Below are positions 1 through 64,000 of a DNA stretch of 64,000 nt, piece by piece. The first letter of the stretch is position 1. Each line of letters opens with the position of its first letter. Below the pieces are notes generated by a model. The model saw only the letters and a program-made list of their open reading frames with translations. It did no database searches and had not been told where the DNA came from. The DNA is taken from assembly GCF_003206065.1 (NCBI RefSeq), contig NZ_PZJQ01000004.1:1213965-1277964 (forward strand), written 5' to 3'. This DNA is from Salinicola halimionae (GTDB lineage Bacteria > Pseudomonadota > Gammaproteobacteria > Pseudomonadales > Halomonadaceae). Both the position numbers and the translations under genes were made by a program.

Positions 1-2226
1 GTACGGGATGAGGTAGGCGACGGCCTGCTTCATCACGCGGGCGGACTTGACCACCTGGGGCAAAAACATCTTACCGGCACCGAACAGGTCGCCGACCACG
101 TTCATGCCATCCATCAGCGGCCCTTCGATCACTTCGATCGGGCGCTCGGCGGCGGCTCTCGCTTCTTCGGCGTCGGCCTCGATATAAGCAGTGATGCCCT
201 TGACCAGGGCATGTTCGATGCGCTTGTTGACCTCCCAGCTGCGCCACTCGAGATCTTCCTTCCGGGGCGCGCCGCTACCGTCACCACGGTACTGCTCGGC
301 CACATCGAGCAATCGCTCGGTGCCGTCGTCGCGGCGATTAAGCACCACGTCCTCGACAGCCTCGCGCAGTGCGGTCGGCAGGTCGTCATAGACGGCGAGC
401 TGGCCCGCATTGACGATGCCCATCGACATCCCTGCCTTGATCGCGTGATAGAGAAACACCGAGTGGATCGCTTCGCGCACCGCATTGTTGCCACGGAAGG
501 AGAACGACACGTTGGAGACACCGCCCGAAATCATCGCGTGGGGCAGATTGCGATGGATCCACCGCGTAGCCTCGATGAAATCGACGGCGTAATTATTGTG
601 TTCCTCGATCCCGGTGGCGATGGCAAAGATGTTGGGATCGAAAATGATGTCCTCGGCCGGAAAGCCGATGTCATCTACCAGCAGACGGTAGGCGCGCTCG
701 CAAATCTCAGTCTTGCGTTCGAAGGTGTCCGCCTGACCCTGTTCGTCGAACGCCATGACCACGATCGCAGCCCCGTGGCGCCGGCACTCGTTAGCCTGAT
801 GGCGAAACGATGATTCGCCTTCCTTCAGCGAGATCGAGTTGACGATTGCCTTGCCCTGAATACATTTGAGGCCGGCCTCGATGATCGACCATTTCGAGGA
901 GTCGACCATGATCGGTACGCGCGCGATGTCCGGCTCGCCGGCGATCAGGTTGAGGAAGCGCACCATCGCTTCCTCGGACTCTAGCATGCCCTCGTCCATG
1001 TTGATGTCGATCACCTGGGCACCGTTCTCGACCTGCTCCAGCGCGACTTCCAGTGCGGTGGTGTAGTCCTCTTCCTGGATCAGCCGTTTGAAGCGTGCCG
1101 AGCCGGTCACGTTGGTGCGTTCACCGACGTTGATGAACAGCGAGTCTGTCTCGATATTGAACGGCTCAAGACCGGAAAGCCGGCAGGCAGCAGGGCGCTC
1201 CGGTATCACCCGCGGTGCCACGCCCTCGACGACGCGCTTGAGCGCCGCGATATGCTCGGGTGTCGTACCGCAGCAGCCACCGATGACGTTGATCAGACCA
1301 CTTTGGGCGAATTCACCCACGATCGCCGCCATCTCCTCGGCGGTTTGATCATACTCCCCGAATTCGTTGGGCAGGCCCGCATTGGGATGCGCGGAGACGA
1401 AGGTGTCGGCCTTGTTCGAAAGCTCTTCGAGATAGGGGCGCAGTTCCTCGGCACCCAGCGCGCAGTTCAATCCGACCGACAGCGGCTGGGCATGACGCAC
1501 GGCATTCCAGAACGCTTCGGTGGTCTGGCCGGAAAGCGTGCGTCCGGAGGCGTCGGTAATGGTGCCGGAAATCATCACCGGCAGGCGTTCGCCGCGCGTC
1601 TCGAACAGCGCCTCGAGGGCATAGATCGCGGCCTTGGCGTTGAGCGTGTCGAAGATCGTCTCGATCAGGATCAGATCGGCGCCGCCTTCGATCAGGGCGG
1701 TAGCGGCTTCGATATAGTTATCGCGGAGTTGATCGAACGTCACGTTGCGCCGGGCGGGGTCGTTGACATCCGGTGACAGCGAAGCGGTGCGCGATGTGGG
1801 GCCCAGCACCCCGGCGACATAGCGCGGCACGCCACTTTCCTCGGCGACGGCGTCGCAGACTTCCCGTGCCAGCCGCGCCGCTTCGCGGTTGAGCTCGACG
1901 GTCAGCGACTCCATGCCGTAGTCCGACTGGGACAGCTGAGTGCTGTTGAAGGTGTTGGTTTCGACGATGTCGGCACCGGCTTCGAGATAGGCGCGATGGA
2001 TCGATTCCACGATATCCGGTCGCGTCAGCGTCAGCAGGTCGTTGTTGCCCTTGAGCTCGCTGGGCCAATCAGCGAAGCGTCGGCCGCGAAAGTCCGCTTC
2101 CTCGAGGCGATAATCCTGAAGCATCGTTCCCATGCCGCCGTCGAGAATCACGATGCGCTCGCCCAGCGTCTTTCTCAGCGCCTGGTTCGACGAATCGGGC
2201 GAAAAGGCGGGGGTAATGGCAGTCAT
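1..2226 (-). CDS. metH: Cobalamin-dependent methionine synthase MetH, 3' end outside the window
   Basis: Transfers a methyl group from 5-methyltetrahydrofolate to homocysteine through cobalamin, in the cytoplasm. The visible 742 codons begin at the ATG at 2226 and stay open to the window edge. They cover the homocysteine-binding domain (about 1-330), the pterin-binding domain (about 350-620) and the cobalamin cap. Cys318-Cys319 in a GGCCGT motif are the expected zinc and homocysteine ligands. The last visible residues include [14 protein letters not shown] and [17 protein letters not shown], near-identical to the cap region of E. coli MetH. The rest of the B12 domain and the reactivation domain lie outside. 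No recognisable riboswitch was seen in the roughly 200-bp spacer before nfuA, which is divergent. Confidence 0.97.
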
Positions 2227-2423
2227 GGCGACGACACTCCAACAGCAGGGGGAACGGATCGCGTCCCGTCCGAGACGCCAAGGGGCCGCATGGTATCAGA
2301 AAGGCACGACTGGCGGGACGTTGGCGATAATCCAGCGATAAGCCTGACTAAATCACTCGGGATTGTTTTGGTGCCCGCTTTTTCCTACCATAATGAGACA
2401 TCTCAAGCAGAGTTCGCAGTCTC

Positions 2424-3011
2424 ATGAGCCAACCGATTCAGATTACCGAAAGCGGCCAGGAATATCTGGCCGATCTACTGGCCAAGCAGGGCGTCGACGA
2501 CATTTCCGTGCGGGTCTTCATCACGCAACCCGGTACACCGTACGCCGAGACCTGTCTGGCTTATTGCCGTCCGGGAGAGGAAGAGCCGACCGACGAGCGG
2601 CTCGAGCTGGAAAGGTTCAGCGTCTATCTCGACAAGAATAGCGTGCCGTTTCTGGAAGAGGCCGTCGTCGATTTCAACCCGGATCGCATGGGTGGCCAGC
2701 TAACCATCAAGGCGCCCAACGCCAAGATGCCGAAGGTCAATGCCGACAGTCCGCTGGAGGATCAGGTGAATTACATCCTCTATAGCGAAATCAATCCGGG
2801 GCTGGCGTCGCATGGCGGCGAGATTCGATTGATCCAGCTGACCGAAGAGCAAATCGCCGTCCTGCAGTTCGGCGGTGGTTGCCAGGGCTGTGCGGCGGTC
2901 GATCTGACCCTCAAGGAAGGGGTCGAGAAGACGCTGATGGAGCGCATCCCCGAGCTGGCCGGCATTCGCGACGTGACCGATCATACCGATACGACCAACG
3001 CATACTACTGA
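2424..3011 (+). CDS. nfuA: Fe/S biogenesis protein NfuA
   Basis: Carrier protein that delivers [4Fe-4S] clusters to apo-proteins in the cytoplasm. It has 195 residues, the usual NfuA length. The N-terminal half is a degenerate A-type carrier domain. The C-terminal Nfu domain carries the cluster-binding CxxC at Cys153 and Cys156 (GGGCQGC). It is transcribed away from metH. sufE, another Fe-S assembly gene, lies about 2.3 kb downstream but is not in the same operon. A small inverted repeat (3030-3035 with 3045-3050) follows the stop codon but has no T-run, so it is not called as a terminator. Confidence 0.96.
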
Positions 3012-3158
3012 TCGGCCAAGGGGTAGTGATGACCAGCGCTTTAGTGGTCACCAACGCCTGTGGGTGTGCTCGTCGAGCGGGTCCCCGCCTCGCCAATCTC
3101 GTTTCAGCCTCGCGGCTGCATTCAGCTTTGACCGCCGCGGCCGATACGCTTAATTAGC

Positions 3159-3178
3159 GTCGAGCTTTCAAGCTCGAC
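3159..3178 (+). promoter_or_regulatory. Perfect 9-bp inverted repeat in the leader of the TAXI gene
   Basis: Two 9-bp arms (3159-3167 and 3170-3178, core GTCGAGCTT) are separated by 2 bases. The repeat sits 19 bases before the ATG of the TAXI binding-protein gene. No T-run follows, so it is more likely an operator or mRNA hairpin than a terminator. Function is unknown. Confidence 0.4.
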
Positions 3179-3197
3179 AGGGTATCGCTGCGGAGAC

Positions 3198-4181
3198 ATG
3201 CGAATGCGTTCGACAGCAATAGGGCGGGCGAGCCGCCACTTCATGGCCTGCCTCTCGATGTTCTGGGTAGGCTTCGCCTGGGCCGGCGCGCCGATCGTGA
3301 TCGGCACCGGCGATGCTTCCGGCATCTACCTCCCGGTGGGTCAGGCCATCTGTCGTGCCTACCAACAATCCACCGACTCGGCCTGTAGGGCGCTATCGAC
3401 CGGAGGTTCGCTCTACAACGCCAACGGCGTGCGCAACGGCGACTTCGATTTCGGAATCGTTCAATCGGACATTCAGTACGCGGCTCTGGAGGGCACCGCC
3501 CAGTTCTATGACAGCGGTCCCAGTCCCGACCTGAGAGCACTGTTCTCATTGCACGCGGAGGCTTTCACGGTCGTCGCCACGTCGCCCCAGATCCGTCAGT
3601 TCGACGACCTGAAAGGGAAACGAGTCAATGTCGGCAATCCCGGGTCCGGCCATCGAGCCACGCTGGACGCGCTATTGAAGGTCAAGGGTGAGACGGAGGG
3701 GGTCTTCACTTTGGCCAGCGAATTGAAACCGGAGGACATGACCCGGGTGATGTGCAGCGGCAAACTGGATGCGTTCTTCTACGTCGTGGGTCACCCCTCG
3801 AAGGCGATCGATAACGCCACTCAGCGTTGCGGCGCGCATCTGGTCAACGTGTCGGGGCCGGACGTCGCTGCCTTGATTGCCGAAACGCCGTATTACAGCG
3901 TCACCGTGATTCCCGGTGGCACCTACGCCAACACGCCGAACGACACGACGACCTTCGGTGTCAGGGCGACGCTAATGACGCGGGCGGATGTGAGCGAAGA
4001 GAGCGTCTATCAGCTGGTCAAGTCGGTGTTCGAAAACATGGATGCCTTCCGCCATTCGCACCCATCACTGGCGAGATTGACGCCAACGGGTATGATCGAT
4101 AATGGCTTGACCGCGCCCCTGCATCCCGGGGCGCGGCGTTATTATGAAGAAGTGGGGCTGCTGCCGTCTGAAGCCGACTGA
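3198..4181 (+). CDS. TAXI-family TRAP transporter solute-binding protein
   Basis: Periplasmic substrate-binding protein of the TRAP-associated extracytoplasmic immunogenic (TAXI) type, 327 residues. An N-terminal signal peptide ends near residue 30 (WAGAP). The mature protein begins with the family hallmark segment GTGDASGIYLPVGQAIC, followed by the ALSTGGS and FDFGIVQSD motifs. TAXI proteins normally work with a fused TRAP membrane protein, and none is visible near this gene, so the binding protein appears orphaned or is served by a distant permease. The ligand cannot be read from sequence. Neighbours are nfuA upstream and the convergent KfrA-like gene downstream. Confidence 0.9.
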   Translation: MRMRSTAIGRASRHFMACLSMFWVGFAWAGAPIVIGTGDASGIYLPVGQAICRAYQQSTDSACRALSTGGSLYNANGVRNGDFDFGIVQSDIQYAALEGTAQFYDSGPSPDLRALFSLHAEAFTVVATSPQIRQFDDLKGKRVNVGNPGSGHRATLDALLKVKGETEGVFTLASELKPEDMTRVMCSGKLDAFFYVVGHPSKAIDNATQRCGAHLVNVSGPDVAALIAETPYYSVTVIPGGTYANTPNDTTTFGVRATLMTRADVSEESVYQLVKSVFENMDAFRHSHPSLARLTPTGMIDNGLTAPLHPGARRYYEEVGLLPSEAD

Positions 4182-4196
4182 CCGGTGCCCGGCACA

Positions 4197-5171
4197 TCAG
4201 CTCGCCGTGGGCGGTAGAGCAGCACGAGACAGTCGATCGTGAAGCTCGCGATTGGCCGCACGTAAATTCTTGAGCTCGCTTTCCAGGCGCTGGCGTTCCT
4301 GCTGCATCGATTTGACTCGGTCGTCACTGACGCGTTTTCCACTTTCAGCCTGTTCCATATGCACCTTGTCGGCGCGCAAAGACTCCTGGAGTTGACCGTA
4401 CTGACGTCGCTGCTCCGAGAGGTCCTGCTGTAGGCGCTCGCAGCGTTGATCCAGTGAAGCCAGACGCTGTTCGTACTGCTTCTCCTGTTTCAAACGCTCC
4501 TGGCGTGCATCCTCCAGTAACCCCATGAGGCGAGTCTCGGCGGACTCATGACGTTTTTCTTCCTGAGCGAGCTTGGTCTGGTTTGCCTGGTGCTGCTTGG
4601 CCACCGCTTCGCGATGCTGTTTCTCGGCCTGCTCCAGGCTTGATTGGTGGCGCTGGCAGGTCTGCTCGAGCTGGAGAATACGTTTCTGCTGCTGACTTTG
4701 GGTTGACTGAACGGATTGCAGCTCGGCCTGGAGGTGGGCGGCTTCAGTCGTCTTGTTCTCGAGCCGTTCCTGAACGCGCAGCATGTGGTCATTGAGCGCC
4801 TGCAGCCGTTGCTCGGCATTTTCACTCTGACGCTGTGCCTGATGGCTGATTTCATCGGCTTCACGAATCTGCTCGTCGGCCTCTTTGCGATAGACCGCCA
4901 GCTTCTCGTAGGCTGCCTGCTGGGCCTTGTCCCAGATATCCGCAACCCAGGTGTCGAGTCCTTCAGGGCGCTCAAGGTTGCGAGGAATGGACTGTACTGA
5001 TGAATCGCCGCTCTGACGTAGCCGCCATTCGCGAAGATGGTCGCTGATCGTGGTGTAGCTGCCCGTGCCGAGGAGCTCGCGGATTTTCTGGACGCTGACC
5101 GTTTCGCCACGCTGTTGCAGCGTGTCGATGGCGCGGCAGACGTCGTCATAACGAATACCATTACGTGCCAT
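4197..5171 (-). CDS. KfrA-like DNA-binding protein with long coiled coil
   Basis: A 324-residue protein starting at the ATG at 5171, which has an AAGGGA ribosome site. An open extension continues upstream without homology. Residues about 1-100 match the KfrA N-terminal DNA-binding domain (MARNGIRYDDVCRAIDTL, then a GSYTTISDHLREW helix segment). From about residue 105 to the end it is an almost uninterrupted Gln/Glu/Arg-rich coiled coil. KfrA of plasmids is an autorepressor whose filament-like tail helps plasmid segregation; a chromosomal role is unknown. A palindrome at 5239-5261 in its promoter is a good candidate for its own operator. sufE is divergent. Confidence 0.85.
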   Translation of the reverse strand: MARNGIRYDDVCRAIDTLQQRGETVSVQKIRELLGTGSYTTISDHLREWRLRQSGDSSVQSIPRNLERPEGLDTWVADIWDKAQQAAYEKLAVYRKEADEQIREADEISHQAQRQSENAEQRLQALNDHMLRVQERLENKTTEAAHLQAELQSVQSTQSQQQKRILQLEQTCQRHQSSLEQAEKQHREAVAKQHQANQTKLAQEEKRHESAETRLMGLLEDARQERLKQEKQYEQRLASLDQRCERLQQDLSEQRRQYGQLQESLRADKVHMEQAESGKRVSDDRVKSMQQERQRLESELKNLRAANRELHDRLSRAALPPTAS

Positions 5172-5238
5172 GTCGAATTCCCTTGCGTTGCTGATAATGC
5201 GGGAGCTTCTGATGGCTCCTGAGAGACAGCATAGGCGA

Positions 5239-5261
5239 TTTACGTAAGCTGTATACGTAAA
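5239..5261. promoter_or_regulatory. Candidate operator of the KfrA-like protein (inverted repeat)
   Basis: An 8-bp perfect inverted repeat, TTTACGTA at 5239-5246 and TACGTAAA at 5254-5261, has a 7-bp spacer. A third, imperfect TATGTAA copy lies at 5268-5274. The repeat sits between the KfrA-like gene (start 5171) and divergent sufE (start 5347). KfrA proteins repress their own promoter through palindromes, so autoregulation is the simplest reading. This is inference. Confidence 0.5.
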
Positions 5262-5346
5262 AATCACTATGTAATGAAAGAGGGTCCATCTATGGGGATT
5301 CGGTCGTCCAAGCCTTATAATGATGACATTCATCACAGGAGGCGCC

Positions 5347-5775
5347 ATGAGTATCAGAGAGGCCCAGGCCGAATTGCGAGACGAATTTTCGATGTTCGAT
5401 AACTGGATGGATCGTTATCAGTACATCATCGATATGGGGCGCCAGCTTCCGGAATATCCCGACGCAGACAAGATTTCGGCTTACAAGATCGAAGGCTGCC
5501 AATCCAACGTATGGCTGCGATCCACGCAAGAGGCAGGTCGATTGGGTTTCCGGGCGACTTCGGACGCGGCCATCGTCAGCGGTCTGATCGCCATCCTGAT
5601 GCGGATCTATAACGATCGCGAACCCCAGGAGATTCTCGATGGCGAACCCGAATTTCTGGCCGAGTTAGGGCTAGACAAGCACTTGTCTCCGACTCGCAGC
5701 AATGGCCTGCACGCCATGATCGAACGGATCTACACGATCGCGCGGGAAGCGAGACTCGATCAAAAGCTCCACTGA
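5347..5775 (+). CDS. sufE: SufE-family cysteine-desulfurase partner
   Basis: Accepts sulfane sulfur from a SufS- or CsdA-type cysteine desulfurase and passes it on for Fe-S cluster assembly. The start at 5347 is supported by an AGGAGG site 6 bases upstream and gives 142 residues, the family size. Catalytic Cys51 lies in EGCQSNVW, the position it has in E. coli SufE. No suf or csd operon is nearby, so the gene is stand-alone and either SufE or CsdE is possible. Confidence 0.93.
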   Translation: MSIREAQAELRDEFSMFDNWMDRYQYIIDMGRQLPEYPDADKISAYKIEGCQSNVWLRSTQEAGRLGFRATSDAAIVSGLIAILMRIYNDREPQEILDGEPEFLAELGLDKHLSPTRSNGLHAMIERIYTIAREARLDQKLH

Positions 5776-5794
5776 GATCGCCCGTCAGCGGCGC

Positions 5795-6115
5795 TCATGC
5801 ATCATGATCGGCCTTGTCACGACTCGTCTTGTCACATCCGGTGGTGTCGTTACCAGTGCCGTTGCTGGGTTGGCAGCGACAGTTCTTGGGTTCGGGAACA
5901 GGGTCGACACCGCCGACATGAAACGGGTGGCATTTCGAAAGTCGGCGGATCGTCAGCCAGCCGCCGCGCCAAGGACCATGTAGGCGGATGGCTTCCAGTG
6001 CGTAACTGGAACAAGTAGGCCAGAAGCGACAGCGCGGGCCGAGCAGGGGGCTGATCGCGTAGCGGTAGATCTGTATCAGCACGGTCAGCAGCCAGGTGGC
6101 GAGCTTGGCGATCAC
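5795..6115 (-). CDS. yidD: Membrane protein insertion efficiency factor YidD
   Basis: Small inner-membrane-associated protein linked to the YidC insertion pathway. The family core runs from [19 protein letters not shown] through [11 protein letters not shown] to [14 protein letters not shown]. The GTG at 6115, 8 bp after the hisI stop, gives 106 residues and is preferred over a longer in-frame extension inside hisI. The C-terminal tail ([16 protein letters not shown] onward) is hydrophilic and longer than in E. coli. yidD usually sits beside rnpA and yidC; here it is the last gene of a zur-hisI-yidD run. Confidence 0.88.
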
Positions 6116-6123
6116 GGCGAGTC

Positions 6124-6567
6124 TCAGCGTTTCCCGGCGTAGAGTTGATCCGGAGACATCAACGGTTCGCGGTCGATTTCTGCGGAGGAAGGCGACAGCC
6201 TGAGATAGAAGCAACTGCGCCGGCCGGTATGGCATGCCGGGCCGGACTGTTCAACCTGGAGCAGCAGGGTGTCGCCGTCGCAGTCGAATCGCGCCTCGAC
6301 GAGGTGCTGTTGCTGGCCCGAAGTCTCACCCTTGCGCCAGAACGCCTGGCGCGAACGAGACCAGTAGCAGACCCGTCCAGTGCTCAATGTTTCTTCCAGC
6401 GCTGCACGATTCATCCAGGCCATCATCAGGACTTCGCCACTATCATGCTGCTGCGCGATGGCAGGTATCAGACCGTCGTCGTTCCATTTGGCGGCCGACA
6501 GCAAATCTTCCATCGCCACCTGAGCGCCTGGCGGCAGGTTTTCGAGATCGTGAAAAAGTCCGGACAT
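6124..6567 (-). CDS. hisI: Phosphoribosyl-AMP cyclohydrolase HisI
   Basis: Opens the adenine ring of phosphoribosyl-AMP, the third step of histidine synthesis. It is a monofunctional protein of 147 residues without a fused HisE domain. Characteristic segments are [23 protein letters not shown], here listed by its ends WMNRAAL and CYWSRSR, then [12 protein letters not shown] and [13 protein letters not shown] with the zinc-binding cysteines. The ATG at 6567 is preferred because family homology starts there; an earlier in-frame start would abut the zur stop. No other his genes are in the window. Confidence 0.95.
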
Positions 6568-6603
6568 GAAATTTTCCGTTGAGCGTGTTCGGTCGTCGCG
6601 CAA

Positions 6604-7047
6604 TCAGGCTTTTTCGAGGCAGGCGTCACAGGCACCGAGCAGTTCGATGGTCTGGCGCTGGATCGTGAATCCGCGTTCGCGGGCCGTGCGGGATAGCATT
6701 TCTCCCACGGCTTCCTGGTGCAGCTCTTCGACGCGGCCGCAGTGACGACAGATCAGCAGCTGAAATCGATGTACATGCTCTGGGCATGGACAGGCGATAT
6801 AGGCGTTGAGTGACTCGATGCGATGAACCAGGCCTTGCTCGATCAAAAAATCCAGGGCGCGATAGACCGTCGGCGGTCTGGCTGCGGCATGTTCGTCCGA
6901 AAGGCGATCGAGCAGATCGTAGGCTTTGAGGCCGCCGGGCGTTCCGGAGATCATCTCCAGCACGCGTCGGCGAATCGGCGTGAATCGAACGCCGCGTTCC
7001 TGACACTGTTGGTCCGCCTGCTTGAGGAGTACATCCGAATCGTGCAT
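6604..7047 (-). CDS. zur: Fur-family zinc uptake regulator Zur
   Basis: Zn-sensing repressor of zinc uptake genes, 147 residues. It has a winged-helix domain (GVRFTPIRRRVLEMI, then RPPTVYRALDFLIEQGLVHRI, named here by its parts TPIRRRVLEMI and TVYRALDFL) and a C-terminal metal-binding region with CRHCGRVEE and CDACLEK pairs. The cysteine-rich CPCPEHVHRFQ segment fits Zur rather than Fur. A GGGAA site precedes the ATG at 7047. No znuABC genes are adjacent; it is followed by hisI and yidD on the same strand. Confidence 0.92.
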   Translation of the reverse strand: MHDSDVLLKQADQQCQERGVRFTPIRRRVLEMISGTPGGLKAYDLLDRLSDEHAAARPPTVYRALDFLIEQGLVHRIESLNAYIACPCPEHVHRFQLLICRHCGRVEELHQEAVGEMLSRTARERGFTIQRQTIELLGACDACLEKA

Positions 7048-7137
7048 CGATATTCCCGGGCAAGTATCGAGAGCGGCATATTCTACGCGCTAGCGTCGAC
7101 GGGAGCCACCGGAGGCCTAAGAAGTGGCGCTGGTTAT

Positions 7138-7428
7138 TCAGCTCTTTAGGTGCAGCATCGGATAGTGCTCGTAACGACCGCAGCCCGTTTTCACGATCGG
7201 ATCCTGTGCGGTGAGTGTTTCGATCAGCTCACCGTCTGCAATTCGATAGAGTGAGACGCCGTAGCCGCCGGAGGGGTCCATGACTGGCCCGTGGGCGACG
7301 ATTAATCCTTCTTCGAGTAAGCGATCGAGAAAGTCGCCGTGCCGGCGCATTAGCTCTTGCTCTTCATCCGTCATGGTCTCAAGGAAGTCGGCGCGTGGCG
7401 GAATGTACTTGCAGAGATAGCATGGCAT
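7138..7428 (-). CDS. YciI-family protein
   Basis: A 96-residue member of the YciI/YCII alpha-beta barrel family. The fold segments MRRHGDFLDRLLEEGLIVAHGPVMD, GGYGVSLYRI and TAQDPIVKTG are recognisable. It starts at the ATG at 7428 behind a GGAGG site. The general function of the family is not settled, and some members are dehalogenase-like or fused to sigma factors. It is on the same strand as the EamA-type transporter upstream and zur downstream. Confidence 0.85.
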   Translation of the reverse strand: MPCYLCKYIPPRADFLETMTDEEQELMRRHGDFLDRLLEEGLIVAHGPVMDPSGGYGVSLYRIADGELIETLTAQDPIVKTGCGRYEHYPMLHLKS

Positions 7429-7478
7429 TGGAAAAGCCTCCTGTGGGGAGAAAGGGTTCGAGGCTGAAAATTCCAGTC

Positions 7479-7907
7479 TCAGCGAGACAGGAGGACAATG
7501 CTCACGACGGCAAAGCCAATTCCAGCGATCTTGCGCACGGTGATTGGCTCGTGGAGAAACACGAAGCCCAATATCGATGCACCGACGATGAACATGCCGT
7601 AAATCGGCACAACGGCACTGGCCGGACCCAGCGACAGTGCCTTGAATAACGACGACACGGCAACGGTAAGCGCGATACCGGTAGCATAGGCGAACAGCGC
7701 ACTACTGCTGACGAGGTCTCTCGGCTCAAGCTGTTGCAGGTCGCCGCGCATATAGATAATGACAATGACGGAAACCATGGTAATGATGCAGGCGATTGCC
7801 AAGACCACAAAGCTGGAAAACTGTCCGCTGCGCGTGGCCAGCTTGACCAGTATCGTGGTGAACGAGTAACCGACCATCCCCAGTAAAGCCCAGGATAAAT
7901 AGTTCAT
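7479..7907 (-). CDS. Small EamA/DMT-family transporter
   Basis: A 142-residue integral membrane protein with about five hydrophobic helices. It is a single EamA unit of the drug/metabolite transporter superfamily (start MNYLSWALLGMVGYS; end segment GFVFLHEPITVRKIAGIG). Single-unit members act as dimers. The ATG at 7907 has a GGTGGA site; the open frame continues far upstream but that part is not protein-like. The substrate is unknown. The leader (7923-8098) contains two mutually exclusive hairpins and a stretch resembling the 3' signature of glycine riboswitches, so expression may be controlled by RNA structure. Confidence 0.85.
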   Translation of the reverse strand: MNYLSWALLGMVGYSFTTILVKLATRSGQFSSFVVLAIACIITMVSVIVIIYMRGDLQQLEPRDLVSSSALFAYATGIALTVAVSSLFKALSLGPASAVVPIYGMFIVGASILGFVFLHEPITVRKIAGIGFAVVSIVLLSR

Positions 7908-7922
7908 GTTCCACCCACTTGA

Positions 7923-7945
7923 GCCGTTTTCGGCGTTTTTACGCC
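7923..7945 (-). promoter_or_regulatory. Two overlapping, mutually exclusive hairpins before the transporter RBS
   Basis: Read on the minus strand, GGCGT-AAAA-ACGCC (7945-7932) is followed by GCCG-AAAA-CGGC (7934-7923). The two hairpins share three bases, so both cannot form at once. The second ends about 6 bases before the ribosome site of the small EamA transporter. There is no U-run, so translational rather than transcriptional control is suggested. Confidence 0.4.
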
Positions 7946-7996
7946 CTGAACTTCGGTTTCGAGGAATCATCTTTCGTTCGGCCTCAGCCGTCGATC

Positions 7997-8098
7997 TTTG
8001 CCTGAGAGTAAATGCCGGGTGGCCCTGTCCCTGCCGAGAGACCTGAGTAGCCTCGGATACCAGCAAGCCAGTGGAGGCACGTTGGTCGTAACACTCAG
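7997..8098 (-). promoter_or_regulatory. Possible glycine-riboswitch-like leader element (weak)
   Basis: On the minus strand, 8009-7997 reads ACTCTCAGGCAAA, identical to the 3' end of many glycine aptamers. About 30 bases earlier there is a related CTCTCGGCAGGGAC (8040-8027). CTGAGTGT at 8098-8091 can pair with ACTCTCAG (8009-8002) with one mismatch. The conserved internal core of glycine aptamers (CCGAAGG-type) is only partly visible as CCGAGG, so it is either a variant, a decayed copy or a chance match. Confidence 0.3.
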
Positions 8099-8119
8099 CG
8101 ATCCTTTCTCCGGGTACGA

Positions 8120-8466
8120 AACATTCTGAGACCGCATGAAAATGCGGGGCGACCGCATTGGCCAATCGAGCCGGCGCCGTTGTGTTGAGTACGATAAGCC
8201 AGGTGACATCTTCGGCTGTCGATGGTTGAGTCATCCCGCAGACGCTGTTCGACGACACGGATATCGTCGGGTCGAGTCAGATCGGCTCTGATGATATCGA
8301 TGCCTACGCCATACGCCTCAAGCAGGTTGGCTCCCAGGACATTCATTTTGACGTCGTTGCGTACGACGAGGACGAGATCGTGACCTCGGCGGGCAAACCG
8401 ATCGGTATGAGTCGCCCCGGTGCCACAGGAGGCGCCGGTCATCAGAATTGACGGAAGCGAACTCAT
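8120..8466 (-). pseudogene. Broken short-chain dehydrogenase/reductase gene
   Basis: The N-terminal part of an SDR is readable from the ATG at 8466 to about 8220: an ILMTGASCGTGATHTDRFA nucleotide-binding segment and a DLTRPDDIRVVEQRL segment. After a frameshift near 8215, a piece typical of the SDR middle region continues in another frame at 8207-8130 (NTTAPARLANAVAPHFHA). The NAG motif region is deleted between the two, and the whole catalytic YxxxK half is missing. The TGxxxGxG motif also carries drift (GASCGTG instead of GASSGIG). An intact TetR gene is divergent, a common regulator-SDR arrangement. Confidence 0.75.
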
Positions 8467-8503
8467 GGTTTGCCTCTCATACCGATGATGGCTTGAATTT
8501 ATT

Positions 8504-8545
8504 CATGATTGACGTCATGTTTAATGGCGATAATATGACCGTCAT
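8504..8545. promoter_or_regulatory. Candidate TetR operator pair
   Basis: Between the divergent TetR gene and the SDR pseudogene are two related palindromes: TGACGTCA at 8510-8517 and ATGACCGTCAT at 8535-8545. Their centres are about 26 bp apart, and both are built from TGAC/GTCA half-sites. The location and symmetry fit autoregulation by the TetR protein. This is inference from position and symmetry only. Confidence 0.45.
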
Positions 8546-8584
8546 CATCTAAGCGTCAACCAGAACGTCGAGAAAGGAATATCA

Positions 8585-9205
8585 ATGAGAGTCAGCCGTG
8601 CCCAGATGGAGGAAAACCATTGCGCCATCCTTGATGCCGCGAGCCGTCTGTTCCGTGATCGAGGCTTCGAGGCTGTGAGCGTGTCGGAAGTGATGAAGGC
8701 TGCGGGATTCACTCATGGCGGGTTTTATGGGCATTTTCGTTCCAAGGATGACTTGGTGGCGCAGGCGCTGTCTCATGCACTCGAGGTGCATCCACTGGCG
8801 CCGCAGTCGCCGGATTCGAGTTCGCTCGATCTCGACGCCATCATTGATCGCTATCTGTCGCCCCGGCATCGCGACAATGCCGCCGGGGGCTGTCCGACCG
8901 CCTGTCTCGCCGCTGAAACGCGCCACCAGCCGCTAGCCGCCAAGCGGGCACTGACCGAAGGCTTGCGTCATCAGCTCGAGAGTCTGGGTCAGGCCTCGCC
9001 GGAAGCCGAGGCCGAAGATAAACGCCGAGCGGCGATGGGCCGTTGGTCGGCGATGGTAGGGGCGGTGATTCTCGCACGCGCGGTGGATGACCCTGCGTTG
9101 TCTGACGACATCCTGGAGCAGACCCGCGAATGGCTTCATCAGGATCTTCATCAGAGCCTGCCTCAGAGTCTCTTTCAGGTTCTGCCGTCTGAAACCGACA
9201 CCTGA
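8585..9205 (+). CDS. TetR/AcrR-family transcriptional regulator
   Basis: A 206-residue one-component repressor. Residues about 10-55 form the TetR DNA-binding domain (AILDAASRLFRDRGFEAVSV, then MKAAGFTHGGFYGHFRSKDDL, of which GGFYGHF is the recognition helix end). The remaining helical domain has an AGGCPTACLAAE segment seen in a subgroup of TetR proteins that often sit beside reductases. The gene is intact although the SDR gene on its left and the aldo/keto reductase on its right are both broken, so its original targets may be gone. Confidence 0.9.
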   Translation: MRVSRAQMEENHCAILDAASRLFRDRGFEAVSVSEVMKAAGFTHGGFYGHFRSKDDLVAQALSHALEVHPLAPQSPDSSSLDLDAIIDRYLSPRHRDNAAGGCPTACLAAETRHQPLAAKRALTEGLRHQLESLGQASPEAEAEDKRRAAMGRWSAMVGAVILARAVDDPALSDDILEQTREWLHQDLHQSLPQSLFQVLPSETDT

Positions 9206-9295
9206 CGCAAGAGTGACGCTGAAACCCTCGCGTCACTCTCCGTCTTGAGTCGTTATCTGTCTTGAAATCCCCATCAGCCGCTGGAGGGATGGATC

Positions 9296-10281
9296 ATGAA
9301 GTACACCACATTTGGCAAGACTGGCCTTCGGGTCTCGCAACTGGCGCTGGGTACCGGCAACTTTGGGACCGGTTGGGGGCATGGCGCTGAAGTCGGCGAG
9401 AGCAAGGCGGTGTTCAATGCTTATGCCGAGGCGGGTGGGAATTTCATCGATACGGCGGACGTCTACCAGTTCGGTCAGTCCGAGGAAATTTTGGGCTCTC
9501 TTTTGCAGGGCCGGCGTGAAGAATTCGTGCTCGCGACCAAGTACACCAACGGCGCCACACCGAATGCCGATCGCCTCGTCACCGGTAACAGCCGCAAGGC
9601 GATGGTAGCGTCGGTGAAAGCGAGCTTGAAGCGGCTCAAGACGGACCGGATCGATCTTTATTGGGTACATCATCCGGATGGCGTGACGCCATCAGAAGAG
9701 ATTGTGCGCGGCTTCGAAGATCTGGCCAGAGCCGGTAAGATCCTTTATGCCGGGCTATCGAACTTTCCGGCGTGGCGCCTTGCGCGTGCGGTGACACTTG
9801 CCGAGTTGAATCACCTCGTCCCGATCGCTGGCGCGCAATTCGAGCACAGTCTTGTTCATCGTGATCCTGAGGCCGATCTTTTTCCGGCCTCTAGAGCGTT
9901 GGGCTTGGGCATGGTGACCTGGTCACCGTTGGGTGGTGGGGCAAATATCGTCAGGGCGAGACAGGGCGCGCCGAAGGGTTAGGTGGAAAGGTCTTTCAGG
10001 CTGAAGACTCACCACAGCGAACGCAAGTGCTTGATACCGTGCTTTCCATCGCCGATGAGCTTGGCGCGAGTGCCGATCAAGTTGCGATCGCCTGGGCCGG
10101 ATCTCACGGCGCAGTGCCGATGATTGGCCCGCGTTCGACGGCGCAGCTCGCCGGCAATCTCGGTGCGATTACCCTTGAGCTCTCAACTGAGCAGATCCAG
10201 AAACTGGATAGCGATAGTGGCTCTGGCATCCGCAGCCCCATATCTTGGGTCAACGATGAGCAGGCGAAAGTGATCGCCTAA
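9296..10281 (+). pseudogene. Frameshifted aldo/keto reductase
   Basis: NADPH-dependent oxidoreductase of the AKR family, broken in its second half. From 9296 the frame encodes an AKR N-terminus with GTGNFG, DTADVYQFGQSEEILG (catalytic Asp and Tyr), ATKYTNG and the YWVHHPD histidine. At the SPLGGG motif (9923-9940) the frame changes: the expected LLTG-K codons are partly missing, consistent with a deletion of about 10 bases at 9940/9941, and the frame reaches a stop at 9982. The second frame resumes at KYRQGETGRAEG (about 9943) and continues to 10281 with the normal AKR C-terminus (QVAIAW, VPMIGPRS). A sequencing error cannot be excluded, but a 10-base loss is not typical of one. Confidence 0.85.
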
Positions 10282-10784
10282 TTCTAAGCTGAATCGCTTC
10301 TGGCGAGGACTGGTCACGTTGGCTGCTCGGAAAACGCCTCCCAAGCAAGCTACGCAGGGTTGGCAGTGGAGCACAGTCGTTTGAATGCATGAGAGCCGTG
10401 CCCGAACGGTTGCTTCTTGGATTGCTGGCTGACTTGCTGCAATGGTATTTAGCTACTGCGGGTTAGAATTCAGTGGGAAGCACACGAAATCATCTTTGAG
10501 TAAAGGAATGTTTTCATGTCACAGCAAAAATGTCCTAAGCACGTTGAGTGTGTCGCACAGCGAATTTAACATAATAAATATTATGCGAAGTATGGCCTGT
10601 GATTGGTATTCTAGCTTGGCGCTTACCCCAAGGATTTCCAGTTCACGAAGAACGGGCCTGAATTCACGAAAACATCTCGGGTCAGTGTGGAGTTGCGCTA
10701 CGCTGAGTTGAAACAGTAAAAACTGAATCACGATGGTCTGCGACATATCGCCACACTGAAGGCGTGTTTTCTGTCATCGTCTGA
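10282..10784. other. Low-GC intergenic spacer without a recognisable gene
   Basis: The stretch, particularly about 10440-10760, is clearly richer in A and T than its surroundings and has only short open frames without recognisable domains (for example about 75 codons on the minus strand at 10519-10746). Base composition unlike its neighbours and a helix-turn-helix fragment just downstream suggest foreign DNA that has decayed. Confidence 0.5.
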
Positions 10785-10892
10785 TCAAATGCCAATTTTT
10801 CGGTACAATACCGACCGCGAAATCCCTACTTCGTTGGCGACGTCCGATGCTCGGTACGCCACTGTGCGTCGTGTCAGAGTTGTCAGCCCTGG
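10785..10892 (-). pseudogene. Helix-turn-helix fragment, possible resolvase/invertase C-terminus
   Basis: A minus-strand frame bounded by stop codons, the downstream one at 10787-10785, encodes RTVAYRASDVANEVGISRS followed by VLYRKIG. The pattern xDVAxxxGISRSxLYR is that of the C-terminal helix-turn-helix of serine recombinases and of similar DNA-binding tails. There is no upstream recombinase domain. The fragment lies directly before cyoA, on the opposite strand. It also contains a perfect 6-bp inverted repeat, TCGGTA at 10800-10805 and TACCGA at 10809-10814. Assignment is tentative. Confidence 0.35.
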
Positions 10893-10965
10893 CTAGCAGC
10901 GTATGATGCAGGCCGCTAACCGATTGTTGCAGGGCCGAAAAGCTTTCCTCCACTGGGGTCGTGAG

Positions 10966-11895
10966 ATGAGAAAAAGGAACTCCCTCAAGTATTTGAGTGT
11001 GATGACGTGGCTAGCCGCGCCATTATTGTTGAGTGGTTGTGGATCCGCTTTGATGGACCCCACCGGCCAGGTTGGCCAGGGTCTGAAATCGCTGATCATT
11101 ACAGCCTTTGGCTTGATGCTGATCGTGGTAATCCCGGTCATCGTGATGACCATCCTGTTTGCGTGGAAATATCGCGGGACCAATCTCGCGGCCAAATACA
11201 CGCCAAATTGGGAACACTCGAACATCATCGAGGTCTTTGTTTGGGCAATTCCGTGCGTCATCATCTTTTTCCTCGCCGTTCTGACATGGCAGACGTCGCA
11301 CACCTTCGACCCGCACAAGCCTATCGCCAGTGAAGACGAAACCATGACGATCGATGCGATTTCGCTCGATTGGAAATGGCTGTTCGTCTATCCGGAAGAA
11401 GGCATCGCGACGGTCAACGAGCTCGCTATCCCCGTGGATACGCCGGTTCATTTCCGTGTGACCTCGGGCACCGTCATGAATTCGTTCATGGTTCCCACCC
11501 TGGGTAGCCAGATTTACGCCATGGCCGGTATGGCCAACGACGTCTATCTGGAAGGCAATGAGACAGGCACCTTCCGCGGTCGTTCGACCCATTACAGCGG
11601 TGAAGGCTTCTCGGAAATGCTGTTCGACACCCACGTGACGTCGGATGCAGATTTCCAGGCATGGGTCGACAAGGTCAAGCAGTCCCCGGAAACCATGACG
11701 TTCCCGGATGACTACGACAAGTTGGCCAAGCCTTCGATTGCTAATCCAGTGGAATACTTTTCGCAGGTTTCGCCAGATTTCTATGGCGATCTGATCAAAA
11801 GTTACAAAGCGGGTCATGGTGGTACAGACAGCCATGACGAGCACAACGAAGCACGGGAGTCTTCAATGCCCATGAGTGCGCAGGCAGCGGAGTAA
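10966..11895 (+). CDS. cyoA: Cytochrome bo3 ubiquinol oxidase subunit II (CyoA)
   Basis: Subunit II of the terminal ubiquinol oxidase in the inner membrane. The ATG at 10966 gives 309 residues (E. coli 315) and a lipoprotein signal peptide ending in LLSGC with Cys25 as lipidation site; an open extension upstream lacks a signal. Two transmembrane helices (about 42-64 and 87-107) precede a periplasmic cupredoxin domain. The CuA ligand set of cytochrome c oxidases is not apparent, as expected for a quinol oxidase. It is the first gene of cyoABCDE. Confidence 0.95.
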
Positions 11896-11899
11896 CGTC

Positions 11900-13882
11900 A
11901 TGTTCGGAAAACTCAGCTTAGATTCGATTCCATTCCATGAGCCGATCATCATGGTCACCGTGGCGGCCATCGCCCTCGGTGGTGCCATTGTGGTCGGCCT
12001 CATTACCTACTATCGCAAATGGGCTTATCTGTGGACCGATTGGGTGACGTCCATCGATCACAAGAAGATCGGCGTGATGTACTTCCTCGTCGCGCTGGTC
12101 ATGCTCGTCCGCGGTTTTGCCGACGCCATCATGATGCGGACCCAGCAGGCCCTTGCGGCCGGTGGTGCCGAAGGGTACTTGCCACCCCACCACTTCGATC
12201 AGATATTCACCGCTCACGGTGTCATCATGATCTTCTTCGTTGCCATGCCCATGGTCATCGGCCTGATGAACCTGGTGGTCCCGTTGCAGATCGGTGCCCG
12301 CGACGTGGCCTTCCCGTTCATGAACAACCTGAGTTTCTGGCTGTTTGCGGTGGGCATGATTCTGGTCAACCTTTCGCTATTCATTGGTGAATTCGCCAAG
12401 ACCGGGTGGCTGGCTTACGCTCCATTATCGGAACTCAGATACAGTCCGGACGTCGGGGTCGATTACTGGATATGGGCATTACAGCTCTCGGGGATCGGGA
12501 CGACGCTGACGGGGATCAACTTCTTCGTCACCATCCTGAAAATGCGCACCAAGGGAATGACCCTTTTCCGCATGCCGATCTTCACCTGGACGGCTTTCTG
12601 CACCAACGTCCTGATCATTCTGTCGTTCCCGATCCTGACCGTCACCATCGCCCTGCTGACCCTGGATCGTTATCTGGGCATGCACTTCTTCACCAATGAC
12701 ATGGGCGGCAGCCAGATGATGTACGTCAACCTCATCTGGGCCTGGGGGCATCCCGAAGTCTACATCCTGATTCTGCCGGCATTCGGCGTCTTCTCCGAAG
12801 TCATCGCGACCTTCACCAAGAAGCGCCTGTTCGGCTACAAGACGATGGTCTGGGCGACAGCCGCCATTACCGTGCTCTCCTTCATCGTATGGCTGCACCA
12901 CTTCTTCACCATGGGTGCGGGTGCCAACGTCAATGCCTTCTTCGGCATCATGACGATGATCATTGCGATCCCGACGGGCGTGAAGATCTTCAACTGGCTG
13001 TTCACCATGTACCGCGGGCGCATTCAGTTCACGACACCGGTACTCTGGACCATTGGCTTCATCATCACCTTTACGCTAGGCGGAATGACTGGCGTCATGC
13101 TGGCCGTGCCGGGTGCCAACTTCGTGCTTCACAACAGCCTGTTCGTCATCGCACACTTCCACAACGTCATCATTGGCGGCGTGGTGTTCGGAATGATGGC
13201 AGGCTTCACATACTGGTTCCCGAAAGCATTCGGCTTCACGCTCAGCGAAAAATGGGGCAAGCGCTCCTTCTGGTGCTGGCTGATCGGCTTCTACGTCGCG
13301 TTCATGCCGCTGTACGCGCTTAGCTTCTTCGGTGCCATGCGCCGCATGCAGTCTTACGAGCAGTCCGAATGGCAGCCGCTGATGATCGTTGCCTGGTTCG
13401 GTGCCGTGATCATCGCTTGCGGTATCGCTTGTATCGTCATCCAGCTCGTCGTGAGTATCCGTGATCGCGACAAGAACCGTGATCTGACTGGCGATCCGTG
13501 GGATGCCCGTACGCTGGAGTGGTCCACGTCCTCTCCGCCCCCGAACTACAACTTCGCCTATCTGCCCGATGTCGCGTCCATCGACAGCTACTGGGAGATG
13601 AAGCAGCAGCCGGGTGGCTTCAAACGGGAACTGGCGACCAAGTTCGAGGACATTCACATGCCCAAGAACACGGCCGAAGGTCCGATCATGTCGCTGTTCG
13701 CCCTGTTCTTCGGTTTTGCGCTGATCTGGCACATCTGGTGGCTGGTAGGCTTGGGTGCGATCGGCATGTTCGTGACGTTCATGTTCCGTATCTTCAATAA
13801 CGATACCGACTACCACGTCAGCGCTGCCGAGGTCGAAAAGACCGAGCGTGAATACCACAAACGGTTGGAGATGCAGGCTTAA
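11900..13882 (+). CDS. cyoB: Cytochrome bo3 ubiquinol oxidase subunit I (CyoB)
   Basis: Catalytic subunit that reduces oxygen to water and pumps protons. It has 660 residues (E. coli 663) and about 15 membrane helices. Visible ligands include [12 protein letters not shown] (CuB His and the cross-linked Tyr), the CuB pair in [10 protein letters not shown], and HFHNVIIGG for the two haems. The start at 11900, four bases after the cyoA stop, matches the family N-terminus [15 protein letters not shown]. Confidence 0.98.
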
Positions 13883-13884
13883 TC

Positions 13885-14502
13885 ATGGCAACCGACACAA
13901 TCAAGCAGCACGACGCTCATGCCCACGACGGGCATGAGCACCACGACGCGGGTGCAATGAAGGTCTTCGGGTTCTGGATCTACCTGATGAGCGACCTTGT
14001 GATCTTCGGCACTCTATTCGCCACTTTCGGCGTGCTGGCCACGGCGACTGCCGGCGGTCCGACGTCCCAGGAAATCTTCGAACTGCCCTTCGTGCTGGTC
14101 GAAACCTTCCTGCTGTTGATCAGTAGTTTCACGTTCGGTCTGGCGGTGCTGGCTCAGAATGCCGGTGACCGCGGTGCCGTGCTGAAGTGGCTGGCAGTAA
14201 CCTTCCTGCTGGGCGCGGGCTTCATCTCGATGGAAATCTACGAGTTCCATCATTTGATTGCTGAAGGTGCCGGTCCGGACCGCAGCGCGTTCCTGTCGGC
14301 GTTCTTTACCTTGGTGGGGACCCACGGCCTGCACGTGACGTTCGGTCTGATCTGGATCGCGATCATGTTTTTTCAGATTTCCAAGCGTGGACTCGATAGC
14401 GTGACCATGCCGCGCATGTTGTGCCTCAGCCTTTTCTGGCACTTCCTGGACATCGTCTGGATCTGCGTCTTCTCCTTCGTCTATCTGATAGGAGCCATGT
14501 GA
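13885..14502 (+). CDS. cyoC: Cytochrome bo3 ubiquinol oxidase subunit III (CyoC)
   Basis: Subunit III of the bo3 oxidase, 205 residues with five predicted membrane helices. The N-terminus is His/Asp-rich ([15 protein letters not shown]) before the first helix [30 protein letters not shown] is the conserved heme-copper oxidase subunit III segment. It starts 2 bases after the cyoB stop and is followed by cyoD after 1 base, consistent with co-translation. Confidence 0.97.
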
Positions 14503-14503
14503 C

Positions 14504-14836
14504 ATGAGCGATATTCACACTTCGCACGACGGCGCCAGTCACGGCAGCTACAAGTCCTACATCATTGGGCTCGTGCTCTCGATCGTGTTGACGCTGATTT
14601 CGTTCGGCGTCGTCATGACCGGCAGTTTCGGCATTCCGACGATGATGATCACGGTGGTGGTTACGGCCATCATCCAGGTACTCGTGCAGTTGGTTCTCTT
14701 CATGCACTTGAATACCAAGTCCGAAGGCGGCTGGAACGTGCTTTCCTTCGTCTTCACGGCTGGCATTCTGGTGCTGATCATTGGTGGTTCGCTATGGATC
14801 ATGCACAACATCCACATCAACATGATGCTGGGCTAA
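14504..14836 (+). CDS. cyoD: Cytochrome bo3 ubiquinol oxidase subunit IV (CyoD)
   Basis: Small accessory subunit needed for assembly of the CuB site, 110 residues (E. coli 109). It has three membrane helices, with the family segment FLHLN-like in [15 protein letters not shown]. It lies directly between cyoC and cyoE in the standard order. Confidence 0.96.
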
Positions 14837-14844
14837 GCCCGCAA

Positions 14845-15738
14845 ATGGCCTTGAAGCCTTATTTGCTGCTGACCAAGCCCGGTATCATCTTCGGCAATCT
14901 CGTGACGGTCATCGGCGGCTATTTTCTGGCCGCCGATGACCGTTTCGAACTGTGGTTGTTCCTGGCAACGGTACTTGGCACCTCGCTGGTGGTCGCGTCC
15001 GGTTGCGTTTTCAATAACGTGATCGACCGCGATATCGACGGCCACATGGCACGCACCCAGTCCCGTGCCATGGTGACAGGCGAGATCTCGATTCCGATCG
15101 CCCTGCTACTTGGCTGCTTGTCAGGTATCTTCGGCTTCGGTTTGCTGGCATGGATGACGACGCCTTTAGCCACTGGTTTCGCGGCATTCGGCTTTGCCAT
15201 CTATGTGGGTGCCTACAGTCTTTATCTCAAACGTCACTCGGTCTACAGCACGCTGATCGGCAGTTTGTCCGGGGCTTCGCCGCCGGTGATCGGCTACTGT
15301 GCGGTAACGGGAACGTTCGATCTGGGTGCCCTGCTGTTGCTGATCATCTTCAGCATGTGGCAGATGCCTCATTCCTATGCGATCGCCATCTTCCGTTTCG
15401 ATGACTACGCTTCGGCGTCGATACCGGTGCTACCGGTAAAATGTGGCATCGCAGTGGCCAAGCGTCATATCGTGATCTACACGGTGCTGTTCGTGATCGC
15501 CTCGGTCATGCTGTCGGTTGCCGGTTATACCGGCTGGGCCTACGCCATCGTCGCCACGGCGGTAGGTCTCTACTGGCTCAGCATCACGCTCAAAGGGTAT
15601 CGCACCACCAATGATGCCGCCTGGGCCCGCAAGGTCTTTGGCATCTCGATCATGGTGGTGACGACGTTGAGCGTCATGATGTCTGTAGATAGTCGCTTGC
15701 CGATCACCGAGCCTCTGGTCTCACTCGCGTTGGGTTGA
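14845..15738 (+). CDS. cyoE: Protohaem IX farnesyltransferase CyoE (haem O synthase)
   Basis: Adds a farnesyl chain to haem B to make the haem O used by CyoB; inner membrane, UbiA superfamily. The ATG at 14845 gives 297 residues (E. coli 296). An alternative start at 14794 would overlap cyoD by 43 bases and add a His-rich stretch. The first Asp-rich motif [18 protein letters not shown] and the second-loop region [11 protein letters not shown] are present. The gene is followed by a strong bidirectional terminator shared with the ect operon. Confidence 0.95.
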
Positions 15739-15752
15739 TCAGCGTCTCGAAC

Positions 15753-15782
15753 AAAAAAAGACCGCCGAGGCGGTCTTTTTTT
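15753..15782. terminator. Bidirectional Rho-independent terminator between cyoE and ectC
   Basis: A GACCGC/GCGGTC stem (15760-15765 and 15770-15775) with a CGAG loop is flanked by seven A on the left and a long T-run on the right. Two convergent operons end here, so the element can serve both strands. Confidence 0.92.
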
Positions 15783-15856
15783 ATGTCGGCATCAAGAGAT
15801 CGGTATCAAGAGAACTACCGATTCTTTAATGCCCTACTTTGTGCGGAAATACCGGT

Positions 15857-16252
15857 TCAATCGTCCGCCGGTGCGTAGGAACCATCTTCACGATGGATCT
15901 CGCGACCGGTCAATGCCGGGCTGAAGACGCAGGCGACGGTCATGCCCTTCTCCTTGCCGCGCAGCCAATGCTCGTCGTGCTGGTCCAGCAGGTACATGTC
16001 GCCTGCCTTGATGGTATGAATCTTGCCATCGGCGATGGTTTCGACTTCCCCTTCACCCTCGTAGCAGAATACCGCTTCGATGTGATTCTTGTAGTGAATG
16101 TGGGTTTCCGTGCCCGGATGAATTCGGGTGATGTTGAACGAAAAGCCACAATTGTCATCGGCCAGCATCAAGCGGGTGCTGTCCCAGTTGCCGTTCTCGG
16201 CTTCGACGAAACGGTCAGTTTTTCGGCATTCGGCGAGATTACGTACAATCAT
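15857..16252 (-). CDS. ectC: L-ectoine synthase EctC
   Basis: Cyclises N-gamma-acetyl-diaminobutyrate to ectoine, the last step of synthesis of this compatible solute. It is a cupin protein of 131 residues with [32 protein letters not shown] and [15 protein letters not shown] metal/substrate motifs. The ATG at 16252 is preceded by AGGAG at a 9-base distance; an upstream in-frame TTG is less likely. It is the last gene of ectABC. No ectD (hydroxylase) or dedicated aspartokinase gene is next to it. Confidence 0.97.
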
Positions 16253-16300
16253 CGATATCAACTCCTAAGGAATATATGAAATGAATGATACAGGGAGTGG

Positions 16301-16323
16301 AAAGCGGCCCGAGGGGCCGCTTT
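16301..16323 (-). other. Perfect 10-bp hairpin in the ectB-ectC spacer
   Basis: Arms AAAGCGGCCC (16301-16310) and GGGCCGCTTT (16314-16323) enclose a 3-base loop. It lies 19 bases after the ectB stop and 49 bases before ectC. There is no U-run after it on the minus strand, so full termination is unlikely. It could be an mRNA-stability or processing element that sets the EctB:EctC ratio (inference). Confidence 0.6.
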
Positions 16324-16341
16324 CTCGAGTCAACGTCGCGT

Positions 16342-17616
<1,275 letters not shown>

Positions 17617-17727
17617 TCAGTGGATGGATATCGATAGTGGAGTGATTGACTTGGGAAAGTCGCAGTGAATGCGTAAACGATCGGGCGGAAAAGCCGAGCG
17701 AGAAAACGGCCCACGACGTTAGATCCG

Positions 17728-18312
17728 TCAGCCCTGGATGCGCTGCGGGTCGAACGGACCGATCCGGACGAGATTTTCCGGGTCGTGCTCACCGCCCAAT
17801 TGATCAGTCGAGAAATATTCGCGGCTGATGAGCGGCGCCTGCCAGCGATCGGCAAGCCGTCGAAACAAGCCCCAGGAGGCCTGGTTATCTGGCGTGATCG
17901 TGGTCTCCAGGTGGTTCAACCCGGAGAGCTCCGCCCGCGTCAGCACGGCCTCCACCAGGCGTCGCGCCAAGCCTGTCCCCCGGGCCTTCTCGCCCACGGC
18001 TACCTGCCATAGAAAATAGATGTCAGGCGCTGCCGCCTTGACGTAACCGGAGACGAATCCGACGATTTCACCATCTTCCGTGGTTGCGACGGCGCAACTG
18101 TCTCGAAACTGTGTCGCCAACAGCAAGTAGGCATAGCCGGAATTGACATCGAGCGGTGGACACGCCTTGACCAACTCGTAGATCCCCCAACCGTCTTCTG
18201 TGGTGGGCTTACGAATGAAGAGTGGCATGTCAGGCTTGCCGACGACGGCGTCGGCCACGGTAGGCCTTGCCAAATCTGCCGAAGGCGTAAATGCCGGGTT
18301 GGGGTTGGTCAT
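17728..18312 (-). CDS. ectA: Diaminobutyrate acetyltransferase EctA
   Basis: GNAT enzyme that acetylates L-2,4-diaminobutyrate with acetyl-CoA, the second ectoine step. The ATG at 18312 gives 194 residues, close to Halomonas homologues that share the TPSADLARPTVADAVVG leader segment; a GTG two codons upstream is possible. The acetyl-CoA loop is WQVAVGEKARGTGLARRLVE, shown in part as KARGTGLARR. It is first in ectABC. The 115-base gap to ectB contains no obvious terminator. Confidence 0.96.
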   Translation of the reverse strand: MTNPNPAFTPSADLARPTVADAVVGKPDMPLFIRKPTTEDGWGIYELVKACPPLDVNSGYAYLLLATQFRDSCAVATTEDGEIVGFVSGYVKAAAPDIYFLWQVAVGEKARGTGLARRLVEAVLTRAELSGLNHLETTITPDNQASWGLFRRLADRWQAPLISREYFSTDQLGGEHDPENLVRIGPFDPQRIQG

Positions 18313-18420
18313 CGTCACGGTCGCTATGGCGAATTTAGGATTCAGAATAACAGTGAGTCAGCCAACCTTCAAACGACAGGTTATTTAGCCGCGCATATTC
18401 AATAAATAATATTTATATGC
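18313..18420 (-). promoter_or_regulatory. Probable promoter region of ectABC
   Basis: The stretch upstream of ectA turns A/T-rich at 18399-18417 and carries ATAAAT-AAT-ATTTAT (18402-18416, an inverted repeat). In related halophiles ect genes are induced by salt from several promoters. No -35/-10 pair is convincing here, so exact promoters are not assigned. The remaining 18422-18628 shows no gene. Confidence 0.35.
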
Positions 18421-18628
18421 AGCCGGGCTTGCGACTGCCTCGATACCCGAAGTCTAGACGACGAGCGAAGGTCCGTGAGGAAAAGTAGTCGGGGAAATCC
18501 CGGGAAGCGATGAGGTACGGGGCTTCGATGTAGCAACGACGTCAAGAGAGTGGGCTTGTGGCGACCAGCCGCCGTTGTTGCATGACTGGGGCCTGCCGAT
18601 TGACGAAATGCGATGAGGCGAAGCAATA

Positions 18629-18646
18629 GCCGCCCTGCCGGGCGGC
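18629..18646 (-). terminator. Probable terminator hairpin downstream of gor
   Basis: GCCGCCC (18629-18635) and GGGCGGC (18640-18646) form a 7-bp all-GC stem with a 4-base loop, 28 bases after the gor stop. The following minus-strand sequence is only moderately U-rich, so efficiency is uncertain. Confidence 0.5.
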
Positions 18647-18674
18647 CATTTTGACGTTCAGCGCTCGGCAATGA

Positions 18675-20048
18675 TCAGCGACGCGTCACGCTACGCATGG
18701 TGACGAACTCTTCAGCGGCAGTAGGATGAATGCCCACCGTGGCATCGAAATCCGCCTTGGTCAGTTGGGCACGCACGGCAATCGCGATTCCCTGGATCGT
18801 CTCGCCCGCGTCGTCGCCCACCATATGAGCACCGACGACACGATCGCTTTCGTCATCGACCACCAGCTTCATCAGGCAACGCTCGTCGCTACCGGACAGC
18901 GTGTGCTTCATCGGGCGAAAATCCGCACTGTAGATGCGCACTGCCTTGAAACGCTCCCGTGCTTCTTCTTCGGAAAGGCCGACGGTGCCGATGTTGGGAT
19001 GGCAGAACACGGCCGTCGCGATGTTCTGATAGTCGAGCGGTGCTGGCGTCTTGCCGCCCTCGTTCTGGGTGAAGTGGTGCTGGACCAGATGCATTGCCTC
19101 GGCGAGCGCAACCGGGGTCAATTCGGGGCCGCCGGTCACGTCACCCAGGGCGAGAATCGACGGCACGGAGGATTCGTAGCGGTCGTTGACCTTAAGGGTG
19201 CCATCAGTGTTGAGCTCGACGCCCAGCGCCTCCAGGCCGAGTCCTTCCAGGTGGGGTCGACGGCCGGTGGCGGCGAGTACAGCATCCACTTCGAACTGCT
19301 CGCCGCTGGTCAACGTCACTTCGAGTCCGCTCTCTACCTTGCGAATGCGCTCGATGTTGGTCTTGAAATGCAGATTGACCCCTTTCTTGGCCATTTCGTC
19401 GCGGGTGAACTCTCGTACTTCCCGATCAAATCCACGCAGGAACAGCTCACCGCGGTAGATCAGGCTCGTGTCCGCGCCGAGACCGTTGAAGATGCTGGCG
19501 AACTCGACGGCGATGTAGCCACCACCCAGCACCAGGAAGCGCTTGGGAAAGCTGTCGAGATCGAATACTTGGTTGGAGTTGATAGTGTGTTCACTGCCCT
19601 CGAACTCGGGCGTCCAGGGCCAGCCGCCCACCGCCACCAGTATCTTCTCGGCGGTGATGCGATCGCCGTTGATCTCGACTGCATTAGCATCGACCACCTT
19701 GGCACGACCGTTGATCAGCGTGACGCCGGCGCCATCCAGCAATCGACTGTAGATGCCGTTGAGGCGCTTGATCTCCTCGATCTTGTTGTCGCGAAGTGTC
19801 GCCCAGTCAAACGCCGGTGCCTGCGGGATCGTCCAGCCGAATCCAGCGCTGTCCTCGAACGCGTCATGATAATGCGCCGCGTAGGAGTAGAGTTTCTTCG
19901 GCACGCAGCCCACGTTGACGCAGGTACCGCCGAGATAGCGGTCCTCGGCGACCGCGACTCTGGCGCCCGTCGCTGCCGCCGTTCGCGCGGCCCGCACACC
20001 GCCGGAACCGGCTCCTATCACGAAAAGGTCGTAATCGTAATTCGCCAC
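18675..20048 (-). CDS. gor: Glutathione-disulfide reductase
   Basis: FAD enzyme that reduces glutathione disulfide with NADPH in the cytoplasm. The GTG at 20048, 7 bases after AGGAG, gives 457 residues starting MANYDYDLFVIGAGSGG; an open upstream extension has no homology. The redox cysteines are Cys43 and Cys48 (GGTCVNVGCVPKK). GGGYIAVEFASIFNGLG is the NADPH Rossmann motif, and HPTAAEEFV at the C-terminus carries the catalytic His-Glu pair. It is divergent from a carbonic anhydrase gene. Confidence 0.95.
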   Translation of the reverse strand: MANYDYDLFVIGAGSGGVRAARTAAATGARVAVAEDRYLGGTCVNVGCVPKKLYSYAAHYHDAFEDSAGFGWTIPQAPAFDWATLRDNKIEEIKRLNGIYSRLLDGAGVTLINGRAKVVDANAVEINGDRITAEKILVAVGGWPWTPEFEGSEHTINSNQVFDLDSFPKRFLVLGGGYIAVEFASIFNGLGADTSLIYRGELFLRGFDREVREFTRDEMAKKGVNLHFKTNIERIRKVESGLEVTLTSGEQFEVDAVLAATGRRPHLEGLGLEALGVELNTDGTLKVNDRYESSVPSILALGDVTGGPELTPVALAEAMHLVQHHFTQNEGGKTPAPLDYQNIATAVFCHPNIGTVGLSEEEARERFKAVRIYSADFRPMKHTLSGSDERCLMKLVVDDESDRVVGAHMVGDDAGETIQGIAIAVRAQLTKADFDATVGIHPTAAEEFVTMRSVTRR

Positions 20049-20201
20049 AATGAAACTCCTTGAAGCAAGATCTTGGGAACAGAATGCCGCGATGATACCA
20101 GCCTCGGTGCACTGTCGAAAAAGACCGTGCCTATCGGGGTGATATAAAAAAAGCTTTGGGGATAGGGTGCTAGCGTCGGCGATGCCATCGGGCCCGCTGA
20201 C

Positions 20202-20245
20202 CCACTCCTTCACCACTCCTTCACCACGCTTTCGCCACGCCTTCG
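20202..20245. repeat. Four tandem 11-bp direct repeats in the gor/can promoter region
   Basis: Four consecutive 11-base units start at 20202, 20213, 20224 and 20235. The first two read CCACTCCTTCA, the third CCACGCTTTCG and the fourth CCACGCCTTCG. The period is close to one DNA turn, so a protein could bind all four on one face. The repeats lie 83 bases before the can start codon. Function is unknown. Confidence 0.75.
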
Positions 20246-20327
20246 AAAATCCCGTCGGATAGCCTAGAATCATCGCTTTGCCGGCGCGACAAGACGTCCG
20301 TCGATTCACGTATCTCAGGGTGCTGCC

Positions 20328-20972
20328 ATGAGCGATATCAACACGCTACTCGAACAGAATCGACGCTGGGCCGACGGGGTTCAGCAGCGAGATCCGAACT
20401 TCTTCGCGCAGCTTTCTCAGCAGCAGAATCCCGACTATCTCTGGATCGGCTGCTCCGACAGCCGCGTGCCTGCCAATCAGATCGTCGATCTGCCGCCCGG
20501 CGAAGTGTTCGTTCACCGCAACGTCGCCAACCTGATCTATCACAACGACATGAACGCGCTGTCGGTCGTCCAGTTCGCCGTCGACGTGCTCAAGGTCAAG
20601 CACATCATGGTCGTTGGACACTATGGCTGTGGCGGGGTCAAGGCGGCGATCACCGGGGGAGAACACGGCATCGTCGACTACTGGCTCAACAGCATCAGCG
20701 AGCTCTATCAGCAGCATCGCCCCACCCTCGAGTCGCTGCCCCTGGAAGAGCAGATCGATCGGATGTGCGAACACAACGTTCGCCTCCAGGTGGCCAACCT
20801 GTGTCGGACCAAGATCATTCAGCGCGCCTGGGAGCGCAATCAGCCATTGTCGGTGCATGGCTGGGTCTACGGCCTCACCGATGGGCGCGTCAACGATCTC
20901 GGCTGCACGGTATCGCGCGCCGACGAGATGGGCGCCATCCGAATTCAGCCGACGTTCCCCGCCGAAAGCTGA
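20328..20972 (+). CDS. can: Beta-class carbonic anhydrase
   Basis: Zinc enzyme interconverting CO2 and bicarbonate in the cytoplasm. It has 214 residues. Zinc ligands are Cys42, His98 and Cys101, with Asp44 in CSDSRVP, the same numbering as E. coli Can. The GEVFVHRNVANL and VVGHYGCGGVKAA motifs are intact. A 12-bp hairpin (20989-21000 with 21016-21027, one G-T pair) lies downstream without a clear T-run. Confidence 0.97.
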   Translation: MSDINTLLEQNRRWADGVQQRDPNFFAQLSQQQNPDYLWIGCSDSRVPANQIVDLPPGEVFVHRNVANLIYHNDMNALSVVQFAVDVLKVKHIMVVGHYGCGGVKAAITGGEHGIVDYWLNSISELYQQHRPTLESLPLEEQIDRMCEHNVRLQVANLCRTKIIQRAWERNQPLSVHGWVYGLTDGRVNDLGCTVSRADEMGAIRIQPTFPAES

Positions 20973-20988
20973 TCTCCCCTTCGCGTCT

Positions 20989-21027
20989 CGTCCTGTCAGC
21001 GCACGCCGATCATCGGCTGACGGGACG
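20989..21027 (+). other. Hairpin downstream of can, possible transcript end
   Basis: Arms CGTCCTGTCAGC (20989-21000) and GCTGACGGGACG (21016-21027) pair over 12 bp with one wobble pair. There is a 15-base loop and no T-run. It may protect the 3' end of the can mRNA. Confidence 0.35.
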
Positions 21028-21131
21028 CTCGTCATTCACGGGTTGAATGCCGCGTTGCGCGATTTCGATTGGGCCCGTTGAACATCTATCAGTAAGGTAG
21101 TGGGATAACGGGCCTGCACAGCGGATTTTCA

Positions 21132-22775
21132 ATGCGTCTCACCCTGTTTTTATCCGGCGTCCCGGCCAGCACGCGGGTCTGCGCTCTGATCGTGAGTCTA
21201 TGGTTGCCCTTGTCGTGTTCGGCGCTGGCTGGCGATATGCCCGCCGATAATGGCTTTGTCGACGATGACCGAGACATCACGCTCAGAGTGGCTTACGACA
21301 CCGACCCGGTATCTCTGGATATCCACGAGCAGCTCTCCATTCGCATGCTCCAGCTGTCGCATCTGACTTTCGATCCGCTGGTGCGCTGGAATCGGGATCT
21401 CGAGCTCGAACCTCGCCTGGCGACCGGCTGGGAACGGATCGACGACACCACAATGCGCTTCCATCTGCGTCACGGCGTGACCTTTCATAGTGGCAATGTT
21501 TTCACGGCCAGGGATGTCGTATGGACGTTGCAACGTCTCAGGCGCAGTCCGGACTTCCGTGCAATTTTCGAACCGATCGAGCGGGCCGAAGCGATCGACG
21601 ATTTCACCGTCGATCTGCATACGCGCAAGCCCTACCCGCTGCTGCTCAACCTCGCCACTTATCTTTTCCCGATGGATAGCCGGTTCTACACCGGCACCTC
21701 GGCGGACGGACGCGACAAGGCCGAAATCGTCAAGAACGGCAATTCGTTTGCCTCGAATCACCTGTCCGGGACCGGACCGTTCGAGATCGAGGAGCGCCAT
21801 CCCGGCGTCAGGACCGAGTTCGAACGCTTTCCCGGCTACTGGGATACCGAGTCGCCCGGCAACGTCGATCATCTGGTGATGACGCCGATCGCCGAGAATG
21901 CCACCCGGGTCGCTGCGCTGCGCGCCGGCGATGTCGATTTCATCTCGCCGGTGCCTTTCAACGCGATGCAGCGGCTTCGCCATGCCGACGGGATCCAGCT
22001 GATCTCCATGCCCGGAACCCGTATCACCATGCTGCAGCTCAACGAACGTCGGGTTCCGGCTTTCCGTGATAGCAGGGTGCGTCGTGCGTTCACGTACGCC
22101 GTTGATCAGACGGCCATCGCCGAGCGCCTGCTGAAAGGCTTCGCGACGCCGGCGGCACAGATGTCGCCCGAGGGCTATGCGGGTCACGTGGCGACGCTGC
22201 AACCGCGTTACGATCTTGGCAAGGCGCGTGAACTGATGCGTGAGGCCGGCTATGCCAAGGGCTTTACGGTCACCCTGATGGCGCCCAACAACCGTTACGT
22301 GAATGACGCCCAGACGGCGCAGGTTGCGCTGGCGGTGGCTGCTATGCTGGCCAAGATCAACGTCGCCGTCGAATTCGAGACGTTGCCCAAGAACCATTAC
22401 TGGGCCGAGTACGACAAGCGCGCCGCGGACATGATGATGATGGGCTGGTACTCGGATACCGGCGATTCGGCCAATTTCTTCGAGTACCTTACGTTCTGCA
22501 CCGATCCTGAGACCGGCGCCGGCCACTACAACGCCAGCGAGTACTGCAATCCGGCGATCGATGCGCTGGTCGAACGGGCGAACCTCACCATGCAGCCGGA
22601 GGCTCGCGCGCGCCTGCTGAAGCAGGCCGAGCAGTCGATTCACGATGACGCCCCCTTCATCCCCCTGTACTGGCAGAATCTTGCCTGGGCGGCGTCGGAT
22701 CGCGTCGATATCGCGCCGGTGCTGAACGTGATCAACATGCCCTATCTGGGCGACGTGGTCGTTCACCCCCGATGA
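21132..22775 (+). CDS. Peptide ABC transporter substrate-binding protein (family 5)
   Basis: Periplasmic binding protein of the DppA/OppA family, 547 residues. The signal peptide likely ends at CSALA-GD near residue 34. RLATGWERIDDTTMRFHLRHGVTFHSGN, shown here by its ends RLATGWE and FHLRHGV, is the family signature region, and a SxNFFEYLTFC-like segment with a disulfide-capable Cys pair lies near residue 455. It is the first gene of a five-gene ABC operon and overlaps the next gene by 4 bases. A dipeptide or oligopeptide ligand is inferred from the linked PepQ-type peptidase. Confidence 0.92.
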   Translation: MRLTLFLSGVPASTRVCALIVSLWLPLSCSALAGDMPADNGFVDDDRDITLRVAYDTDPVSLDIHEQLSIRMLQLSHLTFDPLVRWNRDLELEPRLATGWERIDDTTMRFHLRHGVTFHSGNVFTARDVVWTLQRLRRSPDFRAIFEPIERAEAIDDFTVDLHTRKPYPLLLNLATYLFPMDSRFYTGTSADGRDKAEIVKNGNSFASNHLSGTGPFEIEERHPGVRTEFERFPGYWDTESPGNVDHLVMTPIAENATRVAALRAGDVDFISPVPFNAMQRLRHADGIQLISMPGTRITMLQLNERRVPAFRDSRVRRAFTYAVDQTAIAERLLKGFATPAAQMSPEGYAGHVATLQPRYDLGKARELMREAGYAKGFTVTLMAPNNRYVNDAQTAQVALAVAAMLAKINVAVEFETLPKNHYWAEYDKRAADMMMMGWYSDTGDSANFFEYLTFCTDPETGAGHYNASEYCNPAIDALVERANLTMQPEARARLLKQAEQSIHDDAPFIPLYWQNLAWAASDRVDIAPVLNVINMPYLGDVVVHPR

Positions 22776-23818
22776 TCATGTTTCTGATTCGACGACTGTG
22801 CCAGGCGATCATGGTGATGTTCGTCATCAGCGTGATCGGCTTCACCCTTCAGAGTGGCCTGGGCGATCCGGTGCGCCAGCTGCTGGGGCAGGCCGCGACG
22901 GACGCCGATATCATGGCGCTGCGCCAGTCGCTGGGATTGAACGACCCGCTATGGCTGCAGTATCTGCACTTCGCGGGTAACGCCATGCGCCTGGATTTCG
23001 GCAACTCCTACTTCTTTCATGAGCCGGCGCTCGAGGTAATCGCACGCTATCTGCCCGCGACCCTCGAGCTGATCGTGACCAGTGCCGTGATCACGCTGCT
23101 GCTGGCGGCGCCGATGGGTGTCTACTGCGCGATTCGCCCGCGCAGCTGGCTATCGAAAACGCTGATGGGTCTCTCGGTGGTGGGCATTTCGGTACCCGTG
23201 TTCCTGACGGCCATGGTGCTGATCCAGCTCTTTTCGATCGGTATTCACGTGACGTTATTTCCCGAGGGGACCGGCTGGGGCAGCTGGCTCAATCAGGCGC
23301 TCTCCACCCAAGGCGGAATGCCCGCCTACGGACGGGGCAGCCCGGTACACGTCTGGGGTGTCTGGAGCACCAATTTCGCCTCGTGGCGAGGTTGGCTCTA
23401 TCTACTGCTCCCCGCCCTGTCGCTGGCCTTCGTCATGCTGCCGCTGTTCGTGCGTCTGATCCGCGCCGAAATGCTGGAGGTGCTGGAATCCGACTATGTG
23501 CGATATGCCCGGGCGCGAGGCATCCGGGCGTCACGTATCTACTTTCTACACGCGCTGAAAAACACGCTGCTACCGGTGATCACCCTGGGCGGCGTTCAGA
23601 TCGGCACGCTGGCGGCCTACACCCTGCTGACGGAAACCGTCTTTCAATGGCCTGGCGCCGGGCTGATGTTTCTCGACGCGATCGAACGCGCCGATATGCC
23701 GCTGATCGTCGCCTACCTGATGGTGATCGGCGCCATCTTCGTGGTTATCAATACCCTCGTCGATCTGCTCTATCGCGTGTTGAACCCGCGCATCACGATC
23801 AGCGGGAGGCCGGCATGA
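22772..23818 (+). CDS. Peptide ABC transporter permease (DppB type)
   Basis: Inner-membrane permease of the binding-protein-dependent transport family, 348 residues. It starts with MFLIRRLCQAIMVMFVISV-type first helix and has five to six further helices. The cytoplasmic EAA loop is DYVRYARARGIRASRIYFLHAL (core YARARG). The start overlaps the binding-protein stop by 4 bases (ATGA), indicating translational coupling. Confidence 0.94.
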   Translation: MIMFLIRRLCQAIMVMFVISVIGFTLQSGLGDPVRQLLGQAATDADIMALRQSLGLNDPLWLQYLHFAGNAMRLDFGNSYFFHEPALEVIARYLPATLELIVTSAVITLLLAAPMGVYCAIRPRSWLSKTLMGLSVVGISVPVFLTAMVLIQLFSIGIHVTLFPEGTGWGSWLNQALSTQGGMPAYGRGSPVHVWGVWSTNFASWRGWLYLLLPALSLAFVMLPLFVRLIRAEMLEVLESDYVRYARARGIRASRIYFLHALKNTLLPVITLGGVQIGTLAAYTLLTETVFQWPGAGLMFLDAIERADMPLIVAYLMVIGAIFVVINTLVDLLYRVLNPRITISGRPA

Positions 23819-24762
23819 AGCAGGATCGAGCTGGGACTGAGACGCGCTGGCGACGCTTTGGCGACTCCTACTTCGTCTATCGATTACGCCGCGACCGCCT
23901 GGCCCAGCTCTGTCTGGCGCTGTTCGTGCTGATGATGGCGAGCATCCTGGCAGCGCCCTGGATCGCCCCGAGCAATCCCTACGACCTGGCCCAGATCGAT
24001 CTGCTCGACTCCGAACTGCCGCCGTTCTGGCTCGCGGGGAGCGAGCCCGGCTTTCCGCTGGGGACCGACGCCCAGGGCCGGGATCTGCTGTCGACCATCC
24101 TCTACGGTGCCCGGGTATCGATCGCGATCGGCCTGGGCGCGGTGATGCTTCAGGCGATGCTGGGCACGGCGCTGGGACTGCTTGCCGGCTATCGCGGCGG
24201 TGTCATCGATACCCTGCTGATGCGTCTGGTCGATATCCAGCTGTCGTTTTCGACGCTGATGATGGCAATCATCATTGGTGCGGTAGTCAAGACGGCGTTT
24301 GGCGGCGCGTTCTACGGCGACTATGGCGTGGTGATACTGATTCTCGTCATCGGTTTGAGCGAATGGCCTCAGTACGCGCGTACCGTCAGGGCCAAGGTAC
24401 TGGTGGAAAAGCACAAGGATTACGTTGATGCCGCCCGCGTGCTGGGTTATTCGGGGCGTCGCATCATGTTGCGACATATTCTGCCCAATACCTTGTCGCC
24501 GATTCTGGTGATCTCCACCGTGCAGATCGCCAACGCCATCATGGCCGAAGCGGCACTCTCGTTTCTGGGCCTGGGCATGCCGGAAACCCAGCCGTCGCTC
24601 GGTTCGTTGATCAAATCGGGATTCGACTACCTGCAGTCCGGTTCCTGGTGGATCACGCTGCTGCCCGGTCTATTCCTGGTAGCGTTCGTGCTGGTCGTCA
24701 ATCTGCTGGGAGACTGGCTGCGCGATACGCTCAATCCGCGCCTTCCTGAAGGACCACTATGA
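23815..24762 (+). CDS. Peptide ABC transporter permease (DppC type)
   Basis: Second membrane subunit of the peptide transporter, 315 residues from the ATG at 23815. That ATG overlaps the previous stop by 4 bases; a much longer open frame upstream lies inside the preceding gene. It has an N-terminal cytoplasmic stretch, then about six helices, with LGTDAQGRDLLSTILYGAR as the family signature and KDYVDAARVLGYSGRR as the EAA loop. Confidence 0.94.
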   Translation: MKQDRAGTETRWRRFGDSYFVYRLRRDRLAQLCLALFVLMMASILAAPWIAPSNPYDLAQIDLLDSELPPFWLAGSEPGFPLGTDAQGRDLLSTILYGARVSIAIGLGAVMLQAMLGTALGLLAGYRGGVIDTLLMRLVDIQLSFSTLMMAIIIGAVVKTAFGGAFYGDYGVVILILVIGLSEWPQYARTVRAKVLVEKHKDYVDAARVLGYSGRRIMLRHILPNTLSPILVISTVQIANAIMAEAALSFLGLGMPETQPSLGSLIKSGFDYLQSGSWWITLLPGLFLVAFVLVVNLLGDWLRDTLNPRLPEGPL

Positions 24763-25790
24763 GGGCCAATCCCATGGCACTGCTGGAAGTCGAACATCTC
24801 GATGTCCGCTTCCCGCTAAGGCGGGGGGAAATACGGGCGGTCCGTGATTTGAGCTTCTCGCTCGAGCGAGGCGAACGGCTGGGCATCGTGGGTGAGTCCG
24901 GCGCCGGCAAGTCGGTGCTCGCTTTCAGCCTGCTGAAATTGCTCTCGCGCCCCGGGCGTATCGTAGCTGGCAAGGTCCGCTTCGAAGGGCGCGAGTTGAC
25001 CTCGCTGTCCGAACGGCAGTTTCGGCGACTGCGAGGAAATCGCCTGGCAATGATCTTTCAGGATCCGTTGACCACCCTCAACCCGGTATTGACCATTGGT
25101 CAGCAGATGATCGAAAGCCTCAAGGCGCACCGACGACTCTCGACTCGCCGGGCCAGGATCGTCGCCATCGACAAGCTGCGTCAGGTCCAGGTGTCGTCAC
25201 CCGAACGCCGCCTCGAGCAGTATCCGCATCAGCTTTCCGGCGGACTCTGTCAGCGCGTGGTCATTGCCATCGCGCTGCTGCTGGAGCCGGATATCATCAT
25301 CGCCGACGAGCCCACCACGGCGCTCGACGTCACGATTCAGGCCGAGATCATCACCCTGCTCAAACGGCTGTGCGATGAACACGACGTCGGTCTGATCGTG
25401 ATCTCCCACGATCTGGGCGTCATCGGCCAGCTGACGCAACGGACGCTGGTGATGTACGCCGGGCGTATCGTCGAGCAGGGGCCGACCCGCGAGATCATCA
25501 ATGACGCCCAGCACCCGTACACTCAGGGCCTGATCAATGCCCTGCCGCAGATGACGCTGCCGAGACAGCGCCTGCATCAGATCCCCGGTTCGATGCCGAC
25601 GCTCTCCGAGGTACCCAGCGGTTGCGCCTTTAATCCCCGTTGCGCCTATCGCATGACGCCTGAAGGATTGCCGCGCCGAGACTGCATCGAAAACGTGCCC
25701 CAGCCCGTTCGCTCCGGTGAGTGTCAGGTGGCCTGTCATTGGGTCGCCGAGTTGATCGCCCGCGAGCCGTCCGAGGAGCGCGCGACATGA
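24759..25790 (+). CDS. Peptide ABC transporter ATPase (DppD type)
   Basis: Cytoplasmic ATPase subunit, 343 residues, overlapping the previous gene by 4 bases. Walker A is GESGAGKS, the ABC signature is LSGGLCQRV (usually LSGGMxQR, so Leu-Cys here is a variation), and Walker B is IIIADEPTTALD. The oligopeptide/dipeptide C-terminal extension with CAFNPRCAYR cysteines is present; in this family it can hold an Fe-S cluster. Confidence 0.94.
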   Translation: MRANPMALLEVEHLDVRFPLRRGEIRAVRDLSFSLERGERLGIVGESGAGKSVLAFSLLKLLSRPGRIVAGKVRFEGRELTSLSERQFRRLRGNRLAMIFQDPLTTLNPVLTIGQQMIESLKAHRRLSTRRARIVAIDKLRQVQVSSPERRLEQYPHQLSGGLCQRVVIAIALLLEPDIIIADEPTTALDVTIQAEIITLLKRLCDEHDVGLIVISHDLGVIGQLTQRTLVMYAGRIVEQGPTREIINDAQHPYTQGLINALPQMTLPRQRLHQIPGSMPTLSEVPSGCAFNPRCAYRMTPEGLPRRDCIENVPQPVRSGECQVACHWVAELIAREPSEERAT

Positions 25791-26842
25791 CCCAGCCCGA
25801 GACACTGGAGACGCTGGGGCGCGCCGCCGACACGCCGGAGCCGCTGGTCAGCGTTCGGCGGCTGCGCAAGCGCTTCGCCCTGCATCCGGAACGCCTGCTG
25901 CCGTGGCGATTCGACAGACGTCAGCGTGGCTGGCGGCGAGAGCGAATTCATGCCGTCAACGGTGTCGATCTCGATATTCAGCGTGGCGACGCGCTCTGCG
26001 TGGTCGGGGAATCGGGATGTGGCAAGTCGACGCTGGCCCGCCTGATCATGGGCTTGGTGACGCCCAGCGACGGTGAAGTGCATTACGACGGCCGGCGTAT
26101 CGATCATCTGAATGCCAGACAGTGGCAGCCGTTTCGGCGGCGCATGCAGATGATCTTCCAGAACCCTTACGCCTCGCTCAATCCCCGTCTGACGGTACGA
26201 CAGGCGCTGGAGGAGCCGGTTCGTATCCATCACCCCGACTGGTCCCGAGACCGGGTCGGGGCGAAGGTCGAGACGCTGATGGCCGATGTCGGCATCGATA
26301 GCGGCTGGGGCGATCGTTTCGCGCATGAATTTTCCGGGGGGCAGCGCCAGCGTATCGCCATTGCCCGGGCGCTGAGCGTCGATCCCGAGTTCGTGGTGGC
26401 CGATGAACCTGTCTCGGCGCTCGACGTCTCGGTGCAGGCCCAGGTCCTGAATCTGATGATGGACGCCCAGGCCTCGCATCGATTGACCTATCTCTTCATC
26501 ACCCATGATCTGGCGGTCGTCGAGCATTTCGCCACTCGGGTGGCGGTGATGTATCTGGGTACGATCTGTGAACTGGCTGACGCCGATACGCTGTTCGCGC
26601 ATCCCCGACATCCGTATACCCGGGCGCTGCTGGCGGCGAGCCCCCGACTGGACGACGCCTTCCCCGGCCAGCTGCGACTGAGCGGGGAACTATCGATGCC
26701 GCTGCAGGCGCCCTCGGGCTGCGTGTTCCGCGATCGCTGTCCGCATGCCAACCGGCGTTGCCGCGAGGCGGCCCCCACCCCGATCACGTTGGATCGCGGC
26801 CACCAGGTCGCCTGCCACGCCGTCGAGGAGGGACGCATCTGA
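25787..26842 (+). CDS. Peptide ABC transporter ATPase (DppF type)
   Basis: Second ATPase, 351 residues from the ATG at 25787, which overlaps the previous stop by 4 bases. Walker A is GESGCGKST, the signature FSGGQRQRIAIARAL, Walker B FVVADEPVSALD, and the C-terminal CVFRDRCPHANRRC matches the oligopeptide ATPase tail. It is the last gene of the ABC run; a LysR gene follows 129 bases later on the same strand. Confidence 0.94.
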   Translation: MTQPETLETLGRAADTPEPLVSVRRLRKRFALHPERLLPWRFDRRQRGWRRERIHAVNGVDLDIQRGDALCVVGESGCGKSTLARLIMGLVTPSDGEVHYDGRRIDHLNARQWQPFRRRMQMIFQNPYASLNPRLTVRQALEEPVRIHHPDWSRDRVGAKVETLMADVGIDSGWGDRFAHEFSGGQRQRIAIARALSVDPEFVVADEPVSALDVSVQAQVLNLMMDAQASHRLTYLFITHDLAVVEHFATRVAVMYLGTICELADADTLFAHPRHPYTRALLAASPRLDDAFPGQLRLSGELSMPLQAPSGCVFRDRCPHANRRCREAAPTPITLDRGHQVACHAVEEGRI

Positions 26843-26971
26843 TGGCCGTCGATGATGGTCGCCACATGGCGTATCGGTTAGGCTGGCCGCAACCGGCTCT
26901 GTGCAGATGAGGTGATGTGCCAACCCGCCGTCCGCGACATCGCAACAGCGTGATTGACGATAGAGAACACC

Positions 26972-27883
26972 ATGGAACTACGTTGGCTCGAAGACTTCAT
27001 CGTCTTGGCCGAAACGCGTCATTTTTCCCGTGCCGCCGATCAACAGAATGTCACCCAGCCGACCTTTTCGCGACGCATCAAGCTGCTCGAAGAATCAATG
27101 GGCGCCACGCTGGTCAATCGTCAGACACTGCCGCTCAGCCTGACCCCGGCCGGCGAGGAATTTCTGATTCTGTGCAAGCAGATCAGCGAGCGCGTGCGAG
27201 TGACCCGGGAGCGGCTGAAGAATCTCGACCGAGAGGACGCCCGTCGCGTCAAGCTGGCGGCGCCCCAGAGTCTGGTGACGCATTTCGTCCCCGCCTGGCT
27301 GGAGGCGAACGCAATCAGCCAGCAGGTCGAACCTTACCTGCGCGCGACCGGCTGGCTGATCGAGGACTACTTTCACGCGCTGGAACGTGGCGAGGTCGAT
27401 CTGGCGCTGTGTTACTGGCCACAGGGGCGCACGGCGCTGGACCTGGATCTGACCGGCGTGCGCTATCTGGAGATCGGCGAAGAGCGTCTGGTGCCGGTGA
27501 GCGTGGCCAATCCCGACGGCCAGCCGCGTTATGCGCTGCCGGGGGACAAGCGAAGCCCGCTGCCACATATCGCCTATCATTCCGGCGGCCTGATCGCCGC
27601 GGCACTGCAGGCACACTGGACGCGTTCGCGTCAGGAGGTGCATCTCTCGACGCTCAACGAAAGCGTCCAGACCTCCAATATTCGTGAACTGGTGCAGCAG
27701 GGTTACGGCCTCGGTTGGCTGCCCTGGCGCACGGTTCGGCAGTTGCTCGAGACCGGCGATCTGACACGGGCCGGCGACCAGCGCTGGGACGTGTCGCTGT
27801 CGCTGCGCCTCCATTTTCGCCACGATAGCCGGCACCCTTCGTTAGCGGGCCTGCTGACGCAACTTTCTGCTGCTCATCGATGA
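26972..27883 (+). CDS. LysR-family regulator, HypT/YjiE-like
   Basis: A 303-residue LysR-type regulator. The helix-turn-helix is MELRWLEDFIVLAETRHFSR to RRIKLLEE, with NVTQPTFSRR as recognition segment. The opening resembles E. coli HypT and is strikingly similar to the second LysR gene at 58829-59746. It lies between the peptide ABC operon and pepQ, so it probably controls peptide uptake or breakdown (inference from position). The start chosen is the ATG at 26972; an in-frame TTG lies 18 bases upstream. Confidence 0.88.
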   Translation: MELRWLEDFIVLAETRHFSRAADQQNVTQPTFSRRIKLLEESMGATLVNRQTLPLSLTPAGEEFLILCKQISERVRVTRERLKNLDREDARRVKLAAPQSLVTHFVPAWLEANAISQQVEPYLRATGWLIEDYFHALERGEVDLALCYWPQGRTALDLDLTGVRYLEIGEERLVPVSVANPDGQPRYALPGDKRSPLPHIAYHSGGLIAAALQAHWTRSRQEVHLSTLNESVQTSNIRELVQQGYGLGWLPWRTVRQLLETGDLTRAGDQRWDVSLSLRLHFRHDSRHPSLAGLLTQLSAAHR

Positions 27884-27905
27884 GCCCTAGGACAGGAGAC
27901 GCTCA

Positions 27906-29243
27906 ATGACGTCCGACGACAACACCGTCGAAGCCCTTCAACGCGCCCATCTGGAACGCCTGCAGGCCGCCTACGCCACGATTCTGGCCGAACAGGGTTT
28001 CGATGCGGTGCTTATCTACAGCGGCCATGCCGGCACCTTCTTTGCCGACGACCAGCAAGCGTCGTTCAGAGGCTACGGTCACTTCGTCCACTGGACCGGC
28101 GCCAGCCATCATCAGCACGACTGGCTGCTGGTTCAGCCGGGTCGCGCGCCGCGCTGGTACTACTATGCGCCGGCGGATTTCTGGCATCTTCCGACATCCG
28201 CGCCAGCGGGCGTGCTGGCAGAAGTCCTGGCGTTGCAACCGCTTCGTGATACCGGCTGGCCGCCCCCGCAGGAGGTTTCCGCTCGTCGACTGGCGGTGAT
28301 CGGCGACCTGGACGCCTCGTCGATGCCACTGGGGGCGGAACTCAATCCGCCGGCACTGATCGCCGCTCTGGATGAGCTGCGCATGCGCAAGGACGATTAC
28401 GAGCGCCACTGTCTGTTCGTCGCCAACCAGTGGGCGCTGGCCGGCCACGAGGCAGCGCGCGACGCCTTCGCGATGGGTGCCGGCGAGCTCGATATCCAGC
28501 TCGCTTATTTGGCCGCCACGCGTCAGCGGGAATCTCAGGTCCCTTATCAGAACATCATCGGCATCAATCATCATGCCGGCACTCTCCACTACCAGCACTA
28601 CGCCTCGGCGGCGCCCGCGACGCCGAAGTCGCTGCTGGTCGACGCCGGCCACGCGCACGCCGGCTACGCCGCGGACATCACCCGCACCTGGGCTTCCATT
28701 CACGCCGACCCGCTATTCGAGCGTCTCGTTCAGGGCGTGACCGATTACCAGCACCGCCTGATCGCGCAGCTGGCGCCGGGGCTCAATTTCGTCGAGCTGC
28801 ACCTCGACATGCATCAATATCTCGCCGAACTCCTGGTCGATACCGGGCTGACCTCGATGACCCCGGCCGCGGCAGTCGAAAGCGGGCTGACGCGCGCTTT
28901 CTGCCCTCACGGCCTGGGACACAGCCTGGGCATACAGGTTCATGACGTCGGTGGCCGGCAGCGCGATAGCCGGGGGACGCCGTTGCCGCCGCCGGTGGCC
29001 GATCCGGCGCTGCGCCTGACCCGCACGGTTGACGAAGGCATGGTGGTGACGATCGAACCGGGGCTATACGTGATCCCGATGCTGCTGGAACCCTTCCGTC
29101 AGGGCTCGCAAAGCCGTGCCATCGACTGGGCGGCCATCGACCGGCTCGAGGATCATGGCGGCATCCGGATCGAGGACAACGTGATCATCACGGGGCAAGG
29201 TCACGACAACCTGACCCAGGGCGCACCGATTCCCGATGCGTGA
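27906..29243 (+). CDS. pepQ: M24-family Xaa-Pro dipeptidase (PepQ-like)
   Basis: Metallo-dipeptidase of the creatinase/prolidase fold, 445 residues, expected to cleave Xaa-Pro dipeptides in the cytoplasm. The five metal ligands are visible: Asp in LLVDAGHAHAGY, Asp in AADITRTW, His in HGLGHSLGIQVHDVGG, and Glu in VTIEPGLY and GGIRIEDN. The N-terminal half is the PepQ-type non-catalytic domain. Its position after a peptide ABC transporter supports a role in degrading imported peptides. Confidence 0.9.
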   Translation: MTSDDNTVEALQRAHLERLQAAYATILAEQGFDAVLIYSGHAGTFFADDQQASFRGYGHFVHWTGASHHQHDWLLVQPGRAPRWYYYAPADFWHLPTSAPAGVLAEVLALQPLRDTGWPPPQEVSARRLAVIGDLDASSMPLGAELNPPALIAALDELRMRKDDYERHCLFVANQWALAGHEAARDAFAMGAGELDIQLAYLAATRQRESQVPYQNIIGINHHAGTLHYQHYASAAPATPKSLLVDAGHAHAGYAADITRTWASIHADPLFERLVQGVTDYQHRLIAQLAPGLNFVELHLDMHQYLAELLVDTGLTSMTPAAAVESGLTRAFCPHGLGHSLGIQVHDVGGRQRDSRGTPLPPPVADPALRLTRTVDEGMVVTIEPGLYVIPMLLEPFRQGSQSRAIDWAAIDRLEDHGGIRIEDNVIITGQGHDNLTQGAPIPDA

Positions 29244-30321
29244 GACTCGCCCGTCCGGCACGATCGCCGCGGCCGACTTCGATCCGCCGTGGTGGCTTCG
29301 CAATGCGCATGTGCAGACGCTGCTGCCGCGCCTGCTGCGGGGGCGATCGTTGAGGCAGGATCCCGAGATCGTGAATCTGCCGGACGGCGATTTCGTGGAG
29401 CTGGCATGGGCGAGCCCTGCCCCTGCCAGCGACGCCGCGCCGATCTTCCTGCTCTTCCATGGCCTGGAAGGATCATTCGATTCGCCGTACGCGCGGGAAC
29501 TGCTGTACACCGCGTCAAATCTCGGATGGCGTGCCGTGCTGATGCATTTTCGGGGCTGCGGTCGGGAGCCGAATCGACTGCCGCGGGCGTACCATTCCGG
29601 CGATACCGCAGACGCCCGCTGGATCATCGATCTGCTGGCGCAGCGTTATCCCGGTGCGTCGATGGTGGCGGCGGGTGTTTCCCTGGGCGCCAACATGCTG
29701 CTCAAGCTGGTCGCCGAACACAGCGCCGATGAGCTGCCGCTGACCGGCGCCATCGCGATCAATGCCCCGCTGGATCTCGCCGCGAGCGCCGACACCCTCG
29801 ATCGCGGCTTCGCGCGGGTCTATCAGCGCTATCTGCTACGACAGCTTAAGCGCAAGGTGATGACTCGGCTGCAGACGATGTCGCTACCGCTGAGAATCAC
29901 CTCCTCGGATATTCGGCACCTGAACACTTTCTGGGCCTACGACAACGATATCACCGCGCCAATGCACGGTTTCCGTTCGGCCAGCGATTATTATTGCCGC
30001 GCCTCGGCGGGCCCGCTGCTGGGCGAGATCGATACACCCACGTTGGTGCTGCACGCCGCCGACGATCCGTTCATGCCACGAGATCTGTTCTCACGCCTGC
30101 CGGCCCCTTCCTCATCGGTTCGGGTCGAAATCGCACGATACGGTGGTCATGTTGGATATGTCGAAGTGTGTGGCGGTCGGCTGCGCTCCTGGCTGGCCCG
30201 TCGGATCGGGGCCCAGCTCCAGCAGTGGGCACCCTGCCCGTCCGAGCCGCCGAGTTGTCCTTCTGAACCGAGATCCCGCCTATCCGAACCGGCTGCCCGT
30301 CCCGCTCGGCAGGATCAGTGA
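29236..30321 (+). CDS. YheT-like alpha/beta hydrolase
   Basis: A 361-residue serine hydrolase of the YheT/embryogenesis-associated EMB8 family. The N-terminal WWLRNAHVQTLLPRLLRG motif, the FLLFHGLEGSFDSPYAREL oxyanion region and the nucleophile elbow GVSLGANMLLK are all intact; HVGYVEVCGG near the end supplies the catalytic His. The start overlaps the pepQ stop by 8 bases. The tail has a Pro/Ser-rich repeat (CPSEPPS, CPSEPRS, RLSEPAA). The substrate is unknown. Confidence 0.88.
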   Translation: MRETRPSGTIAAADFDPPWWLRNAHVQTLLPRLLRGRSLRQDPEIVNLPDGDFVELAWASPAPASDAAPIFLLFHGLEGSFDSPYARELLYTASNLGWRAVLMHFRGCGREPNRLPRAYHSGDTADARWIIDLLAQRYPGASMVAAGVSLGANMLLKLVAEHSADELPLTGAIAINAPLDLAASADTLDRGFARVYQRYLLRQLKRKVMTRLQTMSLPLRITSSDIRHLNTFWAYDNDITAPMHGFRSASDYYCRASAGPLLGEIDTPTLVLHAADDPFMPRDLFSRLPAPSSSVRVEIARYGGHVGYVEVCGGRLRSWLARRIGAQLQQWAPCPSEPPSCPSEPRSRLSEPAARPARQDQ

Positions 30322-30368
30322 GTCGGGACAGGCAGGAAACCCTGTACGGAAGCCGACCGAACGTGCGG

Positions 30369-31007
30369 TCAGGCCGTCAGCGGACAGGTCACGCCGGTTC
30401 CCTTCAGTCCGCAATAGCCGTTGGGATTCTTGGCCAGATACTGCTGGTGATACTCCTCGGCGTAGTAGAACGTATCCAACGGCCGAATCTCGGTAGTGAT
30501 GGCCCCTAGCCCGCGCGCCTGCAACGCCGATTGATACTCGTCTCGACTCAGTTGTGCTGCCGTCTGCTGCGCGTCGCTGGTGGTATAGATCGCCGAGCGA
30601 TACTGCGTGCCCATGTCGTTGCCCTGGCGCATGCCCTGAGTGGGATCGTGCGCTTCCCAAAAGGTGCTAAGCAGGGATTGAAGCGTCACTCGAGCCGGGT
30701 CATAGACGACCAGAACGACCTCGGTGTGGCCTGTCCTGCCCGAGCATGTCTCTTCATAGGTCGGATTCGGCGTGACACCGCCGGCATAGCCCGCCGCCGT
30801 CACGACGACGCCTTCCTGTTCCCAGAATAGGCGTTCGGCGCCCCAGAAACAGCCGGCCCCGAGCACGATCTGCTCGGTCCCCGCCGGAAACGGTGGCTGA
30901 ATCGAGGCGCCATTGATCAGGTGCTCGCCGCTGATGGCGATGGGCGTATCGCGCCCCGGGAGTGCTGTTTCCGCGGTGGGGAGCGATTCGGAACGTCGTT
31001 GAAACAT
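30369..31007 (-). CDS. msrA: Peptide methionine sulfoxide reductase MsrA
   Basis: Reduces methionine-S-sulfoxide in proteins. The ATG at 31007, six bases after GGGAG, gives 212 residues, the length of E. coli MsrA; longer in-frame starts lack a ribosome site. Catalytic Cys53 lies in [10 protein letters not shown], and the recycling cysteines in [12 protein letters not shown]. It is convergent with the YheT-like gene; tamB lies just upstream on the same strand. Confidence 0.95.
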
Positions 31008-31077
31008 GGTCATCTCCCAGATGTCGAGGTCGGCGCCCGAGGCGTCGGACGCCGTTGAGGTCAATTGCCGGTGGCTT

Positions 31078-34000
31078 TCAATTGCCGGTGGCACGACCGA
31101 GGCTGAAGGTATAGATCAGATCCACGGCCTGCGCAGCACCGGAGACCGCTTGAAGATAGAGATTCTGGATCAGGCGGTAGCGCAACGTCAGTTCGGCGAT
31201 GGGAGAGAATATGCCGACGCCGTAACTCACCTTCAAGTCATCGAAGACATATCCGCTGACCACGACCTGACTGTCGTCGCCGGATCCCGATGCATCGAGG
31301 CTCAGATCCTGGACCCCGAACGCTTCGCCGACCTGACCCACCGCGCTACCGGTCTGAGAGAGCGACAGCCCAATCAACGCCGAAGTCAGGGCATCGTCAC
31401 CGCCGCCGGCGTCCTCCGGTGCTCGCCCGCGCAGAATGTAGGAAAGCGCCCGGCTTTCCGTCATTGCCGGCTCGGAGAAGATCGTCAGCCGTGGCGCCGA
31501 TGCCGAACCGGTGACCCGCAGCCCGGCGACCACGTCGTCCTCGGTGGTGTCGGGATTGCGAATCGCCTCGAACTGCAGACTTGGCTGCGAGGCCGCGCCA
31601 CTGAACAGCACCTGCCCCTGGCGAATGATCAGATCCTGACCGAAAGAGGTGTACGTGCCGTCGGTCAGATTGACGTCGCCATACAGCTGGACCGGGCCGG
31701 TGCCCTGACGAACCTGTAGATCGCCGGTGAGCCCGGCTTCGAGGCCGTAGGCTTCCAGCTTCATGTCGGGCCCGAGATGCAGGTTGACGCGAACATCGAG
31801 CTGCATGCCGGCATCGGCCAACGCCTGTGCGGTACCCGCCCCGTCTTCGCTCTCCCGGGCGGCGGCGGCTGCCTGCTGCTGGCGATCATCTTCTTCACTG
31901 ATGATCACGGTATCGCTGCTGGGCGCCTGTGCCGAGGCAGGCAACTGGCCGATCTCCAGACGCGCCCACGGCACGGTCACGTCGCCGCGTACCTGAAGTC
32001 GCTGCGGCATCGCATGAATCTGCAGGTCCGGCGACACCCGCAGCCGACCGTAGGCCGGCATCGCCACCAGCAGCGGCGAGTCGGTGCCATCGATATTGAC
32101 GTTGGCTCGCCAGTTGGCCGGATCTCGCCAATTGGCGTCGCCGGTCAGCTCGAGGCGGCCGTCATCGCTCTGCACGAAACCCTGCAGCGTCGACGATTGG
32201 CCCTGCAGGGCCAGCGTCAGTTTGGCATCGGTCACCGCGACCGGCGATACGCCACCCTTGACCTTGACGCCATCGATGACGACATCGCCATTCAGCGCCG
32301 GCATGGCCAGCGTGCCGCCGAGCGAGACATCACCGTTGATGGCCCCTTCCAGTTGATCGATGCCTGCCACTAGTGGCCGATAGGGGCTGAAGCGGAGATC
32401 GCTCATCTGCAGCCGCCCTTGCAGCGCGCCGTCGCCGGCCGGGTCGTCGACTTGGGCCTGGAGCTGAACTCGCCCCGCGTCTTCCAGTTGCAGATCGAGC
32501 TGGGTCCGGGCCCGCTGCTGATTGGCATCCAGCGACAGCGACATCGTTGCCGCCGGCACTTGCCACGGCGCGCCGCGCGCATCGACGCCGCTGACCGCGA
32601 CGTTGCTGTCGATATCGGCTTTGGCGGCCCAGGCCTGACCGCCACGTGACCAGCTGGCAATCAGCTTGCCGCCGGTCTGGCCGTCGATCTGCCAACCATC
32701 GGGCATGAAGTCGTCGAGCAGTGCCATCGGAATGTCATCGATCGACAGCGCCGCTCGGCCCTGGTCCGCGGAAGCGGTCATGCGTTCGGTCAGGCATAGC
32801 GCCCCGCCTTGCTGCCGATCGAGACAGAACGGCGAAATCATGGCGCTGGAATGGGTCAAGTCGGCATTGAAGCCCAGCGAGTCGCGCAACGCGATATCGC
32901 CGTAGTCGGTCGAGGCCGAGAGCCGCGAGAATGCGCCTTTATAATGCTGGAATGCGCTGTCGAGGCCCCCCTGCAGGCGAATGGAGGCCTGCGAGAGCGG
33001 CAGACCTTCACCGCCGCTCACGTCGAGAGAGAGCTGATGGCTGGACAGCCGGCCCTGCAGGCCCAGATCGATGGCGCTGATCTGTTGACCGCCGGCCTGA
33101 ATGCCAGCGGCATTGAAATCGACGTCGAACTGCGGATCCTGCGTCCCGGTGGAATTGGCTTTCAACGTCAATCGATCGAGGCGGTTCTCCGCATAGCCGA
33201 TACCGCTGCCCTGCAGATCGATGGCGATCTGCGGGCGTTCCAGGGTGCCACGCCCCTCGAACTGGCCTCGCAGGGCGCCCGAGAGTGCTGGCAGAATCGT
33301 GCCCAGCGCGGGGGCGTCGATACGGCCGTCGATATCGAGATTCTGGTCGACGCGCCCGCTGGCGGTGACCCGATTGGTACCCTGACGGAAATCCAGCTCG
33401 CGGATATTCCACTGCATCTCGCTGTTGCCATCGATCTGTGCATTCAGCTTGAGCGCTCGCTGCTGGAGCCTGCCATCGATCGCCAACTGAGGGACCGACA
33501 GCTGCCAGCCGCCATCGTCGCGCATGGCGAATGCCGCGCGCGTCTGACCGTTCAGCTCTCCGGTCACGGCCTGGGTGAAAGCGCCCAGCGGTAGTTTTTT
33601 GAAATCGAGGTTCACGCTCGCCGAGAGCACCGGCGTCCAGCGTACCGTGCCCTGGCTATTAAGCTCGCCGCCCTGACTGGCGACGTGCATCGGCTGCCAC
33701 TGGAAATGACTCAGATCGCCCTCTCCGGCCACCGTCAGCGCGACGGGCGGCAGTCCCTGTCCCTGCCCGGCAAGATCCACCGCGGCGCGATAGTTCTCGA
33801 GAGTGCCATCGACATCCAGGGTCAGGTGGTCGAGCTGGTATTGCGGCGGCGCAGAATCGGCGGCGGCAACGCCACGCACCGCCCGCGCGGCCTCGATAGC
33901 CGTTGGGTCGATGGTTGCGGCAACGTCGAGCCCTTCGCCCGAGTCGGGTAGAGACGCGAACGGGCTCGTCGCCAACGGCCAGCGCAGCTGGCCCGTTTCG

Positions 34001-35295
34001 ACGTGTAGCGAAAACGGCAGACCTGGTTCGAAGGCCTGCACTCGAGCATCGATCGCGGCTCTGGCTTCGCCGTCGGTGCGTAGTTTGACGTCGAGATCGG
34101 CGAGCGTGCCGGAAGCGTCGAGTGCAACCGTCTGCCCGTCGATCGGCGCCCGCGTGACGCGGCCATTCAGCGATAGCGAGAGCGGGATATCACCCTGCAG
34201 TTCGGCGCTCGCCGTGAGCTCGACGTGGCCGTCAGGGGCATCCACCATCAGTCTCTGTATCTCGATGTTGCGGTCAACGGCGGAGAACGCTAGCTCCAGC
34301 CGGTTCAGTTGCTGTGGGCTCGGCCCGTCGAGTCTGACATCGCTGATCGTCAGGCTGGGTGCCTCGACTTCCAGCGGCAGCTGAATGTCGGGTAGCTGCT
34401 GGCGAAGATCATGCAGCGTCTGCTCGATCCGTTCGACGCGAGCGTCGCGCTGCGAGGTATCCCCATCCGCCACGTTGGCCGCCGCGGCCAGCGTCAATGG
34501 CGCCAGTACGGCTGCCACCAGATCGTCGGAGTCAGCGTCGGCACCGGCTGTCGACGATGCGGCTCCAGAGGCGACAGTAGCCGGCGTCGCCGGAGACGCG
34601 GCGCGTTCGCCAGTCGCGTCCTCGTCGGCAGCCTGAACGGCCAGCGCCGCCTGCATGGCGTCCGGACTCACGACGCCGGGGCCAAGATCGGGCATGGCCA
34701 GCGCCTGGTCCGGGCTTTGCGGCAATCGAATGCGCGCCTGGTTCAGCGTCGTCGGCAGTAGCTTCAGGTGATTGCCGGCCATTTCGGCGCCGGTCTGGAA
34801 ATGCTGCCAATGAACGTCGGTGCCGTCGGCCAGTTGAACGCTGACGTCATCCAGCCGCACCTGGCGAATCTCGATCGGTAGCGGTACCGAGATCGAGGGC
34901 ATGCCGCTGTCGCCGTCCGTTTCGGGAGGCGGCGTCGGTTGCTGATCACTCTCGCTCATCCGGATACGCGCACCGACCACGCTCAGATCGTCGAGACACA
35001 CGCGTCCCTTGAGCAGGCAGTCATCGGCCCAGGCGAGGTGAAAGTGATCCACGGCCACATCCAGCGTGCCGGCCGACAGGTGCAACCCGTCGATGGTCAG
35101 CTCGTCGAGCGGGGCGCCCTCGAAACGCTGCGCCTCGACCCAGCCGCGCGACTGCGCCTGATCGAACAGCCAGTGGCTGCCCCAGGGAGACAGGCCCAGT
35201 CCGATGAGCGTCAGCACCAGGCCCAGTAGCCACAGGATCAGGAACAGCAGCAGCCGAATCAGAACTCCGGTCCGATGGAGAAATGGAGACGCCAA
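31078..35295 (-). CDS. tamB: Translocation and assembly module protein TamB
   Basis: Large AsmA-like protein anchored in the inner membrane that spans the periplasm and moves phospholipid or helps outer-membrane protein assembly together with TamA. It has 1405 residues, with a single helix at about 12-34 and a C-terminal DUF490/TamB domain ending [15 protein letters not shown]. The start is a TTG at 35295 directly behind GAGGAGG, overlapping the tamA 3' end by 37 bases. A long Ala/Asp/Ser-rich low-complexity insertion occupies about residues 205-300. Confidence 0.93.
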
Positions 35296-37100
35296 GAATC
35301 CTCCTCGTCGTCAAACGGGTGGGCGATATCGAAACGAATCGGCCCAACGGGTGAAATCCAGCGCACGCCAACACCGGCGCCGGTCTTGAGCTCATCTGGC
35401 CACCATTCGTCGAAGGCGTTGCCCGTATCGACGAACGTGGCGCTCCAGAAGTTGCCGGTCAGATGACGCTGGTATTCGACGCTGCTGGTCAACATGTGTT
35501 GGCCGCCCAGCAGTTCTCCATCATCGTTTTCCGGGGACAGACTTTCATAGGAGTAGCCGCGGATACTCTGATCGCCCCCGGCGAAGAAACGCAGCGACGG
35601 TGGCACCTTGTCGAAGGTGTTGGTGGCCATGGCGCCGCCGCCGATCCGACCGACGAAACGGTTTTCGCTACCCAGCATGCGCACCCACTGGGAATCGAAG
35701 GTGGTTCGCACGAAGCGAGCGTCCGAACCCCAGGATGGATCCGACCACTCCAGCGTCAGCTGCTGCTTGTCGCCCCAGCTCGGGAAGGTCTCGTTGCGCT
35801 TGCGGGTGCGCGACCAGCTGATGCCGGGATAGAGCAGCAGCACGGCGTCGTCCTGATCGGCCTGGGTAAAGTCTTCGTAAGTGGTCTGCCAGTAGAGATC
35901 CTGAATCCAGCCATTGGAAAACTCCCAGTGGCGTGCCAGCTGCACCGAGCTCTCGAAGCTCTTGGTGTCTTCGTTGTCGATGTTCTTGAGCCCGTAGCGA
36001 ACGCGGTAACTGTCCCGCAACGGGTTGGCGAGCGGAATCGTATATTCCCCGGAGACGCGCTGCTCCGGCGCCGAAAGAAACAGCGAGTTGGTCAGACTGT
36101 GGCCGTAACGATTGAGCCAGGGCATGGTCCAGGTGAACTGCGTTCGCGGACCGACGTCGGTGGCGTACCCCACCCCGACCTCGAACTGATGGCGATCCGC
36201 CGGCGTCAGTTCGACATCGACCGGCACGATCGTCGGCTGGCTGTCAGTCAATTCACGGGCCGCACTCAGGCCGGGGCCACCCATGACTTCGGTGCTATCG
36301 GCCGTCGTGTCACGCCCGGTTGCGGCGCTCCACCATCGGCTGGGCGGCGTCGGGGAAGCGTCTTCATTGACGCGCGGGCGCACCGCGACCCCGGCAAACC
36401 AGTTGGTTTGTCCCAGGTTCTGATTGAGCGTTGCCAGATCCCCGGCAATGTAGGGATCGCCCGGTTCGAACGGAATCATGTTTCTGAGCCGGCGCTGCTC
36501 GATCTGGCTGCCCTTGAAGTGAACGTTGCCGAAGCGATAGCGTGTTCCGCTATCGAAGTCGAGAAAGATGCGGGCGCTGTTCTCCCACGGCCGAACTTCG
36601 ATACGCTGCTGGCGAAAGCGCGAATTGAAGTAGCCTCGTTCCAGTGCCAGCGTGGAAATCTTCCCCTTGTAACCGTCGTAGCGCGAGTGCAGCAACGGGT
36701 CGCCGACCTTGAGCGGACTGCTCGCCATGACCTGCTCGAACGCCTCGTCCTGTTTGGCATCGCCCTCGAGCGAAAGATCGACCTGAGTGATCTGCGTGCG
36801 CTCGCCGGGTTTGATATCGATGACGACGCGTTTGTTATCCTCGTTGGGGTAACGGGTGGCGAGACTGGCGTTGTAGTAACCGAACGCCTGCAGTGCCTTC
36901 TCGGCACGATCACGTACCACGCCGTCGAGACGTTCGCGGGTGGCCTGGCTGTCGGCTTCCAGCTCCGAGAGAATGTCGACGACGTTCTTCGCCGGTGGGC
37001 CACTCAATCCCTTGACGGTGACATCGAGCGCCCAGGCATGCCCTGCCGCGGGTAGCACAAGGCACAGCAGTCCCATCCGTAGGACTCTAGCTTGAGACAT
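35259..37100 (-). CDS. tamA: Translocation and assembly module protein TamA
   Basis: Omp85-family outer-membrane barrel protein, 613 residues, partner of TamB. A signal peptide ends near residue 24 (GHAWALD). POTRA domains occupy about 25-260, with a Ser/Thr-rich insertion (DASPTPPSRWWSAATGRD) near 250, and the barrel follows with FFAGGDQSIRGYSYESL as the conserved Omp85 motif. The ATG at 37100 is behind GGAGG that overlaps the end of the upstream coiled-coil gene, so the three genes form an operon. Confidence 0.95.
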   Translation of the reverse strand: MSQARVLRMGLLCLVLPAAGHAWALDVTVKGLSGPPAKNVVDILSELEADSQATRERLDGVVRDRAEKALQAFGYYNASLATRYPNEDNKRVVIDIKPGERTQITQVDLSLEGDAKQDEAFEQVMASSPLKVGDPLLHSRYDGYKGKISTLALERGYFNSRFRQQRIEVRPWENSARIFLDFDSGTRYRFGNVHFKGSQIEQRRLRNMIPFEPGDPYIAGDLATLNQNLGQTNWFAGVAVRPRVNEDASPTPPSRWWSAATGRDTTADSTEVMGGPGLSAARELTDSQPTIVPVDVELTPADRHQFEVGVGYATDVGPRTQFTWTMPWLNRYGHSLTNSLFLSAPEQRVSGEYTIPLANPLRDSYRVRYGLKNIDNEDTKSFESSVQLARHWEFSNGWIQDLYWQTTYEDFTQADQDDAVLLLYPGISWSRTRKRNETFPSWGDKQQLTLEWSDPSWGSDARFVRTTFDSQWVRMLGSENRFVGRIGGGAMATNTFDKVPPSLRFFAGGDQSIRGYSYESLSPENDDGELLGGQHMLTSSVEYQRHLTGNFWSATFVDTGNAFDEWWPDELKTGAGVGVRWISPVGPIRFDIAHPFDDEEDSWRLHFSIGPEF

Positions 37101-37104
37101 CGGC

Positions 37105-38130
37105 TCAACCTCCGCCGCGCTGTAGGTTGGAAACGTTGGTGATCAGCGACGTCACGCGACGCGTCAGCTGAGCGCGACTGGCCTCGAGCGACCCCAGCCG
37201 TTCCCTGAGGTCGCGAATCTGGGACGCGCTGGCGCCGGTGGGCATATCGCTGATACGCGACTGCAACGATTCGAGACTCGCGCTGAGCGCGGTCTGGCCC
37301 TGGCGAAGTTCCGTGACCGCTCCCTTGAGTTGGTCGACGTCGTCCGCAGACGGAGACTCCTGCTGGGCCAGGGTACCGACTCGTGTCTCGAGCTTCGACA
37401 CCGTCGATTGCAGACCGTCGATTGCCGCCTGAACATCCGAATCATCCGTCGTCCCGAGCTGCTGCGAAAGCGCCTGCTGATCTTGGCGAAGTTGTTCGAT
37501 CGACGCGCTGAATTGGTCGGCTTGCTCTTGATTGGCCTGCTGCTGCCGATCGACGGCGTCACCGAGCGAAGCGAGTCGATCATCCCGCTGTTGCTGGCCT
37601 TCCTCGAGCGTGGCAAGTCGTGCTGTCATTGCGCCCCGCTCATCCTTGCCAGTGCTCTCCAGCGCGGTGAACGAGGACTGTAACGCCCCGATCAGCTCCC
37701 TGAGGTTCTGGTCGGTCTTCTGCAGCGATTCGAATTGCTCGGCCTTCTGGTCGCCCTGCCGGAAATCGGCGACTCGGGTTTCCAGACTGCCCACGGCGGC
37801 CTGAGTGCCATCGAGCTGATCGCGGAGGCGGTCGAATTCGGCGCGCAAGCTTTCACCGGATGCGTCCAGCGTCGAGCCGGTGGAATCCAGCCGCTGGTTG
37901 AGCCGGTCGATCTGCGCATTCTGCGCCTGCACTGTCTGCCAGAGTTGCCAGCCGCCTGCGCAGGCCCCGGCAATCAGCAACAGAAGCAGGATCCACAGCG
38001 GCCATACCCTGGGGGCACGACGGCCGCCGGCCCCTCGATAATGATGTGTCCCGGCCCTGGGCACCGTCATATCGTTGCGGTCGGGGACGATGCTCGGAGA
38101 AGCGCGATGCTCGTCGGATCGTGATGGCAT
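37105..38130 (-). CDS. Membrane-anchored coiled-coil protein upstream of tamAB
   Basis: A 341-residue protein that I cannot assign to a named family. A basic cytoplasmic N-terminus (residues 1-41) is followed by one strongly hydrophobic helix (42-62, WILLLLLIAGACAGGW) and a long, probably periplasmic, Gln/Ser/Asp-rich coiled coil (about 65-335) with repeated leucine heptads. The stop is 4 bases from the tamA start, so it is co-expressed with tamAB. A role as a periplasmic scaffold or partner for TAM is a guess from context. Confidence 0.8.
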   Translation of the reverse strand: MPSRSDEHRASPSIVPDRNDMTVPRAGTHHYRGAGGRRAPRVWPLWILLLLLIAGACAGGWQLWQTVQAQNAQIDRLNQRLDSTGSTLDASGESLRAEFDRLRDQLDGTQAAVGSLETRVADFRQGDQKAEQFESLQKTDQNLRELIGALQSSFTALESTGKDERGAMTARLATLEEGQQQRDDRLASLGDAVDRQQQANQEQADQFSASIEQLRQDQQALSQQLGTTDDSDVQAAIDGLQSTVSKLETRVGTLAQQESPSADDVDQLKGAVTELRQGQTALSASLESLQSRISDMPTGASASQIRDLRERLGSLEASRAQLTRRVTSLITNVSNLQRGGG

Positions 38131-38230
38131 GGCCGTCTTGTACCTTTCCGATAATGTTGCGGACGCCGATTCTGCGATCGAGATGATCTTCGACGCCTGG
38201 AATCTCGAACTGATGAAAATATGCCAAAAA

Positions 38231-38250
38231 GGTTCCTGTCGAGCGGAACC
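38231..38250 (-). terminator. Small terminator-like hairpin upstream of the coiled-coil gene
   Basis: On the minus strand, GGTTCC (38250-38245) and GGAACC (38236-38231) with an 8-base loop are followed directly by TTTTT. It lies about 100 bases before the start codon of the tamAB-linked gene, in a 350-bp divergent spacer (38131-38480) with no other recognisable feature. It could be an attenuator in the leader or a block to antisense transcription. Confidence 0.4.
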
Positions 38251-38480
38251 CGCAGAATGAAGGCTCAATGCCGCAAGCCGGGCGTAAACCGCTGACGCAA
38301 TTACGTTACGTGAAAGCCATCGCAAAGCCTAGGCTTGGCAGCGTACGGTTCGCATGATAACGGCCGCGGCCCCAATGCGTATCGCATTGGCGATCCGATC
38401 CCGGTTCGCGGTAGCATGCCCGCCGTCGGCCGATCTCTGTCGGACTCTTTTTCCGCTACTCCGTTCCTCTCCCACTGTCG

Positions 38481-39086
38481 ATGAATACGATGCCCCATTT
38501 CGCTTCCCGGTTCGAGTTGCCCGCGCTTCCCTTCGAGCGACATTCGCTGGAACCCGAGGTCTCCCGGGCACAGATCGACCTGCTTTACAGTCACCATCAT
38601 CGACGTCACATCGACGAGCTCAATGCGCAACTGGCTTCCGACGACGGGCGCTCACTGGCTGCGCTGGCAAAAGCCGAGGAAGCTGACGTGCGTGACTCGG
38701 CGCAGGAAGCCTGGAACCTGGTGTTCTTCTGGCATGGACTGAGCGCGCGAAGCGTGGAGATGCCGGAAAGGCTCGCCCGACGAATCGAGGCGGCCTTCGG
38801 TGGGATCGGCGGACTGCAGTGCCTATGGCGCGCACGGATCCAGGAAACCACCGCCGGATGGTGCTGGCTGGTGCTCGATTCCCGGAGCGGTCTGCGTCTG
38901 GCAACCTCGTCACCTGCCGAGTTACCGGATGATGTGACCCCGCTGCTGGGCATTGCCCTGGCCGACGAGGCCTATCGAATCGATCATCGACACGACCGTG
39001 GCGAGTATTTCGATGCGCTGTGGCCCCACCTGAACTGGGAGTATGCGCAACTCAACAGCGAGGTGGCGAGTCGAGCGCCGGTCTAG
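38481..39086 (+). CDS. Superoxide-dismutase-fold protein lacking all four metal ligands
   Basis: A 201-residue homologue of Fe/Mn superoxide dismutase along its whole length: FELPALPF start, GWCWLVLDSRSG, TPLL, IDHRHDRGEYFDALW and LNWEY end. The four metal ligands of E. coli SodB (His26, His73, Asp156, His160) align with Leu35, Leu80, Ala159 and Glu163. The gateway Tyr34 aligns with His43, and the WEHA motif reads ADEA. It should therefore not bind the catalytic metal. The reading frame is intact, so it is a probable pseudoenzyme rather than a decayed gene. It has no clear ribosome site; an alternative ATG is at 38490. Confidence 0.82.
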   Translation: MNTMPHFASRFELPALPFERHSLEPEVSRAQIDLLYSHHHRRHIDELNAQLASDDGRSLAALAKAEEADVRDSAQEAWNLVFFWHGLSARSVEMPERLARRIEAAFGGIGGLQCLWRARIQETTAGWCWLVLDSRSGLRLATSSPAELPDDVTPLLGIALADEAYRIDHRHDRGEYFDALWPHLNWEYAQLNSEVASRAPV

Positions 39087-39102
39087 CGTGACCGGCGCTC
39101 GA
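39071..39102. terminator. Strong hairpin between the SOD-like gene and the ugd homologue
   Basis: Perfect 13-bp arms TCGAGCGCCGGTC (39071-39083) and GACCGGCGCTCGA (39090-39102) enclose a 6-base loop that contains the SOD-like stop codon. The two flanking genes converge here. No T-run is present on either strand, so it may act as an RNA-stabilising end rather than a classical terminator. Confidence 0.5.
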
Positions 39103-39148
39103 GCTACAAAGTTACCGCCGGGGTTAGAACCCGGGCCAAGGCCCGCGA

Positions 39149-40429
39149 TCAGGCCCGGCGGCCGATACCCCGATAGACGAATCCTCGAGACGCCACGTAG
39201 GCCGGATCGTAGATGTTGCGGCCGTCCAGAATCAGCGGTGTCTTGAGCGCCTGCAGCAGACGTCTCCAGTCCGGATTCCAGTAGCATTTCCACTCCGTCA
39301 CCAGCATCAGGGCATCGGCCCCTTCACAAGCGCTGTAAAAGTCTCCTTCACATAGCTCGAGCTGCGGATGATCGGGATAGTGCGCGGCCAGTGCATGCAA
39401 GGCCGCCGGGTCATGTACCTTGACCTTGACGCCCTGCGCCCACAGCGCTTCCAGCAGCGTCAGCACCGGCGCGTGATCGATACGGGCGGTTCCCGGCTTG
39501 AACGCTGCCCCCCAGATGGCCACCGTGCGACCTTCCAGTTCACCCTCGAAATGGTTCCAGAGCTTGCGGAATAGCGTTTCTTTCTTGCTCTCGTTGATGT
39601 CTAGCACATGTTCGAGCAAGTGAGATTCGCGCCCCGTCGAGTGCTGCACGTCGGCCAGACGCACGAGGTCCCGGGAGAAATTGGGCCCACCGAACCCGCA
39701 GCCGGGATAGAGATATTCGAAACCGATACGCGTATCGGCGCCCATTCCCTGACGCACGTACTCGACATCGACGGCGAGTGAGTCGGCGAGGCCAGCCAGT
39801 TCGTTCATGAAGCTGATACGCGTTGCCAGCATGCCGTTGATGGCCAGTTTGGTCAGCTCGGCGGCACGACGCGGCATCAACTGGAACACTTCATGACGTC
39901 GGTTGAAGGCACGCAGCAGTTCACGGATCTGCTGAGTTCCCCAGTCGTCCTCGCTACCCAGCAGCCAATGTGCCGGACGAGTGAAGGTTTCCCAGGCGCG
40001 GCCCTCCTCGATGCGGTCCGGCAACGCCACGGCCACCTGCGAGGAGTGCCCCAACAGCGCTTCCAGCTTCTCTGTCTGGCCCACGGGAAACGTCGAGTTG
40101 TTGACGATGATCAGCGGCGAGCTTTGTCGCCCCGGCACCGCCGCAACGTAGCTCTCGGCGGCCTCGCGTTGATCCGGCGATAGTGCCAGCCAGTGAACAT
40201 CGGCCTCAGCATCGTCGGGGACGGCATCGACGATCACCAACTGTCCCGACTCCTGGCCGGCCTGAATCTGGTCCCTGAGGCCCGGTTCACTGATCAGCCA
40301 GTCGGCATTGGCCAGGCTTTCCCAGGGAAAGTCGGCATGTGGCATCCAGGTAACCTGATGCCCGACCGAGCACAACGCGGCGGCGGCAGTCGCCGCGGCC
40401 AGTTCGCTACCATGTACGACCACCCGCAT
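39149..40429 (-). CDS. UDP-glucose 6-dehydrogenase homologue with altered active site
   Basis: A 426-residue member of the UDP-glucose/GDP-mannose dehydrogenase family, encoded 4 bases after galU. The three-domain layout is recognisable: NSTFPVGQTEK, the catalytic Lys-Asn region AELTKLAINGMLATRISF (Lys194, Asn198), and GAAFKPGTARIDHAP. The catalytic cysteine of GGxCFxRD reads GGPNFSRD, so it is Asn250, and the NAD-binding GxGYxG near the N-terminus reads GSELAA. Oxidation of UDP-glucose by the normal thiohemiacetal route would be impossible. It may have another activity or a structural role; the usual product would be UDP-glucuronate for envelope polysaccharide. Confidence 0.8.
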   Translation of the reverse strand: MRVVVHGSELAAATAAAALCSVGHQVTWMPHADFPWESLANADWLISEPGLRDQIQAGQESGQLVIVDAVPDDAEADVHWLALSPDQREAAESYVAAVPGRQSSPLIIVNNSTFPVGQTEKLEALLGHSSQVAVALPDRIEEGRAWETFTRPAHWLLGSEDDWGTQQIRELLRAFNRRHEVFQLMPRRAAELTKLAINGMLATRISFMNELAGLADSLAVDVEYVRQGMGADTRIGFEYLYPGCGFGGPNFSRDLVRLADVQHSTGRESHLLEHVLDINESKKETLFRKLWNHFEGELEGRTVAIWGAAFKPGTARIDHAPVLTLLEALWAQGVKVKVHDPAALHALAAHYPDHPQLELCEGDFYSACEGADALMLVTEWKCYWNPDWRRLLQALKTPLILDGRNIYDPAYVASRGFVYRGIGRRA

Positions 40430-40433
40430 GGGT

Positions 40434-41321
40434 CTACTCCTCAGCCGCGTATTGCTGAATCAACTGACGGAAGCCTTCGCCCAGCTTCGGATGCTTCCGC
40501 CCCAGGGCCAATGTGGCTTCGAGATAGCCCAGTTGGCTACCGCAGTCGTAGGTTTGCCCCTGCATGCGGTAGGCGGCGGCACCGCTTTGTTTGCGCAGGG
40601 TTTCCATGGCATCGGTGAGCTGAATCTCGTTGCCCGCCCCCGGCGGCGTTTCTGCCAGGATCGGGAAGATTTCGCCCGGCAGCAGGTAGCGACCGATCAC
40701 GGCCAGCGTCGACGGCGCTTCCTCGACCTTGGGTTTCTCGACCATGCCGGTCAACGGTGCGCTTTCGCCAGCAGCTGGCTCGTCACCTTCGAGCGCGACG
40801 ATGCCGTACTTGTAAGTCAGCTCCTTGGGCACGGTCTCGACCATGATCTGGGCCTTGCCGGTCTCGTCGAAGGCCTTGATCATGCCCATCAGGTCGTTGC
40901 TGGCCATGCCGTTGTCGTCGATCACGACGTCGGGCAGCAGTACCGCAAACGGGTCGTTGCCGATGACCGGACGCGCGCAGAGAATGGCATGACCGAGGCC
41001 GAGAGCCTCTGGCTGGCGTACGCTGATGATATTGACGTCATCGGGGATGATATTGCGAAGTTCCTCGAGCAGTTCATCCTTGCCCTTGGCTTCCAGCTGC
41101 GTCTCGAGCTCGAAGTGCTTGTCGAAATGGTTTTCGATAGCGCTTTTCGACGAGTGCGTGACCAGGACGATTTCCTTGATACCGGCCTTCACCGCCTCGG
41201 TGACCACGTACTGAATCACCGGTTTGTCGACGATGGTGATCATTTCCTTGGGGATCGCCTTGGAAGCGGGCAAACAACGGGTGCCGAATCCGGCGACGGG
41301 CAGTACAGCCTTGCGAATCAT
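40434..41321 (-). CDS. galU: UTP-glucose-1-phosphate uridylyltransferase GalU
   Basis: Makes UDP-glucose for cell-envelope sugars, 295 residues. The nucleotide-binding motif is AVLPVAGFGTRCLPASKAIPKEM, cited here as GFGTRCLPASKAIPKEM, followed by VVTEAVKAGI and the VEKPK and YDCGSQLGYLEA motifs. It is upstream of, and presumably co-transcribed with, the ugd homologue. ubiG is divergent across 281 bp in which I see no other gene. Confidence 0.97.
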   Translation of the reverse strand: MIRKAVLPVAGFGTRCLPASKAIPKEMITIVDKPVIQYVVTEAVKAGIKEIVLVTHSSKSAIENHFDKHFELETQLEAKGKDELLEELRNIIPDDVNIISVRQPEALGLGHAILCARPVIGNDPFAVLLPDVVIDDNGMASNDLMGMIKAFDETGKAQIMVETVPKELTYKYGIVALEGDEPAAGESAPLTGMVEKPKVEEAPSTLAVIGRYLLPGEIFPILAETPPGAGNEIQLTDAMETLRKQSGAAAYRMQGQTYDCGSQLGYLEATLALGRKHPKLGEGFRQLIQQYAAEE

Positions 41322-41602
41322 CTTTAGGTCCTTCCCTTCCTGGGTATGAAATCAACGGGCGTGGGGAGCCTGACATCGAGTCTCCTGCTAGCTTAGCGGG
41401 CGAGACGCCGAAAGCACAGTCGCACAATGGCGACAGGCCATGTCGATTATTGCCAGCCCTTTTTGCTAACTTGGCATCCAGCCTGGCTACCGTCCATAGT
41501 AGAATATCGTAAAGCCACGCACTGCTACACCGGCTCGGAGTCGCGATGACCGACTGAACCGTCCCGGCGTTGTGCCGACATTCCCGGCAAGGAAACCAGT
41601 TC

Positions 41603-42373
41603 ATGACACCATCACCTCACGACAACGCGGCGCTTCACGACAACGTCGATCAGGCCGAAATCGCCAAATTCGAGGCACTGGCCAGCCGCTGGTGGGACCG
41701 GGAAGGTGAGTTCAAGCCTCTGCATGATATCAATCCGCTACGCCTGGGTTTTATCGATTCACAGGTCTCGCTGGCCGGCAAACGCGTGATCGACGTCGGC
41801 TGCGGCGGCGGTATTCTGAGTGAAGCCATGGCGATGCGGGGCGCCGAGGTGACCGGCATCGACATGGGTGAAGCCCCACTGGCGGTTGCCAGACTCCACC
41901 AGTTGGAGAGCGGCGTGGAAGTCGACTATCGGCATGTCAGCGTGGAGGCGTTGGCGGCAGAACACGCTGGCGAATTCGATGTCGTTACCTGCCTCGAGAT
42001 GCTCGAACACGTGCCCGATCCAGGCTCCGTGATCGAAGCCTGCGCCAAGCTGGTCAAGCCCGGCGGCCACTTGTTCTTTTCGACGATCAATCGCAATCCG
42101 AAATCTTATGCCTTCGCGATCCTCGGGGCAGAGTACGTACTGGGCTTGCTGCCGCGCGGCACGCATGAATATCGCAAGTTCATTCGACCCTCCGAACTGT
42201 CCGGCTGGTGCCGTGAGCACGGTTTGCGACTACAAAATCAGACAGGACTGACCTATAACCCGGTATCGCGCCGCTATCGGCTGACTACCAATGACGTTTC
42301 GGTCAACTACATGGTGCATGTGCGTCCCGAATGGATCGGAGAAGAGCGGACCGGTACCGGCGACGACAAATGA
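41603..42373 (+). CDS. ubiG: Ubiquinone O-methyltransferase UbiG
   Basis: SAM-dependent enzyme that performs two O-methylations in ubiquinone synthesis, 256 residues. The SAM motif is [16 protein letters not shown], followed by [10 protein letters not shown] and [12 protein letters not shown]. The ATG at 41603 is behind AAGGA. The stop overlaps the next start by 4 bases, so ubiG and mupP are coupled, an order also known in Pseudomonas. Confidence 0.96.
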
Positions 42374-43047
42374 GCTCGACCGCCCTGCCCAAAGGCGTAC
42401 TGTTCGATCTCGATGGCACTTTGATCGACACCGCCCCCGACCTGGCGGAGGCCACCAACCGGCTGCGCGAACACTACGGTTTGAAACGACTGCCCTATGA
42501 TGTGATCAGAGCGCAGGTTTCCAATGGCGGCAACGCGCTCGTTACCCTGGCGTTGGAATGGTCGACGGATCATCCGCAGCATGCCGAGGCTCGTGACTTC
42601 CTGCTGGAGCGCTATGCGGAAGCTGTTGCCGAGAAAAGCGAAGTATTTCCGGGGTTGGAACGACTACTAGATCAATGGGAGTCTGCGGGGCATGTGTGGG
42701 GCATCGTGACCAACAAACCACGGCGTTATGCCGAACCCCTGATAGCTGCGCTGAGGCTGAAACCCGGAGTGATGTTTTGTGCGGATGATCTGCCGGTCAA
42801 GAAACCCGATCCAGCCCCTCTGCTGGCAGCCGCTCGGCATCTCGGCATCGATCCCGACGATTGCTGGTACGTGGGAGACCATCGGCGCGATATGGAAGCC
42901 GCCAATCATGCCGGTATGACGGCAATCGCCGTGCGCTATGGATACATCGCGCAAGACGATGACATCGACGCTTGGCCCGCCGCTCGTTGGTTCGATACCC
43001 CGGCGTCACTGGCGGACACCCTGTCGACGTTACTCGAGGCACGCTAG
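42370..43047 (+). CDS. mupP: HAD phosphatase, MupP/phosphoglycolate phosphatase type
   Basis: A 225-residue HAD-superfamily phosphatase with the catalytic [15 protein letters not shown], motif II TNKP, and motifs [13 protein letters not shown] and [12 protein letters not shown]. Because it directly follows ubiG and has yciK as the other neighbour, it corresponds in position to mupP, the N-acetylmuramate 6-phosphate phosphatase of the cell-wall recycling route in Pseudomonas. Gph (phosphoglycolate phosphatase) is the alternative by sequence. Confidence 0.85.
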
Positions 43048-43105
43048 TTCAAGTATCGAGCGATGGTGTGCGGGTTGGCGCTGCTTCCCGCTTTTCTGTC
43101 TTGGT

Positions 43106-43864
43106 TCAGTTTTTCGGCGGTTGGGCGTCAAACGCCTGGCCGCTGATGCCTCGGCTAGGTGAACCCATCAACCATAGGTAAGTCGGCATGATCTCTTCCG
43201 GAGTGCGGAGTACCTGAGGATCCTCGGCCGGATAGGCCGATTGGCGCATGGCCGTGCGGGTGGCACCAGGGTTGAGAGAATTGAAACGGATGGAGGCGTT
43301 TTGATGCTCATCGGCCAGAATCTGCATCAACCCTTCGGTTGCAAACTTCGAGGCCGAGTAAGCCCCCCAATTGGCGCGCCCTCGGCGACCGACACTGGAC
43401 GAAGTGAAGACGACGGAGGCGTCTTGCGAGCGTCCCAGCAAAGGTAGCAGCGCCTGAGTCAATCCCAGCGTCGCGGTGAAGTTGACTTGCATCACCTTGG
43501 CCCAGAGCTCCGGGTCGTAATCTTCGACCGTGACGCGGTCGCCTAGAATACCGGCATTGTGAAGCAGCCCATCCAGTTGGCCGAACTCCTTCTCCAGCTT
43601 GGCGGCGACAGCCAGGTAGTCCTGAGAGGTCGCGCTCTCGAGATTGAGCGGGAAAATCGCTGGCTGCGGTGCCCCGATCGCCTCGATGGCGTCATACACC
43701 ACTTCGAGACGACTGACGCTGCGACCCAACAAAATCACCGTGGCGCCGTGGCGAGCGTAACTCATGGCCGCAGCGCGACCGATGCCCTTGCTGGCACCGG
43801 ACACCAGAACGATATTTCCGTCGAGTAGCCCGGCGAGTGCCCGATAGTCGATATGGCAGGTCAT
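43106..43864 (-). CDS. yciK: YciK-family short-chain dehydrogenase
   Basis: A 252-residue SDR oxidoreductase. The cofactor motif is VSGASKGIGRAAA, with NAG in LLHNAGILG, catalytic Ser in FTSSSVGRRGR and YSASK. C-terminal GISGQAFDAQPPKN is seen in YciK proteins. It converges with mupP here; in Pseudomonas the two are usually on the same strand. The physiological substrate is unknown. Confidence 0.9.
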   Translation of the reverse strand: MTCHIDYRALAGLLDGNIVLVSGASKGIGRAAAMSYARHGATVILLGRSVSRLEVVYDAIEAIGAPQPAIFPLNLESATSQDYLAVAAKLEKEFGQLDGLLHNAGILGDRVTVEDYDPELWAKVMQVNFTATLGLTQALLPLLGRSQDASVVFTSSSVGRRGRANWGAYSASKFATEGLMQILADEHQNASIRFNSLNPGATRTAMRQSAYPAEDPQVLRTPEEIMPTYLWLMGSPSRGISGQAFDAQPPKN

Positions 43865-43912
43865 GCTGATGTCCTGATCCAGGAAGTCGATAAGTCTAGA
43901 GACTGATTTCGA

Positions 43913-44773
43913 TCAGCCACCCATTTGATTGAGAAAGTCGCTCGCCATCTGGGCCGCGTTGCTATCGGGATAGTCGTCGCGGGCCTGCTGCAGCAGCTGG
44001 CGGCTACCAGCGGTATCGCCCTGACGCGCTTTCAATAGACCTAACTTGTATAGCGCATCCGGAACTTTATTGCTCTGCGGATAGTCGCTAATGACGGTTT
44101 CGAATGCCTTTGCAGCCTGTTCGAGTTGCGATTGCGCAGAATAAAGCTCGCCTAGCCAGTAGTGAGCATTGGGCACCAGGCTGGATTGCGGGTAATTACT
44201 GATGAAACTTTGAAATGCGGTGATAGCCGAGTCAAACTGGCGTGACTGAACCTGTTGAAACGCTGCCTGGTAAGCATCACGGCCATCCTGACCATCAGCG
44301 CCGCTTTGACCACCGCGGTCGCTGGCACCGGACTGCGATGAATTCCTGGCATCGCTTGCGGTAGAGCCGCCGTCGGAGGTGCCGGTGTCCCTTGCTACAT
44401 CGTTGGCGGTACCGCTATCGATGCTGGCACCATCCAGATCGCCACCGGAATTGCCGGTGCTTCCCGCCCCCATCCCACCGCCTGATATGCGGTCATCAAG
44501 GTCCAGGTACTGTTGTTGGGTCTGCTGCTTGACCTGGTCCAACTGGTAACGCAGCTCTTCGACCTGGCCGCGAAGCTGTTGGATCTGCTGTTGATTATCT
44601 TGCAGCTGATTGAGGATCGTCAGCGTTCCCCCGCCGCCTTGGCGAGCTTCTGTCTGACTGTAGAAGCCATTCGACTGACCGGTAAGGTCATCGACGGCCG
44701 GTTGCTGAGCCCATACGGACAGCGGGAGCACCAGGGCTCCCGCGCCGCACAGTCTTTTCAGACCGTGTTTCAT
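43913..44773 (-). CDS. cpoB: Cell division coordinator CpoB (YbgF)
   Basis: Periplasmic TolA-binding protein that links outer-membrane constriction to septal peptidoglycan synthesis. It has 286 residues with a signal peptide ending near 22 (SVWAQ), a trimerising coiled coil (about 50-95, Gln-rich), a long Gly/Ser/Asp linker (about 96-165) and C-terminal TPR repeats (SFISNYPQSSLVPNAHYWLGE, shown in part as NYPQSSLVPNAHYWLGE). It is last in tolQRAB-pal-cpoB. Confidence 0.94.
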   Translation of the reverse strand: MKHGLKRLCGAGALVLPLSVWAQQPAVDDLTGQSNGFYSQTEARQGGGGTLTILNQLQDNQQQIQQLRGQVEELRYQLDQVKQQTQQQYLDLDDRISGGGMGAGSTGNSGGDLDGASIDSGTANDVARDTGTSDGGSTASDARNSSQSGASDRGGQSGADGQDGRDAYQAAFQQVQSRQFDSAITAFQSFISNYPQSSLVPNAHYWLGELYSAQSQLEQAAKAFETVISDYPQSNKVPDALYKLGLLKARQGDTAGSRQLLQQARDDYPDSNAAQMASDFLNQMGG

Positions 44774-44791
44774 GCTTTTCTCCGTCGGTGC

Positions 44792-45304
44792 TTAGTATGA
44801 AAATACGACGCGACGGTTCTTGGCGTAAGCTTCTTCAGTGTGGCCCTGAATTGCCGGACGCTCTTCACCGTAGCTGACGATCTGGATCTGAGACGGAGAT
44901 ACACCCTGAACGGTCAGGTACTGTTCGACCGCCTGCGCACGACGCTCGCCGAGACCCAGGTTGTATTCGCGAGTACCGCGCTCGTCTGCATAACCCTGCA
45001 GTGTCACGTTGGTGCTCGAGTTGGCCATCAGGTACTGAGCGTGACCGCGCAGGACGGATTCGAATTCAGGACGAATTTCTTCACTGTCGAATGCGAAATA
45101 GATGGTGTCGACGTTAGGCTTCTGATCATTGGCGCCCATCTGGGAGCCTGAAGATCCTTGACCTGTCGTCATGCCCTGGCCGGACGTGCCGCCGGCGGTG
45201 CCATTCATGTCCCCTTCCTGGGTACCGCCACTGCTGGAACAACCAGCCACTACCGCTAGCGACAGCGCGACTGCTAATGTCTTCGCGTAGGTCTTCATTT
45301 GCAT
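44792..45304 (-). CDS. pal: Peptidoglycan-associated lipoprotein Pal
   Basis: Outer-membrane lipoprotein that binds peptidoglycan and TolB, 170 residues from the ATG at 45304, six bases after AAGGAG. The lipobox is VVAGC. The linker is Gly/Thr/Gln-rich and longer than in E. coli. The OmpA-type domain carries VTLQGYADERGTREYNLGLG and the peptidoglycan-binding ERRAQAVEQYL. Confidence 0.96.
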   Translation of the reverse strand: MQMKTYAKTLAVALSLAVVAGCSSSGGTQEGDMNGTAGGTSGQGMTTGQGSSGSQMGANDQKPNVDTIYFAFDSEEIRPEFESVLRGHAQYLMANSSTNVTLQGYADERGTREYNLGLGERRAQAVEQYLTVQGVSPSQIQIVSYGEERPAIQGHTEEAYAKNRRVVFSY

Positions 45305-45351
45305 TGTCATCTCCTTGCTCGGATGTCGAATGACACACTGACTGTAGTCGT

Positions 45352-46677
45352 TTAGTTTAAAAACGGCGACCACGCGGGTTCGCGTACGTCACCCTGCGCC
45401 GAAGGTAGTCGGAAGGACGCACGTCCATCCGAAGAAACTGCCCCCAACACACCTTGCGCCCCTTGCTGGGTAGCGAAGATTACCATGGTGCCATTCGGTG
45501 CGACACTGGGCGATTCGTCCCAACGTGAATCCGTCAGGACGGTGACACGACTGGTGTCCATATCCTGCTTCGCCACGTGATAACCGCTGTCGTCACGGGT
45601 CACCATGAAAAGAAATTTGCCATCGGGTGAAAAGCGCCCGTCAGAGTTGTAACTACCGGTAAAGGTTACGCGATCGGCTTGTCCGCCGTTGGCCGACATG
45701 CGGTAAAGCTGCGGTGCGCCGCTACGATCGGACGTGAAAATCAGGGACTGACCGTCAGGTGCCCAGTCTGGCTCCGTCTCGATAGCGCGGTTGTTGGTCA
45801 GGCGGGTCAGTTGACGCGATGCTAGATTCATCACGTAAATTTCGGGCTGACCGTCCTTGGACAGCGACATCGCCAACTTGCGACCGTCCGGGGACCAGGC
45901 TGGTGCACCATTGATCCCGCGAAATGAAGTCAACCTTACGCGTTCGCCCGATGAGGCGTTTTGAACGTAGATGGCGGAATTGCCGGATTCAAACGAGACA
46001 TAGGCGATCTTCTTGCCGTCTGGCGACCAGGCCGGCGACAGGATCGGGTCATCGGAAGAAAGAATCTGCTGGCCATTGTAGCCGTCGGCGTCGGCGACAT
46101 GGAGCGCGTAGCGACTATTGTCTCCGGCACCGCTGGCCGAAACGTAAGCGATTCGGGTCGAGAACGCGCCACGAATACCGGTAATCGCCTCGAAAATCTG
46201 ATCACTGATGTAGTGAGCGCTGGCCCGTAAATTGCCATCGGAGGACGTCACGGTTTCCCCGAGCATGCGCTTACCGCCAAGGATATCCATCAGTTCGTAC
46301 TGGATACGATATTGACCACCCTGCGGTTCGATCTTGCCGACCACTAGGTAGCGTGCATCGACACGCTTCCAGTCATCGTAGAAAACATCCTTGCTGCTGC
46401 TCGGCAACGAGACGAGCGAGCTGCGGCTCAGTGGCGAAAATTGACCGCTGTGTTCCAGGTCATCGCTGACGATCTGCGCCACATCCTGCGGTAGCCCGCC
46501 CTGGCCGCTGAATTCGAACGGCACGACGGCAATCGGCGTTGCCTGATCACTGCCTCGAGTGATCTCGATGGTGAGGTTCTGCGCCTGAGCGGTCGTTGCC
46601 ACACAGGTCAGTGCTATCAACGACACCAGCCAACCTGTGGCCAGATTTTTCCATCCTTGAGACATCCATCGTTTCAT
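45352..46677 (-). CDS. tolB: Tol-Pal system beta-propeller protein TolB
   Basis: Periplasmic protein that couples TolA to Pal. It has 441 residues, a signal peptide ending near 33 (TTAQAQ) and a six-bladed propeller with repeated SPDG motifs ([33 protein letters not shown]). The ATG overlaps the tolA stop by one base; a GTG one codon upstream is also possible. Confidence 0.96.
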
Positions 46678-47810
46678 CACTGTACATCCCCGGGGGTGAA
46701 TTTAAGATTGAAGTCACGGAACCGACGCTGTAGCCCAGCATCCAGCTGCTGCAGTTCACGGAACGGTGCCGCGGCTTCAACGGCCTGCGTCGCCGATCGA
46801 TCGAAACTGGGGTTGCCACTACTGCGCGTGACGCTGGCTGCCAGCAATTCACCGGACGGCCCCAGCCTTACGCGGACCTGTGCTACCAAACCACCGTCCA
46901 CGTTGGCCGGTAAGTGCCAGCGATCCTCGACGGCACGCTTGACCAGATTGATGAAGCTATTCGAGGCCTGGTCGGACTGTTTGGCATTGGCGATTCGCTC
47001 CTGTTCACTGGAAATCGAGTCGCTCAGAGCGTCGGCCGCGGCCTTCTTTGCAGCAGCCTCAGCAGCTTTCTTCTTCTCGGCAGCTTCTGCTTTGCGTTTC
47101 TTTTCTGCCTCGGCTTTCTTCTTCTCGACTTCTGCCGCCTTCTGCTTTTCCGCTTCGGCCTTCTTCTTCTCGGCCTCCGCTTGGCGTTTCTTTTCGGCTT
47201 CCGCCGCCTTCTGCTTTTCTGCTTCGGCCTTTTTCTTCTCGGCTTCCGCCTGGCGTTGTTTTTCGGCTGCTGCCGCTTTCTGCTTTTCTGCTTCGGCCTT
47301 TTTCTTCTCGGCCTCTTCAGCCTTCCGCTTTTCTGCGGCGACCTGCTGTTTTTTCGCTTCCGCCTGACGCTGGGACTCGGCGGCCTGCTGCTGCTTTTCA
47401 GCTTCGGCACGTGAGGCGGCTGCTTCTTCCGCCGCCTGCTGGCGACGATCGGATTCGGCCTCGGCCTGCTCGGCAGCCGCTTGACGCTCCGCTTCCTGCG
47501 CTTGGGCCTGTTCCTGAGCCTGCTGTTCGGATGCTCGCTGCGCTTCTTCCTGCGACTGCTGTTCGGCCGCCTGCTGAGCCGCGTCTTCTGCCTGTTGCTG
47601 GGCAGCCCGCGCCCGCGCTTCCTTGGCGTACTGGGCCTGATCCGTTGCGGTAACGTCACTGACCAGCGTCGCCTGTACGACAGACGACGAACTAGGCGTC
47701 GGCTCGCTCTCCGGCAGGCGCAGCATCGTCATCAACAACGCCACGATGTGAACGACAATTGCCAGAACGACGGGCAGGCCGTAACCGACACGGCGGTTTC
47801 GCTTCGCCAT
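46677..47810 (-). CDS. tolA: Tol-Pal system protein TolA
   Basis: Inner-membrane protein that spans the periplasm, 377 residues. It has a single N-terminal helix (about 11-31), a long Ala/Glu/Lys/Gln helical domain (about 55-260) and the C-terminal TolA III domain (about 275-377, [12 protein letters not shown]). Between residues 169 and 230 the helix contains two and a half near-identical 23-residue units beginning [12 protein letters not shown], visible in DNA at 47124-47306. Confidence 0.95.
47124..47306 (-). repeat. Internal 69-bp repeats in tolA
   Basis: Codons 169-191, 192-214 and part of 215-229 repeat the same 23-residue unit ([12 protein letters not shown] followed by EKxRQAEAE). Repeat number may vary between strains and would change the reach of TolA across the periplasm. 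Confidence 0.75.
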
Positions 47811-47819
47811 GCTGACTCC

Positions 47820-48260
47820 TTACCCGTTATCGCCATGGGGCGGTTCGGAAATCAATCCGACATTCGCCACACCGGCCATCTGCAGCGTACTCATCAGCGT
47901 CACGACCTGGCCGTACGAGGCATTCTGGTCGCCGCGCACCATGACGGGAGTATTGGGCTTGCGCTCGAGAATGGCCACGACCTGATCGCCCACGGTCTGC
48001 AGCGTTACCGGCTTGTCTTCTTCGCCCAATGAAATGTAGTACTCACCCTGGCTATCGACCGACACGATGATCGGCTCCTGCTCATCGGTGTCGATAGGCT
48101 CCGACGTGACCTGAGGTAGATCGACCTTCACGCCCTGGGTCAGCATCGGCGCGGTGATCATGAAGATCACCAGCAGGACCAGCATGACATCGATGAACGG
48201 AACGACGTTGATCTCGCCCATTGGCTTGCGCCGTTGCCGGCGGCTATAGGGTCCACTCAT
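47820..48260 (-). CDS. tolR: Tol-Pal system protein TolR
   Basis: ExbD-family inner-membrane protein that forms the ion channel with TolQ, 146 residues. The single helix contains the essential Asp in NVVPFIDVMLVLLVIFMIT, cited in part as PFIDVMLVLL, and a periplasmic domain follows. It lies 14 bases after tolQ and 9 before tolA. Confidence 0.96.
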   Translation of the reverse strand: MSGPYSRRQRRKPMGEINVVPFIDVMLVLLVIFMITAPMLTQGVKVDLPQVTSEPIDTDEQEPIIVSVDSQGEYYISLGEEDKPVTLQTVGDQVVAILERKPNTPVMVRGDQNASYGQVVTLMSTLQMAGVANVGLISEPPHGDNG

Positions 48261-48274
48261 GTTGAACCTCCGCC

Positions 48275-48964
48275 TCAGGACGCCTGATTGCCGCCGCGAC
48301 CTTGAAGGTTACGGTGCAGGATCGAATGGAATTCTTCGGCAAAATCTTCGTACTCGCCGAGTAGACGACTGGCGATGGACGACAGGCGGTTATAGAAAAT
48401 GACCGCCGGAATCGCCGCGAACAGCCCCATCGCGGTTGCCACCAAGGCCTCGGCGATCCATGGCGCCACGGTCGAAAGTGTCGCCTGCTGTGCCATCGAC
48501 AGACTCTGGAAGGACCCCATGATGCCCCAGACGGTACCAAACAGCCCGATATAGGGGCTCGCCGAGGCCACGGTCGCCAGTAGCGTGAGGTTGGCGTTGA
48601 GATTGTCCTCCTCGCGAGAGAGCGCTACGCGCTGCGAACGCTGGACGCCATCCAGCACGGCTTCGCTGCTGCGCGTCTTGGGCATCAGCCGATTGAATTC
48701 GCGGAAACCGGCACGAAAGACGTGCTCGGAACCCTGCGCTTCGTGGCTGTCCGGGACATCCCGATAAAGTTCATTGAGATCGACACCTGACCAGAAGCGT
48801 TCGTCGAAAGCTTTCTGCGTTTTCTTGGCACGTGCCAGCGCAAAGCTGCGTTGAAAGATGACAACCCAGGAAGCGATGGATGCGGCCAACAGCAATAGCA
48901 ACACCAACTGGACTACCAGGCTGGCGTTCATGATCAGATGGGGGATGGACATGGAGTCGTTCAC
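48275..48964 (-). CDS. tolQ: Tol-Pal system protein TolQ
   Basis: ExbB/MotA-family inner-membrane protein that with TolR uses the proton gradient to energise TolA. It has 229 residues and three helices (about 12-34, 133-155, 167-190). Conserved segments VASASPYIGLFGTVWGIM and APWIAEALVATAMGLFAAIPA contain the channel-lining residues. A second in-frame ATG is four codons downstream. Confidence 0.96.
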   Translation of the reverse strand: MNDSMSIPHLIMNASLVVQLVLLLLLAASIASWVVIFQRSFALARAKKTQKAFDERFWSGVDLNELYRDVPDSHEAQGSEHVFRAGFREFNRLMPKTRSSEAVLDGVQRSQRVALSREEDNLNANLTLLATVASASPYIGLFGTVWGIMGSFQSLSMAQQATLSTVAPWIAEALVATAMGLFAAIPAVIFYNRLSSIASRLLGEYEDFAEEFHSILHRNLQGRGGNQAS

Positions 48965-48977
48965 GAAAATCCTCGAA

Positions 48978-49388
48978 TCACTGGCTTGGAATGTCTTGCG
49001 TCAGCGCCGCGCGGAGCTCGCTGGGCCAACGCATCGGTTTCAGGCGTTGCGCGTCGACACAGGCAATATCGACCGTCGCTTCGCATAATGTATCCCCGTC
49101 GTACCGTACGGCCTGCTCGAATTGTAACGAACAGGCAGAAAGGCGACTGACCCTGGCCGTCACTTCCAGCCGGTCATCGAGTCGCGCCGGGCGCGCGTAG
49201 CGGCAACTCAAGGAGTGGACCACTAGCTGCACGCCCCGCTCGATCAGTCCACGCTGACCGAAGCCGCAAGCATTCAACCATTCACTACGTGCACGCTCCA
49301 TAAATTTCAGATAGTTAACGTAGTACACAATGCCACCGGCGTCCGTATCTTCGATATAGACCTTTACCGGGAAGATGAATTCACTCAT
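48978..49388 (-). CDS. ybgC: Acyl-CoA thioesterase YbgC
   Basis: Hotdog-fold thioesterase, 136 residues, first gene of the tol cluster in many proteobacteria. The catalytic segment is [20 protein letters not shown] with the active Asp, and ERARSEWL follows. It overlaps the ruvB 3' end by 8 bases, so the ruv and tol genes are continuous. Confidence 0.94.
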
Positions 49389-50481
49389 TGCCGGGCAGGC
49401 TCTCGTCTACCGACGGCTTTCGGCCGGCACCGGCACATGTCGGATCGCTTCCCACCGCTGACCCGGCCTGTGGCGCCTGATCGTCTGGGGCAATGCCGAA
49501 ATGCGTGTAGGCGGAACGCGTGACGACTCGGCCCCGGGTGGTACGCATCATGAATCCTTGCTGGATCAGATAAGGTTCGATGACATCCTCGATCGTGTCT
49601 CGCTCCTCGCTGATGGCCGCCGCCAGACTATCGACACCGACCGGCCCACCATCGAACTTCTCGATCATCGCCAACAATAGCCGACGATCCATGTGATCCA
49701 ACCCATGGCTATCGACATTGAGCATGTTGAGCGCCTGATCGGCCACCGTCGCGTTGACCTGGCCATCGCCCTTGACCTCTGCGAAGTCGCGTACCCGGCG
49801 CAACAGCCGGTTGGCAATTCGTGGCGTGCCGCGGGCGCGTCGCGCGATCTCCCGCGCTCCCTCGACGTCAGCCGGCACGCCCAGTAGCCTTGCGGAGCGC
49901 GACACGATCTCGGTCAATTCATCGACGGCATAAAACTCAAGGCGCTGTACGATGCCGAACCGATCGCGTAACGGCGAGGTCAATAGTCCCGCTCGGGTGG
50001 TGGCACCGACCAGGGTGAAGCGCGGTAGATCCAGCTTGATCGAACGAGCTGCCGGACCATCGCCGATCATGATGTCGAGCTGAAAATCTTCCATTGCCGG
50101 GTAAAGCACTTCCTCGACCGCGGCTGGGAGTCGGTGAATCTCATCGATGAACAGCACATCGCCCGGTTGCAAATTAGTCAGCATCGCCGCTAGATCTCCG
50201 GCGCGTTCGAGCACCGGGCCGGAGGTGGATTTGATGTCCACGTTCATCTCAATGGCGATGATATTGGCGAGCGTCGTCTTGCCCAGCCCCGGCGGGCCGA
50301 ACACGAGCGTATGATCGAGGGTGTCCTCACGCTGCCGCGCTGCTGAAATGAAGATGTCCAGCTGCTCGCGCACGCGCGGCTGGCCGATATAGTCAGCGAG
50401 CCGGCGCGGGCGTATGGCATGGTCGACCTGCTGCTCGCCCTGCTGCGGCGGCGCCGCAATCAGGCGGTCGGGTTCAATCAT
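49381..50481 (-). CDS. ruvB: Holliday junction helicase RuvB
   Basis: AAA+ motor of the RuvABC complex, which migrates Holliday junctions in recombinational repair. It has 366 residues. Walker A is [11 protein letters not shown], Walker [11 protein letters not shown], sensor [11 protein letters not shown], and [11 protein letters not shown] is near the N-terminus. About 30 extra residues at the C-terminus ([18 protein letters not shown] onward) exceed the E. coli length. Confidence 0.97.
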
Positions 50482-50488
50482 GGAGGGA

Positions 50489-51094
50489 TTATCCAGCCAG
50501 CTGGCGTGATAGCGCTGCTTTTATCAGCGCTTCGGTAGAAAGGCTCTTGTCCAGCGCTGACAGCATGCGCGATGCCTCGGTGGGCTTGTAGCCCAGCGTA
50601 ACCAGCGCGGCCTCGGCATCTGCCAACGGGTCGGACGAGGGCATCATCGTTCCGGTCTCGCTACCCAGTAGAGACGCCTGCCCTTCCTGCCAATGCGGGA
50701 AGCGATCACGCATCTCGATGATCAGGCGGTCCGCCGTCTTCTTGCCGACACCGGGCAGCTTGGTCAGCCCTTTACTATCGCCTTCCATCACGCAGTGGAT
50801 GAAAGCATCGGTATCCATTCCCGAGAGAATGGCTAGCGCCAGCTTGGGGCCGACACCGTTGACCTTGATCAGAGCGCGAAACAGCTGGCGTTCTTCATCC
50901 TGAAAAAAACCATAAAGAAGATGGGCGTCCTCACGCACGCTCAGGTGCGTATAGAGGCGCACGGTTTCTCCGGCGCCGGGCAGCGAGACCAGTGTGGTCA
51001 TCGAAGTCTCGAGCTCGTAACCGACACCCTGTACATCGATGACGACCCAAGGAGGGGTTTTCTCCAGCAACGTACCGTGCAAACGTCCAATCAT
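50489..51094 (-). CDS. ruvA: Holliday junction DNA-binding protein RuvA
   Basis: Tetrameric junction-recognition subunit of RuvAB, 201 residues. An OB-fold domain starts [12 protein letters not shown]. The helix-hairpin-helix motifs are [13 protein letters not shown] and [16 protein letters not shown]. The C-terminal domain III binds RuvB. It lies 7 bases before ruvB. Confidence 0.97.
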
Positions 51095-51169
51095 GCCATT
51101 CGTGTCCTTACTCTGACGGCGTCCACTATACGCATAGCCGATTCAACTGACTAGCTGCCGAATGCGCGC

Positions 51170-51709
51170 CTATGGATCCGGCTTGAAGTCTCGCCATCGC
51201 CCGCCACGAGAGGGTTTTCCGCGACGCTGTGGAGATACCGCAAGCAAGCCCTGGCGGGCGTATCCGTGGGTCAAGGCGATGGCTAGCGCATCGGCGGCGT
51301 CGGCCGGCGGTGGCCCATCCAGAGAGAGTATCGCCGTCACCATATGCTGGATCTGTGACTTATCGGCGCCACCGTTGCCGGTGATGGCCTGCTTCACTTG
51401 GCGGGCGGCATACTCGTGGACCGGCAGGCCGTGGTTCGCAGCGCAGACGATCGCGCTTCCCCGGGCCTGCCCCAGCTTGAGCGCCGAGTCCGCGTTCTTG
51501 GCCATGAATACTCGCTCGATGGCAAATTCTGCCGGCCGATACAGGCCGATCAATTCGCTGACGCCTGCATAGACCCGCGCCAGTTTCTGGGCCAGGTCAT
51601 CGCCCTCGATACGAATGCAACCGCTGGCGATATAGCGCGGCTTGGCAGCGACATCGATCACGCCATAGCCGGTTACCCGCGACCCGGGGTCGATGCCCAA
51701 GAGAATCAA
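51170..51709 (-). CDS. ruvC: Holliday junction endonuclease RuvC
   Basis: Resolves Holliday junctions by paired cuts, 179 residues. The acidic active site includes Asp in [15 protein letters not shown], Glu in AIERVF, and the C-terminal pair in [12 protein letters not shown]. The TTG at 51709, eight bases after AGGA, gives the usual RuvC N-terminus. An upstream ATG at 51784 would add 25 residues lacking homology, so the TTG is preferred. The C-terminal tail is basic. It precedes ruvA by 75 bases. Confidence 0.93.
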
Positions 51710-51887
51710 ACGTCGGATTCCTGTATCCACTGACCAAGATTTACCAAGAGTGACCTCCTGACAGTCATCGATGACTGTTTCCATGATTCGCATCGATGAA
51801 CGCGAATGTCGTGAAATTGTATGCGTTGAGCCGCACCGGAGCGTGGTTCTAGACTACCGCCGAGCCAGACTAACTGCAGCCAAAACG

Positions 51888-51915
51888 ACGCCGGCGCCCC
51901 TGGGGGCGCCGGCGT
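51888..51915 (-). terminator. Rho-independent terminator after aspS
   Basis: ACGCCGGCGCC (51888-51898) and GGCGCCGGCGT (51905-51915) form a long GC stem, extendable by two pairs. On the minus strand it is followed within three bases by TTTT, 17 bases past the aspS stop. It separates aspS from ruvC. Confidence 0.7.
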
Positions 51916-51931
51916 GCCACAGCGAAAGTTG

Positions 51932-53713
51932 TTATTCGCCGCTGTTTTCGGGCTTTGCCTTCTGGCGTAGACGAATATGCAGGTCGCGCAACTGTTGGCT
52001 GGTGACCTCGCCAGGCGCGTCGGTCATCAGATCGGCGGCGCTCTGCGTCTTGGGGAAGGCAATGACGTCGCGAATGGTCCGCGAACCCGTCATCAGCATG
52101 ACCAGACGGTCGAGACCAAAGGCGAGACCACCGTGTGGCGGCGCTCCGTACTGCAGTGCATCGAGCAAGAAGCCGAATTTCTCCTCGGCTTCTGCCTTGT
52201 CGATACCCAACACTTCGAACACCGCGCGCTGCATAGCCTGATCGTGGATACGAATCGAGCCGCCACCCAACTCGGTGCCATTCAGCACCATATCGTAGGC
52301 ACGAGACAAAGCTGTGGCCGGCGACGCCTTGAGTTCATCCGCCGAGCAGGAAGGTGCGGTGAACGGATGGTGCAGCGCGGACAGACGGCCGTTATCGTCG
52401 GCTTCGAACATCGGGAAATCGACGACCCATAGCGGCGCCCATTGGGACGTGTAAAGATCGAGATCCTCACCTAGCTTGACGCGCAGCGCTCCGATCGCTT
52501 CGTTGACGATTTTCGCTCTGTCGGCACCGAAGAAGATGATGTCGCCATCTTCAGCGCCGACGCGATCCAGTAGCTGCTCGACGATGCCTTCCATGAACTT
52601 GACGATCGGCGACTGCAGCCCCTCGAGCCCTTTGGCACGCTCATTGACCTTGATCCAGGCCAACCCTTTCGCACCGTAGATACCGACGAATTTGGTGTAT
52701 TCATCGATCTCCTTGCGCGACAGCTTGGCGCCACCGGAAACCTTGAGCGCGGCTACACGACCGTCGTCGGCCTTGGCCGGACCGGAGAAGACCTTGAAGT
52801 CCACCGACTGCATCAGATCGTCGACATCGACCAGTTCGAGCGGGATGCGCAGATCCGGCTTGTCGGAGCCGTAGCGTTGCATCGCCTCGCTGTACGGCAT
52901 GCGCGGGAACGCCGGCAGATCCACGTCCAGCACTTTCTGGAACAGCTGGCGCACCATCTGCTCCGTTGTGCCCATTATGTCCTGCTCGTCGATGAACGAT
53001 GCTTCGATGTCGATCTGGGTGAACTCGGGCTGGCGATCCGCGCGCAGGTCCTCGTCACGAAAGCATTTGGCGATCTGATAGTAACGATCGAAACCGGAAA
53101 CCATCAGCAACTGCTTGAACAGCTGCGGTGACTGCGGCAGCGCGAAAAAGTGACCGTCGTGAGTCCGGCTCGGAACCAGATAGTCTCGGGCTCCTTCCGG
53201 GGTCGCTCGGGTCAGAATCGGCGTCTCGATATCGAGGAAACCGTGATCCTCGAGGTAGGCGCGCACGCTGTGGGTAATCCGCGAGCGCAGACGCAGGCGT
53301 TCGATCATCTCCGGCCGGCGCAAATCGATGTAGCGATACTTGAGGCGAACCTCTTCCCCTACTTTGCCGTGCTCGTCGAGCTGGAACGGCGGTGTCGCGG
53401 CGGTGTTGAGGACTTCCACCTGCTTCGCCAGCACCTCGATCATGCCAGTGGGCATATTGGGGTTCTGGGTGCCTTCCGGACGCAGCCGAATGCGACCGAC
53501 GATACGCAGAACGTACTCGTTGCGCGCGCGATCGGCATTGGCGAAGGCCTCTGCCGTGTCGGGATCCACTACCACCTGAGCGATACCGTCACGATCGCGC
53601 ATGTCGAGGAAAATGACACCGCCGTGGTCGCGGCGACGATGCACCCACCCGCAAAGCGTGACTTCGTGATCGATCAATGACTCGTTCAATCGGCCGCAAT
53701 AATGACTGCGCAT
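51932..53713 (-). CDS. aspS: Aspartyl-tRNA synthetase
   Basis: Class II synthetase charging tRNA-Asp (or tRNA-Asn too, in species with a transamidation route), 593 residues. An N-terminal OB-fold binds the anticodon ([18 protein letters not shown], cited by its core [12 protein letters not shown]). Motif 2 is [18 protein letters not shown], and motif 3 ends [13 protein letters not shown]. The bacterial GAD insertion domain is present (about 300-420). A terminator follows; the gene upstream encodes an FmdB-type protein. Confidence 0.97.
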
Positions 53714-53726
53714 GCTGGATCCTAGA

Positions 53727-53768
53727 ATTGTGAAGCTTAAAAATTGTGAAGCCTAAAAATGTGAAGAC
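53727..53768. repeat. Short 16-bp direct repeats between aspS and the FmdB gene
   Basis: ATTGTGAAGCTTAAAA (53727-53742) is repeated as ATTGTGAAGCCTAAAA (53743-53758), and a third truncated copy ATGTGAAGAC follows from 53759. They lie in the leader of aspS, immediately after the FmdB-type gene. They may reflect slippage; function is unknown. Confidence 0.6.
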
Positions 53769-53773
53769 AATAC

Positions 53774-54067
53774 TCAGGCAGACGCTTTGCTCTCACCGCT
53801 CGATTTGCTTTCGCCTGTCGACTTGCTGCCGCTCTCGCCCGCCGCTGCCGGCTTGGCGGTGTCACCGACGAGATTCTTCTTGCTGCCTGATTTGAAATCG
53901 GTTTCGTACCAGCCGCCGCCGGCCAGCCGGAAACCGGCCGCGGACACCAGACGAGAGAGTTCCGGGCGTTCGCACGTCGGGCAATCCGTTAACGGCGAGG
54001 CGCTGATTTTCTGGAGCTTCTCCAGGCGATGGCCGCAAGCCTTGCACTCATATTCGTAAATGGGCAT
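53774..54067 (-). CDS. FmdB-family zinc-ribbon protein
   Basis: A 97-residue protein with the FmdB/CxxC_CxxC regulatory domain at the N-terminus. MPIYEYECKACGHRLEKLQ and LTDCPTCERPEL supply the two cysteine pairs of a zinc ribbon. The C-terminal third is low-complexity (Ser/Lys/Gly/Glu rich). FmdB-type genes often precede aspS in gammaproteobacteria, as here. Role unknown. Confidence 0.88.
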   Translation of the reverse strand: MPIYEYECKACGHRLEKLQKISASPLTDCPTCERPELSRLVSAAGFRLAGGGWYETDFKSGSKKNLVGDTAKPAAAGESGSKSTGESKSSGESKASA

Positions 54068-54401
54068 GGATTCATCACTCTCTGGCTACAGGAAGCCTGG
54101 GCCACGATATGGGCGACTTCCTTGCGTTATCCAGGCGCCACCCGATCGTCAGAGTGGTGCCATCTCTTTGGCTGTTAACCGCCCCGCTCAACACCGTGAA
54201 TGCTCTCGGCTTCGAGCTGGAGCTGCGCCGTATCGACCCTTTCCAAGGCGGGCACGAAAGCCGCATAGTATAGCGCGCAGCAGCCGGTAGCGGGCAATAT
54301 TACCGACTGATAACGCCGATGTCGTCGTCCGCGCGCCAGCAATTGCGATACGACGGTAATCGAGACAGCCGAGATATCCGCAAGAGATAAGGAAAAGAAG
54401 C
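54068..54401. other. Intergenic region without recognisable gene
   Basis: A 334-base divergent spacer between the FmdB-type gene and the hydroxyacid dehydrogenase. I see no RNA gene or repeat in it. It should contain promoters for both directions, but none can be placed confidently. A ribosome-site-like AAGGAAAAG precedes the start at 54402. Confidence 0.5.
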
Positions 54402-55334
54402 ATGAAAGCCGTACTTCTGGATGCCGCTTCACTGGGAGACGATGTCGACCTTGGCCCGATTCGCGCCCTCGTCGACGATCTCGATGTTCATCGGCTAACC
54501 TCGTCGGACCAGACTCATGAACGACTCGAGGGTGCAACGATCGCGCTGACCAACAAGGTGGTTCTCGATGCCGAGCTGATCGAGACTCTCCCTGAGTTGA
54601 AACTGATCTGTGTGCTGGCCACTGGCACCAACAACATCGATATGGCGGCCGCAGAGCGTCGCGGTGTCTTGGTGCGTAATGTCGCCGCCTACGGCACGGC
54701 AAGCGTCGCCCAGCATACCTTGATGCTGATGCTGGCTCTGGCGGCAAGCCTGCCGCTCTATCAGACCGCGGTGCAAGGGGGGGCTTGGCAGCGTAGCGAT
54801 ATTTTCTGTCTTCTCAACCATCGCACGCTGCAATTGGCCGATAAGCATCTGGTGATCGTCGGCAGTGGAGTCCTGGGCACGGCCGTTGCCAAACTGGGGG
54901 AAGCCTTCGGCATGCGGGTCACGTTTTCCGCGCGCCCCGGCGACGAAGCCAACGATTCCCGACCGCCGTTGGCGACACTGCTGGGCGACGCCGATGTCCT
55001 GAGTCTGCATTGCCCGCTGACGGCAGCGACTCGCGGCCTTATCGACAGCGAAGCGCTGGCGATGATGAAACCGGACGCCCTGCTGATCAACTGTGCCCGC
55101 GGCGGCATCATCGATGAAAACGCCGCGCTGGCCGCGCTACGTAATCAACGCCTGGGTGGCTTGGCTGTCGATAGCCTGCCCAGCGAACCGCCTCGTGACG
55201 GGCACCCGTTGCTTGACGCGCTCACCGAGTCGCTCAATCTGATCGTGACACCGCATAACGCCTGGATAACGCCGGAAGCGCGCCAGCGAGTTGTCGAGTT
55301 GACGGTGGACAATCTCCGCGAGTGGTTGAATTAA
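54402..55334 (+). CDS. hprA: D-2-hydroxyacid dehydrogenase, glycerate dehydrogenase type
   Basis: NAD(P)-dependent reductase of the D-2-hydroxyacid family, 310 residues, likely converting hydroxypyruvate to D-glycerate. The cofactor fold has VIVGSGVLGTAVAKLGEAFG (core GSGVLGTA). The catalytic Arg is in INCARGGIIDE, the Glu in the SEPP region, and the His in TPHNAW. Ribokinase and nucleoside hydrolase genes follow on the same strand. Other 2-oxo acids are possible substrates. Confidence 0.88.
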   Translation: MKAVLLDAASLGDDVDLGPIRALVDDLDVHRLTSSDQTHERLEGATIALTNKVVLDAELIETLPELKLICVLATGTNNIDMAAAERRGVLVRNVAAYGTASVAQHTLMLMLALAASLPLYQTAVQGGAWQRSDIFCLLNHRTLQLADKHLVIVGSGVLGTAVAKLGEAFGMRVTFSARPGDEANDSRPPLATLLGDADVLSLHCPLTAATRGLIDSEALAMMKPDALLINCARGGIIDENAALAALRNQRLGGLAVDSLPSEPPRDGHPLLDALTESLNLIVTPHNAWITPEARQRVVELTVDNLREWLN

Positions 55335-55349
55335 GGGAGCGATTCGAAG

Positions 55350-56300
55350 ATGGTCACGCCAAACCCCGAGCCGAGAGTCTACAACTACGGCTCCATCAAC
55401 ATCGATTACGTCTATCGGGTTCCCCATCTGGTGCGCCCCGGCGAGACGCTGGCCAGTTCTAGTCTGCGTCAAGTACTTGGCGGCAAGGGCGCCAATCAGT
55501 CCTTGGCGTTGGCGCGTGCGGGTGGAAACGTCTCGCACTGGGGCCGGCTCGGCGACAACGACCGCTGGGCATTGACGCCGCTTGGCGACGCTGGCGTCGA
55601 TATTCACGACGTCGAGCTGATCGATGGCGCGAGTGGCCACGCGTTGATTCAAGTCGATGATGATGCCGAGAACGCGATCATTCTCTATCCCGGTGCCAAT
55701 CACGGTTTTGATGAGACACGGCTGAAAACGCTGGTCGACTCGGCGCACGCGGATAGCTGGGTCCTGATGCAGAACGAGTGCAATGCCTCGGAGTCGATGT
55801 TGCGCCAGGCCGCAGATAGCGGCCTGGCGGTAGCCTTCAACCCGGCGCCGCTGTCGGCCGACGTGGCCACTCTGCCGCTGGAGCTTTGCCGAATCCTGTT
55901 CCTCAATCGCGGTGAAGCTGCAGCGCTCGTCGAGCAGGAGGAGTCCGTCGATGCCGATACGCTGCTCGAGGCGCTGGCTGCGCGTCTTCCGGACGTGGAA
56001 GTCGTGCTGACACTCGGTGGCGATGGAGTGTGTCATCAGTATCAGGGCGCACGTATCACCATGGCGGCGCACAAGGTCGAAGCCGTCGACACCACGGCCG
56101 CCGGCGATACTTTTATCGGTTACTTCATGGCAGCACGACAGCGCGGTGAAGACATCGAGCAGGCCCTGCGTCTAGCGACGACTGCATCGGCGCTGTGCGT
56201 GCAGCAGGCTGGGGCTGAGCCCAGCATTCCCACCGCTGAGGCTGTCGTCGCCGCCCTGAATGAATGGCCCGCGCTCTCACTGGAACACCGCAAGTCTTGA
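55350..56300 (+). CDS. rbsK: PfkB-family sugar kinase, probable ribokinase
   Basis: A 316-residue kinase of the ribokinase/PfkB family. The N-terminal GKGANQSLALARAGG and the C-terminal DTTAAGDTFIGYFMA with the catalytic Asp are intact. The next gene is a nucleoside hydrolase, which releases ribose, so phosphorylation of ribose is a coherent role. It begins 15 bases after hprA. Confidence 0.88.
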   Translation: MVTPNPEPRVYNYGSINIDYVYRVPHLVRPGETLASSSLRQVLGGKGANQSLALARAGGNVSHWGRLGDNDRWALTPLGDAGVDIHDVELIDGASGHALIQVDDDAENAIILYPGANHGFDETRLKTLVDSAHADSWVLMQNECNASESMLRQAADSGLAVAFNPAPLSADVATLPLELCRILFLNRGEAAALVEQEESVDADTLLEALAARLPDVEVVLTLGGDGVCHQYQGARITMAAHKVEAVDTTAAGDTFIGYFMAARQRGEDIEQALRLATTASALCVQQAGAEPSIPTAEAVVAALNEWPALSLEHRKS

Positions 56301-56387
56301 CCGGCTCACGTGCTGATTGTCTTGTCTCATCCGAGTGACCGGCTTCGCATTCGGTCATCCCAACCAGATTGATGTGTAGGAACTTAC

Positions 56388-57344
56388 ATGCCCACCCCGA
56401 TCATTTTCGATACTGACCCTGGTGTCGACGACGCGCAGGCGATCGCCATTGCACTCGCCCATCCCGAGATTGACCTGTTGGGCCTGACGACGACCTTTGG
56501 CAATGTCACGATCGAAGTCGCGACCCATAACGCGCTGCTGCTGGCCGAGCTGGCTGGGCAATCGATTCCGGTTGCTCAGGGCGCGGCAGCTCCCATGGTC
56601 AAGCACAAGAACCCGCCGCCTGGTCACATTCATGGAGAGAATGGTCTGGGCGACATCTCGCTGCCGGATGTCACGACCCAGGCGCTGAAGCAGAGTGCCG
56701 CTCAGTTCATCGTCGATCAGGTCAATGCTCGGCCCGGCGAAGTCGTGCTGGTCGCCGTCGGACCATTGGGTAATCTCGCCGCTGCTCTGCAGCTCGATCC
56801 CGGGCTGGTCGACAAGGTCAAGCGAGTGGTAGTGATGGGCGGGTCGATTCGGGAAGGCGGTAATGTGACGCCGGTGGCGGAGGCCAACATCTTCAACGAC
56901 CCGCATGCCGCCGCCAAGGTGCTGGAAGCGAGCTGGCCGTTGACGCTGGTCGGATTGGATGCGACCCACCGCTGCGTGCTGGATCCGCAGAGCATGGCAC
57001 GCATCGTCGATGCTCAGGGCGCGCTGGGTAAGGTGCTGGGTGAAAGCTATGCGTTCTATCGAAACTTCTACCAGCAAGCATTGGGGATCGACGGTTGCTG
57101 TCCGCACGATAGCTGCGCGCTGGTCTGGCTATTGCGCCCGGACTTGTTCAGCGTCGAACGCGGATATTTGAGCGTGGTCACGGACGGACTGGCCGAGGGA
57201 CAAACGCTAATGGCACCGGAATCACGCGAGTTCGTCGACTCACGCTGGTCCCAAGGCTCCACGGCCGATATCTGCATGAATGCCGATGGCCCGGGTGTGA
57301 TCGACTGGATCGTCGAGACGCTGACGACTCACACTTCTCACTGA
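56388..57344 (+). CDS. Nucleoside hydrolase (IunH/Rih family)
   Basis: Splits nucleosides into base and ribose, 318 residues. The metal and ribose site motif is IFDTDPGVDDAQAIAIAL near the N-terminus; AEANIFNDPHAAAKVL and the C-terminal HDSCALVWLLRPDLF provide further ligands (His-Asp). With the ribokinase upstream it forms a nucleoside salvage pair. The base preference cannot be read safely. Confidence 0.9.
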   Translation: MPTPIIFDTDPGVDDAQAIAIALAHPEIDLLGLTTTFGNVTIEVATHNALLLAELAGQSIPVAQGAAAPMVKHKNPPPGHIHGENGLGDISLPDVTTQALKQSAAQFIVDQVNARPGEVVLVAVGPLGNLAAALQLDPGLVDKVKRVVVMGGSIREGGNVTPVAEANIFNDPHAAAKVLEASWPLTLVGLDATHRCVLDPQSMARIVDAQGALGKVLGESYAFYRNFYQQALGIDGCCPHDSCALVWLLRPDLFSVERGYLSVVTDGLAEGQTLMAPESREFVDSRWSQGSTADICMNADGPGVIDWIVETLTTHTSH

Positions 57345-57379
57345 ACTGCCCCGGATCATTCTGAATTCTTCTAGGCGCG

Positions 57380-57412
57380 TATCGCCCGATCGCTATCCGC
57401 GCTCGGGCGATA
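57380..57412 (+). terminator. Probable terminator after the nucleoside hydrolase
   Basis: A 10-bp stem, TATCGCCCGA (57380-57389) with TCGGGCGATA (57403-57412), encloses a 13-base loop and is followed by a short TTT. It lies 35 bases past the stop codon. Confidence 0.45.
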
Positions 57413-57477
57413 TTTCCCCAGGTCGAGAACGCATGGGCCGTGAAGCTAATGAGCCATGAGCCCTGTGAGTCGTAATT

Positions 57478-57750
57478 CTAATGAGTCGTGAAACTTGCCG
57501 GCGCGACCAGCGTCGCTTCCTCGACGCGGACATCGCTGACATCTGCCGCCGGAGAGCCTTCCCATAGGCGGTCGATCAACTCGGCGATGGCGGTCGCCTC
57601 GCCGCAAGCAACGACTTCGACACGTCCATCCTCGAGATTGATCGCATGGCCCGTGATGCCCCAGCGCTCGGCGTCTCGCCGCACGTGCTCACGATAATTC
57701 ACGCCTTGCACTCTCCCGCTCACCCAAGCCTTGATCGTTCGATGGGTCAT
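57478..57750 (-). CDS. acyP: Acylphosphatase
   Basis: Small enzyme hydrolysing acyl-phosphates, 90 residues. The phosphate-binding loop is GRVQGVNYREHVRRDAE with the catalytic Arg, and the Asn lies in ITGHAINLEDGRVEV. The start ATG at 57750 lies inside the 3' end of the upstream BrkB-family gene, a 62-base overlap. Confidence 0.93.
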   Translation of the reverse strand: MTHRTIKAWVSGRVQGVNYREHVRRDAERWGITGHAINLEDGRVEVVACGEATAIAELIDRLWEGSPAADVSDVRVEEATLVAPASFTTH

Positions 57751-58756
57751 CCGATGTCTCCTTTCGAATCACTTCATGGCGAACCAGTACCGCCGTATTA
57801 CGCGGAACGATACGCCGGCCCTTGGCGACCGCATGGGTACGTGTGAACGCCGCGCCGAACAGCAGGATCAACGACGAGTAATAGACCCATAGCAATACCA
57901 GTACCACCGACCCAGCTGCTCCATAGGTCGATGCCGTAGCGGTATGCGCTAGATAGGCGGCGATGGCGTTGCGCCCAAGGATGAACAGCACAGCCGTGAC
58001 CAGCGCGCCGAGCAGTACATCACGATAGGACAACATCACGTCCGGCAGCACCTTGAAGATTGCCGCGAAAAATAGCGTTACTACGACAATGGATAACACG
58101 AACTGAGCCCCTTCGAGCAGGAAGACGCTCCCCGGCACCCAATCTCCGGCGTAACTGAACGTCGCCTGCACGACGACACCCAGTATCAACGACACCAACA
58201 GCACGAAACCGATCGCCAATACTACCGCCATCGACAGCAGCCGTTTCTTGGCAAACAGAAAGATACTGTTACGATCTGGATTGGGCGCTACGCCCCAGAT
58301 CGTGTTGAGTGAGAACTGCATCTGACCGAATACCGTCGTCGCGCCGATGATTAGTGTGACGAAGCCCGCCAAGGTCGGCAGAATGCCGGAAGCCTGGATA
58401 CTGGATTGCGCCACGGCATCCTCGATTGCGCTGGCTGCCGCTGGCCCCAGGGTATCCTGCAAGCGAGTCACTATCTCGCCGCGAGCCGCGTCCTCACCCA
58501 ACCATAATCCGACTACTGTCACCGCGATGATTACCGTGGGCGCCAAGGAAAACAGCGTGTAGAAAGCCAGCGATCCGGCATAGCTGAAAGCGTTACGGTC
58601 GAGCCATAGCTTGACCGAATCGCGTACGATGGCAGTCCAGTACTTGAAGAAAGGGGCGACTTTGGAAAAAGAGGCTCTCACGTAGGATTCCTTATCGTTG
58701 GATGCCAGGGTGCCAACGCGCTTGGCAAAGGCGAACTGCGGGAAATCGGCAGTCAA
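57689..58756 (-). CDS. YihY/BrkB-family membrane protein
   Basis: A 355-residue inner-membrane protein of the YihY/BrkB family with about six helices. The conserved segments RNAFSYAGSLAFYTLFSLAPT, cited in part as AGSLAFYTLFSLAPT, and VLLWVYYSSLILLFGAAFT are present. A short hydrophilic tail (KETSDDPSNDQGLGERES) ends the protein and is encoded over the start of acyP. The function of the family is unsettled; RNase BN naming is historical. Confidence 0.9.
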   Translation of the reverse strand: MTADFPQFAFAKRVGTLASNDKESYVRASFSKVAPFFKYWTAIVRDSVKLWLDRNAFSYAGSLAFYTLFSLAPTVIIAVTVVGLWLGEDAARGEIVTRLQDTLGPAAASAIEDAVAQSSIQASGILPTLAGFVTLIIGATTVFGQMQFSLNTIWGVAPNPDRNSIFLFAKKRLLSMAVVLAIGFVLLVSLILGVVVQATFSYAGDWVPGSVFLLEGAQFVLSIVVVTLFFAAIFKVLPDVMLSYRDVLLGALVTAVLFILGRNAIAAYLAHTATASTYGAAGSVVLVLLWVYYSSLILLFGAAFTRTHAVAKGRRIVPRNTAVLVRHEVIRKETSDDPSNDQGLGERESARRELS

Positions 58757-58828
58757 TGGCTCTTTCTCAAGTTATCAGCAGTCTAGACGACAATTCGGCG
58801 ATGTCCCCCTCGGATGTCCTGATCGGGC

Positions 58829-59746
58829 TCATGCCCGCAAAAAATCGCTGGGAAGTTTCATCATCCGCCGCCAGAGCTTTTCGACCCCAGGCTTGTGAAC
58901 CAGAGAGCATCGATAGAGGCGGATTTCCAGAGGGATGTCCCAGCTCTCCCCGGCAGCGCGAACGAGCCGGCCATGAGCCAGTTCTTCACGGATACAGAAA
59001 TCAGGAATCCAGGCCAGACCGAAGCCCTGCAGCGCCATTCCCTTGAGCCCTTCCGCCATGGCCGTTTCGTAAACGGTTTTCAGGCGCATGCGTCCGGGCT
59101 CGTTCTTGAGCAGCATCCGCACGCTGCGTCCGAGAAAGGCGCCCTGGGTGTAAGAAAGAAACGGAATCGCTCCTTCGCCGTCGAATGAAAATTTCGGCGC
59201 GCCATCGGGACCCGGCACACTGACCGGAATCATCTTGACCTGCCCAATGGAAAACGAAGGGAATATCTCGGCGTCCAGTTGCATGGTGGCATAAGGATCG
59301 TGATACGCCAGCATCAGATCGCAATTGCCTTCGCGCAGCACGTGGATGGCATCACCGACGTTCATCGCCACCAGCCGCGTTGGTAGCTCTCCGACACCCT
59401 TCTGTAGCCGGGATATCCATGGCGGATAGAACGCCAACGCCAATGAGTGCGCGGCGACAATATCCAACGCCTCGTTATCCATCGCCAAACCACGAAGATG
59501 GGCCAGGCTATCGTTGAGCTGTTCGACCATGTTTCTCGCGGTCACCAGAAAGAGCTGCCCTTCCGGTGTCAGACTGACAGGTGTTGTTGAGCGATCCACG
59601 AGCGTTGTCCCGACGGCTTGTTCCAACGAGCGAATGCGCCGACTGAAAGCAGGCTGAGTGACATGCCTTTGCCGTGCGGAGGCCGAAAAGCTTCGCGTGT
59701 TAGATAACGCAACGAAGTCCTCGAGCCATTTGGTTTCTAGATTCAC
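58829..59746 (-). CDS. LysR-family regulator, HypT-like
   Basis: A 305-residue LysR-type regulator resembling E. coli HypT (YjiE), which responds to hypochlorite through methionine oxidation. The GTG at 59746, five bases after GGAGAG, gives the family start NLETKWLEDFVALSNTRSFS, and HVTQPAFSRRIRSLEQ is the DNA-reading helix. Several methionines lie in the effector domain. It is a close paralogue of the LysR gene at 26972-27883. Its target is unknown; cls is upstream on the same strand. Confidence 0.87.
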   Translation of the reverse strand: MNLETKWLEDFVALSNTRSFSASARQRHVTQPAFSRRIRSLEQAVGTTLVDRSTTPVSLTPEGQLFLVTARNMVEQLNDSLAHLRGLAMDNEALDIVAAHSLALAFYPPWISRLQKGVGELPTRLVAMNVGDAIHVLREGNCDLMLAYHDPYATMQLDAEIFPSFSIGQVKMIPVSVPGPDGAPKFSFDGEGAIPFLSYTQGAFLGRSVRMLLKNEPGRMRLKTVYETAMAEGLKGMALQGFGLAWIPDFCIREELAHGRLVRAAGESWDIPLEIRLYRCSLVHKPGVEKLWRRMMKLPSDFLRA

Positions 59747-59837
59747 TGAAGCTCTCCGGCATCTTTGTCCTGGGCGTGATTCGTATACGATCCGCCACGC
59801 GATTTCTCGTGCAATGAATGGAGATTCGGCTGTCTCG

Positions 59838-61268
59838 TCATTGGATGGGTGACAGTAGATAGGTGGCACGTGAGACCACTTTGCGCCACAAAGGTCGTTC
59901 GGAAAGCTCACGCTGGCTGACCTGTCGACTATTGGCAAAATCCTGTTCGAGCATATCGAAGACCGAGGCAGCAAAATTTTTGTCGGGGATATAGGCTGTG
60001 ACTTCGAAATTCAGCCTGAAAGACCGGTTATCAAGGTTTACCGTTCCGACCATGGCCGTATGGTCGTCCACAAGAAGCACTTTCTGGTGTAAAAATCCTG
60101 GCTGATAACGGTATATTTTAACACCGCCACGTATCATTTCCGGTAGAAAAGCAAACGCCGAGAGGAAGACCAATAAATGATCCGGGCGTTCGGGGATCAG
60201 CACCCGTACATCGACTCCGCGTAATGCGGCCAGCACCAGCGCATCCTGCACACCGTGGTCGGGTACGAAGTAGGGGCTGGTCACCCAAAGCCGGTGGCGT
60301 GCGCCGTGCATGGCGTGCTGAACCAGCAAGCTAGCGGTTTCACGGCCGTCGGCTGGTCCGGAAGGCACAATCGCCACATGCTGTGATGCTTCGGGTGCAT
60401 GATGGGGTTTCCAGCCAAGGGCCAGGATATCGCCAGTTGCCCAATACCAGTCTTCCCAAAAAGCTTCCTGTAGCGCCAGCACGCTCGGCCCCTGAAGCTT
60501 GAGATGGGTGTCGCGCCATTTGCCGTAACGTTCGACACGGCCCAGATACTCGTCGGCGACATTGAGACCGCCGGTCCAACCATCCCGACCATCGATCACC
60601 ACGATCTTGCGATGATTGCGAAAATTGATCTGGAAACGGTGGCGCCAACCGCGCGACGAGTTGAATGCCGACACGCGAACCCCCGCTTCTTCGAGATCGC
60701 GCAGGTACCCGCCAGGGAGGCCACGACTGCCGATCTCGTCGTACAGGAAATAGACATTGACCCCGTGCTCGGCCTGGTAAATCAACTTCCGCTTGAAGGC
60801 CAAGCCTATTTCGTCGGCTCGCACGATGAAGAACTGGACCAGAATGTACTCTTCGGCTCGATCGATCCCTTCGAACAGACTATCGAAAGTGGCATCGCCA
60901 TCGATCAACAGACTCGCGTGGTTGCCGCGCGTCATCGGCATCCTCGCCAGCTCCTCAACAGCGCGGATGCGTCCGCTGACAGCTTCGGGCCGAGAAACGT
61001 AGGAATCCATGTGGGGCCGGTAACGCTGCAGTACCTGACGAAGTACGGTATCCCGTTCGCCCCGCGCGGAGACGTAGCCGTAAAATCGGGGCCGACCGAA
61101 AGTCCAGAAAATGGGAACGGCAATATAAGGAAAGCTGACCAGCGTGACGATCCAGGCGACTGCCCCTTGAGAGGTGCGACTCGACATCAGCGCAACGACG
61201 GCGGTGATGATGCCGGCGACATGCGATACGAACAGAAACATACCGATCAGCCAAGTCATGTCTGCCAT
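59838..61268 (-). CDS. cls: Cardiolipin synthase
   Basis: Joins two phosphatidylglycerols to cardiolipin in the inner membrane, 476 residues. Two N-terminal membrane helices (about 5-27 and 36-57) precede two phospholipase D motifs: HRKIVVIDGRDGWTGGLN and HQKVLLVDDHTAMVGTVN. The length and motifs match ClsA. Cardiolipin content usually rises with salt, which suits this organism. Confidence 0.94.
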   Translation of the reverse strand: MADMTWLIGMFLFVSHVAGIITAVVALMSSRTSQGAVAWIVTLVSFPYIAVPIFWTFGRPRFYGYVSARGERDTVLRQVLQRYRPHMDSYVSRPEAVSGRIRAVEELARMPMTRGNHASLLIDGDATFDSLFEGIDRAEEYILVQFFIVRADEIGLAFKRKLIYQAEHGVNVYFLYDEIGSRGLPGGYLRDLEEAGVRVSAFNSSRGWRHRFQINFRNHRKIVVIDGRDGWTGGLNVADEYLGRVERYGKWRDTHLKLQGPSVLALQEAFWEDWYWATGDILALGWKPHHAPEASQHVAIVPSGPADGRETASLLVQHAMHGARHRLWVTSPYFVPDHGVQDALVLAALRGVDVRVLIPERPDHLLVFLSAFAFLPEMIRGGVKIYRYQPGFLHQKVLLVDDHTAMVGTVNLDNRSFRLNFEVTAYIPDKNFAASVFDMLEQDFANSRQVSQRELSERPLWRKVVSRATYLLSPIQ

Positions 61269-61345
61269 CTTCCCCCGCTCACTCCCTCTCTCTGCCTCAT
61301 TGCCGCGCTCCCGCTTAAATCACCAAGCTAACCAACATCATACCG

Positions 61346-61379
61346 AAAAAAAGAGAGCCCCACCGGGACTCTCTTTTTT
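61346..61379. terminator. Bidirectional terminator between fumarase and cls
   Basis: GAGAGCCCC (61353-61361) and GGGACTCTC (61365-61373) form a 9-bp stem on the minus strand with one G-U pair and a 3-base loop. It is flanked by seven A on the left and six T on the right. It ends the fumarase transcript upstream of cls. Confidence 0.88.
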
Positions 61380-61461
61380 ACCTGTGTTGCAACTTGCCAT
61401 GGCCGGCACCGCGAGCGGGACCCGTCGCCGGCAGCCGACGGTTTGGCCCGATGCCGGAGGA

Positions 61462-62967
61462 TCAGACGCGCTCGGCGATGATCTGTTTCCACTTGGCCGG
61501 CCCGGTCTGATGGACCGAGGTGCCGAGATGATCCACGGCAACCGTGACCGGCATGTCTTCTACCTCGAACTCGTAGATCGCTTCCATTCCCAGATCATCG
61601 AAGGCAATGACTTCGGCTTTCTTGATCGCCTGCGCCACCAGATACGCTGCGCCACCGACCGCCATCAAGTACACCGCCTGATTGTCGCGGATGGCTTCGA
61701 TCGCCAACGGGCCCCGCTCCGCCTTGCCGACCATGCCCAGCAATCCCGTCTCCTCGAGCAGAGTGCGGGTGAACTTGTCCATGCGCGTCGCGGTCGTGGG
61801 GCCGGCCGGCCCCACGACTTCCTCGCCGACCGGATCAACCGGGCCGACGTAATAGATGAAGCGGTTCCGGAGATCGACCGGCAGGCTCTCGCCGTTTGCC
61901 AGCATATCGATCATTCGCTTGTGTGCGGCATCGCGCCCGGTGAGCAACTTGCCCGACAGCAGGACGGTATCGCCCGGCTGCCATTCGCGTACCGCTTCCG
62001 GCGTCACCTCATCGAGGTTGACACGGCGAACACCTTCACCCACTTCCCAGGTGATCTCCGGCCAGTCGTCCAGCTTCGGTGCCGGCAGTACCGCCGCCCC
62101 GCTGCCGTCGAGGCTGAAATGAACGTGACGGGTTGCGGCACAGTTGGGAATGATCGCCACCGGTTTGTTGGCGGCATGAGTCGGGTAATCCTTGACCTTG
62201 ATATCGAGTACCGTGGTCAGGCCACCCAGCCCTTGCGCTCCGATGCCACTCTGGTTGACCTTGTCGAACAGCTCCAGACGTAGCTCTTCGGCACGATTGG
62301 CGGCACCGCGAGCCTGTAGCGCCTGAATGTCGATCGGATCCAGCAGCGCCTCCTTCGCCAGTTCCATCGCCTTTTCGGCGGTCCCGCCGATGCCGATGCC
62401 CAGCATTCCGGGCGGACACCAGCCCGCGCCCATCTTGGGCAGCTGTTCCAGCACCCAATCGACGACATTGTCGGACGGGTTGAGCATGGCGAATTTGGAT
62501 TTGGCTTCACTACCGCCACCCTTGGCGGCGACGTGTACTTCGATCGTGTCGCCCGGTACCAATTTGTGATGAATGACCGCCGGCGTATTGTCGCCGGTGT
62601 TCTGACGCTTGCCGTCAGGGTCCGCCAGTACCGACGCACGCAGGATATTGTCAGGCAGCGTATAGGCGCGGCGAACGCCTTCGTTGATCATGTCGTCGAG
62701 GCTCATGTCGGCTTCCCAACGCACGTTCATACCGACGTGGACGAAGACCGTGACGATGCCGGTATCCTGGCAGATCGGCCGATGGCCGGTGGCACACATC
62801 CGAGAATTGATCAGAATCTGGGCGATGGCATCGCGCGCCGCGGGGTTTTCCTCCCGCTGGTAGGCCGCGTGCATGGCATCGATGAAATCCTTGGGGTGGT
62901 AATAGGAGATGTACTGCAGCGCGTCTGCCACACTCTGAATGAGATCCTCCTGACGGATCACGGTCAT
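61462..62967 (-). CDS. fumA: Class I fumarate hydratase (4Fe-4S)
   Basis: Iron-sulfur enzyme interconverting fumarate and malate in the TCA cycle, 501 residues, single-chain like FumA/FumB. Cluster cysteines are in PICQDTG, GWCPPGMLGIGIGG-adjacent and PNCAATRHVHF regions. KLLTGRDAAHKRM and GPAGPTTATRMDKF belong to the C-terminal swivelling domain. It has a clear terminator downstream. Confidence 0.96.
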   Translation of the reverse strand: MTVIRQEDLIQSVADALQYISYYHPKDFIDAMHAAYQREENPAARDAIAQILINSRMCATGHRPICQDTGIVTVFVHVGMNVRWEADMSLDDMINEGVRRAYTLPDNILRASVLADPDGKRQNTGDNTPAVIHHKLVPGDTIEVHVAAKGGGSEAKSKFAMLNPSDNVVDWVLEQLPKMGAGWCPPGMLGIGIGGTAEKAMELAKEALLDPIDIQALQARGAANRAEELRLELFDKVNQSGIGAQGLGGLTTVLDIKVKDYPTHAANKPVAIIPNCAATRHVHFSLDGSGAAVLPAPKLDDWPEITWEVGEGVRRVNLDEVTPEAVREWQPGDTVLLSGKLLTGRDAAHKRMIDMLANGESLPVDLRNRFIYYVGPVDPVGEEVVGPAGPTTATRMDKFTRTLLEETGLLGMVGKAERGPLAIEAIRDNQAVYLMAVGGAAYLVAQAIKKAEVIAFDDLGMEAIYEFEVEDMPVTVAVDHLGTSVHQTGPAKWKQIIAERV

Positions 62968-63096
62968 TACTGGTCTCCTGACTGGTCACGGTAACTGCCG
63001 ACGGATCGATTGTCCGAGGGTCGGTAACTTCGAGGGCGCCAATCATACCTTAGAGAACAGAAATTGGCAGTTCGCTAAATTCGTGGCAACAAAGAA

Positions 63097-63119
63097 GATA
63101 ACGGTATAAATAGGTTATC
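63097..63119 (-). terminator. Weak terminator-like hairpin after nei
   Basis: GATAAC (63097-63102) and GTTATC (63114-63119) with an 11-base loop are followed on the minus strand by the U-rich TTCTTTGTT, 12 bases past the nei stop. The stem is short and AT-rich, so this is tentative. Confidence 0.3.
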
Positions 63120-63130
63120 CGATGACACAT

Positions 63131-63964
63131 TTAAACTCGTTCTTGATCGAGCTGGCACTCGGGACAACGATAAAACCGACGAGAAGCGATGGTCTCACGC
63201 AAGACCAGAGTACCGCATGCATGACACGGTTGATTATCGCGGTTGAAGACCGCAAATCGCCACTGAGCGCGGCATTTTCCCGCTTGTTGCAGACGCTTGC
63301 GCCATGTCGGCCGATTGGTCACACCTGCTTCACGGTAAGCCTGATGAATAGTCGCCAACATGCAGTCGGCGAGTCTCGACCGCTGAGCATCAGAGAGCTC
63401 TTTAGGACGCTGCCTGGGAGCCAGGCCCGCGTAGAACAGGATCTCCGAACGGAGATAGTTGCCGATTCCAGCGTAGAAACCCTGATCCAATAGCAGCCCA
63501 CCCAGTCCCCTTCCCGCAAAGCGAGGCTCCGACAGGCGAGCGACGATATCTTCGGTCGACACATCGTGAGTTAGCAGATCTGGCCCGAGACGGGCCAGAA
63601 AAGGCTGCTGTCGTAAGGTTTCGGGGGTCCACAACGAGATATCCGAGGCGCTATAGAGACTGGCGGTGTGCCCTTTTGCCGCCAGGCGCGCCCGCAGCAC
63701 TCGACCCGTCGTGGGCGATCGATCGCTACGATGAACCCGCCAGACACCGTAGAGCTGATTATGAGAATAGAGCACATGACCGTCGGCAAAGGTGATCAGC
63801 AACGCCTTGCCCCAGCAGTCGACGCCGATCACACGGCTTCGGGTCAGGCGCCCTGCCATGCTCTCCAGTTCGGGAAAGGCGAACCAGACCTGCGTCAATG
63901 GCGCGCCGACCAGGACTTTGCCCAATCGATCCGCGACGCGGCGTATTTCCGGCCCTTCCGGCAT
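63131..63964 (-). CDS. nei: Endonuclease VIII (Nei), formamidopyrimidine-DNA glycosylase family
   Basis: Removes oxidised pyrimidines from DNA and nicks the strand, 277 residues (E. coli Nei 263). N-terminal Pro2-Glu3 in MPEGPEIRRVAD is the catalytic pair. GKALLITF supplies the conserved Lys, and DQGFYAGIGNYLRSEILF is the helix-two-turn-helix. The C-terminal zinc finger has CHACGTLV and FYRCPECQLD. The start lies 36 bases from the window edge. Confidence 0.93.
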   Translation of the reverse strand: MPEGPEIRRVADRLGKVLVGAPLTQVWFAFPELESMAGRLTRSRVIGVDCWGKALLITFADGHVLYSHNQLYGVWRVHRSDRSPTTGRVLRARLAAKGHTASLYSASDISLWTPETLRQQPFLARLGPDLLTHDVSTEDIVARLSEPRFAGRGLGGLLLDQGFYAGIGNYLRSEILFYAGLAPRQRPKELSDAQRSRLADCMLATIHQAYREAGVTNRPTWRKRLQQAGKCRAQWRFAVFNRDNQPCHACGTLVLRETIASRRFYRCPECQLDQERV

Positions 63965-64000
63965 AGAGCGATGTGACCTTTATCGAGGTTTCTATTACTG

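Follow-up and report, generated by a model that had tools for sequence, protein, structure and literature searches.

A SodB-fold protein lacking all four metal ligands at the sodB locus of Salinicola

The analysed window, a stretch of 64,000 nucleotides from Salinicola halimionae (contig NZ_PZJQ01000004.1), contains an open reading frame for a 201-residue protein with the fold of the iron superoxide dismutase SodB in which all four metal ligands are replaced. The frame begins with ATG and is open throughout (38481-39086, forward strand), and we refer to its product as pSOD. The explanation that we favour, with somewhat better than even confidence, is that sodB was converted in place to a metal-free pseudoenzyme and was kept for a second role in binding or scaffolding, exerted through its N-terminal and helix-1 face. 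The job of pSOD is probably different from dismutation, and non-catalytic.

The course of events that we envisage would have begun with SodA taking over dismutation. Second-sphere residues (Tyr34 and Gln69, in E. coli SodB numbering) would have changed next and the ligands after them, an order that we infer. The former metal site would have been plugged by Leu at 26, Leu or Met at 73, a small residue at 156 and an acid at 160, and the stripped protein would have been retained for its second function. The candidate surface for binding or scaffolding comprises the N-terminal arm and the first helix (window residues 18-41), and no redox chemistry would be involved.

The ligand positions and the predicted fold

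The original prediction, made by eye from the sequence, described an SOD-fold protein with an intact frame and four replaced metal ligands, and this description was borne out by the open reading frame, by Pfam, by phmmer and by a MAFFT alignment of pSOD with 29 other proteins of the locus and E. coli SodB. Residues 11-192 align with E. coli FeSOD (phmmer, E = 2.8e-30), and both alignments show the residue assignments to be correct, that is Leu35 for His26, Leu80 for His73, Ala159 for Asp156, Glu163 for His160 and His43 for Tyr34 (Table 1). No gap lies next to any ligand position or Tyr34 in either alignment, and the register is held by Trp78, Trp84, Trp129, Asn185 and Trp186. That the ligands are present but only shifted, which had been named as an outcome that would count against the prediction, is ruled out by the gap-free alignment around each of them and by the position of window His40, which stands opposite canonical His31.

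Table 1. Features at the pSOD locus, in window coordinates
Feature	Position	Strand	Basis, or residues found in Salinicola
tamA, POTRA_TamA_1, POTRA and Omp85 domains, synteny anchor	35259..37100	-	Pfam, tblastn
Coiled-coil protein with N-terminal hydrophobic stretch (by eye), divergent neighbour	37105..38130	-	ORF, tblastn
Composite element: YACGTTACGTGAAA (38302-38315), 9 bp, AAGCCTAGGCTTGGC (38325-38339)	38302..38339	+	Exact-match genome scans
Possible pSOD promoter: TTGGCA, 17 bp, TAACGG, TG before it	38335..38363	+	By eye, weak
pSOD, metal-free SodB-fold protein, 201 aa	38481..39086	+	ORF, Pfam, PDB homologues, AlphaFold2, synteny
Leu35 codon at Fe ligand His26	38583..38585	+	phmmer and MAFFT; Leu 18/18
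His43 codon at gateway Tyr34	38607..38609	+	His 10, Gln 7, Leu 1 (n = 18)
Leu80 codon at Fe ligand His73	38718..38720	+	Leu 14, Met 4 (n = 18)
Ala159 codon at Fe ligand Asp156	38955..38957	+	Ala 11, Thr 5, Ser 1, Pro 1 (n = 18)
Glu163 codon at Fe ligand His160	38967..38969	+	Glu 10, Asp 8 (n = 18)
Arg166 codon at canonical Tyr163	38976..38978	+	Arg 17, Ser 1 (n = 18)
ugd, UDP-sugar dehydrogenase, convergent neighbour and synteny anchor	39149..40429	-	ORF, tblastn
galU, synteny anchor	40434..41321	-	ORF, tblastn

None of His26, His73, Asp156 and His160 is present in any of the 18 Salinicola pSODs. Tyr34 is replaced in all of them, as is Trp158, and His30 is retained in 4/18, the window's protein among them; Tyr163 has become Arg in 17/18 and Gln69 has become Glu in 14/18. 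The same pattern of replacements recurs in all 18 genomes of the genus, so that neither chance nor a sequencing error accounts for the loss of the ligands.

Structure prediction, which had been proposed as a check of the SOD fold, agreed with it. The best AlphaFold2 model, built from an 18-row alignment, reached a pTM of 0.87 and a pLDDT of 91.1 (77.7-83.5 for the other four models), and its best Foldseek match was E. coli FeSOD 1isa (E 6.4e-17, TM 0.86/0.90), with a VIA-align Z of 26.8 against the same structure. The third Foldseek match was 2nyb, a Q69E mutant of E. coli FeSOD, in which this exchange has a redox effect. Both Pfam models are passed (Sod_Fe_N, 44.0 bits against a cut-off of 27; Sod_Fe_C, 51.2 bits against 20.9), and the NCBIfam [Fe] equivalog NF007832 is failed, at 109.4 bits against a curated cut-off of 348. 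Judged by its sequence, pSOD is a member of the SodFM fold family that lacks the ligands by which an active SOD is defined. Its metal site, now made up mostly of aliphatic or small residues, appears to have been repacked as part of the core.

The sodB locus in Salinicola and other Halomonadaceae

A scan for close relatives in 84,980 species genomes returned nine pSOD loci, every one in a record named Salinicola. Among 275 genomes of the family, an orthologue (51-100% identity) was found in 18/18 Salinicola, and the search of Halomonadaceae genomes suggested with the prediction thus revealed the same ligand loss throughout the genus. When a profile of the 18 members was run against 390 genomes drawn from the order, the two that belong to Salinicola scored 343.5 and 338.5 bits and the next best 152.7 bits, and from this gap the exact pSOD type appears to be restricted to the genus Salinicola.

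The neighbours are conserved as well, which had been another point to check. The four nearest anchors, the coiled-coil gene and tamA on one side and ugd and galU on the other, flank pSOD in 18/18 Salinicola loci, and tblastn recovered the order tamB-tamA-coiled coil (divergent), SOD, ugd-galU (convergent) in 16 other Salinicola loci; the names tamB, ugd and galU are those that we take these genes to carry from their sequences. The same flanks surround a ligand-intact SodB in 8/9 of the other family loci first checked, and in the ninth, G058, they are absent from its 9-kb contig. Since the tamA/sodB/ugd locus is shared with the canonical FeSOD, we read pSOD as an in-place descendant of the family FeSOD; on gene order, it is the Halomonadaceae sodB converted in place and not a duplicate. 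Indeed, a duplicate of an active SodB is rejected by the content of the window's genome, which has two Sod_Fe_C matches, pSOD and SodA, and is contradicted by the presence of pSOD at the canonical sodB locus itself.

The coiled-coil protein encoded between tamA and sodB is fast-evolving and in place across much of the Halomonadaceae, and no Pfam family scored above the cut-off among the matches listed for it. A role of this neighbour as a partner of pSOD is unsupported, as a relative of it lies near ugd in 48/60 loci without an SOD frame. At one ugd locus, L313 (G111:C1:2575756-2577038), the gene appears as two adjoining matches (residues 1-235 and 227-426), possibly through a frameshift.

SodB loci were gathered from 167/275 family genomes, and the 131 with tam/ugd flanks make up the locus table used here. 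The 36 without these flanks, some of them at contig ends, were omitted (35 canonical ones and G211). In G211 (L189), SodB lies away from the tam/ugd locus and carries D156G and H160N, and SodA is also present in the genome.

Among the 131 loci, 77 are canonical, 19 keep the ligands with a changed second sphere, and 35 have lost ligands: 31 lack all four (18 Salinicola and 13 others), three lack three, and one, G113, lacks two. In the three-ligand losses (G070, G071 and G082), an Asp aligns at 156 inside a rebuilt segment. The 16 non-Salinicola copies that lack three or four ligands replace His26 by Arg (13) or Leu (3), His73 by Leu (13) or Phe (3), and Tyr34 by Cys (12) or His (4), and are 181-203 residues long in 15 cases and 133 in one. 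Tyr34 is changed in 35/35 ligand-loss loci and also in 16 of the 19 second-sphere loci with intact ligands, which suggests that the change at the gateway, in the second sphere, precedes ligand loss.

Parallel losses in place are the simplest reading of the locus and the genome tree, though the SOD gene tree does not confirm their count. Trees of the flanking genes ugd, galU and tamA included 127/131 loci in one case and 91/127 in another; on the flanking-gene tree, the loss of at least three ligands needs at least four changes, or five with G113, and the flanking genes reject a single ligand-less clade (p-AU 1.07e-5 with all 27 rows, 1.8e-42 with the 15 non-Salinicola rows). The competing history, which leaves the pseudoenzyme reading untouched, is that a single ligand-less sodB lineage spread laterally and replaced sodB at the same locus elsewhere, and we regard it as possible but rather doubtful. 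It draws on the SOD gene tree, in which 27/27 ligand-less rows form one clade, with long-branch joins flagged by the program. Furthermore, once 11 trait columns were removed (IQ-TREE), a tree holding all vertical-descent groupings jointly was worse than the free tree (delta lnL 47, p-AU 0.012 under LG; delta lnL 29, p-AU 0.042 under C20), and the one-clade tree was not rejected (p-AU 0.21 under LG, 0.30 under C20). When lineages were placed alone, the Salinicola SOD went with G037/102 and not with its sister genus, and the G029 group joined no species neighbour. Against a single origin, in addition to the flanking genes and the long-branch joins, stand the three changes in the quick SOD tree without the 11 trait columns and the three vertical-descent groupings, each of which, held alone, scores above the free quick tree (p-AU 0.79, 0.81 and 0.62). 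Under both LG and C20, G070/71 goes with G037/102, its neighbours in the species tree, when placed by itself, and G033/59 joins G041/48/52 under C20, though not as a pair under LG. The ligand replacements are also unlike between lineages.

Selection, SodA and the possible role of pSOD

The prediction had taken the intact frame as a sign of selection on a retained protein that is no longer a dismutase, and had named a gene confined to one strain, with dN/dS near 1, as the finding that would tell against it. Neither is the case: the gene is present in 18/18 genomes, always with an open frame, and its dN/dS (Nei-Gojobori) is 0.11-0.30 in 13 Salinicola pairs, compared with 0-0.13 for SodA in the same pairs. 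Together with the confident prediction of the fold and with an upstream element that 16/18 genomes carry in a single copy, at pSOD, this supports the proposed selection. Ligand binding and a structural role, the functions put forward in the prediction, are candidates only. Pooled over six independent pairs, the ratio for Salinicola pSOD is 0.199, with bootstrap upper limits of at most 0.43. At the same locus it is 0.075 for canonical sodB (12 pairs), 0.165 where the ligands are intact and the second sphere is changed (6 pairs), and 0.335 (6 pairs) and 0.446 (3 pairs) in other ligand-less groups; single non-Salinicola pairs reach 0.51, and the interval of the recent pair G061/G106 extends to 1.07. 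The identity of pSOD within Salinicola (48-99%) is far below that of SodA (93-100%), pointing to weaker constraint than on the active enzyme. The constraint on pSOD is relaxed relative to the enzyme yet far from neutral.

The only other Sod_Fe_C gene of the window's genome is SodA, with its ligands intact. All 18 Salinicola genomes carry SodA elsewhere (93-100% identity, ligands intact in 18/18) as well as one Cu/Zn SOD. There are two SodFM matches in 17/18 of these genomes and three in G175, where the extra one (L107, G175:C3:588286-588909) is a second SodA-like gene of 59% identity. Between the window's genome (G000, sodA at L089) and its nearest relative, G180 (L105), the dS of sodA is 0.367, with 93% protein identity, far above the dS of 0.056 for pSOD, which suggests an allele replacement of sodA in one of the two. 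Outside Salinicola, the SodA ligands are intact in the nine SodA loci seen among the 16 ligand-less genomes.

SodA was called by best E-value, with genomes weaker than 1e-56 taken as lacking it (49 genomes) and those at 1e-62 or better as having it; four genomes without any SodA match lie outside the 131-locus table. SodA is present in the genome of each of the 35 loci that lost at least two ligands, and the 25 SodA-negative loci are canonical without exception, so that 54/106 SodA-positive loci are non-canonical versus 0/25 SodA-negative ones (Fisher 3.7e-7). Once phylogeny is allowed for, the association is non-significant: in 11 phylogenetically independent pairs SodA differs in the same way in 1-3 and in the opposite way in none (p 0.25-1), and the four independent pairs for ligand loss alone include no SodA difference. 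That SodA relieved or drove the decay of sodB is thus suggestive only.

Slow decay would do without any function for pSOD: sodB would be eroding after the takeover by SodA, and the intact frames would be survivors before loss. We consider this unlikely. In its favour, no SOD frame was found (E <= 0.01, within 1.5 kb) at any of 60 ugd loci in 59 family genomes whose SodB is elsewhere or that were covered in no other way, about 50 of these loci being of the close syntenic type and the rest more distant paralogues. The higher pooled dN/dS of 0.335 and 0.446 in the non-Salinicola ligand-less groups points the same way, as does the truncation of one of their 16 copies, the 133-residue one of G096, a genome that is 76% complete; the frame of this copy (L153) is broken or misassembled. 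Decay is opposed in Salinicola by the full-length frame in 18/18 genomes, by the low dN/dS with its bootstrap limits in all six independent pairs, and by neutral simulations, in which the share of runs that ended with a stop-free frame was 2% for 0.2 substitutions per site and 0.06% for 0.65. Residues that are invariant in the genus and non-canonical, and an upstream element unique to the locus, would also be unexpected under decay.

These residues direct attention to the N-terminal region. Residues 18-41 have the genus consensus FERHSLEP..SRAQ.DLLYSHYHR, which is fixed in Salinicola and unlike FeSOD, and 22 positions carry one and the same residue throughout Salinicola that is not the one most canonical proteins have; 12 of these 22 are among the first 31 of the alignment (hypergeometric P 8.7e-6). 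The patch may reflect folding alone, since FELPALP..LEP is conserved in canonical SodB too and invariant positions in general are dense in this region.

The upstream element consists of two halves (Table 1). The exact 14-mer YACGTTACGTGAAA occurs once per genome in 16/18 Salinicola, always just upstream of pSOD, and was not found in G174 and G179. In the 16 genomes its spacing to AAGCCTAGGCTTGGC is constant, and the second half has 0-2 mismatches in 15 of them and four in one. At the locus in other genera, only 2/113 come as close as nine mismatches over both halves, with exactly nine each. Exact matches of AAGCCTAGGCTT were present in 11/18 genomes and lay at pSOD, with a single additional site in the genome of the window, and no shared regulon appeared from the exact matches of the 14-mer and AAGCCTAGGCTT. 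The element has pSOD on one side and the divergently read coiled-coil/tam genes on the other, and may serve the latter instead of pSOD. A scan of the upstream region for sigma-70-type consensus sites found none, a search of 36900-40600 for RNA families yielded a single match, below the threshold (E 0.093), and the window contains no tRNA. Taken together, the N-terminal invariants and the upstream element argue for pSOD being expressed and used.

The use itself could lie elsewhere than on the face that we favour. pSOD might be the Fe/Mn-SOD counterpart of the copper chaperone CCS, pairing with SodA or aiding its maturation, which we think quite unlikely. E. coli forms a SodA/SodB hybrid dimer, which would offer a precedent for such pairing. 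The presence of SodA in 35/35 genomes whose locus SodB lost at least two ligands fits this proposal, but is expected anyway if SodA must supply dismutation. The positions that we take to be the classical dimer contacts of SODs, E159, H160 and Y163, are mostly replaced or deleted, although E159 is still Glu in 11/18 Salinicola. A parallel is in print, as far as the accessible part of the source goes, in a Cu/Zn SOD without its Cu site that became CCS (PMC13017621). Decidedly unlikely, in our estimate, is a new site in the emptied cavity, either for a small molecule or another metal or for the catalysis of another reaction. Polar residues do recur there, with an acid at 160 in 18/18, Arg at 163 in 17/18 and Glu at 69 in 14/18 Salinicola, and Cys at 34 in 12/16 non-Salinicola ligand-less copies. 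Positions 26 and 73, however, are aliphatic in Salinicola, so the cavity is filled rather than opened, and the His30, Tyr34, Gln69 and Asp156 positions vary within the genus, unlike a catalytic site. A wider conjecture, which we likewise rate as improbable, is that FeSOD has a second function that is exposed when SodA frees it from catalysis, and that conversion in place, through Tyr34 and Gln69 and then the ligands, has repeatedly led to a CCS-like metal-free protein acting on other proteins, possibly SodA.

Significance and comparison with known SOD-fold proteins

If the conversion of sodB to a pseudoenzyme is correct, a bacterial Fe/Mn-SOD pseudoenzyme would have its history laid out at one locus of one family, as canonical enzyme, second-sphere variants, partly stripped and fully stripped forms, and non-dismutase roles of SOD would become testable by simple genetics. 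On a practical matter, ligand-less genes can be miscounted as active SODs in surveys of metal use or oxidative stress, because all three ligand-less proteins tested pass both Pfam SOD models. The original prediction knew of no described bacterial counterpart, and this is not contradicted by the matches listed in the open-access literature, among which, in searches partly on other questions, there was no bacterial Fe/Mn-SOD pseudoenzyme. In the accessible part of a SodFM survey, the terms 'non-canonical', 'inactive' and 'mitoribosom' are absent (PMC10172142).

The closest relative of pSOD is SodB itself (NF007832/PRK10543; E. coli 1isa, 2nyb and 2bkb), to which it is tied by near full-length homology, the Pfam domains, the predicted fold and the locus, and from which it differs in the four metal ligands, Tyr34, Trp158 and Tyr163. 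Among its PDB matches are also the plastid RNA-polymerase subunits PAP4 and PAP9, SodFM proteins in the PEP complex (8qma, 9epc; 7bjk); 7bjk is titled as a chloroplastic Fe superoxide dismutase, whereas pSOD has 0/4 ligands.

The mitoribosomal proteins mS42 and mS43 have the SOD fold without a metal. Like them, pSOD would combine an SOD-like fold with the lack of dismutase chemistry, and mS42/mS43 are kept for a structural task. They are eukaryotic and ribosomal; pSOD is bacterial. In yeast, the two form a heterodimer at the mRNA exit and hold the 3' end of the 15S rRNA, and the accessible parts of the two reports do not mention SOD (PMC8998825, PMC9892005).

The loss of the Cu site from a Cu/Zn SOD gave rise to the copper chaperone CCS, and the Cu-less CSRP domains are likewise derived, according to the accessible part of the source (PMC13017621). 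pSOD resembles CCS and CSRP, as described there, in being an SOD minus its catalytic metal that is retained for another role. These proteins have the unrelated Cu/Zn-SOD fold and are found in eukaryotes, with added Cu-binding domains in CCS, in the same account (PMC13017621), whereas pSOD is bacterial and consists of a single Fe/Mn-SOD domain.
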